From Gammaproteobacteria bacterium (GTDB lineage: Bacteria > Pseudomonadota > Gammaproteobacteria > Burkholderiales > Sulfuricellaceae): 64,000 nucleotides of DNA. Location: positions 1-64,000 of the forward strand of contig JAHJJI010000013.1 in the NCBI GenBank assembly GCA_018823025.1, in the 5' to 3' direction. The notes under the pieces were generated by a model. It saw only the letters and a list, made by a program, of their open reading frames with translations. It made no database searches and was not told the origin of the DNA. Of this stretch, positions 1-64,000 are shown in pieces. The position numbers and the translations under genes are program-made. Position 1 is the first letter of the stretch. Each line of letters starts with the position of its first letter.

Positions 1-680
<680 letters not shown>

Positions 681-714
681 TGCATATCCTCTTCAATTCC
701 CAAATGCACAGATA

Positions 715-1155
715 TCACCTGTCGCTGCCACTCAACAGCTTGCCGATCACATCCAGGCCGAATCCCCTGCTTTGCAAAAAACGTATCTGTTTCGCACGTT
801 CTTTCGCATCCTCGGGCAGCTTGCCGAACTTTTTCGCCCAGATCGTGCGGGCGGTTTCCAGATCGTTTTCCTTTAACTGGGGCAGAGCCTGCGCGATCAG
901 TTCTTCAGCGACCCCTTTTTCCCGCAGTTCGTGGGCAATATACCGACTACCGTAGCGGCCGCTACGGGCATGAACCACCTGCTCGACAAAGCGCTGCTCG
1001 GATAGCCAGTCGCGTGCCTTGAAATCAGCCAGCAGATCTTCGAGAGAGTCCGATTCCTCGGCATAAGGCAGCAGCTTGCGATACAACTCGTCGCGGGTAT
1101 ATTCACGCCGCGCGAGGTAGTTCAACGCCCGCTGACGCAGGCTGAGATCAGGCAT
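715..1155 (-). CDS. recX: Regulatory protein RecX
   Basis: Modulates RecA by binding along the RecA filament and limiting its extension. The 146-residue product is of normal RecX length and has the helical repeat pattern seen in the family ('[19 protein letters not shown]', '[16 protein letters not shown]'-like segment, '[14 protein letters not shown]'). Its start codon lies inside the 3' end of recA: the two genes overlap by 8 bp, so translational coupling is likely. The recA-recX arrangement is standard. Confidence 0.93.
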
Positions 1156-2179
1156 CCACCGTATCGGGATCGACCGTCGCCGGCAGGCCGCTCACGCCGA
1201 CGGCTGCGCGCACCTTGGCTTCGATCTCGGCGGCGATATCCTTGTGCTCCTTCAGGTACTCGCGCGAGTTGTCCTTGCCCTGGCCGATTTTCTCGCCCTT
1301 GTAGCTGTACCAGGCGCCGGATTTCTCGACCAGCTTGTGCACCACGCCCAGCTCGATGATTTCGCCTTCGCGCGAAATACCTTCGCCGTAGAGAATATCG
1401 AATTCGGCCTGCTTGAAAGGGGGCGCCACCTTGTTCTTGACCACCTTGACGCGGGTTTCCGAGCCGATCACTTCATCGCCTTTCTTGATCGCGCCGGTAC
1501 GGCGGATATCCAGGCGCACCGAGGCGTAAAACTTGAGCGCATTGCCGCCGGTCGTGGTTTCCGGGTTGCCGAACATGACGCCGATTTTCATCCGGATCTG
1601 GTTGATAAAGATTACCAGGGTATTGGTGCGCTTGATGTTGCCGGTCAGCTTACGCAGCGCCTGCGACATCAGCCGGGCCTGCAGGCCCATGTGGGAGTCG
1701 CCCATTTCGCCTTCGATCTCGGCCTTGGGGGTCAGTGCCGCTACCGAGTCGATCACCACGATATCCACCGAGCCGGAACGCACCAGCATGTCGGCGATTT
1801 CCAGCGCCTGCTCCCCCGTGTCGGGCTGGGAAATCAGCAGGTCGGAAACATTCACGCCGAGCTTCTGCGCGTACTGCGGATCAAGCGCATGCTCCGCGTC
1901 GATGAAAGCGGCGGTGCCGCCGAGTTTCTGCATTTCCGCGATCACTTGCAGGGTCAGCGTAGTCTTGCCGGAGGATTCCGGTCCGTAGATCTCCACCACC
2001 CGCCCGCGCGGCAAGCCGCCGACGCCCAAGGCGATATCCAGCCCGAGAGAACCGGTCGACACGACCTGGATATCCTTGACCACTTCGCCGTCGCCCAGGC
2101 GCATGATGGAGCCCTTGCCGAACTGCTTTTCGATCTGGGATAGTGCAGCAGCCAGCGCCTTGTTCTTATTTTCGTCCAT
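1148..2179 (-). CDS. recA: Recombinase RecA
   Basis: Catalyses homologous strand exchange and acts as LexA co-protease in the SOS response. The 343-residue product begins [20 protein letters not shown] and has Walker A 'GPESSGKTT' near residue 66, the Walker B region '[13 protein letters not shown]' and the L2-loop segment '[19 protein letters not shown]'. All these are canonical, and the length is typical. It overlaps recX by 8 bp. No CTGT-N8-ACAG LexA box was seen in the 84 bp between pncC and recA; that gap instead holds a perfect 11-bp inverted repeat. Confidence 0.99.
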
Positions 2180-2224
2180 GGGTTTTCCCTTTAAATCAAT
2201 CGCTCAATTATGTCACAAGTCGGG

Positions 2225-2256
2225 TTTGTTGGGGTTCGCCAGCTCACCCCAACAAA
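2225..2256. other. Perfect hairpin between pncC and recA
   Basis: Arms TTTGTTGGGGT (2225-2235) and ACCCCAACAAA (2246-2256) are exact reverse complements around a 10-nt loop. The hairpin lies after the pncC stop and before the recA start on the minus strand. No run of T follows in the recA direction, so it is not a standard intrinsic terminator. It could stabilise the upstream mRNA 3' end or attenuate readthrough into recA. Confidence 0.55.
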
Positions 2257-2263
2257 CATTCTT

Positions 2264-2749
2264 TCACTCCAGGCGCTCCAGCAATCCCTGTAACGCTCTT
2301 TCCACTGCCTGTTGTCGCACCTCGCGGCGGTCACCGGAAAAATATCGTTGTTCGCTGGTAACACCACCGTTCGCCAAACCCCAGGCAAAACACACCGTTC
2401 CCACTGGCTTTTCCGGGGTACCGCCGCCCGGGCCTGCAATACCGCTGATCGCCAGCGCCGCCTGGCCACGGCTGTTTTTCAGTGCGCCGGACACCATCTC
2501 CCGCACTGTCGACTCGCTAACCGCGCCATGCTCCGCCAGCGTTGCTGCAGAGACACCCAGCATTTCCTGCTTCGCATCGTTAGTGTACGTAACAAAACCC
2601 CGATCGAACCAGTGCGAGCTGCCCGGCACCGCCGTCACGGCCTGCCCGGCCCATCCACCGGTGCAGGATTCCGCCGTCACCAGCATCATGGCGTGCCGCT
2701 TCAATGCATTGCCCACGTCCTCAGCCAATCGATATAGCTTATCGTCCAT
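2264..2749 (-). CDS. pncC: Nicotinamide-nucleotide amidohydrolase PncC (CinA C-terminal family)
   Basis: Hydrolyses nicotinamide mononucleotide to nicotinate mononucleotide and ammonia, recycling pyridine nucleotide. The 161-residue stand-alone CinA-C domain shows 'VTAESCTGGWAGQAVT' near the N-terminus, then 'GFVTYTNDAKQEMLGV' and 'ALAISGIAGPGGGTPEKPVG', all family hallmarks. The ATG at 2749 is preferred over an upstream GTG at 2764 because it overlaps the pgpA stop by one base (TGATG), giving coupled translation. pncC before recA is common in proteobacteria. Confidence 0.93.
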   Translation of the reverse strand: MDDKLYRLAEDVGNALKRHAMMLVTAESCTGGWAGQAVTAVPGSSHWFDRGFVTYTNDAKQEMLGVSAATLAEHGAVSESTVREMVSGALKNSRGQAALAISGIAGPGGGTPEKPVGTVCFAWGLANGGVTSEQRYFSGDRREVRQQAVERALQGLLERLE

Positions 2750-3228
2750 CAAATTACTCCCCACCGGACCAGAACCAGCAAACCGACGACCGCGTATATT
2801 GCCGCCAGCAAGTCATCGAACATCACGCCGAAACCGCCATGGATGCGCTGATCTACGTATCGTATCGGGAACGGCTTCCAGATATCGAACAGGCGGAACA
2901 GGCAAAAGGCTGATGCGTACCCCAGCAGTGTCGGCGGAGAAAAATGTAGCACTAACAGGAAGGCGACGATTTCGTCCCAGACTATGCCGCCATGATCCGA
3001 CACGCCCAGCGACTTTCCGGCGACTTCACAAAACCAGATTCCCGCCGCGTACAGCACGGCAACCAAGGAGAAATAAATTACCGGGTCCAGGGTGCTCAGC
3101 AAGAAAAACAAGGGAAATGCGACCAGCGTCCCAACCGTGCCTGGCGCGTAGGGGCTCAATCCGGAGCCAAAGCCGAATGCGAAGAAATGGGCCGGATGAC
3201 TGAATACGAATTTAGGAGAAATGATCAA
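2749..3228 (-). CDS. pgpA: Phosphatidylglycerophosphatase A
   Basis: Dephosphorylates phosphatidylglycerol phosphate to phosphatidylglycerol in the inner membrane. The 159-residue protein contains the PgpA signatures 'GFGSGLSPYAPGTVGTL' near the N-terminus, 'HGGIVWDEIVAF' in the middle and 'RIHGGFGVMFDDLLAAIY' near the end, with about four hydrophobic segments. The start appears to be TTG at 3228, preceded by AAGG about nine bases upstream, inside the 3' end of thiL (17-bp overlap). thiL-pgpA-pncC is a widely conserved order. Confidence 0.93.
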   Translation of the reverse strand: MIISPKFVFSHPAHFFAFGFGSGLSPYAPGTVGTLVAFPLFFLLSTLDPVIYFSLVAVLYAAGIWFCEVAGKSLGVSDHGGIVWDEIVAFLLVLHFSPPTLLGYASAFCLFRLFDIWKPFPIRYVDQRIHGGFGVMFDDLLAAIYAVVGLLVLVRWGVI

Positions 3229-4165
3229 ATCCGGTCGCCTTGATGATCATGGCCTGGCCGGCCCGGAGGACGATCAAGCCGGTTGTATCCTTGATGCCAC
3301 CGATGCAGGCAAGCGGCAATCCGATTTGCTGCGCGATGGACAGAATTTCCGCATGTTTTTCCGACGGCGCGGTAAAACACAATTCGTAATCGTCGCCCCC
3401 GGCCAGTACGCAGTTTTGAACCACTTCCTGCTCGATATAACGGCTGGCCACTTCGGACAGCGGCAAAGCTTCGAAATAAATCTCCGCCCCCACTCTGGAG
3501 CTTTCCAGGATATGTCCCAAGTCAGCCAGCAAGCCATCGGAGATATCGATAGCGGCACTGGCCACGCCGCGCAGTGCCAAGCCCAGTTCGACCCGCGGCA
3601 GTGGCACGCGCAGCCTGGGCAGGCAGGATGCAGCTTCAAGCGGCATCAGCTCGACCCGGCGCTGCAGGTTGGCCAGCGCCAGCGCAGCGTCACCCAGCAC
3701 ACCGGACACCCAGATTTCATCGCCCCCGCGCGCACCATCCCGGCGCAATGCCTGGCCCGGCGGCACTTCACCGATAATCTGCACACAGATGGTCAACGGT
3801 CCACGCGTGGTATCACCACCCACCAACTCTACGCCAAATTTTTGCGCCAGACTGAAAAAACCACCGGCAAAACCGCGCAGCCAGACTTCGTCAGCCCCCG
3901 GCAGGGAAATCGCCAGCGTCGCCCAGCGCGGCGTGGCCCCCATAGCCGCCATGTCGGACAAATTCACCGCCAGGGATTTGTAGCCGACTGATCCGGGCCC
4001 ATCCTGAGGGGCGAAATGTTGTCCTTCCACCAGCATGTCGGTGGACACAGCCAGCTGCATGCCGGGAGTGGGCGCCAACAGCGCCGCATCATCCCCCACT
4101 CCGAGTACGGCACCGGGTGTTTCGCGGGTAAAAAAACGGCGGATCAGGTCGAATTCGGAAGGCAT
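3212..4165 (-). CDS. thiL: Thiamine-monophosphate kinase
   Basis: Phosphorylates thiamine monophosphate to thiamine pyrophosphate, the last step of cofactor synthesis. The 317-residue protein starts MPSEFDLIRRFF and has the PurM/ThiL-like motifs 'GVGDDAALL', 'STDMLVEGQHF', 'NLSDMAAMGATP', 'VGGDTTRGP' and 'DISDGLLADLGHI', which bind ATP-Mg and substrate. The ATG at 4165 was chosen because upstream codons run into a low-complexity repeat (4174-4203) and the family begins this way. It overlaps pgpA by 17 bp. Confidence 0.96.
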   Translation of the reverse strand: MPSEFDLIRRFFTRETPGAVLGVGDDAALLAPTPGMQLAVSTDMLVEGQHFAPQDGPGSVGYKSLAVNLSDMAAMGATPRWATLAISLPGADEVWLRGFAGGFFSLAQKFGVELVGGDTTRGPLTICVQIIGEVPPGQALRRDGARGGDEIWVSGVLGDAALALANLQRRVELMPLEAASCLPRLRVPLPRVELGLALRGVASAAIDISDGLLADLGHILESSRVGAEIYFEALPLSEVASRYIEQEVVQNCVLAGGDDYELCFTAPSEKHAEILSIAQQIGLPLACIGGIKDTTGLIVLRAGQAMIIKATGFDHFS

Positions 4166-4173
4166 TTCTATGT

Positions 4174-4279
4174 GGTGAGGAGTAAGGGGTGAGGCGTGAG
4201 GGGGGAAAACCATCGCCGTTGCTCGATTGCGGTACTAGCTGTATTCATTTACATCCCTTCCCTCGCCTTACGACTCACC
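4174..4279. repeat. Degenerate heptamer array with inverted copy
   Basis: The stretch 4174-4203 reads as four consecutive 7-mers GTGAGGA, GTAAGGG, GTGAGGC and GTGAGGG. About 55 bp later, 4257-4279 holds related sequence on the opposite strand (CCTCGCCTTACGACTCACC). The array separates thiL from nusB and is the most diverged of five such loci in this window. Confidence 0.6.
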
Positions 4280-4733
4280 GTCCGCCCTTGACCTCCACCG
4301 CCCGCACCTGCGCGGCGAGTTTATCCAGCACGCCGTTGACGAATTTGTGGCCATCCGTGCCGCCGTAGGTCTTGGCCAGTTCGACGGCCTCGTTGATCAC
4401 GACGCGGTAGGGAATTTCCGGGTGATGCTTCATTTCGTAGGCTGCCAGAAGCAGGATGGCATGTTCCACCGGGCTCAGATCTCCGGCAGGACGATCGAGG
4501 TAGGGCGTGATCAGCACATCCAGCTCCTGCGCCTGAGCAATCACCCCGCGCACCAGGACTGCAAGGTGCTCTTCATCAATATTCGGGTATTCCTTTTCCT
4601 CACGCAGCTGGCTCAGGATGGTATTGGCATCACCACCCGTCAGTTTCCACTGGTACAGGCCCTGCACCCCAAATTCCCGCGCCTTGCGCCGGCTTTTTTT
4701 CGGTGCCTTGCTGGCTCTTTTTTCGCTGTTCAT
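4275..4733 (-). CDS. nusB: Transcription antitermination protein NusB
   Basis: Binds boxA RNA with NusE/S10 and supports antitermination of rRNA transcription. The 152-residue product has a basic N-terminal extension ([18 protein letters not shown]), then the NusB helices '[11 protein letters not shown]', '[23 protein letters not shown]' and '[32 protein letters not shown]'; the last is the family signature. Its ATG overlaps the ribH stop (ATGA), as in many proteobacterial ribH-nusB pairs. Confidence 0.97.
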
Positions 4734-5197
4734 AGCTGCTTCAGCAGGTTGGCCATCTCGATTGCGGCCAGGGCCGCTTCCGATCCTTTTTCGGACATCC
4801 GGACCAGTGCCTGGTCGTCGTCCTCGGTGGTGAGGATGGCGTTGGCGATCGGCATGCCGCTATCCAGGGCAACGCGGGTCACGCCGTTGCCGGACTCATT
4901 GGCGACCAGTTCGAAATGGTAAGTCTCCCCTCGGATGACCGCGCCGAGCGCGATCAGCGCGTCGAACTTGCCGCTCTTGGCCATTTTTTGCAGCACCAGC
5001 GGAATCTCCAGCGCGCCCGGCACGCTCGCCAGCGTAATGTCCCCATCAGCCACGCCATGTTTCCGCAGGGTGCAGGCACAGGCGGACAGCAATCCCTCGC
5101 ACACGTCGATGTTGAAGCGGCTCATTACGATACCGATATGCAACCCTTCACCCGACAAATTTTTCTCTATTTCCACGTAGTTGTCACACTTTTCCAT
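4730..5197 (-). CDS. ribH: 6,7-dimethyl-8-ribityllumazine synthase
   Basis: Condenses the ribityl-aminopyrimidine with dihydroxybutanone phosphate to form the riboflavin precursor, as an icosahedral or pentameric shell. Family motifs are 'GIVMSRFN', '[15 protein letters not shown]', '[14 protein letters not shown]' and '[22 protein letters not shown]'-type segments; the catalytic His is in 'GETYHFE'. Two ATGs are possible: 5203 has AGAGGA almost touching it, whereas 5197 lies six bases after it, so 5197 is preferred (155 residues). It follows ribBX by 16 bp and overlaps nusB. Confidence 0.96.
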
Positions 5198-5213
5198 GTT
5201 CATTCCTCTAGGT

Positions 5214-6305
5214 TTATTTCTTCGGCGCGACGTAGCCTGTCACTTCCAGATCGAAGCCGGTCATGCTCGGCATCTTGCGCGGCGTAGCCAACAGGCGCAT
5301 CTTGGTGACGTTCAGGTCGCGCAAAATTTGCGCGCCGATGCCGTAATTGCGCAAATCAACCTTGGCGGGTGCCTTCGGCTGGGTGCGCTGAATCCGCTCA
5401 AGCAGATCCACGGAAGTTTCCGGGCGGCGCAGCAGAACGATCACGCCGCTGCCTGCCTCAGCAACGGCCTTCATAGCCTCATGCACACTAAAGGTGTGTT
5501 CGAGGCTGGTCACATCGAGAAAATCCAGCGTCGACAACGGCTCGTGCACCCGCACCAGCACCTCCTCGCCAGCCTTGATCTCACCCTTCACCAGGGCAAG
5601 GTGCGCCTCGTTGGCGGTCTTGTCCAGATAGGCGATCAATTTGAATTCACCGTAGCAGGTTGCAACGACGCGCTCGGAAACCCGCTCCACCAAACTCTCG
5701 GTCTGGCTGCGGTAGTGGATCAGGTCCGCGATGGTGCCGATCTTGAGGTCATGATGTTTGGCGTATTCGAGCAAGTCCGGCAAACGCGCCATCTCGCCGT
5801 CTTCCTTGAGGATTTCGCAGATCACCGCCGCTGGCTCCAGTCCTGCCAGCTGGGCCAGGTCGCAACCCGCCTCGGTATGGCCAGCGCGCACCAGTACGCC
5901 GCCCTTCTGCGCCTTGAGCGGAAAGATATGGCCGGGCTGAACGATGTCGGTCGCTTTGGCGTCCTTCTTCACCGCCGCGAGGATAGTCTTGGCGCGGTCG
6001 GCCGCAGAAATACCGGTGGTCACCCCTTCCGCCGCCTCGATCGAAACGGTGAAATTGGTGCCCAGCGCCAGCTGGTTTGCCGACACCATCAACGGCAGAT
6101 TAAGCAGCCGGCAGCGCTCCTCAGTCAGTGTCAGGCAGACTAGCCCACGGCCATGCTTGGCCATGAAGTTGATCGCTTCGGGCGTGACGAATTCCGCCGC
6201 CAGCACCAGGTCTCCCTCGTTCTCGCGGTCTTCTTCATCCACCAGGACGACCATTTTTCCGGCCTTGAATTCGGCGATGATTTCCTGGGTTGAACTGATT
6301 GTCAT
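5214..6305 (-). CDS. ribB: RibBX: DHBP synthase fused to a degenerate GTP cyclohydrolase II domain
   Basis: The N-terminal ~200 residues are 3,4-dihydroxy-2-butanone-4-phosphate synthase, making the four-carbon unit of riboflavin from ribulose 5-phosphate: '[18 protein letters not shown]', '[10 protein letters not shown]' and '[12 protein letters not shown]' are intact. The C-terminal ~160 residues align with GTP cyclohydrolase II by order and by the end segment '[17 protein letters not shown]', but the zinc-binding Cys cluster is absent: the expected region reads '[20 protein letters not shown]' with no Cys. This fits the known proteobacterial RibBX type, so GTP cyclohydrolase II must come from another gene. 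ATG 6305 has better Shine-Dalgarno spacing than ATG 6311. Confidence 0.93.
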
Positions 6306-6330
6306 ATCCATTTCCTAATTTTATCTATTT

Positions 6331-6413
6331 ACCGCAAAGGACGCTAAGGTACGCAAAGGAAAACAAACAAATGGGGTATGGGGTACCTTGCGTTCCTTTG
6401 CGTCCTTTGCGGT
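6331..6413. repeat. Long inverted-repeat element, copy 1
   Basis: Left arm at 6331-6360 starts ACCGCAAAGGACGCTAAGGT and right arm at 6384-6413 ends TTTGCGTCCTTTGCGGT; the arms are about 30 bp and nearly complementary around a 23-bp loop. Related copies lie at 39171-39301 and 46265-46341. It sits between ribE and ribBX on the minus strand and would form a strong RNA hairpin. Confidence 0.85.
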
Positions 6414-6428
6414 GAAAATCATGGTTGA

Positions 6429-7022
6429 TTAGTACGGTTCCGGGTGCAGCAGGCGATCCACATAACGCGCCAGCATGTCCACTTCCAAATTGACCCTGGT
6501 ACCGGGTTTTAGATACTTGAGCGTGGTTACTTCCACGGTATGCGGAATGAGGTTAATGGTGAACTCGACATCACTCACTTCGTTAACGGTCAGACTGACG
6601 CCATTGATGGTGATGGAACCCTTAGTCGCGATAAAGCGCGCAAGCTCCCTGGGGGCGCGAATTCGCAGCAAATGGCTCTCCCCCACCGGCTCGAATTTCA
6701 CCACCTCGCCGACGCCATCCACGTGACCGCTGACGAGGTGTCCGCCAAGCCGGTCTGACAGGCGCATCGCCTTTTCCAGGTTAACCTCGCCGGGCTCGCC
6801 CAGGCCCACGGTGCAATTCAGGCTTTCCTGCGATACGTCTACGGTGTAGGCGCTGCCGGCCAGAGAAATCACGGTGAGGCACACGCCGTTGGCGGCGATG
6901 CTGTCGCCGACGGCGACATCGCTGAAATCCAGCCGGTCAGATTTGATGGTCAGGCGCACACCTTGGTCGCGCTGTTCGACCTGCTTGATCTGACCCACCG
7001 CTTCGATAATCCCGGTAAACAT
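6429..7022 (-). CDS. ribE: Riboflavin synthase, alpha subunit type
   Basis: Dismutates two 6,7-dimethyl-8-ribityllumazines into riboflavin. The 197-residue product begins MFTGIIEAVGQI and shows the two tandem lumazine-binding domains: first with 'VAVGDSIAANGVCLTV' and 'DVSQESL', second with 'HLVSGHVDGVGEV', 'KGSITINGVSLTVNEV' and 'FTINLIPHTVEVT'. The ATG at 7022 is preferred to a GTG two codons upstream because nearly all family members start MFTGII. It lies 21 bp after ribD. Other nomenclature calls this gene ribC. Confidence 0.97.
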   Translation of the reverse strand: MFTGIIEAVGQIKQVEQRDQGVRLTIKSDRLDFSDVAVGDSIAANGVCLTVISLAGSAYTVDVSQESLNCTVGLGEPGEVNLEKAMRLSDRLGGHLVSGHVDGVGEVVKFEPVGESHLLRIRAPRELARFIATKGSITINGVSLTVNEVSDVEFTINLIPHTVEVTTLKYLKPGTRVNLEVDMLARYVDRLLHPEPY

Positions 7023-7043
7023 TGTCACTTAATCCTTAATTTA

Positions 7044-8132
7044 TTATTCCACTGGCAGAGCACGGATGCGCACATCCCTGCCCACCATTCCCACGTCGGC
7101 AATGCGCAGTTCGCGCCGCTCTCCCATCTCAACCAATTCAGGCAGGTCGAACATGCCACGAGCCCGGTCGCCCAACAACAGCGGCGCGAAATAAATCACG
7201 AATTCGTCCACCAGGCCCAGCCGCACCAGCGCACCGTTCAGGCCACGCCCGGCTTCCACCGTAATTTCATTGATGCCGCGCTTGCCCAGTTCATCCAGCA
7301 TCCTCGCCAGATCAACCCGGCCATCCAGCGGCGGCAGCACCAGCACTTCGGCACCGGCTTTGCGCAAGTTTTCGGCCTTGCCGTGGTCGCCGCTCGCTGT
7401 CACCACCAATATTTCCTCCTCCAGCAGCATTTTCGCCGAGGGAGGCATCCTCAATGCACTGTCCACCACCACTCTGAGCGGCTGACGCGGTGTTTCCACC
7501 TCGCGCACATTGAGCATCGGGTCGTCCGCCAGCACCGTGCCGATGCCGGTCAGAACCGCACAGGAACGGGCACGCAACCGGTGCGCATCGCGTCGTGCAT
7601 CCGCGCCGGTGATCCACTGGCTGACCCCATTGTTAAGCGCGGTCTTGCCATCCAGACTGGATGCGATTTTCAGCCGTAGCCATGGCCGGCCGCTGGTCAT
7701 ACGGGAAACAAAACCAATATTGAGGTCGTGCGCCTCCTTCTCCAGCAGGCCAATGTCAGTCCGGATACCCGCCTGTTGCAGTTGAGTAATCCCCTCTCCC
7801 TCCACCTGTGGATTCGGATCGACCATCGCCACCACTACGCGGCCCACACCAGCCTGAATCAGGGCTCCGGCACACGGCGGCGTGCGGCCATGGTGGCTGC
7901 ATGGTTCGAGTGTGACATAGACCGTTGCACCCAGCGCCAGATCACCTGCCTGCATAAGCGCATTGATCTCGGCATGGGGCTCACCGGCACGCGCATGCCA
8001 GCCAGAACCGACCACCTTGCCGTCGCGTACGATCACACAGCCGACACGCGGATTCGGCGTAGTCGTGTATAACCCCTTCTCGGCCAGACGTAGCGCCTGA
8101 GCCATGTACTCATAATCGATAGATGAAAACAT
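7044..8132 (-). CDS. ribD: Bifunctional pyrimidine deaminase/reductase RibD
   Basis: Performs the second and third steps of riboflavin synthesis: deamination of the pyrimidine, then NADPH-dependent reduction of the ribosyl side chain. The N-terminal deaminase has the zinc motifs 'EPHAEINAL' and 'PCSHHGRTPPC' (near residues 50-85). The C-terminal reductase domain has 'RLKIASSLDGKTAL', 'QWITGADARRDAHRLRA' and 'ITVEAGRGLNGAL'. At 362 residues it is full length. It starts 7 bp after nrdR ends, forming nrdR-ribD-ribE-ribBX-ribH-nusB. Confidence 0.97.
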   Translation of the reverse strand: MFSSIDYEYMAQALRLAEKGLYTTTPNPRVGCVIVRDGKVVGSGWHARAGEPHAEINALMQAGDLALGATVYVTLEPCSHHGRTPPCAGALIQAGVGRVVVAMVDPNPQVEGEGITQLQQAGIRTDIGLLEKEAHDLNIGFVSRMTSGRPWLRLKIASSLDGKTALNNGVSQWITGADARRDAHRLRARSCAVLTGIGTVLADDPMLNVREVETPRQPLRVVVDSALRMPPSAKMLLEEEILVVTASGDHGKAENLRKAGAEVLVLPPLDGRVDLARMLDELGKRGINEITVEAGRGLNGALVRLGLVDEFVIYFAPLLLGDRARGMFDLPELVEMGERRELRIADVGMVGRDVRIRALPVE

Positions 8133-8139
8133 GGGACGC

Positions 8140-8589
8140 TTACTTATCCAGATCCCGGATCACGTCGCGGAAATCATCCACATCCTGGAAGCTGCGATAG
8201 ACCGAGGCGAAGCGGATATAGGCTACCTTGTCGAGTTTGTACAACTCGTGCATCACCATTTCGCCCATCTGACGGGACGGCACCTCACGGTCACCCAGAC
8301 CCAACACCTTTTGCGCGATGCGCTCGATGGCCTGATCCACGAATTCGGTCGGCACCGGGCGCTTGTGCAGCGCGCGCATGAAGCTGGTGCGCACCTTGGC
8401 GCGGTCAAATTCCTCGCGGGTACCGTTTTGCTTGACCACCTGCGGCATGCGCAGCTCGGCCGTTTCATAAGTGGTGAAACGCTTGTCGCAGGACGGGCAG
8501 CGGCGGCGGCGACGTATGCTGTCCCCTTCCTCATTGACGCGGGAATCAATTACCTGGGTGTCGATGGCACCACAAAAAGGGCATTTCAT
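8140..8589 (-). CDS. nrdR: Transcriptional repressor NrdR
   Basis: Senses nucleotide pools through an ATP-cone and represses ribonucleotide reductase genes. The 149-residue protein opens with the zinc ribbon '[17 protein letters not shown]' followed by '[17 protein letters not shown]'; the ATP-cone follows ('[16 protein letters not shown]', '[16 protein letters not shown]'). Length and motifs are standard. It heads the riboflavin operon, as in many proteobacteria where glyA-nrdR-ribD is conserved. Confidence 0.97.
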
Positions 8590-8596
8590 TTTATTG

Positions 8597-8665
8597 GTGA
8601 GGGGTGAGGGGTGAGGGGTGAGGGGTCAAACCCTTATTCCCCACGCCTCACTCCCGACTCCTCAC
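8597..8665. repeat. Heptamer array (GTGAGGG)x4 with inverted copy
   Basis: Four perfect GTGAGGG units fill 8597-8624. After a spacer, 8646-8665 carries the opposite-strand counterpart (CCTCACTCCCGACTCCTCAC), so the transcript can fold. The right arm reaches the glyA stop codon. It lies downstream of glyA and upstream of nrdR. Confidence 0.8.
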
Positions 8666-9912
8666 TTGCCGTACACAGGGAATTTCGCGCACATCGCCTT
8701 GGCCTCATTCGCCACGCGGCTGATGACAGCCTCGTCGGTGGGTGCATCAAGCACGTCGGCGATCAGGTTGGCGAGGTGTTCCGCTTCGATTTCCTTGAAG
8801 CCGCGCGTGGTCATCGCCGGCGTGCCGATGCGGATGCCGCTGGTGACGAAGGGTTTCTGCGGGTCGTTCGGGATGGCATTTTTGTTCACCGTGATGTGAG
8901 CGAGGCCCAGCGCCGCTTCGGCTTCCTTGCCGGTCAGGTTCTTGGCGCGCAGATCAACCAGGAACACATGCGATTCGGTGCGCCCGGAAACGATGCGCAA
9001 ACCACGCTCCTGCAGCACCTTGGCCATCACGATGGCGTTTTCGATCACCTGCTCCTGGTAGTGCTTGAATTCTTTCGTCGCCGCTTCCTTGAACGCGACC
9101 GCCTTGGCGGCAATAACGTGCATCAGCGGGCCGCCCTGGATGCTGGGGAAAATCGCCGAGTTAAGCGCCTTCTCGTGCTGTGCGGAGGACAGGATGATGC
9201 CACCACGCGGGCCGCGCAGGGTCTTGTGGGTGGTGCTGGTGACGAAATCAGCAATTCCGACCGGGCTAGGGTACAGACCTGCAGCGACCAGACCGGCGTA
9301 ATGCGCCATATCGACAAACAGATAGGCACCAACCATGTCGGCGATCTTGCGGAAGCGTTTCCAATCGATGATCAGAGAATAAGCTGAAGCACCGGCTACG
9401 ATCATTTTTGGCTTGTGCTCCAGAGCCAGGCGCTCTACTTCATCGTAATCGATCGCTTCGGTTTTGGGGTCCAGGCCGTAGGTGATTGCATTGAATAGCT
9501 TGCCGGAAAGATTCACCGAAGCACCGTGGGTGAGGTGACCGCCATGAGCCAGCGACATGCCCAAAATGGTGTCGCCAGGCTTCAGCACCGCCATGTATAC
9601 CGCCTGGTTGGCCTGGGAACCGGAGTGCGGCTGGACGTTGGCATATTCCGCGCCGAACAGGGCCTTGACCCGGTCGATCGCCAGCTGTTCGGCCACGTCC
9701 ACGTACTCGCAGCCACCATAATAGCGCTTGCCAGGATAGCCTTCGGCGTATTTATTGGTCAGTTGCGAACCCTGCGCTTCCATCACCGCCGGGCTGGTAT
9801 AGTTTTCCGAGGCGATCAGCTCAATGTGGTCTTCCTGACGGCGGTTTTCATCCTGCATCGCCTTCCACAACTCGGGATCGAACTTGGCGATGGTCTGTTC
9901 TGCGCTAAACAT
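8662..9912 (-). CDS. glyA: Serine hydroxymethyltransferase
   Basis: PLP enzyme that converts serine and tetrahydrofolate to glycine and methylene-tetrahydrofolate. The 416-residue product has '[20 protein letters not shown]' near the N-terminus, '[15 protein letters not shown]', '[18 protein letters not shown]' and the PLP lysine in '[15 protein letters not shown]'. Length is typical. It precedes nrdR on the minus strand, separated by a heptamer array. Confidence 0.98.
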
Positions 9913-9958
9913 AACGGGCTCTTTCCAAAAAGCAAAACGGCGATTTTACCACGATCAT

Positions 9959-10030
9959 TAGAGTCCTGAGTTAAAAGTCCTGAGTCCTGAGCACCCCTCC
10001 CTGGACTCAGGACTCAGCACTCAGGACTGT
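9959..10030. repeat. Heptamer array (GAGTCCT type) with inverted copies
   Basis: The left half has broken GAGTCCT/AGTCCTG units (9959-9990). The right half, about 10002-10028, carries GGACTCAGGACTCAGCACT and CAGGACT, the reverse complements. An 11-bp perfect arm (GTCCTGAGTCC with GGACTCAGGAC) can form a hairpin. It lies after the pmbA stop and before the glyA start. Confidence 0.8.
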
Positions 10031-10034
10031 TAAC

Positions 10035-11417
10035 CTAATCCCCCGCCACCGTCATCCGCTCGATCAGCACCGAACCACACTGCTTCGAGCCCTGAACCAG
10101 GATGTCGCTGCCGACCGCCGTAATCTGTTTGAACATATCCTTGAGATTGCCCGCAATGGTGATCTCCTCCACCGGGTACTGAATTTCGCCGTTTTCCACC
10201 CAATAGCCGGCGGCCCCGCGGGAATAATCCCCGGTCACCGGGTTGATGCCGTGGCCAAGCAGTTCCGTCACCACTAGGCCCCTACCCATCATTTTTAGCA
10301 GGCCGTCGAAGTCCTGCCCGCTGCTCTCGATAATCAGGTTGTGGTTGCCACCGGCATTGCCGGTGGAAGTCATGCCCAATTTGCGTGCCGAGTAGCTGCC
10401 GAGAAAATATCCTTGCAGCACGCCATCCTTGATCAGGTCGCGCTCGCGAGTGGCGACGCCTTCATTGTCGAAGGGGCTGCTCGCCAGCCCTTTGAGGATA
10501 TGCGGCAGCTCGCGGATCTGGACGAACGGGGCAAAAATTTGCTGCCCCAGGCTGTCGAGCAGGAAAGAGGATTTGCGGTACAGGCTGCCGCCGCTGACAG
10601 CACCGACCAGGTGACCGATCAAACCGGAAGCAATCGGCGCTTCGAACAGCACCGGGCACTCGGTGGTCTTGATCTTGCGCGCAGCGAGCCGGCGCACGGT
10701 ACGCTCGCCGGCCTTGCGGCCAACGGCTGCGGCGCTTTCCAGGTCGGCCGCGACGCGACGCGAGCTGTACCAGTAATCCCGTTGCATTCCTCCATCATCT
10801 TCGGCGATCACCGCGCAACTGATGTCATGGCGCGAGGAAGGGTAGCCGGCGAGGAAACCCAGGCTGTTTCCGTACATGAACAGCGACTCCTGAGTGGAGA
10901 CCGAGGCTCCCTCGGAATTATCAATGCGCTTGTCTACCGCGAACGCAGCAGCCTCACAGGTTTTTGCCTGCTCGATAGCCTGTTCCACCGACAAATCCCA
11001 CGGGTGATAAAGACTGAGATCGGGGATCTCCCTGGCCAGCAGGTTCTCGTCGGCGAGCCCGGCGAATTCGTCGCTGGCGGTGTATCGGGCGATGCTCACC
11101 GCCGCAGCGACGGTATCCTTGATCGCCTGAGGAGACAGGTCGGAAGTGCTGGCATGGCCACGTTTATCTCCGAAGTAAACCGTTACCCCCAAGCCCTTGT
11201 CGCGGTTATATTCAATAGTTTCAACCTCGCCGCGACGCACCGAGACGTTCTGGCCGAATCCTTGCGACACTTCCGCCTCGCAGGCCGTTGCGCCGGCCAG
11301 CTTAGACTGGTTCAAAATATCGCGGGTGATCTGGCTCAGGGTTTCAATTGAGTGGGAAAAACGGGAATCTGGCACGTGCACCTCGAAAATTTCAGCAACG
11401 GCAAGACCCGGAAACAA
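10035..11417 (-). CDS. pmbA: Metalloprotease PmbA (TldE)
   Basis: Subunit of the TldD-TldE zinc protease that matures microcin-type peptides and degrades unfolded peptides. The sequence matches PmbA along its length: 'GEVETIEYNRDKGLGVTVYF', 'ASTSDLSPQAIKDTV', 'EGASVSTQESLFMYGNSLGF', 'GHLVGAVSGGSLYRKSSFLL', 'YSARKLGMTSTGNAGG' and 'TGDYSRGAAGYWVENGEI'. The product from 11417 is about ten residues longer at the N-terminus than E. coli PmbA, so a GTG at 11375 is an alternative start. It is divergent from darP, as in many proteobacteria. Confidence 0.95.
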   Translation of the reverse strand: MFPGLAVAEIFEVHVPDSRFSHSIETLSQITRDILNQSKLAGATACEAEVSQGFGQNVSVRRGEVETIEYNRDKGLGVTVYFGDKRGHASTSDLSPQAIKDTVAAAVSIARYTASDEFAGLADENLLAREIPDLSLYHPWDLSVEQAIEQAKTCEAAAFAVDKRIDNSEGASVSTQESLFMYGNSLGFLAGYPSSRHDISCAVIAEDDGGMQRDYWYSSRRVAADLESAAAVGRKAGERTVRRLAARKIKTTECPVLFEAPIASGLIGHLVGAVSGGSLYRKSSFLLDSLGQQIFAPFVQIRELPHILKGLASSPFDNEGVATRERDLIKDGVLQGYFLGSYSARKLGMTSTGNAGGNHNLIIESSGQDFDGLLKMMGRGLVVTELLGHGINPVTGDYSRGAAGYWVENGEIQYPVEEITIAGNLKDMFKQITAVGSDILVQGSKQCGSVLIERMTVAGD

Positions 11418-11493
11418 TCACGAGCCGGCTCTATCTTGCTGAATACCTCATTAAAAAGGTTATCATAGCAACTTTGATTCCATTTGCGAAACC

Positions 11494-12036
11494 ATGGCTG
11501 ATTTAGAACTCGACGCACCTGACGACCTGCCGGAACCCCCGAGCAAAACCAAACGCAAGCAGGAAATGCATGCATTGCAGGATATTGGCGAGGAACTGGT
11601 AAGTCTGAACAAGGACCGGCTGGCACAGTTGAATCTGCCCGATAACCTGCTGGGTGCCATCATCGAAGCCAAACGCCTGACCCGCCACGAACCGCGCCGC
11701 CGCCAGATGCAATACCTCGGCAAATTGATGCGCACAGTGGATGCGGAACCGATCCAGGCCCAGTTGGACGAGTGGAACAATGTCACGCGCGTCCAGGCAG
11801 CCAAATTTCACCTGCTGGAACGCTGGCGTGAGCGCCTGCTGACCGAGGAGCACGCCTTGAGCGAGCTGGTGGTGGAGTATGCGCGGGCCGACATCCAGCA
11901 GATTCGCACCCTGATCCGCAACGCACAGAAAGAGGCTGCGGCCGGCAAGCCGCCCAAGAGCAGTCGCGCCCTGTTCAAGTTGCTGCGCGAAATGATCCTC
12001 GAAGAAAAAGGCACCGAACCGGAGCAAGATGAATAA
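11494..12036 (+). CDS. darP: Ribosome-associated protein DarP/YjgA (DUF615)
   Basis: A 180-residue highly charged helical protein of the DUF615 family, which in E. coli associates with the 50S subunit during late assembly. Recognisable segments are 'PSKTKRKQEMHALQDIGEEL', 'LNKDRLAQLNLPDNLLGAII' and 'EPRRRQMQYLGKLMRTVD'. The acidic C-terminus ends EPEQDE. Divergence from pmbA is the usual context. It overlaps mog by 8 bp. Confidence 0.93.
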   Translation: MADLELDAPDDLPEPPSKTKRKQEMHALQDIGEELVSLNKDRLAQLNLPDNLLGAIIEAKRLTRHEPRRRQMQYLGKLMRTVDAEPIQAQLDEWNNVTRVQAAKFHLLERWRERLLTEEHALSELVVEYARADIQQIRTLIRNAQKEAAAGKPPKSSRALFKLLREMILEEKGTEPEQDE

Positions 12037-12589
12037 CGAACCGCCAGCGCTGATCGGCCTGGTCACTATCAGCGACCGCGCCTCACAGGGCGTTTACGCA
12101 GACCAGGGCATCCCGGCGCTCAACGACTGGCTAGCCAACGCGCTGACCACGCCGTGGCGTGCCATTACCCGCATGATCCCGGACGAACAGGCTGGGATTG
12201 AAGCCACACTGCGCCAACTGGCAGATGATGAAGGTTGCTGTCTGGTGCTCACCACCGGCGGCACCGGCCCGGCGCCACGCGATGTCACCCCGGAAGCCAC
12301 ATTGGCTGTGGCGGACAAGGTACTGCCCGGTTTCGGCGAGCAAATGCGCGCCGTCAGCCTGAAGTACGTACCCACCGCCATCCTCTCCCGCCAGGTCGGC
12401 GTTATCCGCAAGCAATGCCTGATCATCAACCTGCCCGGACAACCCAAGGCGATCAAGGAAACTCTCGACGGCGTATTTGCCGCCGTGCCTTACTGCATCG
12501 ACCTGATTGGTGGGCCTTACCTGGAAACCCGGGAAGAAGCGATCAAGGCCTTCCGCCCCAAGTCCGCCATCCGGACCAAAGCATCATAG
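12029..12589 (+). CDS. mog: Molybdopterin adenylyltransferase MogA
   Basis: Adenylylates molybdopterin before molybdenum insertion in the cytoplasm. The 186-residue MogA-type protein shows 'IGLVTISDRASQGVYADQGI' at the start, the substrate-binding 'VLTTGGTGPAPRDVTPEATL' and 'LIINLPGQPKAIKETLDGVF'. It is normal length for stand-alone MogA. The start overlaps darP by 8 bp. A second molybdenum-cofactor gene, moaC, lies at 48.3 kb, implying molybdoenzymes in this organism. Confidence 0.95.
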   Translation: MNNEPPALIGLVTISDRASQGVYADQGIPALNDWLANALTTPWRAITRMIPDEQAGIEATLRQLADDEGCCLVLTTGGTGPAPRDVTPEATLAVADKVLPGFGEQMRAVSLKYVPTAILSRQVGVIRKQCLIINLPGQPKAIKETLDGVFAAVPYCIDLIGGPYLETREEAIKAFRPKSAIRTKAS

Positions 12590-12614
12590 GGATAGTCGAG
12601 GCTGACAAACCACC

Positions 12615-13031
12615 ATGAACAAACACCATCTGATCTGGAACGAAAGCCTCCACCAAGTCGGCATCACGGTCATTGACAACCAGCACCGCGAGATCGTCGA
12701 GCGGGTCAACCTGATCGCCGACACGGTCGACCAGGGCAGCCGACACGATGTAGTGCAAGAAATGATGGATGACCTGGTCCTTTTCGCCTACGAGCATTTC
12801 GCCCTCGAGGAAAGACTCATGACGGAATATGGCTTCCCCGGCATGGAAGAGCACATCGCGGAACATCTCGACCTGCTTCAGAAAATGGACAATCTCAGAA
12901 ACGCTCTGCGCACCCCCAACCCGGCTAAGGCAGCACTGGTTCTGGCCTTCCTCACCGATTGGGCGGAACTGCACATCCTGCAGTCCGACAGAGAAATCGG
13001 CGAGTTCCTTGCGGACAAGGGAATGCGTTAG
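12615..13031 (+). CDS. Bacteriohemerythrin
   Basis: A single-domain 138-residue hemerythrin that binds O2 at a non-heme diiron site, used for oxygen sensing, storage or delivery. Ligand motifs are visible in order: 'LHQVGITVIDNQHREI' (His and His), 'YEHFALEERLM' (His, Glu), 'GMEEHIAEHLDLL' (two His) and 'ELHILQSDREIGEFL' (His and Asp). The start follows mog by 25 bp. No signal peptide is present, so it is cytoplasmic. The partner is not shown; proximity to the sensor kinase may be coincidental. Confidence 0.9.
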   Translation: MNKHHLIWNESLHQVGITVIDNQHREIVERVNLIADTVDQGSRHDVVQEMMDDLVLFAYEHFALEERLMTEYGFPGMEEHIAEHLDLLQKMDNLRNALRTPNPAKAALVLAFLTDWAELHILQSDREIGEFLADKGMR

Positions 13032-13070
13032 CAAGTGTAGTAGAAAATTACTCGGGCAGCTTCACCACCT

Positions 13071-13097
13071 CCACCACGACCGCGTCGAAGGGGGCGC
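13071..13097 (-). pseudogene. Short relic matching the neighbouring membrane-fusion gene
   Basis: 27 bp here match 15336-15362, inside the membrane-fusion protein gene, with a single mismatch (26/27), and similarity continues a few bases with a one-base gap. Read on the minus strand in the same frame both give APFDAVVV. The relic frame ends with a stop shortly after (…EVVKLPE, stop) and has no start codon. It looks like the remains of an older duplicate of part of the adjacent operon. Confidence 0.45.
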
Positions 13098-13168
13098 GAT
13101 GCGCTTCGCTTATTGAAGCCCTGCGCCTTACGCGGGTGGATCAAATCCCCCGCTCCCTCCGGGTGGGA

Positions 13169-15025
13169 TTACTGATTGTCCGGCAGCGCAGGCCGATCCA
13201 ACTCGATCCAGAACGTGCTCCCCTGGCCCGGCACACTGTTCACTCCAACCTTTCCGCCCATCAGTTCGACCATGCGCTTGCTGATGGCAAGACCGATGCC
13301 GGTTCCCCCGATTTCTCTCTCTTCGGCATTGAGCCGGGAAAATGGCAGGAACAATTGATCCAGCGAAGCGGGAGGAATCCCCTCGCCGGTATCGGTCACG
13401 CTCACGCGCAACCTCCCCTCGCCCGATGGCCCGTAGCCACAAACCAGTGTTACCGACCCTTCATCCCGGTTGAATTTCACCGCATTCGACAGCAAATTCA
13501 GCATGACCTGCTTCAAACGGAATCGGTCGCCCAGAACCCAGTTCGGCTCACCGCTGATAGAACTCAGGATCCGAATGTTCCGAACGTCCGCCAGCGGCTG
13601 AATCAGCTCGACACACTCATCCACCATCGGATTGAGGTCGACTTTATTCATATGAACATCCAGCCGGCCCGCTTCGATGCTGGAGAGATCCAGCGTCTCA
13701 TTGATCAGTTCCAGCAAATGCCCGCCAGCCCTGATAATGTGCTGAACAAACTCGCCCTGTTCCGCACTGAGCGGGGTGGCCGGATCGATTTTCATCAGTT
13801 GCGCAAAACCGAGAATGCTATTCATCGGCGTTCGTAATTCGTGACTCATGCGGGCCAGAAATTCGGATTTCACCTGACTGGCCAGTTCCGCCGCCTCCTT
13901 GGACTGTATCAGCGCCTCCTGCACCTCAAGCAATCGCATCTGATTGACTTCCAATGCATCTATATGCTTCTTCTGCATGACCTCCCGTGCATTCGTCTCC
14001 TCAACGAGCTGAAGTCGCGCGGCCTCAAGTCTGCGCTCGATCCTTCCTGCCAAAAAATAAAAGAACACCAGCACGAAACCGCCCATCGCGATGGAGAACC
14101 CGCTAATTTCAAGTATCGCATTCCGGTTGTTTTCGAGACGCTCGGTCATGTCCCGCAATATCAGCAACGACCCCACTTCACGCTTGCCGGCATCGGTGAG
14201 CGGATGCGCCATCGCATAGTAATGTCTATCGCCGATGGCATACTCCTCCTTTCCATTCTGGCCGAATGAGCTGCGCAGCATATGCGCCATCGTTTCTGCC
14301 GGCATCTTCAACGACGAGTATGTTTCCACAGAAGATGCCAACCGATTCCAGTCGGCAGGACGCCCAAGCATATGCATGCCTTGATCCCAATCCTTGCGCG
14401 CGAGAAAACGCTTGTCGATAGCGATGGAAAGATCGACACCAACAGCGGTGCGCACATTGCTGACCACATGTTCGATCTCCTCCCCCAACTCGAGATAACC
14501 GATCAGGCCCTTGGCATCGTGGAGGGGATACACCACGCGCAAGGTAAACGTGCCTAAAGGGCCCAACTCGACTCCGGATGCCGGCGTCCCGGTTCTTTCC
14601 GCCTGCATGACCGTGTAACGCCCGATGATATCGCCGTGACGACCGGGTTCATGCGCGCGAAGCAATACCCGCCGCTCCGGTGTAAGAATGTAGAAGTGAG
14701 TAATTCGGAACTGCGAACGCAAGCGCTCAAAGATAGGGGATGCATGCTTCATTGCGCCTTCCCTGTCCCCGACCACCAGTCTGCGCCGCAGGATTTCATC
14801 GTTCTGGAGGAATTCGAGGGCGGCGGACAGAGTCTCCACCTCGGCCCGCAGGGCAGTATCGTAATTGCGCTGCGCAGCCAGGGCGCTACGCTGAAAATCA
14901 GCCGCAATATGCGACGCTTCCTCGCGGGAAGTCCCATAAACGAAAACAAACAGGGAGCCCACCAGCATCAAGGCGAGCGGAAAAAGCAGGCGAAATTTGA
15001 TAGCGCTCGGGTTTAAATAACTCAT
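13169..15025 (-). CDS. Membrane sensor histidine kinase with periplasmic double-CACHE-like domain
   Basis: A 618-residue kinase. Transmembrane helices at about 11-30 and 305-327 flank a ~270-residue periplasmic sensor resembling dCACHE/PAS-like domains ('RSQFRITHFYILTPERRVLL', 'GLIGYLELGEEIEHV'). A coiled coil (330-385) leads to HisKA with the phospho-acceptor His395 in 'ARMSHELRTPMNSILGF', then HATPase boxes 'NLLSNAVKFN', 'DTGEGIPPAS' and 'GGTGIGLAISKRMV'. No receiver domain is attached and no response regulator gene is adjacent. The ATG at 15025 sits 8 bp after the upstream gene and is preferred to a TTG at 15037. It appears to be last in an operon with efflux-type and thioredoxin genes. 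Confidence 0.9.
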   Translation of the reverse strand: MSYLNPSAIKFRLLFPLALMLVGSLFVFVYGTSREEASHIAADFQRSALAAQRNYDTALRAEVETLSAALEFLQNDEILRRRLVVGDREGAMKHASPIFERLRSQFRITHFYILTPERRVLLRAHEPGRHGDIIGRYTVMQAERTGTPASGVELGPLGTFTLRVVYPLHDAKGLIGYLELGEEIEHVVSNVRTAVGVDLSIAIDKRFLARKDWDQGMHMLGRPADWNRLASSVETYSSLKMPAETMAHMLRSSFGQNGKEEYAIGDRHYYAMAHPLTDAGKREVGSLLILRDMTERLENNRNAILEISGFSIAMGGFVLVFFYFLAGRIERRLEAARLQLVEETNAREVMQKKHIDALEVNQMRLLEVQEALIQSKEAAELASQVKSEFLARMSHELRTPMNSILGFAQLMKIDPATPLSAEQGEFVQHIIRAGGHLLELINETLDLSSIEAGRLDVHMNKVDLNPMVDECVELIQPLADVRNIRILSSISGEPNWVLGDRFRLKQVMLNLLSNAVKFNRDEGSVTLVCGYGPSGEGRLRVSVTDTGEGIPPASLDQLFLPFSRLNAEEREIGGTGIGLAISKRMVELMGGKVGVNSVPGQGSTFWIELDRPALPDNQ

Positions 15026-15033
15026 CCGGGCTC

Positions 15034-15789
15034 TCAAGGCAGCCTGACTGTCGCCGCCATTCCAGCGCGCATCAACTCTTTTGCCGCGAACACGGCCTCC
15101 ACCTCATAGGCCGAACCGCTCTTGTCTGCAACCGGCTCCAAGCCAGGATACTTAAGGATGGCGGGGTATTCCTGCTGACCCACCAATACACTCACCGCCT
15201 GCCCGGCCTTGAGACTGCCGATCCGGTCGGCGGACACCTTAAATCGCGCCACCATCTCGCCCGCCTTCGCCAGCACCAGCAACGGCTGGGGCTGAAGACC
15301 GACCGCCACGTGCTGCCCCGGCTCCGCCAGACGTGCCACCACGACCGCGTCGAAAGGGGCGCGCAATGCGCTATCCGTCAGATCCTGGCGTTCCCGCGCT
15401 AGCCGTGCCTGAGCACCATCCAGCTGGGCTTTGGCGCGGGCTTGACGCAACCTGGCCTGATCCAGTTCGGTGGTGGCAATCACGGTCCGGTCGTAGAGCT
15501 CCTGAGTCCGTGCCAGATCGCGCTGAGCCTCCGCCGTTTCCTCCTTAAAACTGGTGACTGCGGCTCGACTCTCGGCCACCCGTGCCTGATAAGGCGCTGC
15601 GTCCAGGGTCAGGAGCGAGCGCCCTTTTTGCACCCGATCGCCGGCATTCACCCCAACCTCGCGCACAATGCCAGACACTCGCGGAGACAGCTCCACCCGT
15701 TGCGACCACTGCAAGGTCGCATGAAAACTCTCCGCCCAGGCGGTGCTAGCCACCGCCAACAGCACGCCCGCAAAAATCCATTTTGTCAT
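15034..15789 (-). CDS. Periplasmic membrane-fusion (HlyD/RND adaptor) protein
   Basis: A 251-residue adaptor with a signal peptide (MTKWIFAGVLLAVASTAWA), a biotinyl-lipoyl-like half motif 'SGIVREVGVNAGDRVQKGRSL', a helical hairpin (about residues 65-135) and the second half 'RAPFDAVVVARLAEPGQHV'. Such adaptors bridge an inner-membrane pump and a TolC channel. It is shorter than typical RND adaptors and no pump gene is nearby. ATGA overlap with the TolC-type gene upstream makes them one transcript. The substrate is unknown. Confidence 0.85.
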   Translation of the reverse strand: MTKWIFAGVLLAVASTAWAESFHATLQWSQRVELSPRVSGIVREVGVNAGDRVQKGRSLLTLDAAPYQARVAESRAAVTSFKEETAEAQRDLARTQELYDRTVIATTELDQARLRQARAKAQLDGAQARLARERQDLTDSALRAPFDAVVVARLAEPGQHVAVGLQPQPLLVLAKAGEMVARFKVSADRIGSLKAGQAVSVLVGQQEYPAILKYPGLEPVADKSGSAYEVEAVFAAKELMRAGMAATVRLP

Positions 15790-17087
15790 TTCGTTCGCCC
15801 TTCTTCTTTGGCCATACTTTCCAGCGGCTGGCCCAGCAGCGCCTTGACCCGCGCGATTGCCAGCGCCAGCTGGTACTCGGTGCGACGCTCGCGCAGCTTG
15901 GCCTCCATCGTCGCCGCCATGGCATCCCCCAGGTTGGTTTTCAGTTCCACTTCATATTGGCCGCGCGCCTTTTCCAGCGCCAGATCACGGTATTCGACCT
16001 GCTTCCGGGCTGCCGCGCGCACACTGCGCTGCAACTGGCCGACCTCAGCCCACACTTCCAGCAGAGCCTCGGCCAGATCCATCCTGAGCTTGTCGGTCTC
16101 GGCCTGGAGCTTGTGAAACTGCGCCTGTTCCCGCGCCAATTGCGCCGACACACGCCGCCCCTGGTACACCGGCCAGGTCAGCACCACGCCGGCGCGCAGA
16201 TTGTCGCGAGTAGCCGTTTCCCGGCTGTAGCCAGCTGCCTCGATCTCGGCATCCAGCGTTGGGGAGCTTTCAGCGCGCAAGGCTTCCATGCGCTGACTCG
16301 AGGCTTCGAGCAGGGCTAATTGGGTGCGTAGCCGGGGGTTGTTTTCCTGCATGATGGGCAGCAGGGCCTCGTAATCCGGCAGGGTGCTGTCATTGGCGGT
16401 CAATTTCGGGTCTTCCAACTCGGCTGCAAGCTGTCCGGGCTGGTTCATGGCATTTGCCAGCTGTGCCCTGGCGAAGCGGGCGCGAGCCTGACTGGCGTTG
16501 CGCCTGACCAGAATGTCCTGGTAGCGGGACTCCAGTTCCGCCAATTCCGTAGTGGATATCTGGCCGACCTTGAGGCGATCCCTGGCATTATCGACATTGA
16601 CGTAGGCCACCGCCATGGTTTCATTATCGGCAACAAACTGCATGTCCACCGCCAGGACGCTGAAAAAACGGGCCATCACTTCGATCCGACGCCGTTCGCG
16701 CGCCTCTAACAGACCGGCTTCACGCGCATCCACCGTCGACCTGGCAGCCTGTTCGTACAAGGCGGTACGGCCAAAATCGTACAGGCTCTTGCGTGCGTTC
16801 AGCCGCATGGAATTGTCGGAAAGGCTGGCGTCCGGACCAGAAGAAGGACGTGCCTGACGCAAACCGGCCTCGACGCTGACGGAAAGGTCGCTGCGCGAGG
16901 CTGCCGCTTCCTGCTCGGCCAGTGCGGCGGCCCGGTCGGCTTCAGCCAGCCGCAGGTCGGGATGGGCGGCTTCCGCCGCCGCCATCGCTTCGCTGAGCGT
17001 GAGCCGCTTGCCAGCAGGTGCGGACCAGCCATGCGGCACCAGCCAGATCATCAAGACCAGCGCGATCCCGATGCGGGGAAAAATCAT
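15786..17087 (-). CDS. TolC-family outer membrane efflux protein
   Basis: A 433-residue outer membrane factor with a signal peptide (MIFPRIGIALVLMIWLVPHGWSA) and long coiled-coil helices rich in Ala, Glu and Arg. Two structural repeats are suggested by 'LTLSEAMAAAEAAHPDLRLAEA' at the start and 'NNPRLRTQLALLEASSQRME' in the second half. The ATG at 17087 overlaps the stop of the preceding thioredoxin-like gene (ATGA), which decides the start over a longer reading from 17132. Together with the adaptor it could form a trans-envelope channel. Confidence 0.87.
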   Translation of the reverse strand: MIFPRIGIALVLMIWLVPHGWSAPAGKRLTLSEAMAAAEAAHPDLRLAEADRAAALAEQEAAASRSDLSVSVEAGLRQARPSSGPDASLSDNSMRLNARKSLYDFGRTALYEQAARSTVDAREAGLLEARERRRIEVMARFFSVLAVDMQFVADNETMAVAYVNVDNARDRLKVGQISTTELAELESRYQDILVRRNASQARARFARAQLANAMNQPGQLAAELEDPKLTANDSTLPDYEALLPIMQENNPRLRTQLALLEASSQRMEALRAESSPTLDAEIEAAGYSRETATRDNLRAGVVLTWPVYQGRRVSAQLAREQAQFHKLQAETDKLRMDLAEALLEVWAEVGQLQRSVRAAARKQVEYRDLALEKARGQYEVELKTNLGDAMAATMEAKLRERRTEYQLALAIARVKALLGQPLESMAKEEGRTK

Positions 17088-17599
17088 TTCGCGGCTTGCT
17101 GCTTGTACTTGGCAAACGGCATGGTTTTCCATAACCCCTCGGCCACATAGCGCCCCAGCAGCATGAACTCCTTCTCGTCCTTGGATGCCCCTGTGTATCG
17201 AGTCATCGGTTTTCCGTCAAGATCGTAAAAACCGAACACCGGAGTGGCGCGCACACGCTGCTCGGCGGCAAACTTCTTCTCGGTGGTTTCCTTGCCGGAA
17301 AAATCTACCAGGGGGTTATCACCGTTGATGTCGACACTGAAGATGATGAAGTGCTTGCGGTAATAATCCTGAACTTCGGACTGGTTGAGGATGGTTCCCT
17401 TCATGCGGTGGCAGAAGGGGCAATCCTCCAGCTCATACATCAGCAGAATGCCAATTTTTCCCTCTTTACGCGCGGTCGCAAGTTCGGTCTTGAAGTCCCC
17501 CAGGTTTTGGTCAAAGAAACCCTGAACGTCACGAGTTTCGGCCATTCCGGGTCCGGTAGTAAATAACAACAGCAATATAACGAGAAAATTTTTCAACAT
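17084..17599 (-). CDS. Secreted thioredoxin-fold protein (SoxW/DsbD-C-like)
   Basis: A 171-residue exported protein: hydrophobic signal at residues 3-20, then a thioredoxin fold with the redox motif 'YELEDCPFCHRMKG' (CPFC) and a cis-Pro region 'VRATPVFGFYDLDGKPM'. SoxW-like proteins of this type reduce periplasmic disulfides in sulfur oxidisers. The ATG at 17599 has a GGGGGTG ribosome-binding region; the upstream GTG at 17605 does not. It is coupled to the TolC-type gene by an ATGA overlap. Its redox partner is not evident here. Confidence 0.82.
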   Translation of the reverse strand: MLKNFLVILLLLFTTGPGMAETRDVQGFFDQNLGDFKTELATARKEGKIGILLMYELEDCPFCHRMKGTILNQSEVQDYYRKHFIIFSVDINGDNPLVDFSGKETTEKKFAAEQRVRATPVFGFYDLDGKPMTRYTGASKDEKEFMLLGRYVAEGLWKTMPFAKYKQQAAK

Positions 17600-17611
17600 G
17601 GGCACCCCCGA

Positions 17612-18067
17612 TTATTTCTTTGAACGAATATAGCCTTCAACCGCTTTTTGCGTCAACGCACCCACGTTGTACGCCACCATCTTGCCCTGCGGATTAAACA
17701 TATAGGTCATCGGCAGCCCTTCCAGCCGACCGATCTGCGCCACGATTGCATCGTTACCCAACACGACCGGATAGGAAATCCGGTGTTCTTTAGCGAAATC
17801 GATAACCAGCTTCGGACTGTTATAATCCGTGGCGATACCGATCACCACCAGGTCCTTGTCCTTGTGCTCATTGTGCAAAGCAATCAGGTCTGGAATCTCT
17901 TTCAAACAGGGTGGGCACCAGGTTGCCCAGAAATTGACCAGCACCCACTTGCCGCGGTAGTCGGCCAAATTATGCTGCTTGCCGACGATATCCCTGAATG
18001 AAAAATCAGCCGCTGCCACAGCCGAGCTGAAAATCACCAAAATAAATCCAAAACACACACGCTTCAT
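17612..18067 (-). CDS. TlpA-like thioredoxin
   Basis: A 151-residue periplasmic thiol:disulfide protein with a signal peptide (MKRVCFGFILVIFSSAVAA) and the active site 'NFWATWCPPCLKEIPDLIAL'. The AhpC/TSA-like core continues with 'VVIGIATDYNSPKLVIDFA' and the cis-Pro 'RLEGLPMTYMFNPQGKMV'. Starting at 18067 places the signal peptide at the very N-terminus; the open frame extends 18 codons further. It lies 12 bp upstream of the CPFC protein, so two thioredoxins head this operon. Confidence 0.88.
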   Translation of the reverse strand: MKRVCFGFILVIFSSAVAAADFSFRDIVGKQHNLADYRGKWVLVNFWATWCPPCLKEIPDLIALHNEHKDKDLVVIGIATDYNSPKLVIDFAKEHRISYPVVLGNDAIVAQIGRLEGLPMTYMFNPQGKMVAYNVGALTQKAVEGYIRSKK

Positions 18068-18279
18068 CGATACATTCCTTTCCATAAGGCTTTGCGCCTT
18101 TCTCTGCACCACCGGACGCACTCAAACAGCCTTTACCCTCATCACGGGTTGTGCCACCCCCGCTACGTCAGCATCTGACATTGCTGTATGATCCCAGAAT
18201 AATGGATTTATTTTACAAAATATCGGATAGTTTCTAGAATTTACCGGATAAAACACCTTCTTGCTAGGGGATACCCACC

Positions 18280-19839
18280 ATGTCGCTAACGCTGACCGTA
18301 CCCGCAATCGATCCGGTCGAAGACCTGACCGTGGAAACACGCCCGAAACATCTTAAAGAGTGGCTGGACGACCTCCCCCTCACCAACCTATCCGATGTTT
18401 GCCGTACCCTGGATGACGAAATCGGCGCAATGAATCGACAAAAAGTCGCCATGGAAACGCGCCTGAAGTTGCTCGAGTTATATCGTAGCGTCATCTTCAA
18501 ACTACTGCCCGCCATGGAAGAGCAGTATGTTGCAACTCGTCTGCCACAACCAGGGAAAAACCGGCAAATGGCCGAACAGGCGCGCCAACTCCTGATGGAA
18601 CTCGCTAACGGCTACAAGATCATCCTGCTCGATTACCAGAACGCGCGCATTACCCTGGGCAAGGGAAAAATTGCGGTGACTGCTGCGCAGCGCGCCATGT
18701 CCGCCTTGAGCCGGATACTGATGATCTGCTACCAGACTTATGCCCCCGCTCCCCCCGGTATCTGGTTCGAGATCCACCAGATTTTCCGCTTCACCATCGA
18801 GCAGGATATCGCCAACGACACCATTACCGACGAAGAAAGCGAAAGCAGTAGCAATCTGGTTTACAAGCAAACCCTGCTGCTCGCACTATCGAATCCTTAC
18901 CACCTGAGTCCCGGCGAAGTCGCATGCATCCAGAACTACCTGACGGCGTTCGGTGGTCTCGCACAACTTCAGGCATTCGCACCAACCGGCAATTCAATTG
19001 GACTGTTTCTGGCACAGACCCACAGCGACAAGCCCCCCAAGCCCTTGCCACAGGAGCTGAATGAAGTGGACCACCGCAGTGACATCCTGCTCAACACACT
19101 GGAATTGGCGCATGCGCTACATGACCACATAGCAAGACTGAACGCCGGGGAATTGCCAAAAAACATGCAACTGCCCTTTGTCGCCAAGGAAACCAGCTAC
19201 CGGGACCTGCTAAAACGTTTACTCAAAAACTGGTCAGCGGCGCCGAAACGGAAATTCAACCGGACCCAGAACATTTCCAGCACCCAGGTCTGCATCGGTT
19301 TGCCGTCCCTCCATCACTTCCTTGGCGGGCGCGAGTCCGGCGCAAGCACCGATCTTACGTCTATCCAGGCAGCCAATAATCAACGTTTCATCTCGAGCAG
19401 GTGGCTAGTCATCAATGAAGGTGCCGGCGGCCTTGCATTGAGTGGCACTTTCGAGTCACTGCCCCAGATTCGCCCAGGCGATGTAATCGGGTTAAAAGCG
19501 GATGAAGCGAACCAATGGAATGTCGGTGCCGTACGCTGGGTAAAAAGCGACAAGGCCGACCAGCTTGAAATCGGCACACAGCTTGTCGCACCCAAGGCCG
19601 GGCCCGCCAGAATCAAACCTTCCATTGCCGGCCCGGCGGAAACTTTTCAGGCCGCCCTGCTGTTGCCGGAAATCCTCATGCTCAGGCAGCCGGAAACCCT
19701 GATCGCACCTCGCGGAACCTTCAGCCCGCAGCGCGAGTTGCTGCTCGAGCTCGATGGCCATACCACCCAGGCTATCCGCGCTGTCAAGCTGGTGGAACAA
19801 ACTGCGGGCTACGAAAGATTCGAATTTAGCCGGGGTTAA
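18280..19839 (+). CDS. PilZ-like domain protein with long helical N-terminus
   Basis: A 519-residue cytoplasmic protein. The first ~340 residues are helical and resemble the N-terminal region of betaproteobacterial proteins annotated as c-di-GMP-binding (e.g. 'KHLKEWLDDLPLTNLSDVCR', 'YKIILLDYQNARITLGKG'). The C-terminal part, about 365-445, has a PilZ-like beta pattern ('WLVINEGAGGLALSG', 'IRPGDVIGLKAD', 'VGAVRWVKSDKADQLEIGTQ'), but the classic RxxxR arginines are not evident. It has GGGGA upstream of the ATG. It converges with the YihY gene, the two overlapping by 14 bp at their 3' ends. Confidence 0.65.
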   Translation: MSLTLTVPAIDPVEDLTVETRPKHLKEWLDDLPLTNLSDVCRTLDDEIGAMNRQKVAMETRLKLLELYRSVIFKLLPAMEEQYVATRLPQPGKNRQMAEQARQLLMELANGYKIILLDYQNARITLGKGKIAVTAAQRAMSALSRILMICYQTYAPAPPGIWFEIHQIFRFTIEQDIANDTITDEESESSSNLVYKQTLLLALSNPYHLSPGEVACIQNYLTAFGGLAQLQAFAPTGNSIGLFLAQTHSDKPPKPLPQELNEVDHRSDILLNTLELAHALHDHIARLNAGELPKNMQLPFVAKETSYRDLLKRLLKNWSAAPKRKFNRTQNISSTQVCIGLPSLHHFLGGRESGASTDLTSIQAANNQRFISSRWLVINEGAGGLALSGTFESLPQIRPGDVIGLKADEANQWNVGAVRWVKSDKADQLEIGTQLVAPKAGPARIKPSIAGPAETFQAALLLPEILMLRQPETLIAPRGTFSPQRELLLELDGHTTQAIRAVKLVEQTAGYERFEFSRG

Positions 19840-21055
19840 ATAATTCCGCCAAGGACAGGCTCAACACCTCGTCCAGACTGGTTGCCATGCCAGTCAACAG
19901 CACACCTGTGCGCGGATCTGCAATGCCCGGAGCCGAACAGTCCAGATCCGGATCGAACACGAAAACGCGGTAAACATCGGCAAGCCTGATCTCCTCCGCA
20001 CTTTGGGTCAGGGTCCAGCCACCGCCCTCCACGCTGCCCACCCAGTTCATCTCGTTCAACCGCTCAAGAACATCCTCGATTTCTTCCAACCCCAAATCCG
20101 ATGCATGCAGCAGGCGCAGCAGGCTGGGCGTTTCACCGGTCTGATGCGCCTGGTAAATCACCTTGAGAACAGCTAGCGCCGCGAAAAACTCCTGTCCGGC
20201 AATTTTTCCGCCCTGCCGGATGGACGAGTTCCAATAAGGAAGCGCAGCGGCGATCACCGCCCCGGACAGCACCACCAGCCAGGACAGATAAATCCAGATC
20301 AAGAAAAGTGGGACACTGGCGAACGCACCGTACACCAGGGTATAGGTGGGAAAGTGAGTGACGTAAAGTGCAAACATCTTCTTCATCAGTTCGAAAGCAA
20401 TCCCCGCCACTACCCCGCCAACCAAAGCATGAATCGGTAAAACTGGACGGCTGGGAACCATCCTGTAGAGCAGTGCAAAGGCGAAGATAGTCAGCATCAC
20501 CGTCACAACCTTAAGGGTCACCACGCCGACCAGGGGTACCCCTTTCGCCAACCCGAGGGGGAGGCTGACCAGATAGGAAGTCAGGGACAGACTGGCCCCG
20601 ATCAGCAATGGTCCGAGCGTCAACGCCGCCAAGTAAATCATTAAGCGACGCAGCAACGGGCGCTTCCGGCGCACGCGCCAAATCACATCGAAAGCGTGAT
20701 CGATGGTCAGCATCAGCACGAATGCAGTCACCGCCAGCAACCCGATACCCAGCGCGGTCAGATGCGCCGCCTTCTGGGAAAATTGCTGCATGTACACCGC
20801 GATGATCTTGCCCGCAGAGATCGGCACGAAGTTGTTGAGGATGAACACCTTAAGCTGGGTCATCAGGTCAGTAAATACCGGGAAAGCGGACAATACCGTC
20901 AGCGCGATGGTGACTATCGGCACCAGTGCCAGCAGCGTGGTGTAGGTCAGGCTTGCGGCAAACTGGACACAACGATCTTCCTTGAATCGACGCCGCACCA
21001 GGCGCAGAAACGGAATGACACGATAAAATTTCTGGGGCATGAATTGCGTTATCAT
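19826..21055 (-). CDS. YihY/BrkB-family inner membrane protein
   Basis: A ~409-residue membrane protein with about six transmembrane segments in residues 35-285. Signatures are 'CVQFAASLTYTTLLALVPIV', 'FDVIWRVRRKRPLLRR' and 'TYTLVYGAFASVPLFLIWIY', typical of the family once called ribonuclease BN. A soluble C-terminal winged-helix-like part ('LRLLHASDLGLEEIEDVLER') follows. Function in bacteria is not settled. Three starts are possible (GTG 21076, ATG 21055, ATG 21040); none has a clear ribosome-binding site. Confidence 0.9.
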   Translation of the reverse strand: MITQFMPQKFYRVIPFLRLVRRRFKEDRCVQFAASLTYTTLLALVPIVTIALTVLSAFPVFTDLMTQLKVFILNNFVPISAGKIIAVYMQQFSQKAAHLTALGIGLLAVTAFVLMLTIDHAFDVIWRVRRKRPLLRRLMIYLAALTLGPLLIGASLSLTSYLVSLPLGLAKGVPLVGVVTLKVVTVMLTIFAFALLYRMVPSRPVLPIHALVGGVVAGIAFELMKKMFALYVTHFPTYTLVYGAFASVPLFLIWIYLSWLVVLSGAVIAAALPYWNSSIRQGGKIAGQEFFAALAVLKVIYQAHQTGETPSLLRLLHASDLGLEEIEDVLERLNEMNWVGSVEGGGWTLTQSAEEIRLADVYRVFVFDPDLDCSAPGIADPRTGVLLTGMATSLDEVLSLSLAELFNPG

Positions 21056-21118
21056 ATTAAAGATGGAGACTTTCACTATGAATCAAATATCGGGTCTTTG
21101 CCACCCTAACGGCTCGTT

Positions 21119-21823
21119 ATGACCACCCCGGAAATCCTCTGGAAACAAGCGCGCAAGTTGCTGCGTGCAGAGCGTATCGGCCTGCTTTCCACACTTTCCC
21201 GCAAACTCGGCGGCTACCCGTTCGGCTCTGCGGTATCCTACCTGACCGATCATGAAGCCAGACCGTTGTTCCTGATCAGCCGACTGGCGGAACACACCCG
21301 CAACATTGAGCAGGACGCGCGTGCCAGCTTCCTGGTGCATGAGCAATCCGTCGACATCCAGGCTGGAGAGCGGCTCACGCTGGTCGGCAAAGCGGTACGC
21401 GTGGAAACAACAGAGCAGCTCAAAGCGCGATATCTGCGCTACTTCCCCAGCGCGGAGCAATATTTCGCACTGGATTTCAGTTTCTACCGCATCGAGCCCG
21501 TCACCCTGCGCTACATCGGTGGCTTCGGCGTGGCGCGGTGGATTTCCCCGACCGAGCTCCTGCCACCGCTAAACTCAATGGCACAACAGGAAGAAGAGCT
21601 TCTGACCCGCTTCAATCTCAACCAGGCAGGCGACCTCCAGTTCTTCTGCCGCACCTACTACGGCACCAGTGCCAGCGAAGCAACCCTGGTGGGAATCGAC
21701 TGCGACGGCTTCGACATACTGGATGACGGCCAGCTGCTGCGCTTCGATTTCCCGGATACCATCCTCAATGCCGAACAGGCCGAAGCGGCGCTCCTGCGCA
21801 TGATACGAGAAAGCAGTACATGA
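21119..21823 (+). CDS. hugZ: HugZ-family heme/flavin-fold protein
   Basis: A 234-residue protein with an N-terminal split-barrel (pyridoxamine-phosphate-oxidase-like: 'ERIGLLSTLSRKLGGYPFGS', 'RPLFLISRLAEHTRNI', 'ASFLVHE') and a C-terminal DUF2470-like domain ('GTSASEATLVGIDCDGFDIL'). HugZ enzymes bind or degrade heme; catalysis by this member cannot be read from the sequence. It is divergent from the YihY gene and overlaps the DUF2069 gene by an ATGA. Confidence 0.82.
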   Translation: MTTPEILWKQARKLLRAERIGLLSTLSRKLGGYPFGSAVSYLTDHEARPLFLISRLAEHTRNIEQDARASFLVHEQSVDIQAGERLTLVGKAVRVETTEQLKARYLRYFPSAEQYFALDFSFYRIEPVTLRYIGGFGVARWISPTELLPPLNSMAQQEEELLTRFNLNQAGDLQFFCRTYYGTSASEATLVGIDCDGFDILDDGQLLRFDFPDTILNAEQAEAALLRMIRESST

Positions 21824-22173
21824 ACAGAACCGCAGCCCTCCACTATGCCAGCATCGCCAGCCTGATCGCGCTGATCGTTCTGTGCCTCGTCTGGGAATTG
21901 TGGCTAGCGCCGCTACGCCCCGGCGGCTCCAGCCTGGTCTTCAAGGTGCTGCCACTGCTACTGCCACTGCCCGGCATCCTGCGCGGCAAACGCTACACCT
22001 ACCAGTGGGCCTCGATGCTGATCCTGCTTTACCTCACCGAAGGCGTGGTGCGCGCCATGAGCGACACTGGGATGTCGGGAACCCTGGCGGGAGTGGAAAT
22101 TGCGCTGGCTGTCGTGTTCTTTTTCAGCACCATTTTTTACGCCAACCGAACCGGAAAGCACAGTCCGGGCTAA
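21820..22173 (+). CDS. DUF2069 small membrane protein
   Basis: A 117-residue protein with four hydrophobic segments (about 10-28, 40-55, 62-78, 88-108). The pattern 'KVLPLLLPLPGILRGKRYTYQWASML' region and 'YLTEGVVRAMSD' are typical of DUF2069, found beside various housekeeping genes in beta- and gammaproteobacteria. Start overlaps the hugZ stop. No function is known. Confidence 0.85.
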   Translation: MNRTAALHYASIASLIALIVLCLVWELWLAPLRPGGSSLVFKVLPLLLPLPGILRGKRYTYQWASMLILLYLTEGVVRAMSDTGMSGTLAGVEIALAVVFFFSTIFYANRTGKHSPG

Positions 22174-22189
22174 CTGGAAGCGGGGGCCA

Positions 22190-22663
22190 TCACTCGATAG
22201 CCGACTTCAGTTTGCGCCCGCCCGCCACCTCAAAACCGTTGACTTGGTAAAAATGCAGTGTTCGATCGAACACTGGCAATGGCGGCGTGGTAACTTCAAG
22301 TCGTTTCCAGCCCCTGGACCGGGCATGCTCCCGTGCCTCCGCAAGAAGTTTTGCCCCCAGACCTTTGCCACGAAAATCGGGATGAACATAGCATTCTGGA
22401 ATGATGCCGAAGCAGCCACCGGCGTAAAGTGCGCGCGTCTCGCTCAGGGTGATGAAACCCACTGCTTTTCCGGCATGACAAGCAAGATAGGCCGCGTAGT
22501 CTTCCCCAGCCAGAAACTCCCGGCACAAGGTGGCTAATGTGCTTGTATCTGCCGAGAATTGCCGCGCACCAGTCATGGCCATAATTTCTTCCAGCAGCTC
22601 CTTGGTTAGCTCTGCTACGGTTTCTGCATCATTCGCCGATGCGGGGGCAAGGATAAAGTCCAT
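22190..22663 (-). CDS. GNAT N-acetyltransferase
   Basis: A 157-residue GNAT-fold protein starting MDFILAPASANDAETVAELT. The acetyl-CoA-binding motif A is 'CYVHPDFRGKGLGAKLLAEA' (the R-G-K-G-L-G turn). The end 'FYQVNGFEVAGG' is the usual final strand. The ATG at 22663 is chosen because upstream codons run through the leuA terminator stem. Substrate unknown. It lies downstream of leuA on the same strand but beyond a strong terminator, so it probably has its own promoter. Confidence 0.85.
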   Translation of the reverse strand: MDFILAPASANDAETVAELTKELLEEIMAMTGARQFSADTSTLATLCREFLAGEDYAAYLACHAGKAVGFITLSETRALYAGGCFGIIPECYVHPDFRGKGLGAKLLAEAREHARSRGWKRLEVTTPPLPVFDRTLHFYQVNGFEVAGGRKLKSAIE

Positions 22664-22673
22664 ACGCTCTCTC

Positions 22674-22704
22674 CAAAAAAACGGGCCGCTCGAAGCGGCC
22701 CGGT
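22674..22704 (-). terminator. Intrinsic terminator of leuA
   Basis: On the minus strand the 20 bases after leuA lead into CGGGCCGCT, loop TCG, AGCGGCCCG, then seven T. A GC-rich perfect stem followed by a T run is a textbook rho-independent terminator. Confidence 0.92.
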
Positions 22705-22723
22705 ACACTTGACGACGCCAGAC

Positions 22724-24259
22724 CTAGACCTGCGGATTCATCCGCTCCAGCTTTCCTGCCAATTTGTTCAGTGCGTTGAGGTACGCCTTGGCCGAAGCGA
22801 TCACGATGTCGGTATCCGCACCCTGGCCATTGACGATACGTCCGCCCTTCGATAGTCGCACCGTGACTTCGCCCTGCGCATCCGTACCGCTGGTGATGTT
22901 GTTGACCGAATACAGCAACAGTCCCGTGCCGCTCTTGACAATAACCTCGATCGCCTTGAAAGAGGCGTCCACCGGACCGCCGCCATCGGCTTCTGCAGGC
23001 TTTTCCTTGCCGCCATCGCTAATGGTGACTTGGGCATGGGGCGTTTCGCCGGTTTCCGAGCAGACCCGCAGGGACACCAGCTTGAACTGTTCCTTCACCA
23101 TCGCCTGTTCCTCGTCGCTGACCAGCGCATGAATATCCTCGTCGAAGATTTCATGCTTCTTGTCAGCGAGATCCTTGAAACGGGCGAAGGCGGCGTTGAG
23201 CGCTTCTTCCGAATCCAGCTCGATACCCAGTTCAACCAGGCGACTGCGGAAGGCGTTGCGGCCGGAATGCTTGCCCATCACCATCTTGTTCGCGCTCCAG
23301 CCAACATCCTCGGCGCGCATGATCTCGTAGGTTTCGCGGTGCTTAAGCACGCCGTCCTGATGGATGCCGGACTCGTGAGCGAAAGCATTGGCGCCGACGA
23401 TGGCCTTGTTGGGCTGCACTGCGAAGCCGGTAATGCCCGACACCAGACGGCTGGCTGGCACGATCTGGGTGGTGTCGATACCGGTGTCGCAGGTAAAGAT
23501 GTCCTGGCGAGTACGCACGGCCATCACGATCTCCTCGAGAGACGCATTGCCGGCACGCTCACCCAGGCCGTTGATGGTGCATTCCACCTGACGCGCCCCG
23601 GCCAGTACCGCGGAGAGGGAGTTCGCCACCGCCAGACCGAGATCATTGTGGCAGTGCACCGAGAAGATTGCCTTGTCGGAATTGGGAATGCGCTCGCGCA
23701 AGGTTGCGATCAGGCTGCCGAACTGCTGCGGCAGATTGTAGCCGACGGTGTCGGGAATATTCAGGGTCGTGGCGCCGGCCTCGATCACCGCTTCCAGTAT
23801 CCGGCACAGGAAATCGGTCTCGGAGCGGCCGGCATCCTCGGGCGAAAACTCGACATTATCGGTCCACTTGCGCGCCCATTTCACCGCCTTCACCGCCTGC
23901 TCGACCACTTGGTCCGGGCTCATGCGCAGTTTCTTCTCCATGTGGATCGGACTGGTGGCGATGAAGGTGTGAATACGGCCTGAAACAGCCGGCTTGATCG
24001 CCTCGCCGGCACGCTCGATATCACGCTCCAGAGCGCGCGCAAGTCCACACACCGTACTGTCCTTGATGCTGGCGGCGACTGCCTTGACCGACTCGAAATC
24101 ACCGTTGCTGGCGGCGGGGAAGCCGGCCTCGATGACGTCCACGCGCATCCGCTCGAGTTGCCGCGCGATGCGCACCTTCTCCTCTTTGGTCATGGAAGCG
24201 CCGGGGCTTTGTTCTCCATCACGCAAGGTAGTATCGAATATGATTAATTTATTTTTCAT
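22724..24259 (-). CDS. leuA: 2-isopropylmalate synthase
   Basis: Condenses acetyl-CoA with 2-oxoisovalerate in the first step of leucine synthesis. The 511-residue protein starts [20 protein letters not shown], the catalytic-barrel signature, and has '[15 protein letters not shown]' (metal His residues), '[19 protein letters not shown]' and the C-terminal LeuA allosteric domain. ATG 24259 has GGAG seven bases upstream and fits the family; the frame extends eight codons further. The 208 bp upstream contain a leucine-rich leader ORF and a hairpin, suggesting attenuation by leucine. Confidence 0.97.
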
Positions 24260-24294
24260 GGCAGGCTCCGTCGCAGAAGTCATAATTCATAACA

Positions 24295-24318
24295 CGAAAA
24301 TCGGTTTATCGATTTTCG
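24295..24318. promoter_or_regulatory. Perfect hairpin in the leuA leader
   Basis: CGAAAATCG (24295-24303) and CGATTTTCG (24310-24318) are exact complements around a 6-base loop. It lies between the leader ORF and the leuA start. No T run follows on the minus strand, so it may act by folding around the ribosome-binding region rather than as a terminator. Confidence 0.5.
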
Positions 24319-24347
24319 CAATTCAAAACAAGTGAGGGGGAGTATGG

Positions 24348-24428
24348 TTAGCGCCTGCGGCGCAGCAGCAGGCCGACCAGCAGGTTGGCCCGAGATAAAA
24401 CGAAGGAGACTTGAATAGCGGAGTTCAT
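24348..24428 (-). CDS. leuL: Putative leuA leader peptide (leucine-rich)
   Basis: A 26-codon ORF starting ATG at 24428 and ending TAA at 24348, 88 bp before leuA. Six of 26 codons are Leu, including CTG CTG and then CTG CTG CTG, with three Val and one Ile, followed by four Arg residues at the end ('LLVGLLLRRRR'). The Leu run overlaps a potential stem (GCCTGC with GCAGGC). This is the architecture of a ribosome-mediated attenuator sensing charged tRNA-Leu. No clear Shine-Dalgarno and no U-tract terminator are seen, so the mechanism is open. It is too short for ordinary gene calling. Confidence 0.55.
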   Translation of the reverse strand: MNSAIQVSFVLSRANLLVGLLLRRRR

Positions 24429-24467
24429 GGCTGAAATATAAACGGTTTTATTTATGAGTGCAAGCGG

Positions 24468-25235
24468 TCAGTCTTTCCGCTTTCTCCGCCTCACCACGCC
24501 CCACAACCAGTCCGCGTAAGCAGACAATGCATACAGCAAAAAAACACTAAACAGGACATGTGGCGGGTCGGAAGAAATCAGAATAAAAGTCAGCACGATC
24601 AGCAGGATACCTACAAAGGGTATGCTCTTGCGCAGGTTGATGTCCTTGCCGCTGTAATAACGCAGGTTACTGACCATGGTCAACCCGGCAAACAAAGTCA
24701 CGCCCCACACCAGCCAGTGGATATCCGCGCCACGGATATGGTTCACGTTCATCACCCACACCAGCCCGGCCAGCAAAGCCGCAGCAGCGGGGCTGGGCAA
24801 ACCCTGGAAAAAACCCTTGTCGGCTACTTCATGCTGGGTGTTGAAGCGTGCCAACCGCAGCGCCGCACCGGCGCAATAGACAAAAGCAGCGATCCAGCCC
24901 AACTTACCCATGTCCTTCAGCGCCCAGACGTACACGATCAAGGCGGGCGCCACGCCGAACGACACCATATCGGAAAGCGAATCATATTCCGCCCCGAACG
25001 CGCTCTCGGTATGGGTAAGGCGCGCAACCCGCCCGTCCAGGCCATCCATCACCATGGCGATAAAAATCGCCACTGCTGACTGCTCGAAATTCCCGTTCAT
25101 GGCCTGGACGATGGCGTAGAAACCGGAAAACAGCGCCGCCGTAGTAAACATGTTGGGCAAAAGGTAGATGCCGCGCCGGCGCAAACGGCCATCCAGCGGG
25201 GGTTTGTGTTCGTCGAGGTTATAGTCTTCAGTCAT
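24468..25235 (-). CDS. pssA: CDP-diacylglycerol-serine O-phosphatidyltransferase
   Basis: Makes phosphatidylserine in the inner membrane. The 255-residue protein has about seven hydrophobic segments and the CDP-alcohol phosphotransferase motif 'MDGLDGRVARLTHTESAFGAEYDSLSD' region (D-G-x2-A-R-x8-G-x3-D-x3-D; positions ~78-105), with all catalytic Asp visible. It is followed by leuA and preceded by psd, which decarboxylates its product. Confidence 0.95.
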   Translation of the reverse strand: MTEDYNLDEHKPPLDGRLRRRGIYLLPNMFTTAALFSGFYAIVQAMNGNFEQSAVAIFIAMVMDGLDGRVARLTHTESAFGAEYDSLSDMVSFGVAPALIVYVWALKDMGKLGWIAAFVYCAGAALRLARFNTQHEVADKGFFQGLPSPAAAALLAGLVWVMNVNHIRGADIHWLVWGVTLFAGLTMVSNLRYYSGKDINLRKSIPFVGILLIVLTFILISSDPPHVLFSVFLLYALSAYADWLWGVVRRRKRKD

Positions 25236-25257
25236 AGCAAGCGCCTTTCACGTTCGC

Positions 25258-25293
25258 CCCCTCGCCCGCTTGCGGGAGAGGGTTGGGGTGAGG
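25258..25293. repeat. Short widespread intergenic element, copy 1
   Basis: CCCCTCGCCCGCTTGCGGG followed by AGAGGGTTGGGGTGAGG, between psd and pssA. The same family, in the opposite orientation, occurs at 35337-35372. The internal CCCGC-TT-GCGGG can pair. This type of sequence is seen between genes in many proteobacteria. Confidence 0.6.
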
Positions 25294-25351
25294 AAAGCCT
25301 GCATGCGGAAGAAAATTTGGAGAGGGCCTCATAGCGCAGTTCGTTCCCCGA

Positions 25352-26032
25352 TCAGCCAACATTCATCGGCAATTCGGACAGTACGGTTTCCCCGGCACGG
25401 ACCTTGTCGCCGATGCTGACGCGCACTTGGGCGGTTAAAGGCAAGTACACGTCCACGCGCGAGCCAAAACGGATAAAACCGTAACGCTGGCCGCGCCCAA
25501 GCCACTCGCCCGGCTTGGCATAGCACAGGATGCGCCGCGCAATCAGTCCGGCCACCTGGACGCAGGTAATGTCGTAGCCGCAATCGGAACGCAGCCAAAT
25601 GGCATTACGTTCATTTTCCGTGGAGGCCTTGTTCAGGTCAGCATTGATGAATTTCCCCGGGTTGTACCAGATTTCCTCGACCACGCCATCTACCGGACTG
25701 CGGTTAGAATGAACATTGAAAACGTTCATGAACACGCTGACCTTCTGGGCATCACGCTTGAGGTAAGGGTCCTGAACCCGCTCGACGGCAACGATACGAC
25801 CGTCGGCAGGGGCGGTCACCAGATTGCGCGCCGTCGGCACATTGCGACCTGGATCGCGGAAAAACTGCAGCACAAACAGGCTGATGATCCACAGTGGCAG
25901 CGCCCACAGCCAGCCAGCAAGGAACGTAACCAGCAGCGAAATCACCACGATGCTAGCCAGAAATAGCCAGCCCTCGCGGGCAATAATAGGGTGGGGATAA
26001 TTTTTCACAGGTGGGGCGATACCGATGCACAT
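25352..26032 (-). CDS. psd: Phosphatidylserine decarboxylase proenzyme
   Basis: Converts phosphatidylserine to phosphatidylethanolamine after self-cleavage that creates a pyruvoyl group. The ~226-residue short-type (archaeal-like, single-TM) proenzyme has '[15 protein letters not shown]' at the N-terminus, a membrane segment, '[13 protein letters not shown]', '[18 protein letters not shown]' and the cleavage site in '[11 protein letters not shown]' (Gly-Ser). A GTG at 26008 giving VKNYPHPI is an equally likely start. psd-pssA-leuA after ilvC is a typical betaproteobacterial order. Confidence 0.94.
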
Positions 26033-26056
26033 AGGGTTAATGAGTCATGGGGCATG

Positions 26057-26100
26057 AGAAATGGGTAATGGGGTCAACCCATCACCCATTACCATTTCCA
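26057..26100. repeat. Inverted repeat between ilvC and psd
   Basis: The sequence AGAAATGGGTAATGGGG is followed by CCCATCACCCATTACCATTT, giving a near-complementary hairpin just after the ilvC stop on the minus strand. There is no T run. It may stabilise the ilvC mRNA end. Confidence 0.5.
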
Positions 26101-26103
26101 TTA

Positions 26104-27132
<1,029 letters not shown>

Positions 27133-27168
27133 TTAATAAATATTAATAACCGTGGCTTAAACTAAAAC

Positions 27169-27660
27169 TCAAATTTTCAGCATTCTATCACCCCGCCCGA
27201 TGCCAGATGCACCAGTGCGCACCGTTTCCAGAATCGCATCCTTGTCCAGCGCTTCGAGAAAGGCATCCAGCTTGTAGCCTGCACCAGTCAGCTCGATGGT
27301 GTAGGTCTTGTCGGTGACATCCACAATACGGCCGCGGAAGATATCCGACATGCGCTTCATTTCCTCGCGCGAATCGCCTTCGGCGCGCACTTTCACCAGC
27401 ATCAACTCGCGCTCGATGTGGCCGGCTTCAGACAAATCCACCACCTTGACCACGTCGATCAGCTTGTTCAACTGCTTGGTGATCTGCTCGATCACGTCGT
27501 CAGAGCCGCGAGTCACAATAGTCATGCGCGACAAGGTAGCATCCTCGGTCGGAGCCACCGTCAGCGACTCGATATTGTAGCCGCGCGCCGAAAACAATCC
27601 GGCGACACGAGACAGTGCACCCGCTTCATTTTCCATCAACAATGAAATTATGTGTCTCAT
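27169..27660 (-). CDS. ilvH: Acetolactate synthase small (regulatory) subunit
   Basis: Regulatory partner of the catalytic subunit, binding valine through its ACT domain. The 163-residue protein starts MRHIISLLMENEAGALSRVAG, the ACT signature, followed by 'GYNIESLTVAPTED' and a C-terminal domain 'EIMRMSDIFRGRIVDVTD'-like. It lies 5 bp after the large-subunit gene, as expected for an operon. Confidence 0.97.
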   Translation of the reverse strand: MRHIISLLMENEAGALSRVAGLFSARGYNIESLTVAPTEDATLSRMTIVTRGSDDVIEQITKQLNKLIDVVKVVDLSEAGHIERELMLVKVRAEGDSREEMKRMSDIFRGRIVDVTDKTYTIELTGAGYKLDAFLEALDKDAILETVRTGASGIGRGDRMLKI

Positions 27661-27665
27661 AATGG

Positions 27666-29363
27666 TTATACCAGAATCATTTCACTCAAGCCCTTACCAG
27701 CGGGAATCATCGGGAAAACATTTTCCTTCTGGTCGGTAATGAAGTTCATGAACACCAGCCTATCCTTCATATCGAACGCCTCTTTCAGTGCACCTTCGAC
27801 ATCTTCCGGCTTCTCGATCTTCATGCCGACATGGCCGTAACTCTCTGCCAGCTTGGAAAAATCCGGCAGCGCATCCATATAGGATTCGGCATAACGGTTG
27901 CCATAAAAAAATTCCTGCCACTGCCTCACCATACCGAGGTAGCGGTTGTTGAGCAAAATGATCTTGAGCGGCAGATTGAACTGCTTGCAGGTAGACAGTT
28001 CCTGGATATTCATCTGGATGCTGCCCTCGCCGGTCACGCAGGCCACCATCGCCTCGGGGTGGGCAAACTGCACACCCATCGCTGCCGGCATGCCGAAGCC
28101 CATGGTGCCCAAACCACCAGAGTTGATCCAGCGACGCGGCTGGTCGAACTTGTAATACTGCGCAGCCCACATCTGGTGCTGCCCGACATCGGAGGTCACA
28201 TAAGCGTCACCCCGGGTAACCTGGTGCAGTTTTTCGATCACGTACTGGGGCTTGATCAGGCTGCTATCGCGATCGTATTTCATGCAGTCCTGCGAACGCC
28301 ATAGTTCGATCTGCGTCCACCAAGTTTTGAGTGCCGCCTGGTCGCGCTTCTCTTTGCTGGCCTGAATCAATTTATTCATCTCTGCAAGCACGTCCTTAAC
28401 ATTGCCGACGATAGGCACGTCCACCTTGACCCGCTTTGCAATGGAAGTGGGATCAATGTCGATGTGGATAATACGGCGGCCTTCCTGAAAGAAATGCTCC
28501 GGATTGCCGATCACACGATCGTCGAAACGCGCGCCGATGGCGATCAGCACATCGCAATGCTGCATCGCCATGTTGGCTTCATAGGTGCCGTGCATGCCAA
28601 GCATGCCGGTAAACAGCGGATCTGAGGCAGGGTAGCCGCCCAGCCCCATCAGAGTGCTGGTAATCGGGAAACCGAGCTGGCGCGTAAGCTGGGTCAGTTC
28701 CTCCGCCGCATTACTCAGCACCACGCCGCCGCCGGTATAGAACATCGGTCGCTTGGCCTCGAGGATCATCTGCACAGCGCGCTTGATCTGCCCCGGATGA
28801 CCCTTGATCACTGGGTTGTAGGAGCGCATTGTCACCTTTTTCGGATAGGTGAACTCAGTCTTGTGCTGGGTCACATCCTTGGGAATATCCACCACCACCG
28901 GTCCAGGCCGGCCAGTCGAAGCGAGATAAAACGCCTTTTTGATGGTCTCGGCCAGATCCCTGACATCCTTCACCAGGAAATTGTGCTTCACGCAGGGGCG
29001 AGTGATGCCCACCATATCCACTTCCTGGAAGGCATCCATGCCGATCGCAGCAGTCGGCACCTGACCGGAAATCACCACCAGCGGGATCGAATCCATGTAG
29101 GCGGTAGCGATGCCGGTAACGGCATTGGTCGCGCCTGGCCCGGAAGTCACCAGTGCAACGCCGGTCCGACCGGTGGCGCGCGCATAGCCATCAGCAGCAT
29201 GCACCGCGGCCTGCTCGTGCCTGACCAGCACATGCTTGAACTTGTTCTGCTTGAAAACTTCGTCGTAAATATTCAACACTGCACCGCCGGGGTAACCAAA
29301 AACAAATTCGGTCCCTTCTTCCGCCAGACAGCGCACAACGATCTCTGCGCCCGTCAATTCCAT
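27666..29363 (-). CDS. ilvI: Acetolactate synthase large subunit
   Basis: Thiamine-diphosphate and FAD enzyme joining two pyruvates, or pyruvate and 2-oxobutyrate. The 565-residue product has the ThDP glutamate region 'VFGYPGGAVLNIYDEVF', 'RHEQAAVHAADGYARATG', the FAD-binding middle domain and the ThDP motif 'GEGSIQMNIQELSTCKQFNLPLK' (GDG variant 'TGEGS', then NN 'LLNNRYLGMVRQWQ'). It heads ilvI-ilvH-ilvC. A 13-codon ORF upstream (29398-29439) is a weak leader-peptide candidate. Confidence 0.97.
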   Translation of the reverse strand: MELTGAEIVVRCLAEEGTEFVFGYPGGAVLNIYDEVFKQNKFKHVLVRHEQAAVHAADGYARATGRTGVALVTSGPGATNAVTGIATAYMDSIPLVVISGQVPTAAIGMDAFQEVDMVGITRPCVKHNFLVKDVRDLAETIKKAFYLASTGRPGPVVVDIPKDVTQHKTEFTYPKKVTMRSYNPVIKGHPGQIKRAVQMILEAKRPMFYTGGGVVLSNAAEELTQLTRQLGFPITSTLMGLGGYPASDPLFTGMLGMHGTYEANMAMQHCDVLIAIGARFDDRVIGNPEHFFQEGRRIIHIDIDPTSIAKRVKVDVPIVGNVKDVLAEMNKLIQASKEKRDQAALKTWWTQIELWRSQDCMKYDRDSSLIKPQYVIEKLHQVTRGDAYVTSDVGQHQMWAAQYYKFDQPRRWINSGGLGTMGFGMPAAMGVQFAHPEAMVACVTGEGSIQMNIQELSTCKQFNLPLKIILLNNRYLGMVRQWQEFFYGNRYAESYMDALPDFSKLAESYGHVGMKIEKPEDVEGALKEAFDMKDRLVFMNFITDQKENVFPMIPAGKGLSEMILV

Positions 29364-29397
29364 ATATACAGCCTTAAATAATCATTCCGAGGAAACC

Positions 29398-29439
29398 TTA
29401 AACACTAATGGTTGCCGTCAACTTGGTCAAGTGCAGCAT
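29398..29439 (-). CDS. Possible ilv leader peptide (weak)
   Basis: A 13-codon ORF, MLHLTKLTATISV, ends 34 bp before ilvI. Eight of 13 residues are Leu, Thr, Ile or Val, the amino acids that regulate ilv operons. However, there is no long run of regulatory codons, no terminator-antiterminator pair was seen, and a short ORF of this kind can arise by chance. Confidence 0.22.
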   Translation of the reverse strand: MLHLTKLTATISV

Positions 29440-29523
29440 TTTACCAAAGTTGCGAAAGACTCTGCTTTATTTTTCTTTATTTGATAACATACAGCGAAAT
29501 AACGTTACTCAGGAACCCTCCAA

Positions 29524-30087
29524 CTGGCCACTTTTCAGGAACTTTCCAAGTTTCTTGCCGAAGTCGAACGACGCGCCTACAAACAGGCGCTGTTTGCCGT
29601 TCGCGATGAACATGGCGCTCTGGACATCGTGCAGGACTCCATGATGAAACTGACGGAAAAATACTCCGGCAAGCCCGTCGAGGAATTCCCGATGCTGTTC
29701 CAGCGGATTTTGCAAAATACCATCCGCGACTATTACCGACGACAGAAAGTGCGCTCGTTATGGACCACCCTGCTGTCGTCTTTCTCTCCGCATCAGGAAG
29801 AAGAATACGATCCTCTGGAAACTTTAGAGGTGGAGGATGACTCGAATAAGGCTTATCGGCCGGAAGAATCGCTGGCGCGCTCGCAAGTCGTTAAATTGAT
29901 TGAACAAGCATTAGAAAGTTTGCCTGCTCGTCAACGGGAAGCATTCCTGCTGCGTTATTGGGAGGAACTGGATGTTTCTCAAACCGCTGCCGCGATGGGT
30001 TGTTCCGAAGGCAGCGTCAAGACGCATTGTTCCCGGGCCACCCACGCAGTGGCGGCCTTCTTGAAATCGAAGGGGATAGAGCCATGA
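29524..30087 (+). CDS. ECF-type RNA polymerase sigma factor with apparent CTG start
   Basis: A 187-residue sigma-70 family factor. Region 2 is 'ALDIVQDSMMKLTEKYSGKP' with 'LFQRILQNTIRDYYRRQKVR'; region 4 is 'LESLPARQREAFLLRYWEEL' with the helix-turn-helix 'SQTAAAMGCSEGSVKTHCSR'. Family homologues begin MAT/VAT…ELSDFL. Here the matching frame starts 'L-A-T-F-Q-E-L-S-K-F-L' at CTG 29524, with AGGA nine bases upstream and an in-frame stop at 29500. The first ATG is 36 codons inside region 2, so a CTG start is the best explanation. The stop overlaps the DUF3619 start (ATGA). Confidence 0.88.
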   Translation: MATFQELSKFLAEVERRAYKQALFAVRDEHGALDIVQDSMMKLTEKYSGKPVEEFPMLFQRILQNTIRDYYRRQKVRSLWTTLLSSFSPHQEEEYDPLETLEVEDDSNKAYRPEESLARSQVVKLIEQALESLPARQREAFLLRYWEELDVSQTAAAMGCSEGSVKTHCSRATHAVAAFLKSKGIEP

Positions 30088-30482
30088 ACGAACCCATGAA
30101 TGAATACGGCCTGGCAAAAAAAATTACGCAACATCTCGATTGCGGCACGGCCAACCTGGAAGATCGCATACACTATCGCCTTCAGGCAGCGCGCCGGCAC
30201 GCCCTGGAAGCCTATGCAAAACCCCAGCATAGCTTTAGCCTGGCATGGGGCCATAGCGGAAACGGCGGCAATCACCACCATGGCAGCCACTCGCCTTTCC
30301 GTACCTGGCTACCTCTGGTAGTCTTGGTATTGGGCCTGATGTTCGTCACTTACTGGCAAACCAATCAACAGCCGAGCGACATTGCGGAAATCGACGCGCA
30401 TCTGCTGGCTAGTGATTTGCCGCTCCACGCCTTCATTGATAATGGATTCGATACATGGCTAGAAGGCTCCTCGCAGGAATAA
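30084..30482 (+). CDS. DUF3619-family membrane protein, candidate anti-sigma partner
   Basis: A 132-residue protein: soluble N-terminal part with 'IHYRLQAARRHALEAYAKP', a His/Gly-rich stretch (residues ~55-68), one transmembrane helix ('WLPLVVLVLGLMFVTYW') and a short periplasmic tail 'DLPLHAFIDNGFDTWL'. The family is specific to betaproteobacteria and nearly always follows this sigma factor, here with ATGA overlap. A role as membrane-bound regulator of the sigma factor is an inference from topology and position. Confidence 0.8.
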   Translation: MNEPMNEYGLAKKITQHLDCGTANLEDRIHYRLQAARRHALEAYAKPQHSFSLAWGHSGNGGNHHHGSHSPFRTWLPLVVLVLGLMFVTYWQTNQQPSDIAEIDAHLLASDLPLHAFIDNGFDTWLEGSSQE

Positions 30483-31006
30483 CCCTCACCTTCTGCCTGC
30501 TGGCACAAGGGATTGCACTTGCGGCTCAACCCCCAGAACCTCGGCAACCCAACTGGGCCGAACTTTCACTTGAGCAGAAACAGATTCTGTCCCCGGTAGG
30601 AGAGCAATGGGACAGCATGCCCGCAATCCAGCGCAAGCGTTTGCTAGGTGTGGCCAAAAGTTACCCGAAAATGAAGCCGGACGAACAGCAGCGTGTCCAG
30701 AGGCGGCTAAAAACCTGGATTTCACTCACCCCGGACGAACGTACCCAGGCACGCGATAAATATGAAAAACTGAAGCAACTGCCGCCTGAAAAGCGTTTGG
30801 AAATACAAAAAAAATGGCAGGAGTACCAGCAGCTTCCTGAAGAGAAGAAAGCCCAACTTAGGCACGGAAAGAAAGCCCCTACCCCAATGGCTGCTCCGCT
30901 CGCCATCCAAACCCCCAAGGCCAACCCGGAGACCGCGACGAGCGATGCCCCCGCGCCCGCCACCCAGAACCCAACAGCGGACATGACCAAGCCCGTTGCA
31001 AACTAA
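30455..31006 (+). CDS. DUF3106-family secreted protein
   Basis: A 183-residue exported protein with a signal peptide (MARRLLAGITLTFCLLAQGIALA). The mature part has helical repeats rich in Leu, Gln, Arg and Trp: 'WAELSLEQKQILSPVGEQWD', 'RQRLLG'-like 'QRKRLLGVAKSYPKMKPDEQ', 'WISLTPDERTQARDKYEKL' and 'LPPEKRLEIQKKWQEYQQLP'. A Pro/Ala-rich tail ends the protein. The repeat pattern recalls periplasmic stress proteins of the LTXXQ kind. It overlaps the DUF3619 gene by 28 bp. Confidence 0.8.
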   Translation: MARRLLAGITLTFCLLAQGIALAAQPPEPRQPNWAELSLEQKQILSPVGEQWDSMPAIQRKRLLGVAKSYPKMKPDEQQRVQRRLKTWISLTPDERTQARDKYEKLKQLPPEKRLEIQKKWQEYQQLPEEKKAQLRHGKKAPTPMAAPLAIQTPKANPETATSDAPAPATQNPTADMTKPVAN

Positions 31007-31019
31007 CTCCAGCAGTTCC

Positions 31020-31442
31020 ATGACGCCACCCACAAACACCCCGGGAATTACTCGCCGCCTTGCAAGCATGCTTTACGAATCATTGCTGCTGACAGCAGTG
31101 CTGTTTATCGCCGGCTTCATTTTTACCACTATTTTCCACTCACCTCTATCCCCCATTCTCCGATTCGTTTTCCAGATTTATCTACTTCTGGTAATGGCAT
31201 TCTATTTCATCGGGTACTGGATGCACGGTGGACAAACCCTGCCCATGAAAACCTGGCACCTGCGGATAGTACGCACGGATGGCCAAGCCCTTAGCCTGAA
31301 ACAGGCATGCCTGCGTTTTCTTCTCGCCGTGTTTGGCGTAGGGCTGGGCTTCGGCATCCTGTGGGCGCTGTTCGACCGCGAGCGTCTGTTCTGGCACGAT
31401 CGCATGGCGGGAACTAAAGTAATCCTGAGTCCTGAGTCCTGA
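31020..31442 (+). CDS. RDD-family membrane protein
   Basis: A 140-residue protein with the RDD family pattern: 'TRRLASMLYESLLLTAVLFI' (the Arg of RDD with charged partners), a second membrane segment, 'GQTLPMKTWHLRIVRTDGQ' and a third segment 'FLLAVFGVGLGFGILWALFD'. The end 'WHDRMAGTKVILSP' is typical. The final codons and the stop (TGA) lie inside a heptamer array, so the last residues are supplied by the repeat. ATG 31020 is preferred over 30996, which lies in the preceding gene. Confidence 0.85.
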   Translation: MTPPTNTPGITRRLASMLYESLLLTAVLFIAGFIFTTIFHSPLSPILRFVFQIYLLLVMAFYFIGYWMHGGQTLPMKTWHLRIVRTDGQALSLKQACLRFLLAVFGVGLGFGILWALFDRERLFWHDRMAGTKVILSPES

Positions 31443-31519
31443 GTCCTGAGTCCTGAGTCCTGAGTCCTGAGTCCAAAGAATCATTGCATAGCGATACCAC
31501 GCACTCAGGACTCAGCACT
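31423..31519. repeat. Heptamer array (TCCTGAG)x7 with inverted copy
   Basis: Seven perfect TCCTGAG units fill 31423-31471. At 31503-31519 ACTCAGGACTCAGCACT is the complementary form. The array starts inside the RDD coding sequence and lies between convergent genes (RDD and lptG). Since 7 is not a multiple of 3, the TGA in each unit gives stops in all three forward frames. Confidence 0.9.
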
Positions 31520-31527
31520 GTTTTTGC

Positions 31528-32601
31528 CTATCTTCTCTCCACCCACCACATCATCGTCATCGCCGCACAAAAAAACACCAGCGTAGGAAAAACGGCACTG
31601 AACATGGGCGACCAGTCGTTCAATAGCCCGAGATGAGCGAATAGCCGGTTCAATAAATGAAAACCCAATCCCAGCATGATGCCGGCAAATATTTTTGCGC
31701 TCACCCCACCTGAACGTCCCTGGTAATAAGCAAACGGCAATGCCAGCATAATCATTACCAAAACCGCAAAAGGGTAGACCAGCTTCGACCACAGTGCAAT
31801 TTCGTAGCGCGTCGTTTTCTGCTTGTTTTCACTCAGGTGCTGGACATAAAAATACAGGTTCCAGGCTGACATCTGCTCCGGCACCACCAGCAGCACATTA
31901 AGAATGTCAGGAGTCAGCACCGAATGCCAATAAGCCTCGGGAAGCGTACTGACTATCGTCCTGCCCGACTCGAACCGGGTCTGCGCCACATCCGTCAAGC
32001 GCCAGCGATTCTCGGATACGTGCTCGCCGCGCTTTGCGTAACTAATCGCGCGCAAACTAAAATCCGGGTCGAACTCATAGATTTTCACTCCCTTCATGGA
32101 GGTATCCGGCAGCACCTCCTCGACATTGACGAAGCTCCCCGCATCTTTCACCCACAGGCCGGAACGAAATTCCTGCGCCACTACCGAACTGGTGGCCTTT
32201 AAACGCAACTCTTGGGCAGCTCGCCCGCTAAGTGGCGCGATAAACTCACCGAAAACAAAGGTCAGAGCCACGAACAGCAATCCGGCTTTTGCCAGCGACA
32301 AGGCAATGCGCTGCACGGACAGCCCCGACACGCGCATCACGGTAAGCTCGGAATGGGCTGTCAGTTGCGCCAGGGCGAACAGAGAGCCGATCAAGGTCGC
32401 AATCGGGAATAGTTCGTAAACATGACCGGGCAGGGAAAGCAGGACATAACCAAAGATTTTGACCAGCCGGTAATCGCCCTTGCCCAGGTCGCCCAACTCG
32501 TGAATCAGATCAAAAAAAGCGAACAGCATGAGCAGGGCTGCAAACACCAACAACGTGGCCGAATAAATTTCACGTGCCAGATAGCGGCTGATGATTCTCA
32601 T
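31528..32601 (-). CDS. lptG: LPS export permease LptG
   Basis: Inner-membrane half of the LptB2FG ABC exporter that extracts lipopolysaccharide towards the outer membrane. The 357-residue product starts [20 protein letters not shown] and has six membrane segments, three at each end, around a periplasmic beta-jellyroll. Typical segments are 'LGDLGKGDYRLVKIFGYVLL', 'HSELTVMRVSGLSVQRI' and 'YRSGGVSAKIFAGIMLGLGF'-type end. The ATG at 32601 overlaps lptF (ATGA); an upstream extension is not needed. Confidence 0.95.
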   Translation of the reverse strand: MRIISRYLAREIYSATLLVFAALLMLFAFFDLIHELGDLGKGDYRLVKIFGYVLLSLPGHVYELFPIATLIGSLFALAQLTAHSELTVMRVSGLSVQRIALSLAKAGLLFVALTFVFGEFIAPLSGRAAQELRLKATSSVVAQEFRSGLWVKDAGSFVNVEEVLPDTSMKGVKIYEFDPDFSLRAISYAKRGEHVSENRWRLTDVAQTRFESGRTIVSTLPEAYWHSVLTPDILNVLLVVPEQMSAWNLYFYVQHLSENKQKTTRYEIALWSKLVYPFAVLVMIMLALPFAYYQGRSGGVSAKIFAGIMLGLGFHLLNRLFAHLGLLNDWSPMFSAVFPTLVFFCAAMTMMWWVERR

Positions 32602-33713
32602 GTGCGCTCGCCACCGAGCCGAAGAATAAATTTTTTCAGCCAGATAATCCAGAATGGCGCCAGTACAAGCCGGCGGTAAAACAGGAACAACAGCACCAGC
32701 AGCATCACGCCATGCACCAGCCACAGCCCGATATACGGAGACAGTTTGCTTTGCGCCACCCAGGCCTGGGTAATACTCAGGAAATTGCTGTAAACCATGT
32801 AGAGAAGCAATGCCAGGATTAAATTAAGTGAGCGTCCTGCACGCGGATTGACGAAACTCAGCGGGATCGCCAGCAACGCCAGAATGAAAGCGCTGAGCGG
32901 CAAGCCCAGCCGCCACAGCAGTTCCCCCATATTGACCGGTGAACGGTCGCTCAGCAACATTAGCGTGGAAAGGGATTTCTGCGTCGGCGGAATCAGGCTC
33001 GCCTCATAAGCATGAATCCGGATGGAATAGCGTTCGAAGTCCATGATCTTGTAATCCGGCGAACCGCCGGCGCCCTCATAGCGCCTGCCGTTGAGCAGCA
33101 CCATGAATCGATCACCATTTTCAGATACCGTCGTATAGCCATGCTGAGCCACCAGTATGCCCAACTTCTGATGCTGGACAGAGCGCATGAAAATGTTGCT
33201 GACCGTGTTATTCGCGCCAGCAAAGCTTTCCACGAAATACACCCGCTCGGCAAATTTGGATTCCTTGAACACGCCCGGCGCCACCGAGGATACATCGTCG
33301 CGACTGTCCATTTGCTGCCGGAATTCATCGCTTTTTCTCAACGCCCAAGGGGAAACCACCAGACTTAAAAACGCGATGGCAAATACCGCCGGAGCGGCGA
33401 AGCTCACCACCGGACGCACCCATGCCCTGACGCTCAAGCCGGCGGTGAACCAGACCACCATTTCACTATCACGATAGCAACGAGTCAATGTCATTAAAAC
33501 AGCAATAAACACCGTCAAGGACAGTAAAACCGGCAAGTAATTAATAATACTGAAGCCGAGGAAGGCCGCCACCGCCTCGTTAGCCACAGCACCACCGGCC
33601 GCCTGCCCGAGATAGCGGATCAGCATCGTGGTGAGGGTAATCATCAGCAGCACCGAAAAAACCAGCAAGGCATTGCCGGCCATCTCGCGCAGCAGGGCGC
33701 GGCGGAAAATCAT
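32598..33713 (-). CDS. lptF: LPS export permease LptF
   Basis: Partner of LptG in lipopolysaccharide export. The 371-residue protein begins [19 protein letters not shown] and shows '[20 protein letters not shown]', '[22 protein letters not shown]' (the coupling-helix region) and '[25 protein letters not shown]', all family hallmarks. It is divergent from pepA, the standard proteobacterial arrangement, and precedes lptG with ATGA overlap. Confidence 0.96.
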
Positions 33714-33836
33714 CGTTTTAGGTTTTCTTTGACTTTTAGACTGCAGTCTGCGGATAATTGCCGATTACTAAATATCATGTATAAAACCTGCCTGAAATAC
33801 GCGGATATGCGGACAGGATCAAGTAAGGAGCAAAAA

Positions 33837-35327
33837 GTGGAATTTAGCATAAAAAGCGGTAGCCCGGAAAAACAGCGCAGCGCCTGCGTCGTGATCGGCG
33901 TATTCGAGCCACGCAAGCTGGCACTAGCCGGCGAGATAATCGACCAGATTTCCAACCATTACCTGAGCGATATTATCCGCCGCGGCGACATGGAAGGAAA
34001 GTCCGGCACCACACTCATGCTCCACAACGTTCCCAATACCCTGTGCGACCGGGTGTTGCTAATCGGTTTGGGCAAGGAGCGTGAATTCAAAGACCAGGAA
34101 TATCGCAATGCTGTCCGCACAGCCATCAAAACCCTGAATGAAACCGGAGCTCTGGAAGCCTCGGTTTTCCTCACCGAACTCCCGGTCAAGCGCCGCGACA
34201 CCGCATGGAAAGTCGAGCAGGCCGTATTGATGGCCATGGAAGGGGTTTACCGCTTCGATCAGCTGAAAAGCAAACAGGAAGAAATGCGCCGCCCATTGCG
34301 CCGTATCGTCCTGAACGTGTCGCGCCGCACCGAGCTGAGCATCGGCGAAGAAGCCGCCAAACAAGGCCAGGCGATCGCCGACGGCATGAACATGGCCAAG
34401 GACCTCGGCAACTTGCCCGGCAACATCTGCACCCCCGCCTACCTGGCCCAGCAGGCGCAGGAACTGGCAAAAACCTATAAACTTAAAATTGAAGTACTGG
34501 AACAGAAAGACATGGAAGCCCTGAAAATGGGTTCGCTGCTTTCCGTGGCGCGCGGTAGCCGCCAGCCGCCCAAGCTGATCGTTTTGCACTACCAGGGCAA
34601 TAAAAAACAAAAACCGGTGGTGCTGGTCGGCAAGGGCGTCACCTTCGATGCCGGCGGCATCTCCCTCAAACCCGCCGCCGAAATGGACGAAATGAAGTAC
34701 GACATGTCCGGCGCAGCCAGCGTGCTCGGTGTGTTCAAGGCGGTGGCCCAGCTCAAGCTACCGATCAATCTGGTGGGCATCATACCGGCCACGGAGAACC
34801 TGCCAGACGGCGATGCCAACAAGCCCGGCGACGTTGTCACCAGCATGTCCGGACAGACCATCGAAGTGCTCAATACCGATGCAGAAGGACGTTTGATCCT
34901 GTGCGACGCCCTCACCTACGCCGAACGCTTCGAGCCGGAAGCGGTAGTGGATATCGCCACCCTCACTGGCGCCTGTCTCATCGCACTAGGCAACCATGCC
35001 TCCGGTCTGTTCAGCAGCCACGACGCCCTTGCCCGCGAACTGCTTCATGCCGGCGAATACGCGGTCGATCGTGCCTGGCACATGCCGTTGTGGGACGATT
35101 ACCAGGAGCAACTGAAGAGCAACTTCGCCGACATGGCCAACATCGGCGGCCGTGCCGGTGGTGCTATCACTGCCGCCTGCTTCTTATCGCGCTTCGCCAA
35201 GAAATACGACTGGGCGCACCTGGACATTGCCGGTACAGCCTGGAAATCCGGCAAGGACAAAGGTTCGACCGGACGGCCGGTGGCGCTGCTGGTACATTTC
35301 CTGATCAATAAATGTAAGGGAGATTAG
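33837..35327 (+). CDS. pepA: Leucyl aminopeptidase PepA
   Basis: Cytosolic dizinc/dimanganese M17 aminopeptidase; PepA proteins can also bind DNA. The 496-residue product has the N-terminal macro-like domain and the catalytic domain with '[20 protein letters not shown]', '[13 protein letters not shown]' and the signature '[14 protein letters not shown]'. The start is GTG at 33837, six bases after a strong AAGGAG; an upstream ATG in frame lacks this. It is followed by holC, the usual order. Confidence 0.97.
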
Positions 35328-35336
35328 CCAAGCCCA

Positions 35337-35372
35337 TCCTCATCCCAACCTTCTCCCTCTGGGAGAAGGAGC
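35337..35372. repeat. Short widespread intergenic element, copy 2
   Basis: CATCCTCATCCCAACCTTCT followed by CCCTCTGGGAGAAGGAG, with GGGAGAAGG pairing to CCTTCTCCC. It is the reverse-complement relative of 25258-25293. It fills the gap between pepA and holC, and its end may supply the Shine-Dalgarno region of holC. Confidence 0.6.
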
Positions 35373-35397
35373 AATGGTAAAAGGCACTTGTTTTGAT

Positions 35398-35826
35398 ATG
35401 ACCCAAATTGATTTTTACACTCACGCTGCCGACAAATACCACACCGCTTGCGTGCTCTGCGCCAAGGCTGTGGAGCGCGGATTACGGGTCATGGTTTACA
35501 CTCCCGACGCTGCAACCACGGAAAGAATGGACAAACTGCTGTGGAGCACGCCCGCTGTCGGTTTCATCCCGCATTGCCGCGCCTTGGATAGTCTTGCGCC
35601 GGTTACCCCGGTCATCATTGACCATGATACCGACACGCTGGTACACGACGACATCCTGCTCAATCTGCACACCGAACAACCCCTGTTTTTCAGCCGCTTC
35701 CACCGGCTGATCGAAATCGTCAGCACGGAAGAAAATGACCGCACCGCAGCGCGCGAGCGCTTCCGCTTCTATCGAGACCGCGGCTATGAAATTCATTCGC
35801 ATGACATTGGAAACAAGGGCAGATAA
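35398..35826 (+). CDS. holC: DNA polymerase III chi subunit
   Basis: Links the clamp-loader to SSB at the replication fork. The 142-residue product starts MTQIDFYTHAADKYHTACVL and shows 'CAKAVERGLRVMVYTPDA', 'LLWSTPAVGFIPHC' and 'FSRFHRLIEIVSTEENDR', matching HolC in order. The ATG at 35398 was chosen over 35374 because the family starts at this point. It is followed immediately by a hypothetical gene and then valS; holC-valS is conserved. Confidence 0.94.
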   Translation: MTQIDFYTHAADKYHTACVLCAKAVERGLRVMVYTPDAATTERMDKLLWSTPAVGFIPHCRALDSLAPVTPVIIDHDTDTLVHDDILLNLHTEQPLFFSRFHRLIEIVSTEENDRTAARERFRFYRDRGYEIHSHDIGNKGR

Positions 35827-36342
35827 ATGGATCCCGCCAACGGCGAGCCCGACGTACTCGGGAAAATAGACGCTCTGCTTACCCGGCATCGCACCGGTGC
35901 GCCAACACGGCAAGATCTCGCATCGGCCGAGGCACAAGCTGCCCGGGCGGCGATTCCCGTACTGACAGAAATCATCACTGATGACAGCACCATCCCGGTT
36001 CTGACTGAAGCCGTACCCTCTTCCAGGACAAACGAAGCCGCAACAACCAGTCACGGGAAGCCTCCGCTCGACATCGAGGCCGCTGCAAGCGAGCAAGCCA
36101 TCACAAACGAACTGGTTGCAGACATTTCTCATGACGAAGCAGCCCTGCATCAAATTGAGGAATTCATGGTGCAGGAACTGGAAAATCGCATTGCGCTCGA
36201 ATTCACTGCCACTCTGGATCGCGCCCTGAATGAATTACTCGAACATTCACGCGAACATATCCGGCTTGCCGTGCGAGTAGCACTCAGGCAACGGCTCGAC
36301 ACCCCGCCCCACGGTGCAGGCGAAGACCCCGATCAGCCCTGA
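35827..36342 (+). CDS. Hypothetical acidic protein between holC and valS
   Basis: A 171-residue protein starting directly after the holC stop. It is hydrophilic and rich in Ala, Glu, Asp and Thr: an N-terminal segment 'EPDVLGKIDALLTRHR', a disordered middle with repeated 'IPVLTE' (residues ~41-60) and a helical C-terminal third 'ENRIALEFTATLDRALNELL'. No enzyme motif, signal or membrane segment is seen. Betaproteobacteria often have a similar-sized gene here, so conservation of position suggests a replication or tRNA-synthetase neighbour of unknown role. Confidence 0.7.
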   Translation: MDPANGEPDVLGKIDALLTRHRTGAPTRQDLASAEAQAARAAIPVLTEIITDDSTIPVLTEAVPSSRTNEAATTSHGKPPLDIEAAASEQAITNELVADISHDEAALHQIEEFMVQELENRIALEFTATLDRALNELLEHSREHIRLAVRVALRQRLDTPPHGAGEDPDQP

Positions 36343-36413
36343 CCGCCGGTCCGCTTCGATCGGGAAAACGGGTATAATTGCCGCCTTCCCGTTACTCCAA
36401 GAAATTCCAAACC

Positions 36414-39149
36414 ATGGAACTCGCCAAAAGTTTTGAACCCGCCGCCATCGAGGCGCACTGGTACCCGCTGTGGGAATCCCGTGGCTATTTCAAGGCCACC
36501 ACCGAAGCCGACAAACCTGCCTACTGCATCATGTTGCCGCCGCCCAACGTCACCGGCACGCTACACATGGGCCACGCCTTCCAGGACACCCTGATGGACA
36601 CCCTGGTACGCTACCATCGGATGAAGGGCGATAACACCCTGTGGCAGCCGGGTACCGATCACGCCGGTATCGCTACCCAGATTGTGGTGGAGCGCCAACT
36701 GGATGCACAAGGCGTATCGCGCCATGATCTCGGCCGCGAGGAATTCCTCAAGCGAGTCTGGGCCTGGAAGGAAGAGTCCGGCTCCACCATCACCCGCCAG
36801 ATGCGCCGCCTCGGCGCCTCCTGCGACTGGTCGCGCGAGCGCTTCACCATGGACGAAGGCTTGTCGAAGGCCGTGACCGAGGTCTTCGTTTCTCTCCATA
36901 GCCAGGGACTGATCTATCGCGGAAAACGCCTGGTCAACTGGGATCCTGTACTGCTGACCGCAGTGTCCGATCTGGAAGTGGTTTCTGAAGAAGAAGACGG
37001 TTTCATGTGGCATATCCGCTACCCGGTCGAAGGCAGTGACGAAGCGCTGGTCGTCGCCACCACCCGCCCCGAAACCATGCTCGGCGACATGGCAGTGGCT
37101 GTCCACCCCGACGACGAACGCTACCAGCGCCTGGTCGGCAAGCAGGTGCGTCTGCCACTGTGCGAAAGAACCATAGCGATCATCGCCGACGACTATGTTG
37201 ATCCGGCCTTCGGCACCGGCTGTGTCAAAATCACTCCGGCCCACGACTTCAACGACTATCAGGTGGGCCTGCGCCACCATCTGGAGCCGCTCAGCATCCT
37301 CACCCTCGATGCCAAAATCAACGATCTGGCGCCTTCCGAATACCAGGGCATGGACCGTTACGAGGCGCGCAAAAAGATCATCGCCGACCTCGAAGCCCAG
37401 GGACTGCTAGTTGAAACCAAACCGCACAAGCTGATGGTACCGCGCGGCGACCGAACCCATAGCGTGATCGAACCCATGCTCACCGACCAATGGTATGTAG
37501 CGATGGAAGACATCGCCAAGCGCGGTCTTGAAGTGGTCGCCGACGGCGATGTAAAATTCGTGCCGGAAAACTGGACCCACGTCTACAACCAGTGGCTTGA
37601 GAACATCCAGGACTGGTGCATCTCCCGCCAACTCTGGTGGGGCCACCGCATCCCGGCGTGGTACGACGAGGATGGCAATATCCATGTCGCGCGCAACCTG
37701 GATGAAGCACAGAAACAGGCCGGCCCGGACAAGCAGCTCCGCCAGGATGAAGACGTACTCGACACCTGGTTCTCTTCCGCACTATGGCCATTCTCGACCT
37801 TGGGCTGGCCGGACAAAACACCGGAGCTTTCCACCTTCCTACCTACCAGCGTACTGGTAACCGGCTTCGACATCATCTTCTTCTGGGTTGCCCGAATGGT
37901 CATGATGTCTGAACATTTCACCGGCCAGGTACCGTTCAAGGAAGTCTACGTGCATGGACTGGTGCGCGACATCCACGGCAACAAAATGAGCAAGTCCAAG
38001 GGTAACGTGATCGACCCGATCGACCTGATCGACGGCATAAGCCTCGAAGCAATGGTTGCCAAACGCCAGACCGGCCTGATGAACCCGAAGCAGGCGGAAT
38101 CCATCGCCAAACTGACACGCAAGGACTACCCAGATGGCTTCCCCGCCTTCGGCACCGATGCAATCCGCTTCACCTTCGCCAGCCTTGCCAGCCATGGCCG
38201 CGACATCAAGTTCGACCTGCAGCGCTGTGATGGCTACCGCAACTTCTGCAACAAACTGTGGAACGCCACCCGCTTCGTGCTGATGAACACCGAAGGCAAG
38301 GACTGCGGTCAGGATGAGTCGCTACCCCTGGATTTTTCAGACGTGGACAAATGGATCATCAGCCGTCTGCAACAGGCCGAAAAGGAAGTGGCTGAGGGTT
38401 TCGACACCTATCGCTTCGACATGGCCGCGCGGGCCATCTACGAATTCGTCTGGGACGAATACTGCGACTGGTACGTGGAACTGGCCAAGGTTCAGATCGC
38501 CGGGGGCAGCGATGCCCAGCAGCGCGCCACGCGCCGCACCCTGGTGCGGGTGCTGGAAGCCACCCTGCGACTGGCTCACCCGATCATCCCATTCATCACC
38601 GAAGAGCTGTGGCAAAAAGTTGCCCCGCTGGCAGGCAAGGGTGGCGAAAGCATCATGCTGCAGCCCTACCCGGACGCTGACTTGGGCCGGGTGGATGCCG
38701 CCGCAACCGGACGCGTTGTCCTGCTCAAGGAAATCGTCAACGCCTGCCGTACGCTGCGTGGCGAGATGAACCTCTCCCCGGCACTCAAAGTTCCGCTAAT
38801 CGCACTAGGCGACGTCTCCGAGCTGGCACCCTACATCCAGGCACTGGCGAGGATTTCCGATGTCGCCATCGTACAGGGTGAGTTGCCGGTCGCTGATGCC
38901 CCCGTGGCTGTGGTCGGCGACATCCGCCTGATGCTCAAGATCGAAGTGGACAAGGAAGCCGAGCAGGCACGGCTAGCCAAGGAAATCGCCCGGCTGGAAG
39001 GGGAAATCACCAAGGCGCAGGCCAAGCTCGGCAACGAGAGCTTCGTCGCCCGAGCCCCGACTGCCGTTGTTGCGCAGGAAAAAGAGCGGATGGAGAGTTT
39101 TGGCGCTACCCTGGAAAAACTCAAGGCTCAACTCGCCAAACTCGGGTAA
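36414..39149 (+). CDS. valS: Valyl-tRNA synthetase
   Basis: Class I synthetase charging tRNA-Val. The 911-residue protein starts [20 protein letters not shown] and has the HIGH motif '[15 protein letters not shown]', the CP1 editing domain ('[20 protein letters not shown]'), the KMSKS motif '[14 protein letters not shown]' and a C-terminal coiled coil '[20 protein letters not shown]'. ATG 36414 matches the family; a TATAAT box at 36373-36378 lies just upstream, so an upstream start at 36378 is unlikely. Confidence 0.98.
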
Positions 39150-39170
39150 CGTAATCTAAAAAAGCATTTC

Positions 39171-39301
39171 ACCGCAAAGGACGCCAAGGTTCGCAAGGTA
39201 AACACAAAGCTTTGATGGCGCTTCCCACATCACCAATCTGATAAGCAGTCTAAGCTGTTCAAGTTCTTGAACTCCTTAGCGTCCTTAGCGTCCTTTGCGG
39301 T
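39171..39301. repeat. Long inverted-repeat element, copy 2
   Basis: Left arm ACCGCAAAGGACGCCAAGGT from 39171 and right arm TTAGCGTCCTTTGCGGT ending at 39301, with a longer, diverged ~70-bp centre. It follows valS and precedes the terminator of the convergent secreted-protein gene. Same family as 6331-6413 and 46265-46341. Confidence 0.8.
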
Positions 39302-39342
39302 TAGTGCCTTTTCTACCTTTACCCTCACGAGTCGCACGAAAC

Positions 39343-39366
39343 AAAAAACCCCGCCGAAGCGGGGTC
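39343..39366 (-). terminator. Intrinsic terminator of the secreted-protein gene
   Basis: On the minus strand ACCCCGC, loop TTCG, GCGGGGT, then TTTTTT. The stable UUCG tetraloop and T run make it a clear rho-independent terminator, about 40 bp after the gene at 39406-40305. Confidence 0.92.
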
Positions 39367-39405
39367 AATTCTTCTTATTAAGCCGTTTCCGGCTTATTAT
39401 TGATT

Positions 39406-40305
39406 TTATTCCTTGCCGCCAGCCGCCTGTATCATGGCCTTCTTGAGCGCTTCTGGAGATTCCATGATCTTCATGAAGCTGTTCGAACCCGACATTTTCA
39501 GGTCTGGGAAACTCAGTGCGATGCGGAAGCGGCCGTACAAAGTAATCACCTTGTTGCCGGTGACCAGTATTTCATGGGGCAGATGCGCAGAGCCCTTGAG
39601 ATCGCTGGAATCAATCATCTCCATGATGTACTTGTCGTCCATGAACTTGTCGCCACCCTTCATGGCCACACCGAACACGGACTCCTTCTTGCCGGTGACA
39701 TCAACACGGTAAACCTTGGTGCAGCCACCCTTCCCGGCCGCCAGATTGGCCTCGACTGCCTTCACAGCTTCTTCGTAGCTGCCATATTCAGCTAGGGGAA
39801 CAGGCTCGTCGAAATACTCCATGCCGAACATATAGTGGTACTTGCGCAGCTTCGAAGCGGTCAGCCCCTTGGCTCCGAACTCTTCCACACTGCCCAGCGC
39901 CGCCTTCAGTTTCTCGGAAGTCTGCGGCAGTTCACTGGCCATGCGATAGCCATTGGCCATGTAAGCCGGGGTGGTGTAGGAAACCTGCACTTCATTTCCA
40001 ACCTTGGTCACCGCGACCCGCTGAGCCGCGCCAAAACCGCCATTCTCGGTTTTAGCCGCCGTGGTCTTCATCTCATCATTGGTCACCACGATGATCGTGG
40101 TTTCAGGATAAGGGGAATAAGAGCCTGCGATGGTAAAACCATTAGCCTGCAATGCGGTTTTTGCCGCTGCCGCCTTTTCTGCTACGGTGCCGGGCCCCTT
40201 GGATCCCAACGTGAAGGGCTTGAGCTTCTCGCTTGCCAAGGCAGATCCCATGCTCAGACCCAAGGTCAGAGTGGTTAGCAACAGATTCTTTATTATGCGA
40301 TTCAT
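39406..40305 (-). CDS. Secreted protein of unknown function (possible DUF302-like repeat)
   Basis: A 299-residue exported protein with signal peptide (MNRIIKNLLLTTLTLGLSMGSALA). The mature part seems to hold two related alpha/beta halves: 'TVAEKAAAAKTALQANGFTI' with 'ETTIIVVTNDEM', and 'YGSYEEAVKAVEANL' with 'CTKVYRVDVTGKKES'. The halves recall DUF302-type folds, but this is uncertain. One Cys is present in the second half. It has its own terminator and a terminator separates it from the FadL gene upstream, so it is monocistronic. It is adjacent to sulfur-related genes. Confidence 0.6.
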   Translation of the reverse strand: MNRIIKNLLLTTLTLGLSMGSALASEKLKPFTLGSKGPGTVAEKAAAAKTALQANGFTIAGSYSPYPETTIIVVTNDEMKTTAAKTENGGFGAAQRVAVTKVGNEVQVSYTTPAYMANGYRMASELPQTSEKLKAALGSVEEFGAKGLTASKLRKYHYMFGMEYFDEPVPLAEYGSYEEAVKAVEANLAAGKGGCTKVYRVDVTGKKESVFGVAMKGGDKFMDDKYIMEMIDSSDLKGSAHLPHEILVTGNKVITLYGRFRIALSFPDLKMSGSNSFMKIMESPEALKKAMIQAAGGKE

Positions 40306-40339
40306 GCTGTCTCCAATATCATTTTATAATTTTTAAATA

Positions 40340-40381
40340 AAAAGGGCCGGAAGTGATTTCTCACCTCCAGCCCTTTTTTTG
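40340..40381 (-). terminator. Intrinsic terminator of the FadL-type gene
   Basis: On the minus strand AAAGGGCTGGAGGTGA, loop GAAA, TCACTTCCGGCCCTTTTT. The stem has only one or two mismatches or wobble pairs and ends in a T run, about 30 bp after the porin stop. Confidence 0.88.
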
Positions 40382-40411
40382 CTTACTTCACGATGCTGGC
40401 TTACGGCCAGA

Positions 40412-41698
40412 TTAGAACTTCATGCCGTAAGCGATGCCCAGAGAATCCTGGTACATCTTGATTTTTTCAGTGCCATAGTTATTTACACCACCACTCATCG
40501 CGGTAAGCAAGCTATCACCAGTGACCGAATTCTCCTTAGCATGCATGTAGGACATGGTAATTTCGGAATCGCGTCCCAGACCGTAGGTGAAGCCCAGTGT
40601 GTAATGATCCGTCACCACACCCGGGGCGAGGATATTGAAGGTCACATCACGAGACTGGATAGGGTTGTCGCTTTTGCTAACGCCTGCACGCAAGGTCAGT
40701 TTCGGGCTGTAGGCATATTCGACGCCCAGTTTCAGCACTTCAACATCACCCCAGCCAAAACCAGGCCCATCGGCGTTTCCAAGCTTAGCACCAAGCAAAG
40801 CATTTGTGCTTGGATTGGCTATCGCTTTCACATCAGAGTAATTAATGCGTTGGTAATCAAGAGCAATCGTGGTTGATGGAATAGGCTTGATTGCGATACC
40901 CACGTTCCAGTTCTCCGGCATGTCAAAATCGCCCTGCTCGGCAAATAACCCGCGATATTTGTCAAACGAGCTCATCTTGATTTTGCTTGAGTATGCTGCA
41001 CCCACTGTCACCATGTCGTTCAGTTTGCCCATGTAACCCAGACGAACACCGTAACCCAGCGCATTGTCGTAACCCTGGTTTGTCAGGTAGCTGGCATCGT
41101 GGGACAACAAGTTAAACCCCTGCAAACCTTCGGCTTTGAAGCGCTGGTAGCCAATCAAGGGCGAAACCCCCACGGAGTGCTGCTCAGTCAACTTGTAGGC
41201 AAAAGTCGGGGCAATCACCAGTTGCAACAGATCAACACCCATTCTTGTGGTTCCACCCAACATATTTGCGGTACCCCCACCAAACTTAAGGCCTTCATAA
41301 TCAGAATTCATGCCGCCATTGCCGTAAACCGTTACGCCAAACGACATTTTGTCGCCCATCATCATATTGAAGCCGAATTCTGGAACCGCAAAATCTTCAC
41401 TGCCGCTATCATGGGTACCATTCATGCTACCGCCGAAGGCCGTTCCACCAGCGCGCTCTGCACTGCGAATCGGACGGAACCAATCCACACCGACATCCAT
41501 TCGATCGCCGACAAACACCATACTGGCCGGATTGTTTGCGCCGCCGAAGGTGTCCTTAGACATCGCAGTCGCCGCGCCGCCCATACCTTTAGCGGTCATA
41601 CCGTAGCCATGGGAAAAATAACCGTTGGTTGCAGAAGAGATCCCTGGCATTGCCAGACCTGCAACAGCCAATACGCCTACCAGTGCTTTTAATTTCAT
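40412..41698 (-). CDS. FadL-family outer membrane channel
   Basis: A 428-residue outer membrane beta-barrel of the FadL type, which passes hydrophobic molecules across the outer membrane. It has a signal peptide (MKLKALVGVLAVAGLAMPGISSA) and the FadL N-terminal hatch signature 'ATAMSKDTFGGANNPASMVFVG'. The end 'SLGIAYGMKF' closes with an aromatic residue as barrels do. ATG 41698 has GGAGGG upstream. In sulfur oxidisers FadL-type porins have been suggested to admit elemental sulfur or polysulfide; that role here is an inference from its place next to the lip/lbpA genes. Confidence 0.9.
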   Translation of the reverse strand: MKLKALVGVLAVAGLAMPGISSATNGYFSHGYGMTAKGMGGAATAMSKDTFGGANNPASMVFVGDRMDVGVDWFRPIRSAERAGGTAFGGSMNGTHDSGSEDFAVPEFGFNMMMGDKMSFGVTVYGNGGMNSDYEGLKFGGGTANMLGGTTRMGVDLLQLVIAPTFAYKLTEQHSVGVSPLIGYQRFKAEGLQGFNLLSHDASYLTNQGYDNALGYGVRLGYMGKLNDMVTVGAAYSSKIKMSSFDKYRGLFAEQGDFDMPENWNVGIAIKPIPSTTIALDYQRINYSDVKAIANPSTNALLGAKLGNADGPGFGWGDVEVLKLGVEYAYSPKLTLRAGVSKSDNPIQSRDVTFNILAPGVVTDHYTLGFTYGLGRDSEITMSYMHAKENSVTGDSLLTAMSGGVNNYGTEKIKMYQDSLGIAYGMKF

Positions 41699-41941
41699 CT
41701 TGTGTGCCCTCCGTTGATCAATTCGTAAATTCTCTATGCCCGGCCGGAATGAATTCGTTCCTGATTGATAACCCAATCCAGACCTTTCGCTAGCCATGGT
41801 CTGAATATGTCACAAACTGTTACATGTCTCAAACACTTTCTAATGATTTTAGTATATTAGCTCTATCTAATTTATAAAAAATCAATTACAAACAATATAT
41901 TAGCAACAAACTGCTTTGTTGCTTTTTCGCAACAATCCGGT

Positions 41942-43063
41942 TTATTCCTGAAGTGATTTAACTATTTCACCCTTCATCTGAAGATGAACGATTTCAATAT
42001 CTTCCGGACCTAACTTAAATGGGTATGACAAAATATTGACCGGATTGCTATCACCATAAGGTCGGTTGCAGGCCGATATTTCAGCATCGTCCTTGCCCGG
42101 GCAACCGGAAGTACGGAATGGCTTGCCGGCGTTGATGATATTCGCCAATTTGCTTTCCTCCATGCCAAAATCAACCACCTGCCCAGCCTCATCGAACACC
42201 ATGCGGCGGAATTCACCACCGGCATAGTCGATGAGGTAGCGTGCTAGTTGCACCCGCCGCCATTGTGCTGGCTCGCAGGCTGGGCTGTCTTCCATCAGGG
42301 AACCTTTCTCGGGGAAGAAGGCAAACAGATGGCTATGACCGCCCATCTCCTTGATGTTTTGCACCACTTCGAGCAATTCGCGCTCCGTTTCCCCCATGCC
42401 GCAAATCAGGTGTGCCCCAAATTTTTCCGGCCCGAAAATATCCGCCGCCCAGGTTATCGCCTGCCAATATTTTTCCCAGCGGTGCGGGCTGTCCACGGCC
42501 TTGCCTCGGGTGCGTTCGAAGATTTCCGGCGTTGCGGCGTCCAGCGCCACGGTAAAGATATCCGCGCCAGCCTGCTTGAGGCGCACCAGATCGTCGCGTT
42601 CCATGGTGGAGGGATTGGATAGGATGGAAACCGGGATATGCGGCAAATCCCTGACCCAATGCGTCAGCAACTCCAGCGTATCGCGGTTTGAATCGGGATG
42701 GCTGATCATGGAAATGCACATACGCTGGAACCGTCCCTTATCCCCGCCAGCCCGAACGCGTGCGATCACTTCCCGGTAGCGTAGCGCCGGCCAATCCACG
42801 CGGATGAAGTTTCGGTCGGCATAATCGCGCGTCTCATCGCGATGCCGCGCCAGGCCGCAATAGGCGCAATTGGCGCGGCAGCCCTCAGGATAACTCAGCA
42901 GCAGGTTAAGGCAATGAGTGCAGTCGGTACGGTACATGCGGCCCGGCACCAAGCCGAGAGTGATGGCGGCTGCCGTGCTCATCTGGACGTATTCGGGAGA
43001 ATGCATCGCTGGCGTTTTGATGCGGTAATCGGGATGGTAAAAATCGGGGGGAATCTCACTCAC
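41942..43063 (-). CDS. lipS1: Radical SAM lipoyl synthase component LipS1
   Basis: A 373-residue biotin-synthase-like radical SAM protein. The 4Fe-4S/SAM motif is 'YPEGCRANCAYCGLARHR' (CxxxCxxC), preceded by 'TDCTHCLNLLL' and followed near the C-terminus by a second Cys set, 'RTSGCPGKDDAEISACNRP', suitable for an auxiliary sulfur-donating cluster. In the recently described alternative lipoate pathway LipS1 and LipS2 together insert the two sulfurs into octanoyl-protein. The start is GTG at 43063, one base after the lipT stop with GAGGAG seven bases upstream. Which of the two SAM genes is S1 is assigned by operon order and the C-terminal Cys pattern. Confidence 0.82.
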   Translation of the reverse strand: MSEIPPDFYHPDYRIKTPAMHSPEYVQMSTAAAITLGLVPGRMYRTDCTHCLNLLLSYPEGCRANCAYCGLARHRDETRDYADRNFIRVDWPALRYREVIARVRAGGDKGRFQRMCISMISHPDSNRDTLELLTHWVRDLPHIPVSILSNPSTMERDDLVRLKQAGADIFTVALDAATPEIFERTRGKAVDSPHRWEKYWQAITWAADIFGPEKFGAHLICGMGETERELLEVVQNIKEMGGHSHLFAFFPEKGSLMEDSPACEPAQWRRVQLARYLIDYAGGEFRRMVFDEAGQVVDFGMEESKLANIINAGKPFRTSGCPGKDDAEISACNRPYGDSNPVNILSYPFKLGPEDIEIVHLQMKGEIVKSLQE

Positions 43064-43064
43064 G

Positions 43065-44135
43065 CTATGGCTCCTCGTAATATTCCTGAAAAGCGACCCA
43101 TCCGCGCCGCTGCACCTTGTCCTCACTCGCTACTGGTGTACCCCAATACTTCCCTAACTCAGCTCGACGCACCACTGCTCGCTTCAGGCTGGCACTGAAT
43201 TGATCTCGGATAATGTTGTCATAATTCATCAATGCATTATCCTCGCACCCCATCAACCAGGCCGCTGCGGCCTGCCCTGCCAACTCGCCGGACACCACGG
43301 CGGAGGCGATGCCGGCACCGGTAATGGGATGCGTCAACCCAGCCGCATCTCCGACGAACAGAATGTTACCCTCCACCAAATTCTGGCGCAGGCCGCTGAC
43401 CGGGATCGCCCCGCCGGTGCGATGTAAAATATCCGCTCCCACTCTGCCCTCCACAACGAGCTTGCAATGAAGCGCATCCAGCACTGCCTTGGGGTCAGCC
43501 GCAAAGCGCTTGTCCACACCGAGGCCAAGGTTGGCTACCCCGCCCTTGGGAAACAGCCAGGCGTAGCCGCCAGGATAGTCTGGAGACAGCCAGATTTCGG
43601 TATTCTCTGCGAACTCCAGCAGCGGCACAGAGTATTGCAAGGCATATACCATTTCCTGCTGCGGCAAGCCCAGCGACCTTGCCACGAAGGAGTGCGGCCC
43701 GTCGGCTGCGATTAGCAGCCGATAATCAAAATATATCTCTCCCTGCGGCGTAAGCACTATAGCCGACGAACCCGCGCTATCCAGACTGGTCAGGCGGCTA
43801 TTCAAATACAGCCTGGCGCCGTTTTGTCCAGCCTGCTGAGCCAATGCCTGATCAAATGCGGCGCGGTCTATCATCAGGCCGGGCGCATCACTTTTTTCTG
43901 CCCACCCCGAAGGCAGGTGACTGGTCATGCCCAGAATGCGCTGCTGCAACACCCCCTCGGGCACAGCGTAACGAGCCAACGGCAAGGGAATGAATTCGGC
44001 ACACTGTACCGGCACGCCGATTTCCTTACGACACTCCACCGCAGCCACGCGCAACCCGGCTTGCGCTGCGGCCAATGCCGCCGCGCCGCCAGCCGGCCCG
44101 AGTCCAACCACCAGCACATCCACTTCCACTCTCAT
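43065..44135 (-). CDS. lipT: FAD-dependent oxidoreductase LipT (geranylgeranyl-reductase-like)
   Basis: A 356-residue flavoprotein with the dinucleotide motif 'VLVVGLGPAGGAAALAAAQAG', the second motif 'DYRLLIAADGPHSFVAR' and 'NILFVGDAAGLTHPITGAGI' (the FAD ribityl site), as in geranylgeranyl reductases. In lip gene clusters of sulfur oxidisers this protein is proposed to deliver electrons for the LipS radical SAM enzymes. The ATG overlaps the slpl(AB) stop (ATGA) and its stop is one base before lipS1, so translation is coupled throughout. Confidence 0.82.
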   Translation of the reverse strand: MRVEVDVLVVGLGPAGGAAALAAAQAGLRVAAVECRKEIGVPVQCAEFIPLPLARYAVPEGVLQQRILGMTSHLPSGWAEKSDAPGLMIDRAAFDQALAQQAGQNGARLYLNSRLTSLDSAGSSAIVLTPQGEIYFDYRLLIAADGPHSFVARSLGLPQQEMVYALQYSVPLLEFAENTEIWLSPDYPGGYAWLFPKGGVANLGLGVDKRFAADPKAVLDALHCKLVVEGRVGADILHRTGGAIPVSGLRQNLVEGNILFVGDAAGLTHPITGAGIASAVVSGELAGQAAAAWLMGCEDNALMNYDNIIRDQFSASLKRAVVRRAELGKYWGTPVASEDKVQRRGWVAFQEYYEEP

Positions 44136-45184
44136 CCGAGAGCTTGCCGAATCACTGCTGCAAAATCATCCGGTGTAAGCATCAGCAAATCCGCCTGCTG
44201 CCGAGCGAAAAACGACCGGATTATTTCTTCAAGCCCATCCAGCTGCACATTGCGTAACACCGCCTCCAGATCAACCACCGCGCGCTTCGGGCTGACGAAA
44301 AAATCGCCGCTGAACCACACTTGCCTGATACGACCGGCGCGCGCATCGAACGCGAGACTTACCCGCAGCAAGCCACCGGGAAATTTGCGTGATGCCTGCA
44401 GAATCGGCATATCCGCCGCAGGGAGGTCGATCAGATTGACCCAATCCGGATGGTCGATCTCGGCCAGCGCATCTTGATAACGCGCCAACTCTGCCGCAGC
44501 CAGATTGCCCGGGACGAAAGAAACACCGAACTCCCTGGCGAATGCCTCGGTCAGTGCCGCCTTGACCACCTCAAGGTCGGGCACCTGATCAAGCAGATCG
44601 GCCAAATTTGTCACCCGCTCCCGCGCCGAAGAAATTGCCTTGTCAGAAAGTTTTTCGGCCGGGATGCGCAGCACGCGCAGCATTTTTTCCACATCGAACC
44701 GAAGCAGCAACGTGCCCTGATACATCAGGGCATTGCCCTCGAAAGCGCCGCCGGTGCCGGAAATCTTTTTTCCCTCCACCTCGATGTCATTGCGCGGACG
44801 GTATCTCGCCTCGACGCCCAAGGCAGAAATTCCCCGCGCCGCCGCTACACAGATGCGGCGAGCAATCTGCTCCATGTCGGCGCAGCCGAGAATCTCTTTG
44901 GTCAAGTAGAGTTCCCAGCCGACCTGGGTTTCATCGAAGTAGATCGCCCCGCCGCCAGTAATGCGGCGCTGCACGGCAATATTATTGGCACGACAGTAAT
45001 CGAGATCGAGCTCCTGCTCCGCGCTCTGGTGATAGCCGAGCAGCGCGCTTGGCCGAAAGCGCAAAAAACGCAGGGTATTGGGGATTTCACCAGCCTGACG
45101 CGCTTCAAGCAGGGCGCGGTTGAGGGCGATATTCTCCGCCGCCGGCCTCAGGCCGGTATCGATGACGCGCCAGGTTTTGTCCAT
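44132..45184 (-). CDS. slpl(AB): Lipoate-protein ligase sLpl(AB)
   Basis: A 350-residue fusion of LplA catalytic and LplB accessory domains that attaches octanoate or lipoate to its carrier. The catalytic half has 'RRITGGGAIYFDETQVGWEL' and 'KKISGTGGAFEGNALMYQGT' (the Lys and Gly-rich loops for the acyl-adenylate). The second half begins about residue 260 ('SRKFPGGLLRVSLAFDARAG') as in LplB-type domains. In sHdr sulfur oxidisers this ligase is specific for LbpA. It overlaps lipS2 by 37 bp and lipT by 4 bp. Confidence 0.85.
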   Translation of the reverse strand: MDKTWRVIDTGLRPAAENIALNRALLEARQAGEIPNTLRFLRFRPSALLGYHQSAEQELDLDYCRANNIAVQRRITGGGAIYFDETQVGWELYLTKEILGCADMEQIARRICVAAARGISALGVEARYRPRNDIEVEGKKISGTGGAFEGNALMYQGTLLLRFDVEKMLRVLRIPAEKLSDKAISSARERVTNLADLLDQVPDLEVVKAALTEAFAREFGVSFVPGNLAAAELARYQDALAEIDHPDWVNLIDLPAADMPILQASRKFPGGLLRVSLAFDARAGRIRQVWFSGDFFVSPKRAVVDLEAVLRNVQLDGLEEIIRSFFARQQADLLMLTPDDFAAVIRQALG

Positions 45185-46203
45185 ACTCCGCCCCCCATCA
45201 CCATCTCACCACCCACTGCCATTGAGCAGCAAACAGAGGCAATACGCGCCTTCCGGCCGAGCCGAGCCGCCAGTTCGACCATGCCGTCGGCAGGATGCGC
45301 GATCCCATTCAAACCGGCCATTAGCGCATAGGCATCGATCTCGGCCTTGACCTGACCTGCCGGTCGCGCACAACCAAGCAGCAACGGGATATTCGGCAAG
45401 GCCTGTCGCGCGTCGAAAAAAAAACGGCCGACTTCAAGGCTGTCAGGCACGCTGAAAGGCTGGTGGGCCGGTGCGTAGAACGGCATCACTACCACCAGTA
45501 CAACGGCTGACGGCTGGTGGCGGCGCAGCATTTCCAGCGCGACCCGTTCGCCCAGAAAGTGACCGTAATGAAGCCCCAACACGATGTGCGGCACCACCTT
45601 AAGGCGCGTCGCCACCAGATTCTCCAGCGAGCGCTCGAAGTCGTCCACGCTGCGCTTCAGATGGTAGACTTGGGTAATGGTCTCCTGCGCGCCAATTACA
45701 TCCATCATGGCGGCATCGATGCCGCTGTCTTCCATCCGTTGCGCCATATCCCTGTTGTCCACCAGAGCTGTATGCAGTGCGATCCTGAACTCCGGGAATG
45801 CCTCTTTGATATGACGAATAGTCGCGTAGTAAGGATCGTACTCGACTTCGTTGTGGTGGTTGGAGCCTCCGGTCAGCAGCATGCCGCGAGCGCCGCGCTC
45901 GATCTGCTGGTTGGCTACGCGCCACAATTCATCCGGGGTACGGGCCGGAATCATGCTGGAGAGAATTTTGCCCTTGCAATGATCACACTGCAATTTGCAG
46001 TCCGGTCCGGTAATAGAAACTGCTGGCCAGGCACTCTTGCTGCAGGAGGCGATTTCGGATGTGGCGTAGGATTTGAAGCTTGGCGTATAGAAATCGATGC
46101 TGTCGTCCATTGTATCGGCGGCGCACTGCATTTCCCCTACCAGGGCGGCATCCAGTGAGATGCCCAGGGGCTCGATCTTTGCCGCAATGTTCAGCCAATC
46201 CAT
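45148..46203 (-). CDS. lipS2: Radical SAM lipoyl synthase component LipS2
   Basis: A 351-residue radical SAM protein with the cluster motif 'TGPDCKLQCDHCKGKIL' (CxxxCxxC), 'GARGMLLTGGSNHHNEVEYD' in the barrel and a C-terminal 'ARIASVCCSMAVGGE' with paired Cys. It is distantly biotin-synthase-like and pairs with LipS1. It is the first gene of the four-gene lip unit; its 3' end overlaps slpl(AB) by 37 bp. A repeat element separates it from lbpA. Confidence 0.82.
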   Translation of the reverse strand: MDWLNIAAKIEPLGISLDAALVGEMQCAADTMDDSIDFYTPSFKSYATSEIASCSKSAWPAVSITGPDCKLQCDHCKGKILSSMIPARTPDELWRVANQQIERGARGMLLTGGSNHHNEVEYDPYYATIRHIKEAFPEFRIALHTALVDNRDMAQRMEDSGIDAAMMDVIGAQETITQVYHLKRSVDDFERSLENLVATRLKVVPHIVLGLHYGHFLGERVALEMLRRHQPSAVVLVVVMPFYAPAHQPFSVPDSLEVGRFFFDARQALPNIPLLLGCARPAGQVKAEIDAYALMAGLNGIAHPADGMVELAARLGRKARIASVCCSMAVGGEMVMGGGVWTKPGASSIPA

Positions 46204-46264
46204 TTAAGCACCGCCGCAGTCGTTAAACATGACGGGCTCCATAATGCAGTTCAACAAAACATTT

Positions 46265-46341
46265 AACCGCGAAGGACGCCAAGGTACGCAAAGGAAACAC
46301 AACAACATGGGTTACCTCGCGTTCCTTGGCGTCCTTCGCGA
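46265..46341. repeat. Long inverted-repeat element, copy 3
   Basis: Left arm AACCGCGAAGGACGCCAAGG and right arm CCTTGGCGTCCTTCGCG, nearly perfect over ~30 bp with a short AT-rich centre. It lies between lbpA and lipS2 in their transcription direction, where it may attenuate or process the transcript. Family of 6331-6413 and 39171-39301. Confidence 0.85.
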
Positions 46342-46367
46342 TAAAAAATGCAGTCGACCGGCAACAA

Positions 46368-46814
46368 TTATGCGCAACCCGGAAAACCTTCTGTCTGCAT
46401 CTTGGCCTCGAACGCCTCGGCCGCAGCCAGCCCAGTCAGGAGCGAGCTGGACTCCCCTGCCCAGTCGTAAGGTTTCATCCTGACCAGCCAGCCAGCACCG
46501 TAAGGATCGGCGTTGATCGTGCTGGGCACGGCGACTGCCGCCTCGTTGATGGCAGCAATTTCGCCACTGACGGGCGCCTTGACCGGGCCGACCCATTTGC
46601 CCGACTCAACGGTGCCGGTGGATTTGTTCTGGTCAACCACCCGACCCACTTTCTTTGCCGTCCAGGCAACGATCTCCCCCGACAGAGCGCAGCTGTAAGT
46701 GGTCATACCGACGACAATGGTCCCGTCCGACTCGTGTCGAGCCCACACATTATCGTCCACGTTGTAATACAGGTCATCGGGGAAATTGCAGCCGCGTACT
46801 AAAGCCATTCTCAT
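46368..46814 (-). CDS. lbpA: Lipoate-binding protein LbpA (GcvH-like)
   Basis: A 148-residue protein with the GcvH lipoyl-domain fold. The lipoylated lysine is K73 in 'GTVESGKWVGPVKAPVSGEI', aligned with the ESVKA site of GcvH; the C-terminus 'GAGWLVRMKPYDW' is typical. No glycine-cleavage genes are nearby; the lip genes next door point to the LbpA of the sHdr pathway, which carries sulfur-bearing intermediates during oxidation to sulfite. ATG 46814 has GGAAGG close upstream; ATG 46808 is also possible. Confidence 0.87.
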   Translation of the reverse strand: MRMALVRGCNFPDDLYYNVDDNVWARHESDGTIVVGMTTYSCALSGEIVAWTAKKVGRVVDQNKSTGTVESGKWVGPVKAPVSGEIAAINEAAVAVPSTINADPYGAGWLVRMKPYDWAGESSSLLTGLAAAEAFEAKMQTEGFPGCA

Positions 46815-46831
46815 CTCACCCTTCCAAAAGC

Positions 46832-46865
46832 AAAAAAGGGCAGGCGATATCGCCTGCCCTTTTTT
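46832..46865 (-). terminator. Intrinsic terminator between dsrE and lbpA
   Basis: GGGCAGGCGAT pairs perfectly with ATCGCCTGCCC (46838-46859), flanked by six A on one side and six T on the other, so it works in both directions. It separates the rhd-tusA-dsrE unit from lbpA. Confidence 0.93.
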
Positions 46866-46895
46866 GACTGCATCAGTTCAACCTGCTGCCATACA

Positions 46896-47402
46896 TTAGA
46901 TGTACAGGCAGATATCGGTCTCTCCAGCAAACTCGAAGAACGACGCTGCGCCAACAAACTCAACATTGTCGATAAATTGGTTATGCTCAAATCCGAACAG
47001 TTCCACCGTCATCTGGCAGGCAAGGAATTTCACCTCCGCCTCGACGCAAAGATCACGCAATTCGTCGATTGTGGCAACCCCACAGTTTTTGATGGTCATC
47101 TTCATCAATGTGGTCGCCAGTGATTCATAACCGGGAATGCTGGCCTGAACGATATTGGGAATATTCCAGTTGATATCTTTGAACCACTTCGGCCCAAAGG
47201 GCATCTTCATCGGCATGCCAGGGTTACCCAACGGGCTGACTTTCAGTCCGCTGGTATCCTTGCGAAGAAGTTGCAATCCGTAGAAAGTACAAAACACCTG
47301 TACATCATAACCCAGAGCTGCGGCCGTGGATGCCAGAATGAGAGGTGGATATGCCCAGTCCAGCGTGCCCTTGGTCGCGATGATTGCAAGTTTCTTCGAC
47401 AT
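46896..47402 (-). CDS. dsrE: DsrE-family sulfur carrier protein (DsrE3 type likely)
   Basis: A 168-residue DsrE/DsrF-like cytoplasmic protein: 'KLAIIATKGTLDWAYPPLIL' start, 'ALGYDVQVFCTFYGLQLL', then 'ELRDLCVEAEVKFLACQMTVELFGF' region near residues 114-138. Cys residues are at 38, 107, 119 and 129; the last two fit the active region of DsrE3-type sulfurtransferases. It takes sulfane sulfur from TusA or rhodanese. The rhd-tusA-dsrE set is a hallmark of sulfur oxidisers with reverse-Dsr or sHdr pathways. Confidence 0.87.
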   Translation of the reverse strand: MSKKLAIIATKGTLDWAYPPLILASTAAALGYDVQVFCTFYGLQLLRKDTSGLKVSPLGNPGMPMKMPFGPKWFKDINWNIPNIVQASIPGYESLATTLMKMTIKNCGVATIDELRDLCVEAEVKFLACQMTVELFGFEHNQFIDNVEFVGAASFFEFAGETDICLYI

Positions 47403-47454
47403 GTTTTGTTGCCTCCAGATTGTAGATAATTATTATTTTTTCAAACTATTTTTA

Positions 47455-47682
47455 TTATTTCTTCTTCATGAAGAACTGATATTTGCCACCTTCTTCGGCA
47501 GAAGACAGCAACTCGTTGCCGGTCTGCTTGGCAAAAGCTTGCATATCCTTGACGGAACCCGGGTCGGTGGCAATCACTTTCAGCACTTGGCCGGCAGTCA
47601 ATTCGGCGAGAGCTTTCTTGGTACGCAGGATGGGCAGGGGGCAGTTCAGACCGCTAGCGTCCAATTCTTTATCGAAGTTCAT
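47455..47682 (-). CDS. tusA: Sulfur carrier protein TusA
   Basis: A 75-residue sulfur relay protein with the family signature 'DASGLNCPLPILRTKKAL' (CPxP, active Cys14) and 'GQVLKVIATDPGSVKDMQAF'. It moves persulfide sulfur between rhodanese, DsrE and the oxidising complex. It lies between the rhodanese and dsrE genes, separated by about 50-100 bp on each side. Complete and typical. Confidence 0.96.
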   Translation of the reverse strand: MNFDKELDASGLNCPLPILRTKKALAELTAGQVLKVIATDPGSVKDMQAFAKQTGNELLSSAEEGGKYQFFMKKK

Positions 47683-47782
47683 TTTTCTTAGTCTCCTAAA
47701 GTGGTGGGTTTAGATGTAAAAAAGGATTTTATAATATAGATAAGGGCAAATTGCAACAGCCGCGACTATTCCCTGACAAAAA

Positions 47783-48124
47783 TCAAGCCGCCTTGGCAAC
47801 TGCAAGACCGGACTGCGCCCAAGCCATAATGCCACCCTGCAAGTTATACACGTTGTCGTGCCCCTTGGCAGCCATAAAGGCGCAGGCCTGCGCCGAACGC
47901 GCGCCTGAACGGCAATAGAAGATGGTATGAACGTCCTTATCGAGCTCGTCCGCCTTGATCGGCAACAGGTGCAAGGGCAGATGTAGCGCACCTTCGATTA
48001 CACCGTAAGCGACTTCGTTATCACTGCGCACATCCACCAGGGCAAGATTCTTTTTCTCGCTCAACAGGGAGTGCAACCCAGCAACATCAATTTCCTTGAT
48101 GCCGAACATATTGGTTCCAAACAT
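47783..48124 (-). CDS. rhd: Single-domain rhodanese
   Basis: A 113-residue cytoplasmic sulfurtransferase. It has 'LALVDVRSDNEVAYGVIEGA', the CDC25-like DVR motif and the catalytic loop 'HTIFYCRSGARSAQACAFM' with Cys71, and 'NVYNLQGGIMAWAQSG' at the end. ATG 48124 has AAGGA about ten bases upstream; ATG 48142 and TTG 48148 lack a ribosome-binding site. It probably provides persulfide to TusA next door. It heads the rhd-tusA-dsrE unit. Confidence 0.92.
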   Translation of the reverse strand: MFGTNMFGIKEIDVAGLHSLLSEKKNLALVDVRSDNEVAYGVIEGALHLPLHLLPIKADELDKDVHTIFYCRSGARSAQACAFMAAKGHDNVYNLQGGIMAWAQSGLAVAKAA

Positions 48125-48316
48125 GACGATATTTTCCTTCATCAACAAAATCAGAGTTCGCTAATATACCAAAAAGCAGAGAATCTACAATTGCTTTTAT
48201 TTATGCATGCATAATATTATTCTACTCAATTCCTGTTACTTCTGCTTTTTAAAAGACCACGCAACCGCCCCACAAGTTCCGGAGCGCGAGATCCGTCACC
48301 CATCCTCCCCTATCCA

Positions 48317-48796
48317 CTATTCGGCCGCCACCCAGTGGCCCGATTTGCCGCCCTGTTTCTCCAGCAGACGTATGCCATCCATCCTCATACCACGATCCAC
48401 CGCCTTGCACATATCGTAGATCGTCAGCAAACCGACGCTCGCAGCAGTCAACGCCTCCATCTCGACGCCGGTGCGGCCCAATGTTTCCGCCGTGACGATA
48501 CATTCGATCGCCGCATTGGACTCGTCCACGTTGAACTCCACGCCAACCTTGGTGAGCGCGAGCGGGTGGCACAAGGGAATCAATTCGGAAGTGCGCTTCG
48601 AAGCCTGGATCGCAGCGATGCGGGCAACGCCGAGTACATCGCCCTTTTTGGCCCCGCCCTCCAGAATCAGCTTCAGCGTGGCAGGCTGCATGATAATTTT
48701 GCCCGCAGCGCGGGCGATGCGGCGAGTTTCCGACTTTTCCGCCACGCCCACCATATGCGCCTGCCCAGCCTCGTCAAAATGGGTGAATCCGCTCAT
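48317..48796 (-). CDS. moaC: Cyclic pyranopterin monophosphate synthase MoaC
   Basis: Forms cyclic pyranopterin monophosphate in molybdenum-cofactor synthesis. The 159-residue protein starts [20 protein letters not shown] and shows '[20 protein letters not shown]', '[18 protein letters not shown]' and '[20 protein letters not shown]', all catalytic family motifs. ATG 48796 is chosen because the family starts here; the frame continues 15 codons upstream. It is divergent from bepA. Confidence 0.96.
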
Positions 48797-48997
48797 TTTT
48801 GGCACCTGAATACTGAACTTATATTTTAAAGCGATTATCATAGCACCATGAATTTACGCCACCTAGTAGTCCGTTCCACCAAAATGGGGACAAATGAAAC
48901 GGATGGATTTTTTCGACAGGCTAGACGCAGACTCGCCGCCGTATGGGGTATACGGCAAGGGGATGCAACGACGCATGGCGGAAAAAGATGCCGTTTC

Positions 48998-50440
48998 ATG
49001 TCTGCGGTTTGGCGGAACGGGCTACTCGCCCTGCTCATCCCCCTGCTGACCCTGCCGGGCGTGTTGGCCGATGGCCTGCCCGACTTGGGGGAGGTATCGC
49101 AAAGCGGGTTTTCCTCACAAACCGAGCGCCGCATCGGCGAGGCCATCATGGTTGACGTCCGCCATGACCGTAGCCTGGTGGATGACACCGAACTGACCGA
49201 CTACCTCAACAACCTGGGCTACCGACTAGTGGCCTCCAGTACGGAAAATCGCCAGGATTTTGAATTTTTCGTGCTGCGTGACAACACTTTGAACGCCTTC
49301 GCCCTGCCAGGCGGGTTTATCGGCGTGCATACCGGACTGATACTCGCGGCACAGAGCGAATCCGAGCTCGCCGCCGTGCTCGGCCACGAAATCGCCCACG
49401 TCACGCAGCGCCACCTGGCTCGCATCATCGCCAAGCAGGAGCAAAGCGCGATTGCCTCGCTCGCCGCACTGGCGGTGGCGATCCTGGCTGCGCGTTCCAA
49501 TCCGCAGATTGCCAATGCCGCCATGGCGACGGCGCAAGCGACTTCCATCCAGACTCAGCTCGACTTCACCCGCGAACACGAGCGCGAAGCCGACCGCATT
49601 GGCCTGCAGACGCTGACCCAGGCCGGATTCGATCCTCGCGGAGCCGCTTTATTCTTCGAACGACTGCAAAAATCCAGCCGTTTGTACGAAAACAACGCGC
49701 CCGAATACCTGCGCACTCACCCGATCACCAGCGATCGCATTGCCGACCTGCAGAACCGCCTGGAAGACAAACCCTATCGCCAGATTCCTGACAGCCTGGA
49801 ATTCCAGCTGGTGCGCGCCAAGCTGCGCGCCGAGGAAGGAACGCCGCAGCAAGCAATCGCGCACTTCGAAGAAGCGCTGCGCGAAAAGAAATACAGCAGC
49901 GAAGCTGCTAGTCGTTATGGCTTGGCAGCTGCCCTGCTGCGCGCCAAGGAGACCGCGCGCGCCGAGCAGGAGTTGGCACAATTGCGCAAAATCACTGCGC
50001 CTAACGCAATTATCGAAAACCTGGACGCACTGATCAAGACTGCCTCCGGCCCGCCAGGTGCCGCCCTCGCCCAATACCAGACTGCACTGAAAAGCTTTCC
50101 CAATCACCGGGCGCTGGTGTACGGCTACGCTGGAGCCCTGCTGCAGAGCCGCCACATCAGCGATGCACTGAAGCTGGTCGGCGACCGGCTGCGCCGTTTT
50201 CCCAACGACGCCCGGCTCTACGAATTGCAGGCGCAAGGCTACGCCATGCAGGGCAAGATGCTGCTCTCTCACCAGGCGCAGGCCGAAGCCTACACCCGAC
50301 AGGGCAATTTGGTCGCCGCCATCGAGCAGCTGCAGCTTGGCTTGAAAGCAGGCGACAGCGATTTCTACCAGCTTTCCATTGCTGAGGCGCGACTCAAGGC
50401 ATTGCGCGTCGAACATGCCGAGCTCACCAAGAAACCCTAG
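48998..50440 (+). CDS. bepA: BepA-like M48 metalloprotease with TPR repeats
   Basis: A periplasmic zinc protease that helps assemble or degrade outer membrane proteins such as LptD. From ATG 48998 the 480-residue product has a signal peptide (about residues 8-25), the zinc motif H130-E131-x2-H134 in 'VLGHEIAHVTQRH', the third ligand in 'EREADRIGLQTL' and C-terminal TPR units ('AIAHFEEALREKKYSSEAAS', 'LAQYQTALKSFPNHRAL'). The frame is open from 48848, but that extension would bury the signal peptide. Confidence 0.93.
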   Translation: MSAVWRNGLLALLIPLLTLPGVLADGLPDLGEVSQSGFSSQTERRIGEAIMVDVRHDRSLVDDTELTDYLNNLGYRLVASSTENRQDFEFFVLRDNTLNAFALPGGFIGVHTGLILAAQSESELAAVLGHEIAHVTQRHLARIIAKQEQSAIASLAALAVAILAARSNPQIANAAMATAQATSIQTQLDFTREHEREADRIGLQTLTQAGFDPRGAALFFERLQKSSRLYENNAPEYLRTHPITSDRIADLQNRLEDKPYRQIPDSLEFQLVRAKLRAEEGTPQQAIAHFEEALREKKYSSEAASRYGLAAALLRAKETARAEQELAQLRKITAPNAIIENLDALIKTASGPPGAALAQYQTALKSFPNHRALVYGYAGALLQSRHISDALKLVGDRLRRFPNDARLYELQAQGYAMQGKMLLSHQAQAEAYTRQGNLVAAIEQLQLGLKAGDSDFYQLSIAEARLKALRVEHAELTKKP

Positions 50441-50538
50441 CGTTCAGAGGGGTGTTATTTTTCCTCATTCCCCCCTGGGGGTACTTGAAAAATCCATAGG
50501 CAGCGTCAAAATAACTCTAGTATGCTTAAGGGAATCGA

Positions 50539-50847
50539 ATGGGTAACAAGCGTCAAGAAACTCCGGTACTGGAAACAGTAAAAAGCAAGCTGAAGACCCC
50601 GCCACTGTTCAATGTGGTATTGCTGAACGATGACTTCACTCCGATGGAGTTTGTCGTCGAGGTACTGCAACAATATTTTTCCAAGACCTACGAACAAGCG
50701 ACGGAAATTATGCTCAAAGTACATACTGAAGGCGTTGGCCTATGTGGGGTGTACCCCAAGGACATCGCCGCAACCAAGGTGGAACAGGTCGTGGCATTCG
50801 CCCGGCAGCATCAACATCCGCTGCAATGCGTGATGGAGGAAAAGTAA
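50539..50847 (+). CDS. clpS: ATP-dependent Clp protease adaptor ClpS
   Basis: Delivers N-degron substrates to ClpAP. The 102-residue adaptor has the core '[20 protein letters not shown]' with the substrate-pocket Asn-Asp and '[20 protein letters not shown]'. Two codons from its end clpA begins (1-bp gap), the universal clpS-clpA arrangement. Confidence 0.97.
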
Positions 50848-50848
50848 A

Positions 50849-53113
50849 ATGATCGCACAGGAACTTGAAGTCTCATTGCATATGGCTTTCATGGAAGCGC
50901 GCCAGAAGCGCCATGAGTTCATTACCGTGGAGCATCTGCTGCTGGCCATGCTGGACAACCCCAGCGCGGCCAAGGTGCTGCGCGCCTGTGCCGCCAACAT
51001 CGACGAGCTGCGCAAAACCCTTGCTGACTTCGTCACCACCCAGACTCCCACCATAGCCGGCTCGGGCGAAGTGGACACGCAACCCACCCTGGGCTTTCAG
51101 CGCGTGATCCAGCGCGCCATCCTGCACGTCCAATCTTCCGGCAAAAAAGAAGTCACCGGCGCCAACGTGCTGGTAGCAATTTTTGGCGAGAAAGATTCCC
51201 ATGCGGTGTATTTCCTCAGCCAGCAAGGCATTTCCCGCTTCGATATAGTTAACTACATCTCGCACGGCATCAGCAAAGTACCGGAAGGCAATGCGCCTCG
51301 CCAGGATCTGGAGCAGGAGTCCGAGCAGGAAGCAGTTCCCGCCGGTGCGCTGGAAAATTTTACCCTGAACCTCAACGTTCAGGCTCTGGCTGGCAAGATC
51401 GATCCGCTCATCGGGCGCGAACTGGAACTGGAACGGACCATTCAAACCCTGTGCCGCCGCCGCAAGAACAACCCGCTGCTGGTCGGCGAAGCGGGTGTCG
51501 GCAAGACTGCCATTGCAGAAGGACTGGCTCGCCGCATCGTCGAGGGCGAGGTACCCGAAGTACTGGCCGAGAGCACGGTCTACTCGCTCGACATGGGCGC
51601 GCTGCTGGCTGGCACCAAGTACCGCGGCGATTTCGAACAGCGCCTCAAGGCGGTACTCAAGCAGCTCAACGAGGATCCGCACGCCATCCTGTTCATTGAC
51701 GAGATTCACACCCTGATCGGTGCTGGCGCCGCTTCCGGCGGCACGCTCGACGCTTCCAACCTGTTGAAGCCTGCCCTGAGTTCCGGGCAGCTGCGCTGTA
51801 TCGGCGCCACCACTTACAACGAGTATCGCGGCATTTTCGAGAAAGATCACGCTCTGTCGCGGCGCTTCCAGAAGATCGACGTACCCGAGCCCAGCGTGGA
51901 GGAAACCGTAGCCATCCTGCGTGGCCTGAAATCGCGCTTCGAGGCCCACCACGGCGTCAAGTACACGGCGACGGCGCTGACCACGGCGGCTGAACTGTCG
52001 GCGCGTTACATCAACGATCGCCACCTTCCCGACAAGGCCATCGACGTGATCGATGAAGCCGGGGCCGCGCAGCGCATCCTGCCGAAATCAAAGCAGAAGA
52101 AGACCATCACCAACAAGGAAATTGAGGAAATCATCGCCAAGATCGCGCGCATTCCGCCAAAGAATATCTCCAGCGATGATCGCAGTGCCCTCAAGACCCT
52201 TGATCGTGACCTCAAGTCCGTGGTGTTCGGCCAGGACAAGTCGATCGATATGCTCGCCTCTGCAATCAAGATGGCTCGTTCCGGCCTCGGCAATCCGCAC
52301 AAACCGATCGGCTCCTTCCTGTTTTCCGGTCCAACCGGCGTCGGCAAGACCGAAGTGGCACGGCAGCTGGCCTACACTCTGGGCATCGAGCTGATCCGCT
52401 TCGACATGTCCGAATACATGGAGCGGCACGCGGTATCTCGCCTGATCGGCGCCCCGCCCGGCTATGTCGGCTTCGAACAGGGTGGACTACTGACCGAACA
52501 GATCACCAAACACCCTTATGCGGTGCTGCTGCTCGATGAAATCGAAAAAGCCCACCCCGACATCTTCAACATCCTGTTGCAAGTGATGGATCACGGCACG
52601 CTCACCGACAACAATGGCCGCAAGGCGGACTTCCGCAACGTGATCATCATCATGACCACCAACGCCGGCGCCGAATCGCTGACCAAGAGCAACATCGGCT
52701 TCACCACTGCACGGCAGCAAGGCGATGAAATGGCGGAAATCAAACGGCTATTCAGCCCGGAATTCAGGAACCGCCTGGATGGCACCATTTCCTTTGCGCC
52801 GCTCAGTCGCGAGGTCATCCTGCGCGTGGTGGACAAATTCCTGATGCAGCTGGATGAACAACTCCACGAGAAAAAAGTAGATGCCGTGTTTACCGATGCC
52901 CTGAAGGATCATTTGGCCAAGCATGGCTTCGACCCGGCAATGGGCGCACGACCGATGGCGCGGCTTATTCAGGACACCATCCGCAAGGCGTTGGCGGACG
53001 AATTGCTGTTTGGCCGACTGGCCCACGGTGGCAAGGTAGTAGTAGATATCGACGAGCAGGACCATGTCCGCCTCGAATTTGCCGAGAACAGCGAAAAAGC
53101 CGTCAGCGTTTAA
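50849..53113 (+). CDS. clpA: ATP-dependent Clp protease ATP-binding subunit ClpA
   Basis: Hexameric AAA+ unfoldase feeding ClpP. The 754-residue protein has an N-domain ('[20 protein letters not shown]'), D1 with Walker A '[17 protein letters not shown]' and Walker B '[13 protein letters not shown]', and D2 with '[16 protein letters not shown]' and '[16 protein letters not shown]'. The IGL/F loop region '[13 protein letters not shown]' for ClpP docking is present. A strong terminator follows at 53132. Confidence 0.98.
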
Positions 53114-53131
53114 ATCGAACCACAATAAAAT

Positions 53132-53167
53132 AAGGCGCAGGACTCAAGAAGTCCTGCGCCTTATTTT
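53132..53167. terminator. Bidirectional terminator after clpA
   Basis: AAGGCGCAGGACT (53132-53144), loop CAAGA, AGTCCTGCGCCTT (53150-53162), then ATTTTT. The 13-bp perfect stem serves clpA on the plus strand and, with the A-rich left flank, the convergent DUF2892 gene. Confidence 0.93.
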
Positions 53168-53190
53168 TAATCAAAGCCTGGTCAGCCGAT

Positions 53191-53400
53191 TTACTTCTTT
53201 TCTTCCACCTTGCAAGTGTTCATGCCGAAAATGCTATAGGCCGGGCACCAGTTCATCACCCCGGTGGCCAGTGGCACAATGCCGATCAGCCCCCACAACC
53301 ACAGGCCATCTTCGCTCTGAAGAATGAACACCAAGGCCAGCAACACGATCCCAGCCACAATGCGAAACCCCCTGTCAATACCGCCCACGTTTGCTTTCAT
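53191..53400 (-). CDS. DUF2892 (YgaP-like) small membrane protein
   Basis: A 69-residue protein with the DUF2892 pattern 'NVGGIDRGFRIVAGIVLLAL', two transmembrane helices and 'GVMNWCPAYSIFGMNTCKV' with two Cys. In YgaP this module is fused to a rhodanese, so the family is linked to sulfur metabolism. ATG 53400 matches family starts; the frame extends eight codons upstream. It follows the sigma-54 activator by 67 bp on the same strand. Confidence 0.88.
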   Translation of the reverse strand: MKANVGGIDRGFRIVAGIVLLALVFILQSEDGLWLWGLIGIVPLATGVMNWCPAYSIFGMNTCKVEEKK

Positions 53401-53467
53401 ATTCTCTCCCAGTTGATATTTCAAGACATTACTGACAAAACACCGCCCTGTAATAATAACCTACTTA

Positions 53468-54841
53468 TCAATCTTTCGCGGGGTGCAGCCCGTAGCGGTT
53501 CAGTTTACGGTACAACGTTCGCTCGCTGATGCCGAGGATATCCGCCACCGTGCGCCGATGCCCGCCATGATGTTCCAGCAATTCGCAAATATGGCGGATC
53601 TCCATTTCTTCAATGGATAGGGCAGAAGGAACGCCCACCATTGGGGGAGGCACCGGACTGCCCACTAAAACCCCTGTTCGCATTGCCGTCTGTACCTTTT
53701 CCTCGTTCATACTGTCGAATTGAATATGTTTGGCATGAATGATCCCGTTGCTGGACAAAGCAACCGCCTTCTGCAAAACATTACGCAGTTCGCGCACGTT
53801 GCCGGGATAATCATAGTTCATCAACCGTGAAATGGCGTCTGCAGCAAGTCTTGGAATATTCTTCCCTGCCCCGCTGATGCGGGCAAGCAACGCATCAGCC
53901 AGCGCAGGAATATCCGGACGGCGCTCGCGCAGAGAGGGAAGCATCACGTCGATACCGGCGATTCGGTAATACAAATCCTCGCGAAACAACCCCTGGTCCA
54001 CCCGCTCCAGCAAATTCCGGTTGGTGGCGGAAATAATCCGCACATCTGCTGTCAGGGTTACCGTACCACCAACCCGGCGGAATTCTCCGGTCTCCAGCAC
54101 GCGCAGGAGCTTGGGTTGCATTGAAAGTGGGATTTCCCCGATTTCGTCGAGAAACAGCGTTCCGCCCCCCGCCAGTTCAAACAATCCTTGTTTGCGTCCG
54201 ACACAGCCCGTGAAAGCACCTCGCTCGTGGCCAAAGAATTCACTCTCGAACACCGATTCGGCGATAGCCGCGCAATTGACTGAGACATACGGGCGGCCGC
54301 CCCGTGTTGAAAGCTTGTGCACGAATTCCGCTGCCAGTTCCTTACCGACGCCGCTTTCCCCATACAGCAGTATCGGCGCATCCGACTCGGCCACTCGGCC
54401 CAGCTTGTCTGCACACTGCAGAAAGGCGGGCGAATGGCCGATCATGCGCATTTCATCGCAATCCAGTTCTTCCGAAGATGCCAACGGTACGATAGCCTCG
54501 CCCAAGTAAAGGCAACCGTCCCGCCCGCGAATCGGATACCCCTTGAGGCGCACCCGCTCGGCGCGATTGTTATTGTCGTAATGAATATGCAGTACCTGGC
54601 AAGCCTCACCGGTTGCAAATACCTTCTGGTGAGGACAGACCTCGCCGTTCTCATGACAGGGAACGGAGGAATGATGGGAAATTTCGTGGCACAAGCGGCC
54701 CACAATCTCCTCCGGATTCAAACCATATACCTGACAATAAGCATTGTTTGCAGAAACCACACGGTAATCCTTATCGATCAGGACGAATGGATTTTCCTGG
54801 ATATTGATCAGAGATTGCAGGTCGAGAGAAAGATCGTTCAT
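53468..54841 (-). CDS. Sigma-54-dependent activator with Cys/His-rich PAS domain
   Basis: A 457-residue bacterial enhancer-binding protein. N-terminal PAS (about 5-120) carries C51-H52…H56-H57…C62…C69 in 'GRLCHEISHHSSVPCHE', a potential redox, metal or persulfide site. The AAA+ domain has Walker A 'GESGVGKE' (161-168), Walker B 'LFLDE' and the sigma-54 contact loop GAFTGC (208-213) where the family consensus is GAFTGA. A Fis-type helix-turn-helix ends the protein ('HRRTVADILGISERTLYRKL'). ATG 54841 is preferred; a longer frame to 54901 would overlap the dyad sites. It is divergent from the SQR operon and very likely its regulator. Confidence 0.9.
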   Translation of the reverse strand: MNDLSLDLQSLINIQENPFVLIDKDYRVVSANNAYCQVYGLNPEEIVGRLCHEISHHSSVPCHENGEVCPHQKVFATGEACQVLHIHYDNNNRAERVRLKGYPIRGRDGCLYLGEAIVPLASSEELDCDEMRMIGHSPAFLQCADKLGRVAESDAPILLYGESGVGKELAAEFVHKLSTRGGRPYVSVNCAAIAESVFESEFFGHERGAFTGCVGRKQGLFELAGGGTLFLDEIGEIPLSMQPKLLRVLETGEFRRVGGTVTLTADVRIISATNRNLLERVDQGLFREDLYYRIAGIDVMLPSLRERRPDIPALADALLARISGAGKNIPRLAADAISRLMNYDYPGNVRELRNVLQKAVALSSNGIIHAKHIQFDSMNEEKVQTAMRTGVLVGSPVPPPMVGVPSALSIEEMEIRHICELLEHHGGHRRTVADILGISERTLYRKLNRYGLHPAKD

Positions 54842-54854
54842 TTTTAGCGTCACC

Positions 54855-54989
54855 TCATGACAGATTGTCATGACACAGTATAACCATGACCAAGCTGCCA
54901 TGTAAATGGTAAAGCTGTTGGCTCAACAGGCTGATAAAACATTTCTTAATGAATGACCATACTGCCATATTGACATGACAGCCTGTCAT
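54855..54989 (+). promoter_or_regulatory. Candidate upstream activator sites (four dyads)
   Basis: Two sites match ATGACA-N3-TGTCAT perfectly: 54857-54871 (its arms extend to 8 bp, TCATGACA-N3-TGTCATGA) and 54975-54989. Two weaker ATGACC-N4-TGCCAT dyads lie at 54886-54901 and 54953-54968. Centres of adjacent sites in each pair are about 22 and 30 bp apart, two to three helical turns. They lie 50-210 bp before the sigma-54 promoter, the usual enhancer distance. Confidence 0.65.
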
Positions 54990-55040
54990 CACAGAAATAA
55001 TATAAATTAAATTCACTTAATTATTAATTAGTTACGTAAT

Positions 55041-55056
55041 GGCACGCAGATTGCTT
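55041..55056 (+). promoter_or_regulatory. Sigma-54 (-24/-12) promoter of the SQR operon
   Basis: TGGCACGCAGATTGCT matches the consensus TGGCACG-N4-TTGCW at every fixed position, with GG and GC separated by exactly 10 bases. Transcription would start near 55067, about 25 bp before the first small gene. Confidence 0.9.
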
Positions 55057-55091
55057 ACAGATTTACCTCAACCCAATAAATGGAGAACCAA

Positions 55092-55289
55092 ATGGCCGCA
55101 AATTGGACACTGCACGAAGGCGTAAAAATGGACGACGCTACTGCCAGCGAAGTTGCCAAGATCGCCTGCGCACTAAAATCCCTGTCAGCCTATACCAGTC
55201 TGGCGATGGAAAGCGAAGACGCACCGGAAGACCTGCAAGCCATCGTAGATGAAGGACTTGAGGCGATGACCCGGATTTTCGTCTGGTAA
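55092..55289 (+). CDS. 65-residue protein of unknown function, copy 1 (SQR-linked)
   Basis: A small, acidic, probably helical protein: 'NWTLHEGVKMDDATASEVAK', 'IACALKSLSAYTSLAMESED', 'APEDLQAIVDEGLEAMTRIF', ending VW. The start is the ATG at 55092 (GGAG six bases upstream), aligned with copy 2; an ATG at 55080 adds four residues. No signal or membrane segment; one Cys (C26) is conserved in both copies. Its place directly before an SQR gene, twice, suggests a role with the SQR: assembly, membrane tethering or sulfur acceptance. The family was not recognised. Confidence 0.8.
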   Translation: MAANWTLHEGVKMDDATASEVAKIACALKSLSAYTSLAMESEDAPEDLQAIVDEGLEAMTRIFVW

Positions 55290-55353
55290 TTCGGGGAATA
55301 CCCTAATAAAAAAATACCCGGGAAAAACTCTTAACCCATAAGGAACTGTGTAC

Positions 55354-56622
55354 ATGGCACATATCATCATTCTCGGCGCAGGCATCGGCGGCATGTCGTG
55401 CGCATATGAAATGCGGGAGCAGGTTCGCCCTGAAGACAAGGTCACCGTCATTTCGGATTCTCCTTTATTTCAATTCGTCCCTTCCAACCCCTGGGTCGCG
55501 GTCAACTGGCGCACCAAGGAAGACATTACCATCCCCATCGCGCCCTATTTAGAGCGCAAGAACATCAGCGTGATCGCAACACCGGCGAAGCGCGTTCATC
55601 CCGAAAAAAACCAGGTCGAACTGACTGACGGCCAAATCGTCGATTACGACTTTCTGGTCATCGCTACCGGTCCGAAACTTGCCTTCGACGAAGTAGAAGG
55701 CATGGGGCCAGGCAAGAACACGCATTCCATCTGCCACGTCGATCACGCAGTGGAAGCCGGCAAGGCATGGGACCAGTTCATACGGGATCCGGGGCCGATC
55801 GTAGTAGGCGCCGCACAGATGGCTTCATGCTATGGGCCTGCCTACGAATTCGCCATGATCATGGACACCGACCTGCGCAGACGCAAGATCCGCGACAAGG
55901 TACCGATGACCTTCGTCACTGCCGAACCCTACATCGGCCATCTCGGCCTGGGTGGCGTGGGAGACTCCAAGGGACTGATGGAATCCGCCATGCGCGACCG
56001 CCACATCAAGTGGATTTGCAATGCCAAGGTCACCAAGGTCGAGCCGGGCAAGATGTTCGTCACCGAAATGGATGACATGGGCAACGTCAAGAAGGAACAC
56101 GAACTGCCGTTCAAACACTCGATGATGCTACCGGCCTTCAAGGGCGTGGATGCCGTATTCGGCATCGAGGGCTTGACCAACCCGCGCGGATTCATCCTGA
56201 TCGATCCGTTCCAGCGCAACCCGAAATACAACAATATTTACGCGATCGGCGTGTGTGTCGCCATTCCGCCGGTAGAAGCCACCCCAGTGCCGACCGGCGC
56301 CCCCAAGACCGGCTACATGATCGAAACCATGGTCACCGCCACGGCACACAACATCCGTGCCGTACTCGACGGCAAGGAGCCGGATTTCAAAGCTACCTGG
56401 AATGCTATCTGCCTGGCCGACTTCGGCGACACTGGTGCCGCATTTGTGGCGTTGCCGCAAATTCCGCCGCGCAACGTCAACTGGTTCAAGGAAGGAAAAT
56501 GGGTGCACCTGGCCAAGATCGCCTTCGAGAAATACTTCATTCGCAAGATGAAAAAAGGCACCACCGAACCGATTTACGAGAAATATGTGCTCGGCGTACT
56601 CGGCATCAAGAAGAAAAAATAA
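55354..56622 (+). CDS. sqr: Sulfide:quinone oxidoreductase, copy 1
   Basis: Membrane-associated flavoprotein that oxidises sulfide to polysulfide and reduces quinone. The 422-residue product has the FAD motif 'IIILGAGIGGMSCAYEMR', 'DFLVIATGPKLAF' and 'PVPTGAPKTGYMIETM'. Cys127, Cys159 and Cys353 match the redox triad of characterised SQRs. The C-terminal amphipathic segment 'HLAKIAFEKYFIRKMKKG' fits membrane binding. ATG 55354 has AAGGAA at good spacing; the GTG two codons upstream does not. SQR subtype cannot be fixed without a tree. A terminator follows. Confidence 0.93.
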   Translation: MAHIIILGAGIGGMSCAYEMREQVRPEDKVTVISDSPLFQFVPSNPWVAVNWRTKEDITIPIAPYLERKNISVIATPAKRVHPEKNQVELTDGQIVDYDFLVIATGPKLAFDEVEGMGPGKNTHSICHVDHAVEAGKAWDQFIRDPGPIVVGAAQMASCYGPAYEFAMIMDTDLRRRKIRDKVPMTFVTAEPYIGHLGLGGVGDSKGLMESAMRDRHIKWICNAKVTKVEPGKMFVTEMDDMGNVKKEHELPFKHSMMLPAFKGVDAVFGIEGLTNPRGFILIDPFQRNPKYNNIYAIGVCVAIPPVEATPVPTGAPKTGYMIETMVTATAHNIRAVLDGKEPDFKATWNAICLADFGDTGAAFVALPQIPPRNVNWFKEGKWVHLAKIAFEKYFIRKMKKGTTEPIYEKYVLGVLGIKKKK

Positions 56623-56652
56623 AGCATCATTTTTTTGTTGTGCCTCCGTTTT

Positions 56653-56678
56653 GGGCGGCTTCGGCCGCCCACTTTTTT
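56653..56678 (+). terminator. Terminator after SQR copy 1
   Basis: GGGCGGC, loop TTCG, GCCGCCC, then ACTTTTTT. It is nearly identical, including about 20 bp of 5' flank, to the one at 58260-58285. It lies only 12 bp before the second small gene. Confidence 0.93.
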
Positions 56679-56690
56679 AAGGAAAACAGA

Positions 56691-56888
56691 ATGTCTGTCC
56701 AATGGAATCTGCGGGAAGGGGTAAACCTGGATGATGCGACCGCCTGCGATGTCGCCAAGATCGCCTGTGCGCTGAAATCTCTGTCAATTTACACACGCCT
56801 GGCGATGGAAAGCGAGGACGCGCCGGAAGACCTGCAGGCCATCGTAGACGAGGGGCTGGAAGCAATGACCCGAGTCTTCGTCTGGTAA
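56691..56888 (+). CDS. 65-residue protein of unknown function, copy 2 (SQR-linked)
   Basis: Paralogue of 55092-55289, same length. It reads 'WNLREGVNLDDATACDVAKI', 'ACALKSLSIYTRLAMESEDA', 'PEDLQAIVDEGLEAMTRVFV'. The second half is nearly identical between copies; the N-terminal ~20 residues differ more. AAGGA lies upstream of the ATG at 56691. An overlapping open frame runs upstream from 56253, but that part is antiparallel-free coding of SQR in another frame, and only this segment is real. Two Cys here (C19, C26), one in copy 1. Confidence 0.8.
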   Translation: MSVQWNLREGVNLDDATACDVAKIACALKSLSIYTRLAMESEDAPEDLQAIVDEGLEAMTRVFVW

Positions 56889-56953
56889 TCCCTTGTCGAA
56901 CTTAAATTGATCGTCTTGAAAACAAGAACCTTAACTCCAGGGAACTCGTGCAT

Positions 56954-58222
56954 ATGGCACATATCGTAATTCTCGGCGCAGGCACCGGCGGTATGACGTG
57001 TGCGTATGAAATGCGGGAGAAGATTCGGCCCTGGGATAAAGTCACCGTCATTTCGGATACACCCAATTTCCACTTTGTCCCCTCCAACCCCTGGGTCGCT
57101 GTTAACTGGCGCACCCGCGAAGACATCGAAATTCCGATCGCTCCCTATTTCGAGCGCAGCGGCATCAACCTGATTACCACGCCAGCGAAACGGGTGCACC
57201 CAAAAAAAGACCAGATCGAACTCACCAACGGCCAAATCGTCGAGTACGACTTTCTGGTCATCGCTACCGGTCCGAAGCTCGCTTTCGACGAAGTGGAAGG
57301 TATGGGTCCGGGCAAGAATACGCATTCCATCTGCCACGTCGATCACGCAGTCGAAGCTGGCAAGGCATGGAGCCAGTTCATCATTGATCCCGGGCCGATT
57401 GTCGTTGGTGCTGCGCAGGGCGCTTCCTGCTTCGGACCTGCCTACGAATTTACCATGATCATGGAAACCGACCTGCGCAGACGCAAGATCCGCGACCAGG
57501 TGCCGATGACCTTCGTCACCCCGGAACCCTACGTCGGCCATATCGGCCTGGGTGGAGTGGGCGACTCCAGGGGGATGATGGAATCAATCATGCGCGAGCG
57601 CCATATCAAATGGATATGCAACGCCATAGTTACCCGGGTCGCGCCTGGCAAGATGTTCGTCACCGAACTGGACGACATGGGAAATATCAAAAAGGAGCAC
57701 GAACTACCCTTTAAACATTCGATGATACTGCCGGCTTTCAAGGGCGTAGACGCAGTATCCGGCATTGATGGCCTGACCAATCAGAGCGGGTTTATCCTGA
57801 TCGATCCCTACCAGCGCAATCCCGAGTACGACAATATCTACGCAGTGGGCGTATGTGTCGACATTCCACCGGTGGAATCCACCCCGGTGCCAACCGGCGC
57901 ACCCAAGACCGGCTACATGCTTGAGAGCATGGTCAGTGCCACAGTTCACAACATATGCGCGATGCTCGATGGCAACGTACCCAATCATAAAGCCACCTGG
58001 AACGCCATCTGCCTGGCCGATTTCGGCGACACCGGCGCAGCCTTCGTGGCGCTGCCGCAAATCCCGCCGCGCAACGTCAACTGGTTCAAGGAAGGCAAAT
58101 GGGTGCACCTGGCCAAGATTGCCTTCGAGAAGTATTTTTTGCGGAAAATGAAAAAAGGCACTACCGATCCGATTTATGAAAAATATGTCCTCAATGTACT
58201 GGGTATCAAAAAGTTGAAATAG
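56954..58222 (+). CDS. sqr: Sulfide:quinone oxidoreductase, copy 2
   Basis: Tandem paralogue of the upstream SQR, the same 422 residues with no gaps. FAD motif 'VILGAGTGGMTCAYEMREKI', Cys127, Cys159 and Cys353 are all kept, and 'PVPTGAPKTGYMLESM' is conserved. Differences concentrate in residues ~35-75 ('NFHFVPSNPW', 'PYFERSGINLIT') and in surface loops. Starting ATG 56954 is preceded by AGGGAA at nine bases. No promoter was seen between the modules, so it likely depends on readthrough of the first terminator. Confidence 0.93.
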   Translation: MAHIVILGAGTGGMTCAYEMREKIRPWDKVTVISDTPNFHFVPSNPWVAVNWRTREDIEIPIAPYFERSGINLITTPAKRVHPKKDQIELTNGQIVEYDFLVIATGPKLAFDEVEGMGPGKNTHSICHVDHAVEAGKAWSQFIIDPGPIVVGAAQGASCFGPAYEFTMIMETDLRRRKIRDQVPMTFVTPEPYVGHIGLGGVGDSRGMMESIMRERHIKWICNAIVTRVAPGKMFVTELDDMGNIKKEHELPFKHSMILPAFKGVDAVSGIDGLTNQSGFILIDPYQRNPEYDNIYAVGVCVDIPPVESTPVPTGAPKTGYMLESMVSATVHNICAMLDGNVPNHKATWNAICLADFGDTGAAFVALPQIPPRNVNWFKEGKWVHLAKIAFEKYFLRKMKKGTTDPIYEKYVLNVLGIKKLK

Positions 58223-58259
58223 CGACTTCCTGAAGTTTTATTGTTGTGCCTCCGTTTTG

Positions 58260-58285
58260 GGGCGGCTTCGGCCGCCCATTTTTTT
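58260..58285 (+). terminator. Terminator after SQR copy 2
   Basis: GGGCGGC, loop TTCG, GCCGCCC, then ATTTTTTT. The flank TTGTTGTGCCTCCGTTTTGG matches that before the first terminator, showing it was duplicated with the module. Confidence 0.93.
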
Positions 58286-58336
58286 ATTGCGGATAACCGC
58301 TTATCAAGAATGGTTAAGCGACCTGCCAATAACGGA

Positions 58337-58342
58337 TATAAT
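58337..58342 (+). promoter_or_regulatory. acnB: Candidate -10 box of acnB
   Basis: A perfect TATAAT lies about 40 bp before the acnB ATG. The -35 region 17 bp upstream (GTTAAG) is poor, so this is only a suggestion. Confidence 0.35.
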
Positions 58343-58381
58343 GGCGCATTGTAAAAACACTTTATTTATCGAGCGCATCCC

Positions 58382-60937
58382 ATGCTGAAAGCCTATCGTG
58401 ACCATGCTGCCGAGCGCATCGCGCTTGGCCTGCCGCCGCTACCTCTTGACACAGAGCAAACTACGGCACTAGTCGAACTGCTGAAGAATCCTCCTGCGGG
58501 TGAAGAAGCCTTCCTCGTTGACCTTCTGGAAAACCGCACTCCTGCCGGCGTGGACGATGCAGCCAAAATCAAGGCAGCTTTCCTCGCCGATATCGCCAAC
58601 AACAGAGCAAACTCGCCGCTGGTGAGTCCACAACATGCTGTCAGACTGCTTGGCACCATGCTGGGCGGATATAACGTCACCGCCTTGATCGCGTTGCTGG
58701 ATACTCCTCTTGCCGCCGATGCTGCCGAAGCACTAAAACGCACCATCCTGATTTTCGACGCTTTCCATCAAGTCGCCGACCGGATGAAGGCGGGCAACGC
58801 CCATGCCAAAACCCTGATTCAGTCCTGGGCTGACGGCGAATGGTTTACCGCCAAGCCCGCGCTGGCAGAAGCGATCAAAACCGTGGTGTTCAAAGTGCCG
58901 GGAGAAACCAACACCGACGACCTGTCACCAGCCCAGGCGGCCTGGTCGCGCCCCGACATTCCACTCCACGCCACAGAAATGCTGGTCGCCAAGATGCCGG
59001 ATGGTCTTGCCACCATCGCCAAGCTCAAGGAAAAAAGCCTGCCTGTTGCCTACGTCGGCGACGTAGTGGGCACTGGCTCTTCACGTAAATCTGCAATCAA
59101 TTCGGTGCAGTGGTATATGGGTGCGGATATCCCCCATATCCCCAACAAACGTACCGGCGGTATTGTGCTGGGCAGCAAGATCGCGCCGATTTTCTTCAAC
59201 ACCGCCGAAGACTCCGGTGCATTGCCAATTGAGTTTGACGTCTCCACCTTGAACACCGGCGACATCATCGTCATCCATCCCTACAAGGGCCAGGTCACTG
59301 ATGAAGCTGGCAAACTCATCGCCAGCTTTACTCTGGCGCCGGTCACCTTGGCGGACGAAGTGCGCGCAGGCGGACGCATCCCGCTGATCATCGGTCGCGG
59401 CCTCACCACGCTGGCGCGCTCTACCCTTGGCCTTCCGCATTCGACACTGTTTGCCCTGCCCACCCCGGTCAATGATTCCGGCAAGGGCTATACCCTGGCG
59501 CAGAAAATGGTTGGCCGTGCCTGCGGCGTGGCTGGCGTACGCCCCGGCACTTATTGCGAACCCAGAATGACGACCGTTGGCTCGCAGGACACCACCGGCG
59601 GCATGACCCTCGACGAGCTGAAAGAAATTGCCTGTCTCGGCTTCTCCGCTGATCTGGTGATGCAAAGTTTTTGCCACACGGCCGCCTACCCCAAGCCGAT
59701 AGACATCAAGCTGCAACATGCCCTGCCGGAGTTCATGGCCAGCCGTAGCGGCGTGAGCCTCAAAGCCGGCGACGGGATCATCCACTCCTGGCTGAATCGC
59801 ATGCTGTTGCCTGATACTGTCGGTACCGGGGGTGACTCTCATACCCGCTTCCCGATCGGGATATCCTTCCCCGCCGGCTCCGGCCTGGTCGCCTTTGGCG
59901 CGGCCATGGGCATCATGCCGCTGGACATGCCGGAATCGGTGCTGGTGCGCTTCAAGGGCCAGATGCAGCCGGGCATTACCTTGCGCGATCTGGTCAATGC
60001 CATCCCCTACGCGGCGATTTTGGAAGGCTCCATGACCGTCGCCAAACAGGGCAAGAAAAATGTGTTCTCTGGCCGTATTCTCGAAATTGAAGGGCTGCCT
60101 GACCTGAAAGTAGAGCAGGCGTTCGAGCTTTCCGATGCTTCGGCTGAAAGATCCGCTGCTGCCTGCACGGTGCGTCTCAACAAGGAACCGGTGATCGAGT
60201 ATCTCAACTCGAACATCGCCCTGCTTGGCAATATGATCGAGAATGGCTACCAGGATGCTCGCACCCTGCAGCGCCGCATCGACGCCATGAAAGCCTGGCT
60301 GGCCAAGCCCGAATTGCTTGCGCCGGATGCAGATGCCGAATACGCACACATCATCGAGATCGACCTCGCTACTATCAAGGAACCGCTGGTCGCCTGCCCC
60401 AACGACCCTGACGACATCAAGCCGCTGTCCGCCGTCGCTGGCGACAAGATCGACGAAGTATTCATCGGCAGCTGCATGACCAATATCGGACATTACCGCG
60501 CCGCTTCGAAAATGATCGAGGATGCCGGGCTGGTGACGCCGCGCCTGTGGGTAGTACCGCCGACCCGGATGGATGAATCAGAACTCCGCGAAGAAGGCGC
60601 CTACGGTGTTTTTGGCCGCGCCGGTGCGCGCACCGAAATGCCCGGCTGTTCCCTGTGCATGGGCAATCAGGCGCGGGTGGCGGACAATGCCACGGTATTC
60701 TCCACCAGCACCCGCAACTTCGACAACCGGATGGGCAAAGGCGCCCGCGTCTACCTCGGTTCTGCCGAGCTGGCGGGAGCTTGCGCGCGTCTGGGCCGCA
60801 TCCCGACGGTGCAGGAGTATCTTGATCTGGTGAACAGCAAGATCGCTCCAGAGGCCGAGAATATTTACCGTTACCTCAACTTTGACCGGATGGAGGAATA
60901 CCGTCCGCACAAGATCATTAAACTGACGCAGGTGTAG
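58382..60937 (+). CDS. acnB: Aconitate hydratase B
   Basis: 4Fe-4S enzyme of the citric acid cycle interconverting citrate and isocitrate. The 851-residue AcnB-type protein begins [20 protein letters not shown], with the HEAT-like N-terminal domain, the swivel domain ('[20 protein letters not shown]'), and cluster-binding Cys in '[18 protein letters not shown]' and '[14 protein letters not shown]'. Length is typical. A TATAAT box lies ~40 bp upstream. It is followed 6 bp later by a GST-like gene, probably co-transcribed. Confidence 0.98.
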
Positions 60938-60943
60938 CAAAAA

Positions 60944-61555
60944 ATGAAACTGATCATGACCCCTACCAGCCCGTTCGCGCGCAAAGTGCGCATTGTCCTG
61001 GCGGAAAAGCGCATCGAATACGAACAGGTGATCGACAGCCCATGGGAAGCGGGCTCTCACGTACCCGACTACAACCCGCTCGGCATGGTGCCGGTGCTGG
61101 TACTGGACGATAACCACACCCTGTTTGATTCGCGCGTGATCGTTGAATATCTCGACACGGTCAGCCCGGTGTCCCAGCTGATCCCCAAGGACAGCCGCCA
61201 GCGTCTGGCAGTGCGCCGCTGGGAAGCGCTGGCCGACGGCGTATCCGACGCCGCTGCCGCGATCTATATCGAGAAGAAACGTCCGGAATCGCAGCAAAGT
61301 CCAGCGTGGATCGTGCGCCAGGAACAGAAGGTGTTCCGCGGCCTCGAAGCGATGGCGGAAGATCTGGGCGAAAAGAACTGGTGCACCGGCGAGTTTTTCA
61401 ACCTGTCCGACATCGCTGCCGGTTGCGCCATGGGGTACCTCGACCTGCGCTTTCCCGTAATTGAATGGCGCAAGGCTCACCCTGTGCTGGCCCGTCTCGC
61501 CGACAAGCTATCGCAGCGCCCGTCTTTCAAGGAAACCCTGCCACCTGAGTGCTGA
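60944..61555 (+). CDS. Glutathione S-transferase-family protein
   Basis: A 203-residue GST-fold protein. The thioredoxin-like N-terminal domain is 'MKLIMTPTSPFARKVRIVLA' (Ser at the active position) with cis-Pro in 'NPLGMVPVLVLDDN' and 'LFDSRVIVEYLD'; the helical C-terminal domain ends 'RPSFKETLPPEC'. The last codons and the stop (TGA) are supplied by the adjacent heptamer array. Substrate unknown; such genes often follow acnB in betaproteobacteria. Confidence 0.9.
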   Translation: MKLIMTPTSPFARKVRIVLAEKRIEYEQVIDSPWEAGSHVPDYNPLGMVPVLVLDDNHTLFDSRVIVEYLDTVSPVSQLIPKDSRQRLAVRRWEALADGVSDAAAAIYIEKKRPESQQSPAWIVRQEQKVFRGLEAMAEDLGEKNWCTGEFFNLSDIAAGCAMGYLDLRFPVIEWRKAHPVLARLADKLSQRPSFKETLPPEC

Positions 61556-61620
61556 GTGCTGAGTGCTGAGTGCTGAGTGCTGAGTGCTGAGTGCTGAGTG
61601 CAATAATTTTACTCAGCACT
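61547..61620. repeat. Heptamer array (GAGTGCT)x~8 with inverted copy
   Basis: Seven perfect GAGTGCT units plus a partial one run from 61547 to 61601. ACTCAGCACT at 61611-61620 pairs perfectly with AGTGCTGAGT at 61590-61599. It starts inside the GST-like coding sequence and lies between convergent genes, exactly like the array at 31423. Confidence 0.92.
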
Positions 61621-61626
61621 TTCAAC

Positions 61627-62703
61627 TCAGGACTGGTTCTGAATCACGCCGCCCCCCAGGCACACTTCGCTTTCATACACTACCACCGACTGGCCTGGCG
61701 TCACTGCCCATTGTGGCTGGGCAAAATCAATCTCACAGCTTTCCCTATCCACGCGATGGATGCAGCACGGCGCATCCGCCTGGCGGTAGCGAATCTTGGC
61801 GGCGTAGACCCAATCTGTGTGGGGCGCATGGCCTGACACCCAAGACAGGTCGGCGGCAACCAAACATCCTCTGAACAAAGCAGGATGGTCATGGCCCTGT
61901 ACCACGATCAACACATTGCGCGCCATATCCTTGCCAGCGACGAACCACGGCTCGCCTTGGCCCCCAATGCCCAGCCCCTGCCTCTGGCCGATGGTGTGAT
62001 AGGCCAGCCCCTCATGCCGCCCCACCACTTTGCCTTCCAGCGTTTCCATGTCGCCCGGCTGCTTCGGCAGGTAGCTCGAAAGAAATTCGCGAAACGGCCG
62101 CTCACCGATAAAGCAGATGCCGGTGCTATCCTTCTTTGCGTGAACTGGCAAACTAGCCTCGCGAGCAATGTCGCGCACCTCGCGCTTGTAGATCTCACCG
62201 AGCGGGAACAGCGTCCGAGACAACTGTGTCTGATTGAGGCGATGCAGAAAATAGCTCTGGTCCTTGCTGCCGTCTTCCGCCTTGAGCAGCTCGAACATTC
62301 CGGCCCGCTCCCGTACCCGGGCATAATGGCCGGTGGCGATCTTGTCGGCACCAAGCGCGACAGCATGATCGAGAAAAGCCTTGAACTTGATTTCGGAATT
62401 GCACAGCACATCCGGGTTGGGAGTGCGGCCAGCCTGATATTCACGCAGGAAAAGTGCAAATACCCGCTCGCGGTACTCCTTGGCGAAATTCACCGCCTCG
62501 ACCTCGATGCCGATCTTGTCGGCCACCGCCAGCACGTCCATAAAATCCTGCTTGGCCGGGCAATAACCGTCTTCGGTGTCGTCGTCCTCCCAATTCTTCA
62601 TGAACAGACCGACCACATCGTAACCCTGACGCTTCAGCAACAGCGCGGCAACGGCAGAATCCACGCCGCCCGACATCCCTACCACCACACGCTTATTCTT
62701 CAT
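61627..62703 (-). CDS. mnmA: tRNA-specific 2-thiouridylase MnmA
   Basis: Thiolates U34 of tRNA-Lys, -Glu and -Gln using a sulfur relay that can include TusA. The 358-residue protein begins [20 protein letters not shown] (PP-loop SGGVDS), has '[20 protein letters not shown]' with catalytic Cys, and '[20 protein letters not shown]' with the second Cys. ATG 62703 is preferred; the frame runs upstream into the neighbour, whose stop is at 62693 (11-bp overlap). Confidence 0.97.
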
Positions 62704-63238
62704 CAGGTTCCGCTCCAGCAAGCCATTCATTCAACGGCACCACAAATGCCGGTTGTCCGTTATCGAAAAACCAGGAATCCACCGCGAACTCCTGGCCAGT
62801 CTTTTGTTCCACGATGCGCGCCGCCCAGTGATCGTTCACCAAAAGCGGCGCCCTCTTCACCGATTCCACAACACGGTGGTACTTAAGCCAACCCCGTCCT
62901 TCCACCAAGCGCAGATAGGTAGTGGTATTGGCAGCTTCATCAATGCAATCCATCCGTCCATCCACACCATCATCATTCACATTGCGTCCCTTATCGGCCC
63001 AGGTCGGAGTCTGCCGTCCAGCAGCAACTTCAAACAGTCCCATCATCAGGGAAATCGCCTTTCTTTCCTCGGCCGCATCCGTTGCGCGCAGCAACAACCT
63101 TCTGGCTGCGCGCAGCTGGTACGCTCTAAGATTAACCTTGGCGGTTACGGCGCAGTCATAGTTGTGGCAAATTGTGACTTCGTCGGCCTGCGCTGCCAGG
63201 CCGAAACACAACATCACCACGATTAACCACGCCCTCAT
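62693..63238 (-). CDS. Secreted protein of unknown function
   Basis: A 181-residue protein with a signal peptide ([18 protein letters not shown]) followed by '[20 protein letters not shown]', containing two nearby Cys that may pair in the periplasm. Other features are '[20 protein letters not shown]' and '[20 protein letters not shown]'. No catalytic motif is recognised. It overlaps the Nudix gene by one base upstream and mnmA by 11 bp downstream, so the three form a unit. Confidence 0.75.
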
Positions 63239-63699
63239 CAGTAAAGGTGGGTAACCAGTTCCAGAGGATAACGTGTGCCGGCCAGATAATCCTCAAGACA
63301 CTGAATTACCAGTGGACTGCGGTGACGCTCAGCCGTGGCTCGAATTTCTTCCTGACTCAACCATACGGCGCGCAGAATACCGCTATCCAACTGTCGCTGC
63401 AGCTCGTGTCCATGCACGCTCCCGACAAAGGCAAAGCGCAGGTAAGTGATATCCTTGCGGGGGTGACGCCAGCGATAAATGCCCAGCAACCACTCCGGAG
63501 TGAAATGATAAGCGGTTTCTTCCAGCGCTTCGCGAATTGCGCCCTGCGCCAGCGTCTCATCAGCTTCCCAATGGCCGGCAGGCTGATTGAAACGTATGCC
63601 CTCACCGGTTTCTTCCTCTACCATAAGAAACTTTCCATCTTGCTCAATCACCGCCGCCACGGTGACATGGGGCTTCCAAATCATGGGATTTTCCTGCAA
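63238..63699 (-). CDS. nudJ: Nudix hydrolase (NudJ-like)
   Basis: A 153-residue Nudix enzyme. The Nudix box is 'GHWEADETLAQGAIREALEE', with Ala in place of the late Gly, as also occurs in NudJ-type phosphatases acting on nucleotide and thiamine diphosphates. NudJ is a usual neighbour of mnmA in proteobacteria, which supports the assignment. An ATG at 63684 (MIWKPHVTV) is an alternative start. Confidence 0.87.
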   Translation of the reverse strand: MQENPMIWKPHVTVAAVIEQDGKFLMVEEETGEGIRFNQPAGHWEADETLAQGAIREALEETAYHFTPEWLLGIYRWRHPRKDITYLRFAFVGSVHGHELQRQLDSGILRAVWLSQEEIRATAERHRSPLVIQCLEDYLAGTRYPLELVTHLY

Positions 63700-63787
63700 A
63701 AAAGGTCGATTTTATCGCTTTTCGAGTTTGATTCAAAACCGGAAGGGCTAAGTGTAGAATTGAAAGCCATTTAAGGGGAATGCCATC

Positions 63788-64000
63788 TTGAACAAAGCAG
63801 TTGTGCTACTGTCGGGCGGACTGGATTCCGCTACCACTCTCGCCATCGCCCGCAGCGAGGGATACGCCTGCTATTGTCTGAGTCTGGATTACGGTCAGCG
63901 CCACGGCTCGGAACTGAAAGCCGCACAGCGTGTTGCCATCGCGCTGGGGGCCAGCGAGCAGCGCACGATTAAACTTGATTTGACGGCATTCGGTGGCTCA
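63788..64000 (+). CDS. queC: 7-cyano-7-deazaguanine synthase, N-terminal part (cut by window edge)
   Basis: Makes preQ0 for queuosine. The frame starts at TTG 63788, nine bases after AAGGGGA, and reads '[20 protein letters not shown]' (PP-loop SGGLDS) and '[18 protein letters not shown]', the QueC N-terminus. About 71 residues are inside the window. The TTG start is decided by the Shine-Dalgarno and by family alignment. Confidence 0.95.

Follow-up and report, generated by a model that had tools for sequence, protein, structure and literature searches.

The window, by which we mean the whole 64,000-nucleotide stretch of DNA analysed (on contig C143 of a 3.35-Mb genome with 99.98% completeness), carries on its minus strand a set of genes for the lipoate-binding protein LbpA and its dedicated lipoylation, and the host is a Sulfuricella, a freshwater sulfur oxidizer. 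Cao et al. (2018, PMC6067878) and Tanabe et al. (2023, PMC10332631) present LbpA as part of sHdr. It has been described as an essential component of that sulfur oxidation system, to which its lipoylation enzymes are also tied, and it is not known to serve any other. The locus raises the question of what this carrier and its assembly line do here: the preliminary description of the DNA framed the set as that of an sHdr sulfur oxidizer, a frame that misfits the organism because the sHdr complex is absent from its genome. The host organism is instead a reverse Dsr (rDsr) oxidizer, with dsrA pieces on C83, C54, and C22 and a DsrK cluster.

In the direction of transcription the gene order is rhd, tusA, dsrE2, lbpA2, lipS1, slpl(AB), lipT, lipS2, a gene for a FadL-type protein, and a gene for a conserved secreted protein, all on the minus strand. 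The rhd gene (47783..48148), for a cytoplasmic rhodanese-like sulfurtransferase (Pfam Rhodanese, 4.7e-20), heads a rhd-tusA-dsrE2 block that is conserved in relatives; its start as called is a TTG, and a shorter start is likely. It is followed by tusA (47455..47682; Pfam TusA, 4.7e-26), conserved in position, for a sulfur carrier protein, and by dsrE2 (46896..47402), for a sulfur carrier or sulfurtransferase (NCBIfam SulfCarrDsrE2, 248 bits against a cut-off of 210). Between dsrE2 and lbpA lies a strong terminator-like hairpin (GGGCAGGCGATATCGCCTGCCC + TTTTTT; 46832..46865, minus strand), with a fold z-score of -4.8 over 46805-46900; this region corresponds to the position of the sHdr block in relatives, and equivalent hairpins occur after dsrE2 in Sulfuricella and in other families. 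In the host genome only 17 bases separate the T-run of the hairpin from the start of lbpA, which leaves little room for a promoter, so that read-through from the sulfur relay genes into lbpA is likely.

The lbpA2 gene (46368..46814) encodes a GcvH-like lipoate-binding protein of 148 aa (Pfam GCV_H, 4.7e-31) that falls in the LbpA2 group in our tree and has Lys73 (codon 46596-46598), Cys9, Cys42, and Cys147. It is set apart from lipS1 by 164 bp, within which there is an inverted repeat (CGCGAAGGACGCCAAGG.../...CCTTGGCGTCCTTCGCG; 46264..46349) without counterpart in the relatives G014 and G145, where the lbpA-lipS1 gap is 4-7 bp. The lipS1 gene (45148..46203) specifies a radical SAM lipoyl synthase subunit (NF053742, 199.5 bits, 7.8e-59) with a CxxxCxxC motif from residue 69; C69, C73, C76, C278, C325, and C326 are invariant in relatives. 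Overlapping it by 37 bp is slpl(AB) (44132..45184), for an LplA-type octanoate/lipoate-protein ligase (LplA-B_cat, 2.4e-49) with a fused C-terminal LplB domain (NF053749, 1.3e-14, at 267-349), in which the ligase Lys140 (GKKISG) is invariant. An ATGA overlap joins slpl(AB) to lipT (43065..44135), for an FAD-dependent geranylgeranyl-reductase-like oxidoreductase (TIGR02032, 196.8 bits, cut-off 158.8, 6e-58) that is the proposed electron donor and whose gene has a conserved position in the clusters of relatives. The open reading frame of lipS2 spans 41942-43069, with a likely GTG start at 43063, 1 base past the lipT stop; the resulting gene (41942..43063) encodes another radical SAM lipoyl synthase subunit with a CxxxCxxC motif (NF053743, 200.3 bits, 4.3e-59), and its C50, C53, C64, C68, C71, C118, C323, and C334 are conserved across all aligned relatives. 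Beyond lipS2 are genes for a LipY-like FadL/TodX outer-membrane protein (40412..41797, likely start 41698; Pfam Toluene_X, 4.7e-30), found after lipS2 in most relatives, and for a secreted protein (39406..40305) that had no family match in Pfam or NCBIfam, is conserved in sHdr-less neighborhoods, and is usually encoded by their last gene. LipY is regarded as a putative fatty acid transporter encoded next to lipS2 (PMC10332631).

By its family matches, the set is an ordinary member of the sLpl(AB)-LipS1/S2 lipoate assembly pathway, with LbpA as the predicted substrate. The five open reading frames of the preliminary description, with their coordinates, strand, overlaps, and K73, are all borne out by the sequence and by family matches well beyond chance; its lipS1 and lipS2 labels were swapped, given that NF053742 and NF053743 identify the neighbor of lbpA (45148-46203) as LipS1 and the gene at 41942-43063 as LipS2. 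These two models are the best matches of the two proteins (~1e-59), both scoring under the curated NCBI cut-offs; the LipS1 cut-off is reached by 0 of 399 genomes of the order, so that annotation with that model misses LipS1 in the order. Biotin synthase, as an identity for the radical SAM genes, was rejected because the LipS1 and LipS2 profiles score far better (the bioB match of LipS2 is merely 1.8e-6). GcvH, as an identity for the lbpA product, was also rejected: although the protein belongs to the GcvH family, with a lipoyl Lys and conserved N- and C-terminal Cys, it clusters with LbpA2 in a tree that parts LbpA2 from GcvH, and a separate GcvH is encoded together with GcvT and GcvP on C61. 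Both of these results agree with the preliminary description. Its proposal of one tightly coupled unit holds for lipS1-slpl-lipT-lipS2 but not for lbpA, in view of the 164-bp gap with its inverted repeat. Similarly, an alternative lipoate pathway was correctly recognized in the gene set, with its sLpl(AB) gene linked to the lipS genes, but not to the exclusion of LipA/LipB: LipB and LipA are encoded elsewhere in the host genome, on C120, and the lbpA-lip set is thus a second, dedicated system and no replacement, an arrangement common in LipS1/S2 bacteria (PMC10332631).

No match to sHdrB1 was found in the host genome, in the 2-contig congener G243, or in Sulfuricella sp. T08, with positive controls matched; elsewhere in the order, sHdrB1 matched 32 genomes at 65-100% identity, among them those with Hyphomicrobium-like lip gene orders. 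Because the 2-contig congener shows the same gap, an artefact of incomplete assembly is unlikely. Every CCG-domain protein of the host is accounted for without sHdr: two are GlcF-like, one is DsrK, one is the HdrB of QmoAB-HdrBC, and one is a large FAD-oxidase fusion; an HdrB-like protein on C138 was rejected as sHdr, as it belongs to a QmoA-QmoB-HdrB locus of the QmoAB-HdrBC type. The presence of sHdr elsewhere in the host genome was rejected after the sHdrB1 and CCG-domain searches. Absence from a single contig was not trusted, since L197, which appeared sHdr-less from its locus and was rejected as such, has sHdr on other contigs of its genome.

The loss of hdr in Sulfuricella has been known since 2019: two strains without hdrCBAhyphdrCB, in which the conserved flanks are adjacent, were described and a loss was proposed (Watanabe et al., 2019, PMC6397845). 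In the main text of that paper the term LbpA is absent, lipoate occurs twice (once in a cited title), and the passages searched contain no discussion of lipoate genes; the recurrence in other families and an sHdr-less link between LbpA and rDsr lie outside the tests reported there. Among open-access papers, we found none that deals with LbpA in rDsr organisms without sHdr, or that comments on the kept lipoate module, on how it recurs, or on how it is connected with rDsr.

LipS1 is present in 54 of 399 genomes of the order (52 with E < 1e-50, and two in which the gene is cut by contig ends or split), 32 of which have sHdr. The 22 without sHdr belong to 8 genera in 5 families, and all of them encode LbpA2. 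In one of the two main states, the gene order is rhd-tusA-dsrE2-hdrC1B1A-hyp-C2B2-lbpA1-dsrE3-lbpA2-lipS1-slpl-lipT-lipS2; in the sHdr-less state it is rhd-tusA-dsrE2-lbpA2-lipS1-slpl-lipT-lipS2, with hdrC1B1A-hyp-C2B2-lbpA1 absent between dsrE2 and lbpA2, although dsrE3 is still kept in the sHdr-less genomes G170 and G045. Four changes of state on a tree of the five lbpA-lip genes indicate that the sHdr-less form is not one clade. All 22 sHdr-less LipS1 genomes have dsrA (some as fragments), compared with 11 of the 32 with sHdr; conversely, among sHdr-less genomes LipS1 occurs in 22/76 with dsrA and in 0/291 without it (Fisher p 6e-17, relatedness ignored, the honest unit for this association being 8 genera in 5 families). 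sHdrB1 is also missing in L150, L193, L194, and L185, gammaproteobacterial or unplaced genomes reached via named loci (completeness unassessed). The recurrence of the sHdr-less module in several related lineages suggests a second job for the carrier.

The closest parallel in gene content and order is Thioalkalivibrio sp. K90mix, in which the assembly cluster (TK90_0641-0644; PMC10332631) specifies the same five kinds of proteins, the order lbpA2-lipS1-slpl(AB)-lipT-lipS2(-lipY) of TK90_0640-0644 is shared with Sulfuricella, and the four maturation genes modify LbpA in Escherichia coli, yielding a 157-Da mercaptooctanoyl adduct (PMC10332631). Sulfuricella LipS1 is 65-68% identical to LipS1 of Thioalkalivibrio species; however, K90mix has an sHdr operon upstream of lbpA2, whereas sHdr is missing from the Sulfuricella genome. 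The sHdr-LbpA system of Hyphomicrobium denitrificans (PMC6067878), in which genus an slpl(AB) deletion has been made (Tanabe et al., 2023, PMC10332631), likewise has an LbpA2 with the Lys and two terminal Cys and a dedicated ligase; by contrast, the Sulfuricella locus is without sHdrC1B1A-hyp-C2B2, LbpA1, and DsrE3, and the genome without sHdrB1. The LipS1/LipS2 of Thermococcus kodakarensis (PMC9585515) represent the same two-protein type of lipoyl synthase, but that system is archaeal, with a split ligase and other substrates. LipS1/S2 are wider than sHdr, which occurs in 42% of LipS1/S2 bacteria (PMC10332631).

Based on orthology to tested enzymes, sLpl(AB) would attach octanoate to K73 of LbpA2, LipS2 would act first by adding sulfur at C8, LipS1 would follow with sulfur at C6, and LipT probably supplies the electrons. 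The module is linked to the rhd-tusA-dsrE2 sulfur relay, which is predicted to feed rDsr, and LbpA2 would serve as a lipoyl dithiol/disulfide carrier that exchanges sulfane sulfur or electrons with partners in the rDsr line. We lean towards the reading that sHdr was lost and that selection kept LbpA2, with its dedicated lipoylation, for a part in cytoplasmic sulfur oxidation that does not depend on sHdr. More tentatively, the LbpA2 lipoyl arm may be a sulfur or electron shuttle of the rDsr line in rDsr/QmoAB-HdrBC oxidizers, possibly for the HdrB of QmoAB-HdrBC. The dN/dS values of lbpA, lipS1, slpl, lipT, and lipS2 are ~0.1-0.2 in most Sulfuricella species pairs, up to a dS of ~1 (the 0.72 of lbpA in the closest pair rests on very few synonymous changes), and the lipoyl Lys (K73), C9, and C147 are invariant in 22/22 sHdr-less LbpA2; the purifying selection seen in the low dN/dS and the invariant residues argue for a kept function.

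The same module could be a functionless left-over, sHdr having been deleted from a two-pathway ancestor with lbpA-lip then lost piecewise, which we regard as rather unlikely. Such a history fits the missing hdr-lbpA1 block, whose conserved flanks remain (also PMC6397845), and a series of apparent intermediates: G170, with dsrE3 and no sHdr; G213 and G383, in which the module genes are kept in separate loci; G182, of a sister genus, whose LbpA is without the C-terminal Cys and which has no LipS1/S2, a condition that resembles decay; and G302, a Sulfuricella with rDsr in which lbpA-lip is cleanly gone between dsrE2 and the FadL gene, although the gene for the conserved secreted protein is retained. 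In addition, LbpA2 evolves faster relative to the lipoylation enzymes in the sHdr-less groups f1 and f50 (median ratios 1.16 and 1.07) than in f34 with sHdr (0.53). This approximately twofold acceleration is what the loss of an interaction would lead one to expect, but it is not seen in the one f35 pair. Against mere persistence stand the five intact open reading frames with their dN/dS of ~0.1-0.2 up to dS ~1, the invariance of catalytic residues in sHdr-less copies, and the survival of the module in 8 genera. Bacterial genes that are out of use normally decay fast. The clean loss in G302 shows that the module is dispensable in a Sulfuricella and, together with the other LipS1-less rDsr genomes without sHdr (54 in total), that rDsr does not need it; the lbpA-lip module is therefore useful yet dispensable, and is sometimes lost. 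A general requirement of rDsr for LbpA was rejected, given that DsrE2 and dsrA persist in many LbpA-less genomes, and DsrE2 was rejected as a discriminating partner, being present in 55/56 rDsr genomes searched (54 of the 56 are without LipS1).

If LbpA2 was indeed kept for an sHdr-independent role, its partner might be the HdrB of QmoAB-HdrBC, a complex that presumably accepts electrons from APS reductase; the specific proposal that this HdrB takes the place of sHdrB, with LbpA2 as its lipoyl disulfide/dithiol partner, is improbable as it stands. QmoB of the QmoAB-HdrBC type is found in 21/22 sHdr-less LipS1 genomes and in 29/54 LipS1-less rDsr genomes (Fisher p = 4e-4, relatedness ignored; the single exception is a 70% complete genome), this HdrB is related to sHdrB2 (~33%), and a cyclic disulfide would be a plausible substrate for an HdrB-type protein. 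However, the genomes are not independent, the two gene sets are physically unlinked, and Qmo also occurs in G302, G106, G182, and G273, all without a working LbpA module, so the co-occurrence makes this HdrB a candidate partner and no more. Least probable is a spare route for ordinary lipoylation, of GcvH or the 2-oxoacid dehydrogenases: the standard lipoyl protein encoded with GcvT and GcvP on C61 could be such a target, but LipB and LipA are present in the genome, the co-occurrence with LbpA2 is complete (22/22), and the sLpl(AB) enzymes that have been assayed leave E. coli lipoyl domains unmodified (PMC6067878).

These findings warrant caution in the use of lipS1/S2 or lbpA as markers of sHdr in genomes and metagenomes. 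Cultured Sulfuricella strains, which have the carrier and the assembly line but no sHdr, would allow a clean test of LbpA with the sulfur relay or rDsr. If LbpA2 is a shuttle for the rDsr line, lipoate would be a cofactor of reverse-Dsr sulfur oxidation.

In the sister genus of the host, the complete genome G182 retains a relic of LbpA, the lipoate-binding carrier (L203:9608-10033, reverse strand), from which the C-terminal Cys is gone, and LipS1 and LipS2 are absent. The position of the relic corresponds to the lbpA-lipS1 site of another genome, G213, in which the module is split into two parts on one contig (loci L204 and L056): lbpA-lipS1, adjoining a cysM-like gene, and slpl-lipT-lipS2, about 21 kb away. 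In G169, G263, G030, G081, G250, and G389, LbpA/GcvH-like proteins make up a second tier of matches, at 37-47% identity and with E-values from 1e-30 to 1e-37; some of these genomes lack LipS1 or sHdr.

A conserved secreted protein (39406-40305, reverse strand) had no match in Pfam or NCBIfam; in most sHdr-less clusters its gene has FadL as a neighbor, and it is retained where lbpA-lip has been lost. Two flavoproteins (55348-56622 and 56948-58222, forward strand) resemble type III-like sulfide:quinone reductase (about 1e-33), and are arranged in tandem with 84% mutual identity. A sigma-54-dependent regulator with a PAS domain (53468-54901, reverse strand) has this pair and an adjoining YgaP-like transmembrane protein (53191-53424) as neighbors, and could be a sulfur regulator. 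Just past the window on the same contig, a YeeE/YedE transporter gene (Sulf_transp, TsuA-like; L018:541-1743) is close to the sulfur genes.

The dsrE2-lbpA intergenic region contains a strong terminator-like hairpin (46832-46865, reverse strand), 17 bases from the lbpA start; a similar hairpin lies downstream of dsrE2 in both sHdr-containing and sHdr-less relatives. In sHdr-containing relatives (loci L078, L081, L085, L088, and L096), the lbpA2-lipS1 gap carries a conserved hairpin (GGGGCGAT...ATCGCCCC), which suggests that their maturation genes would be expressed at a lower level than the carrier.
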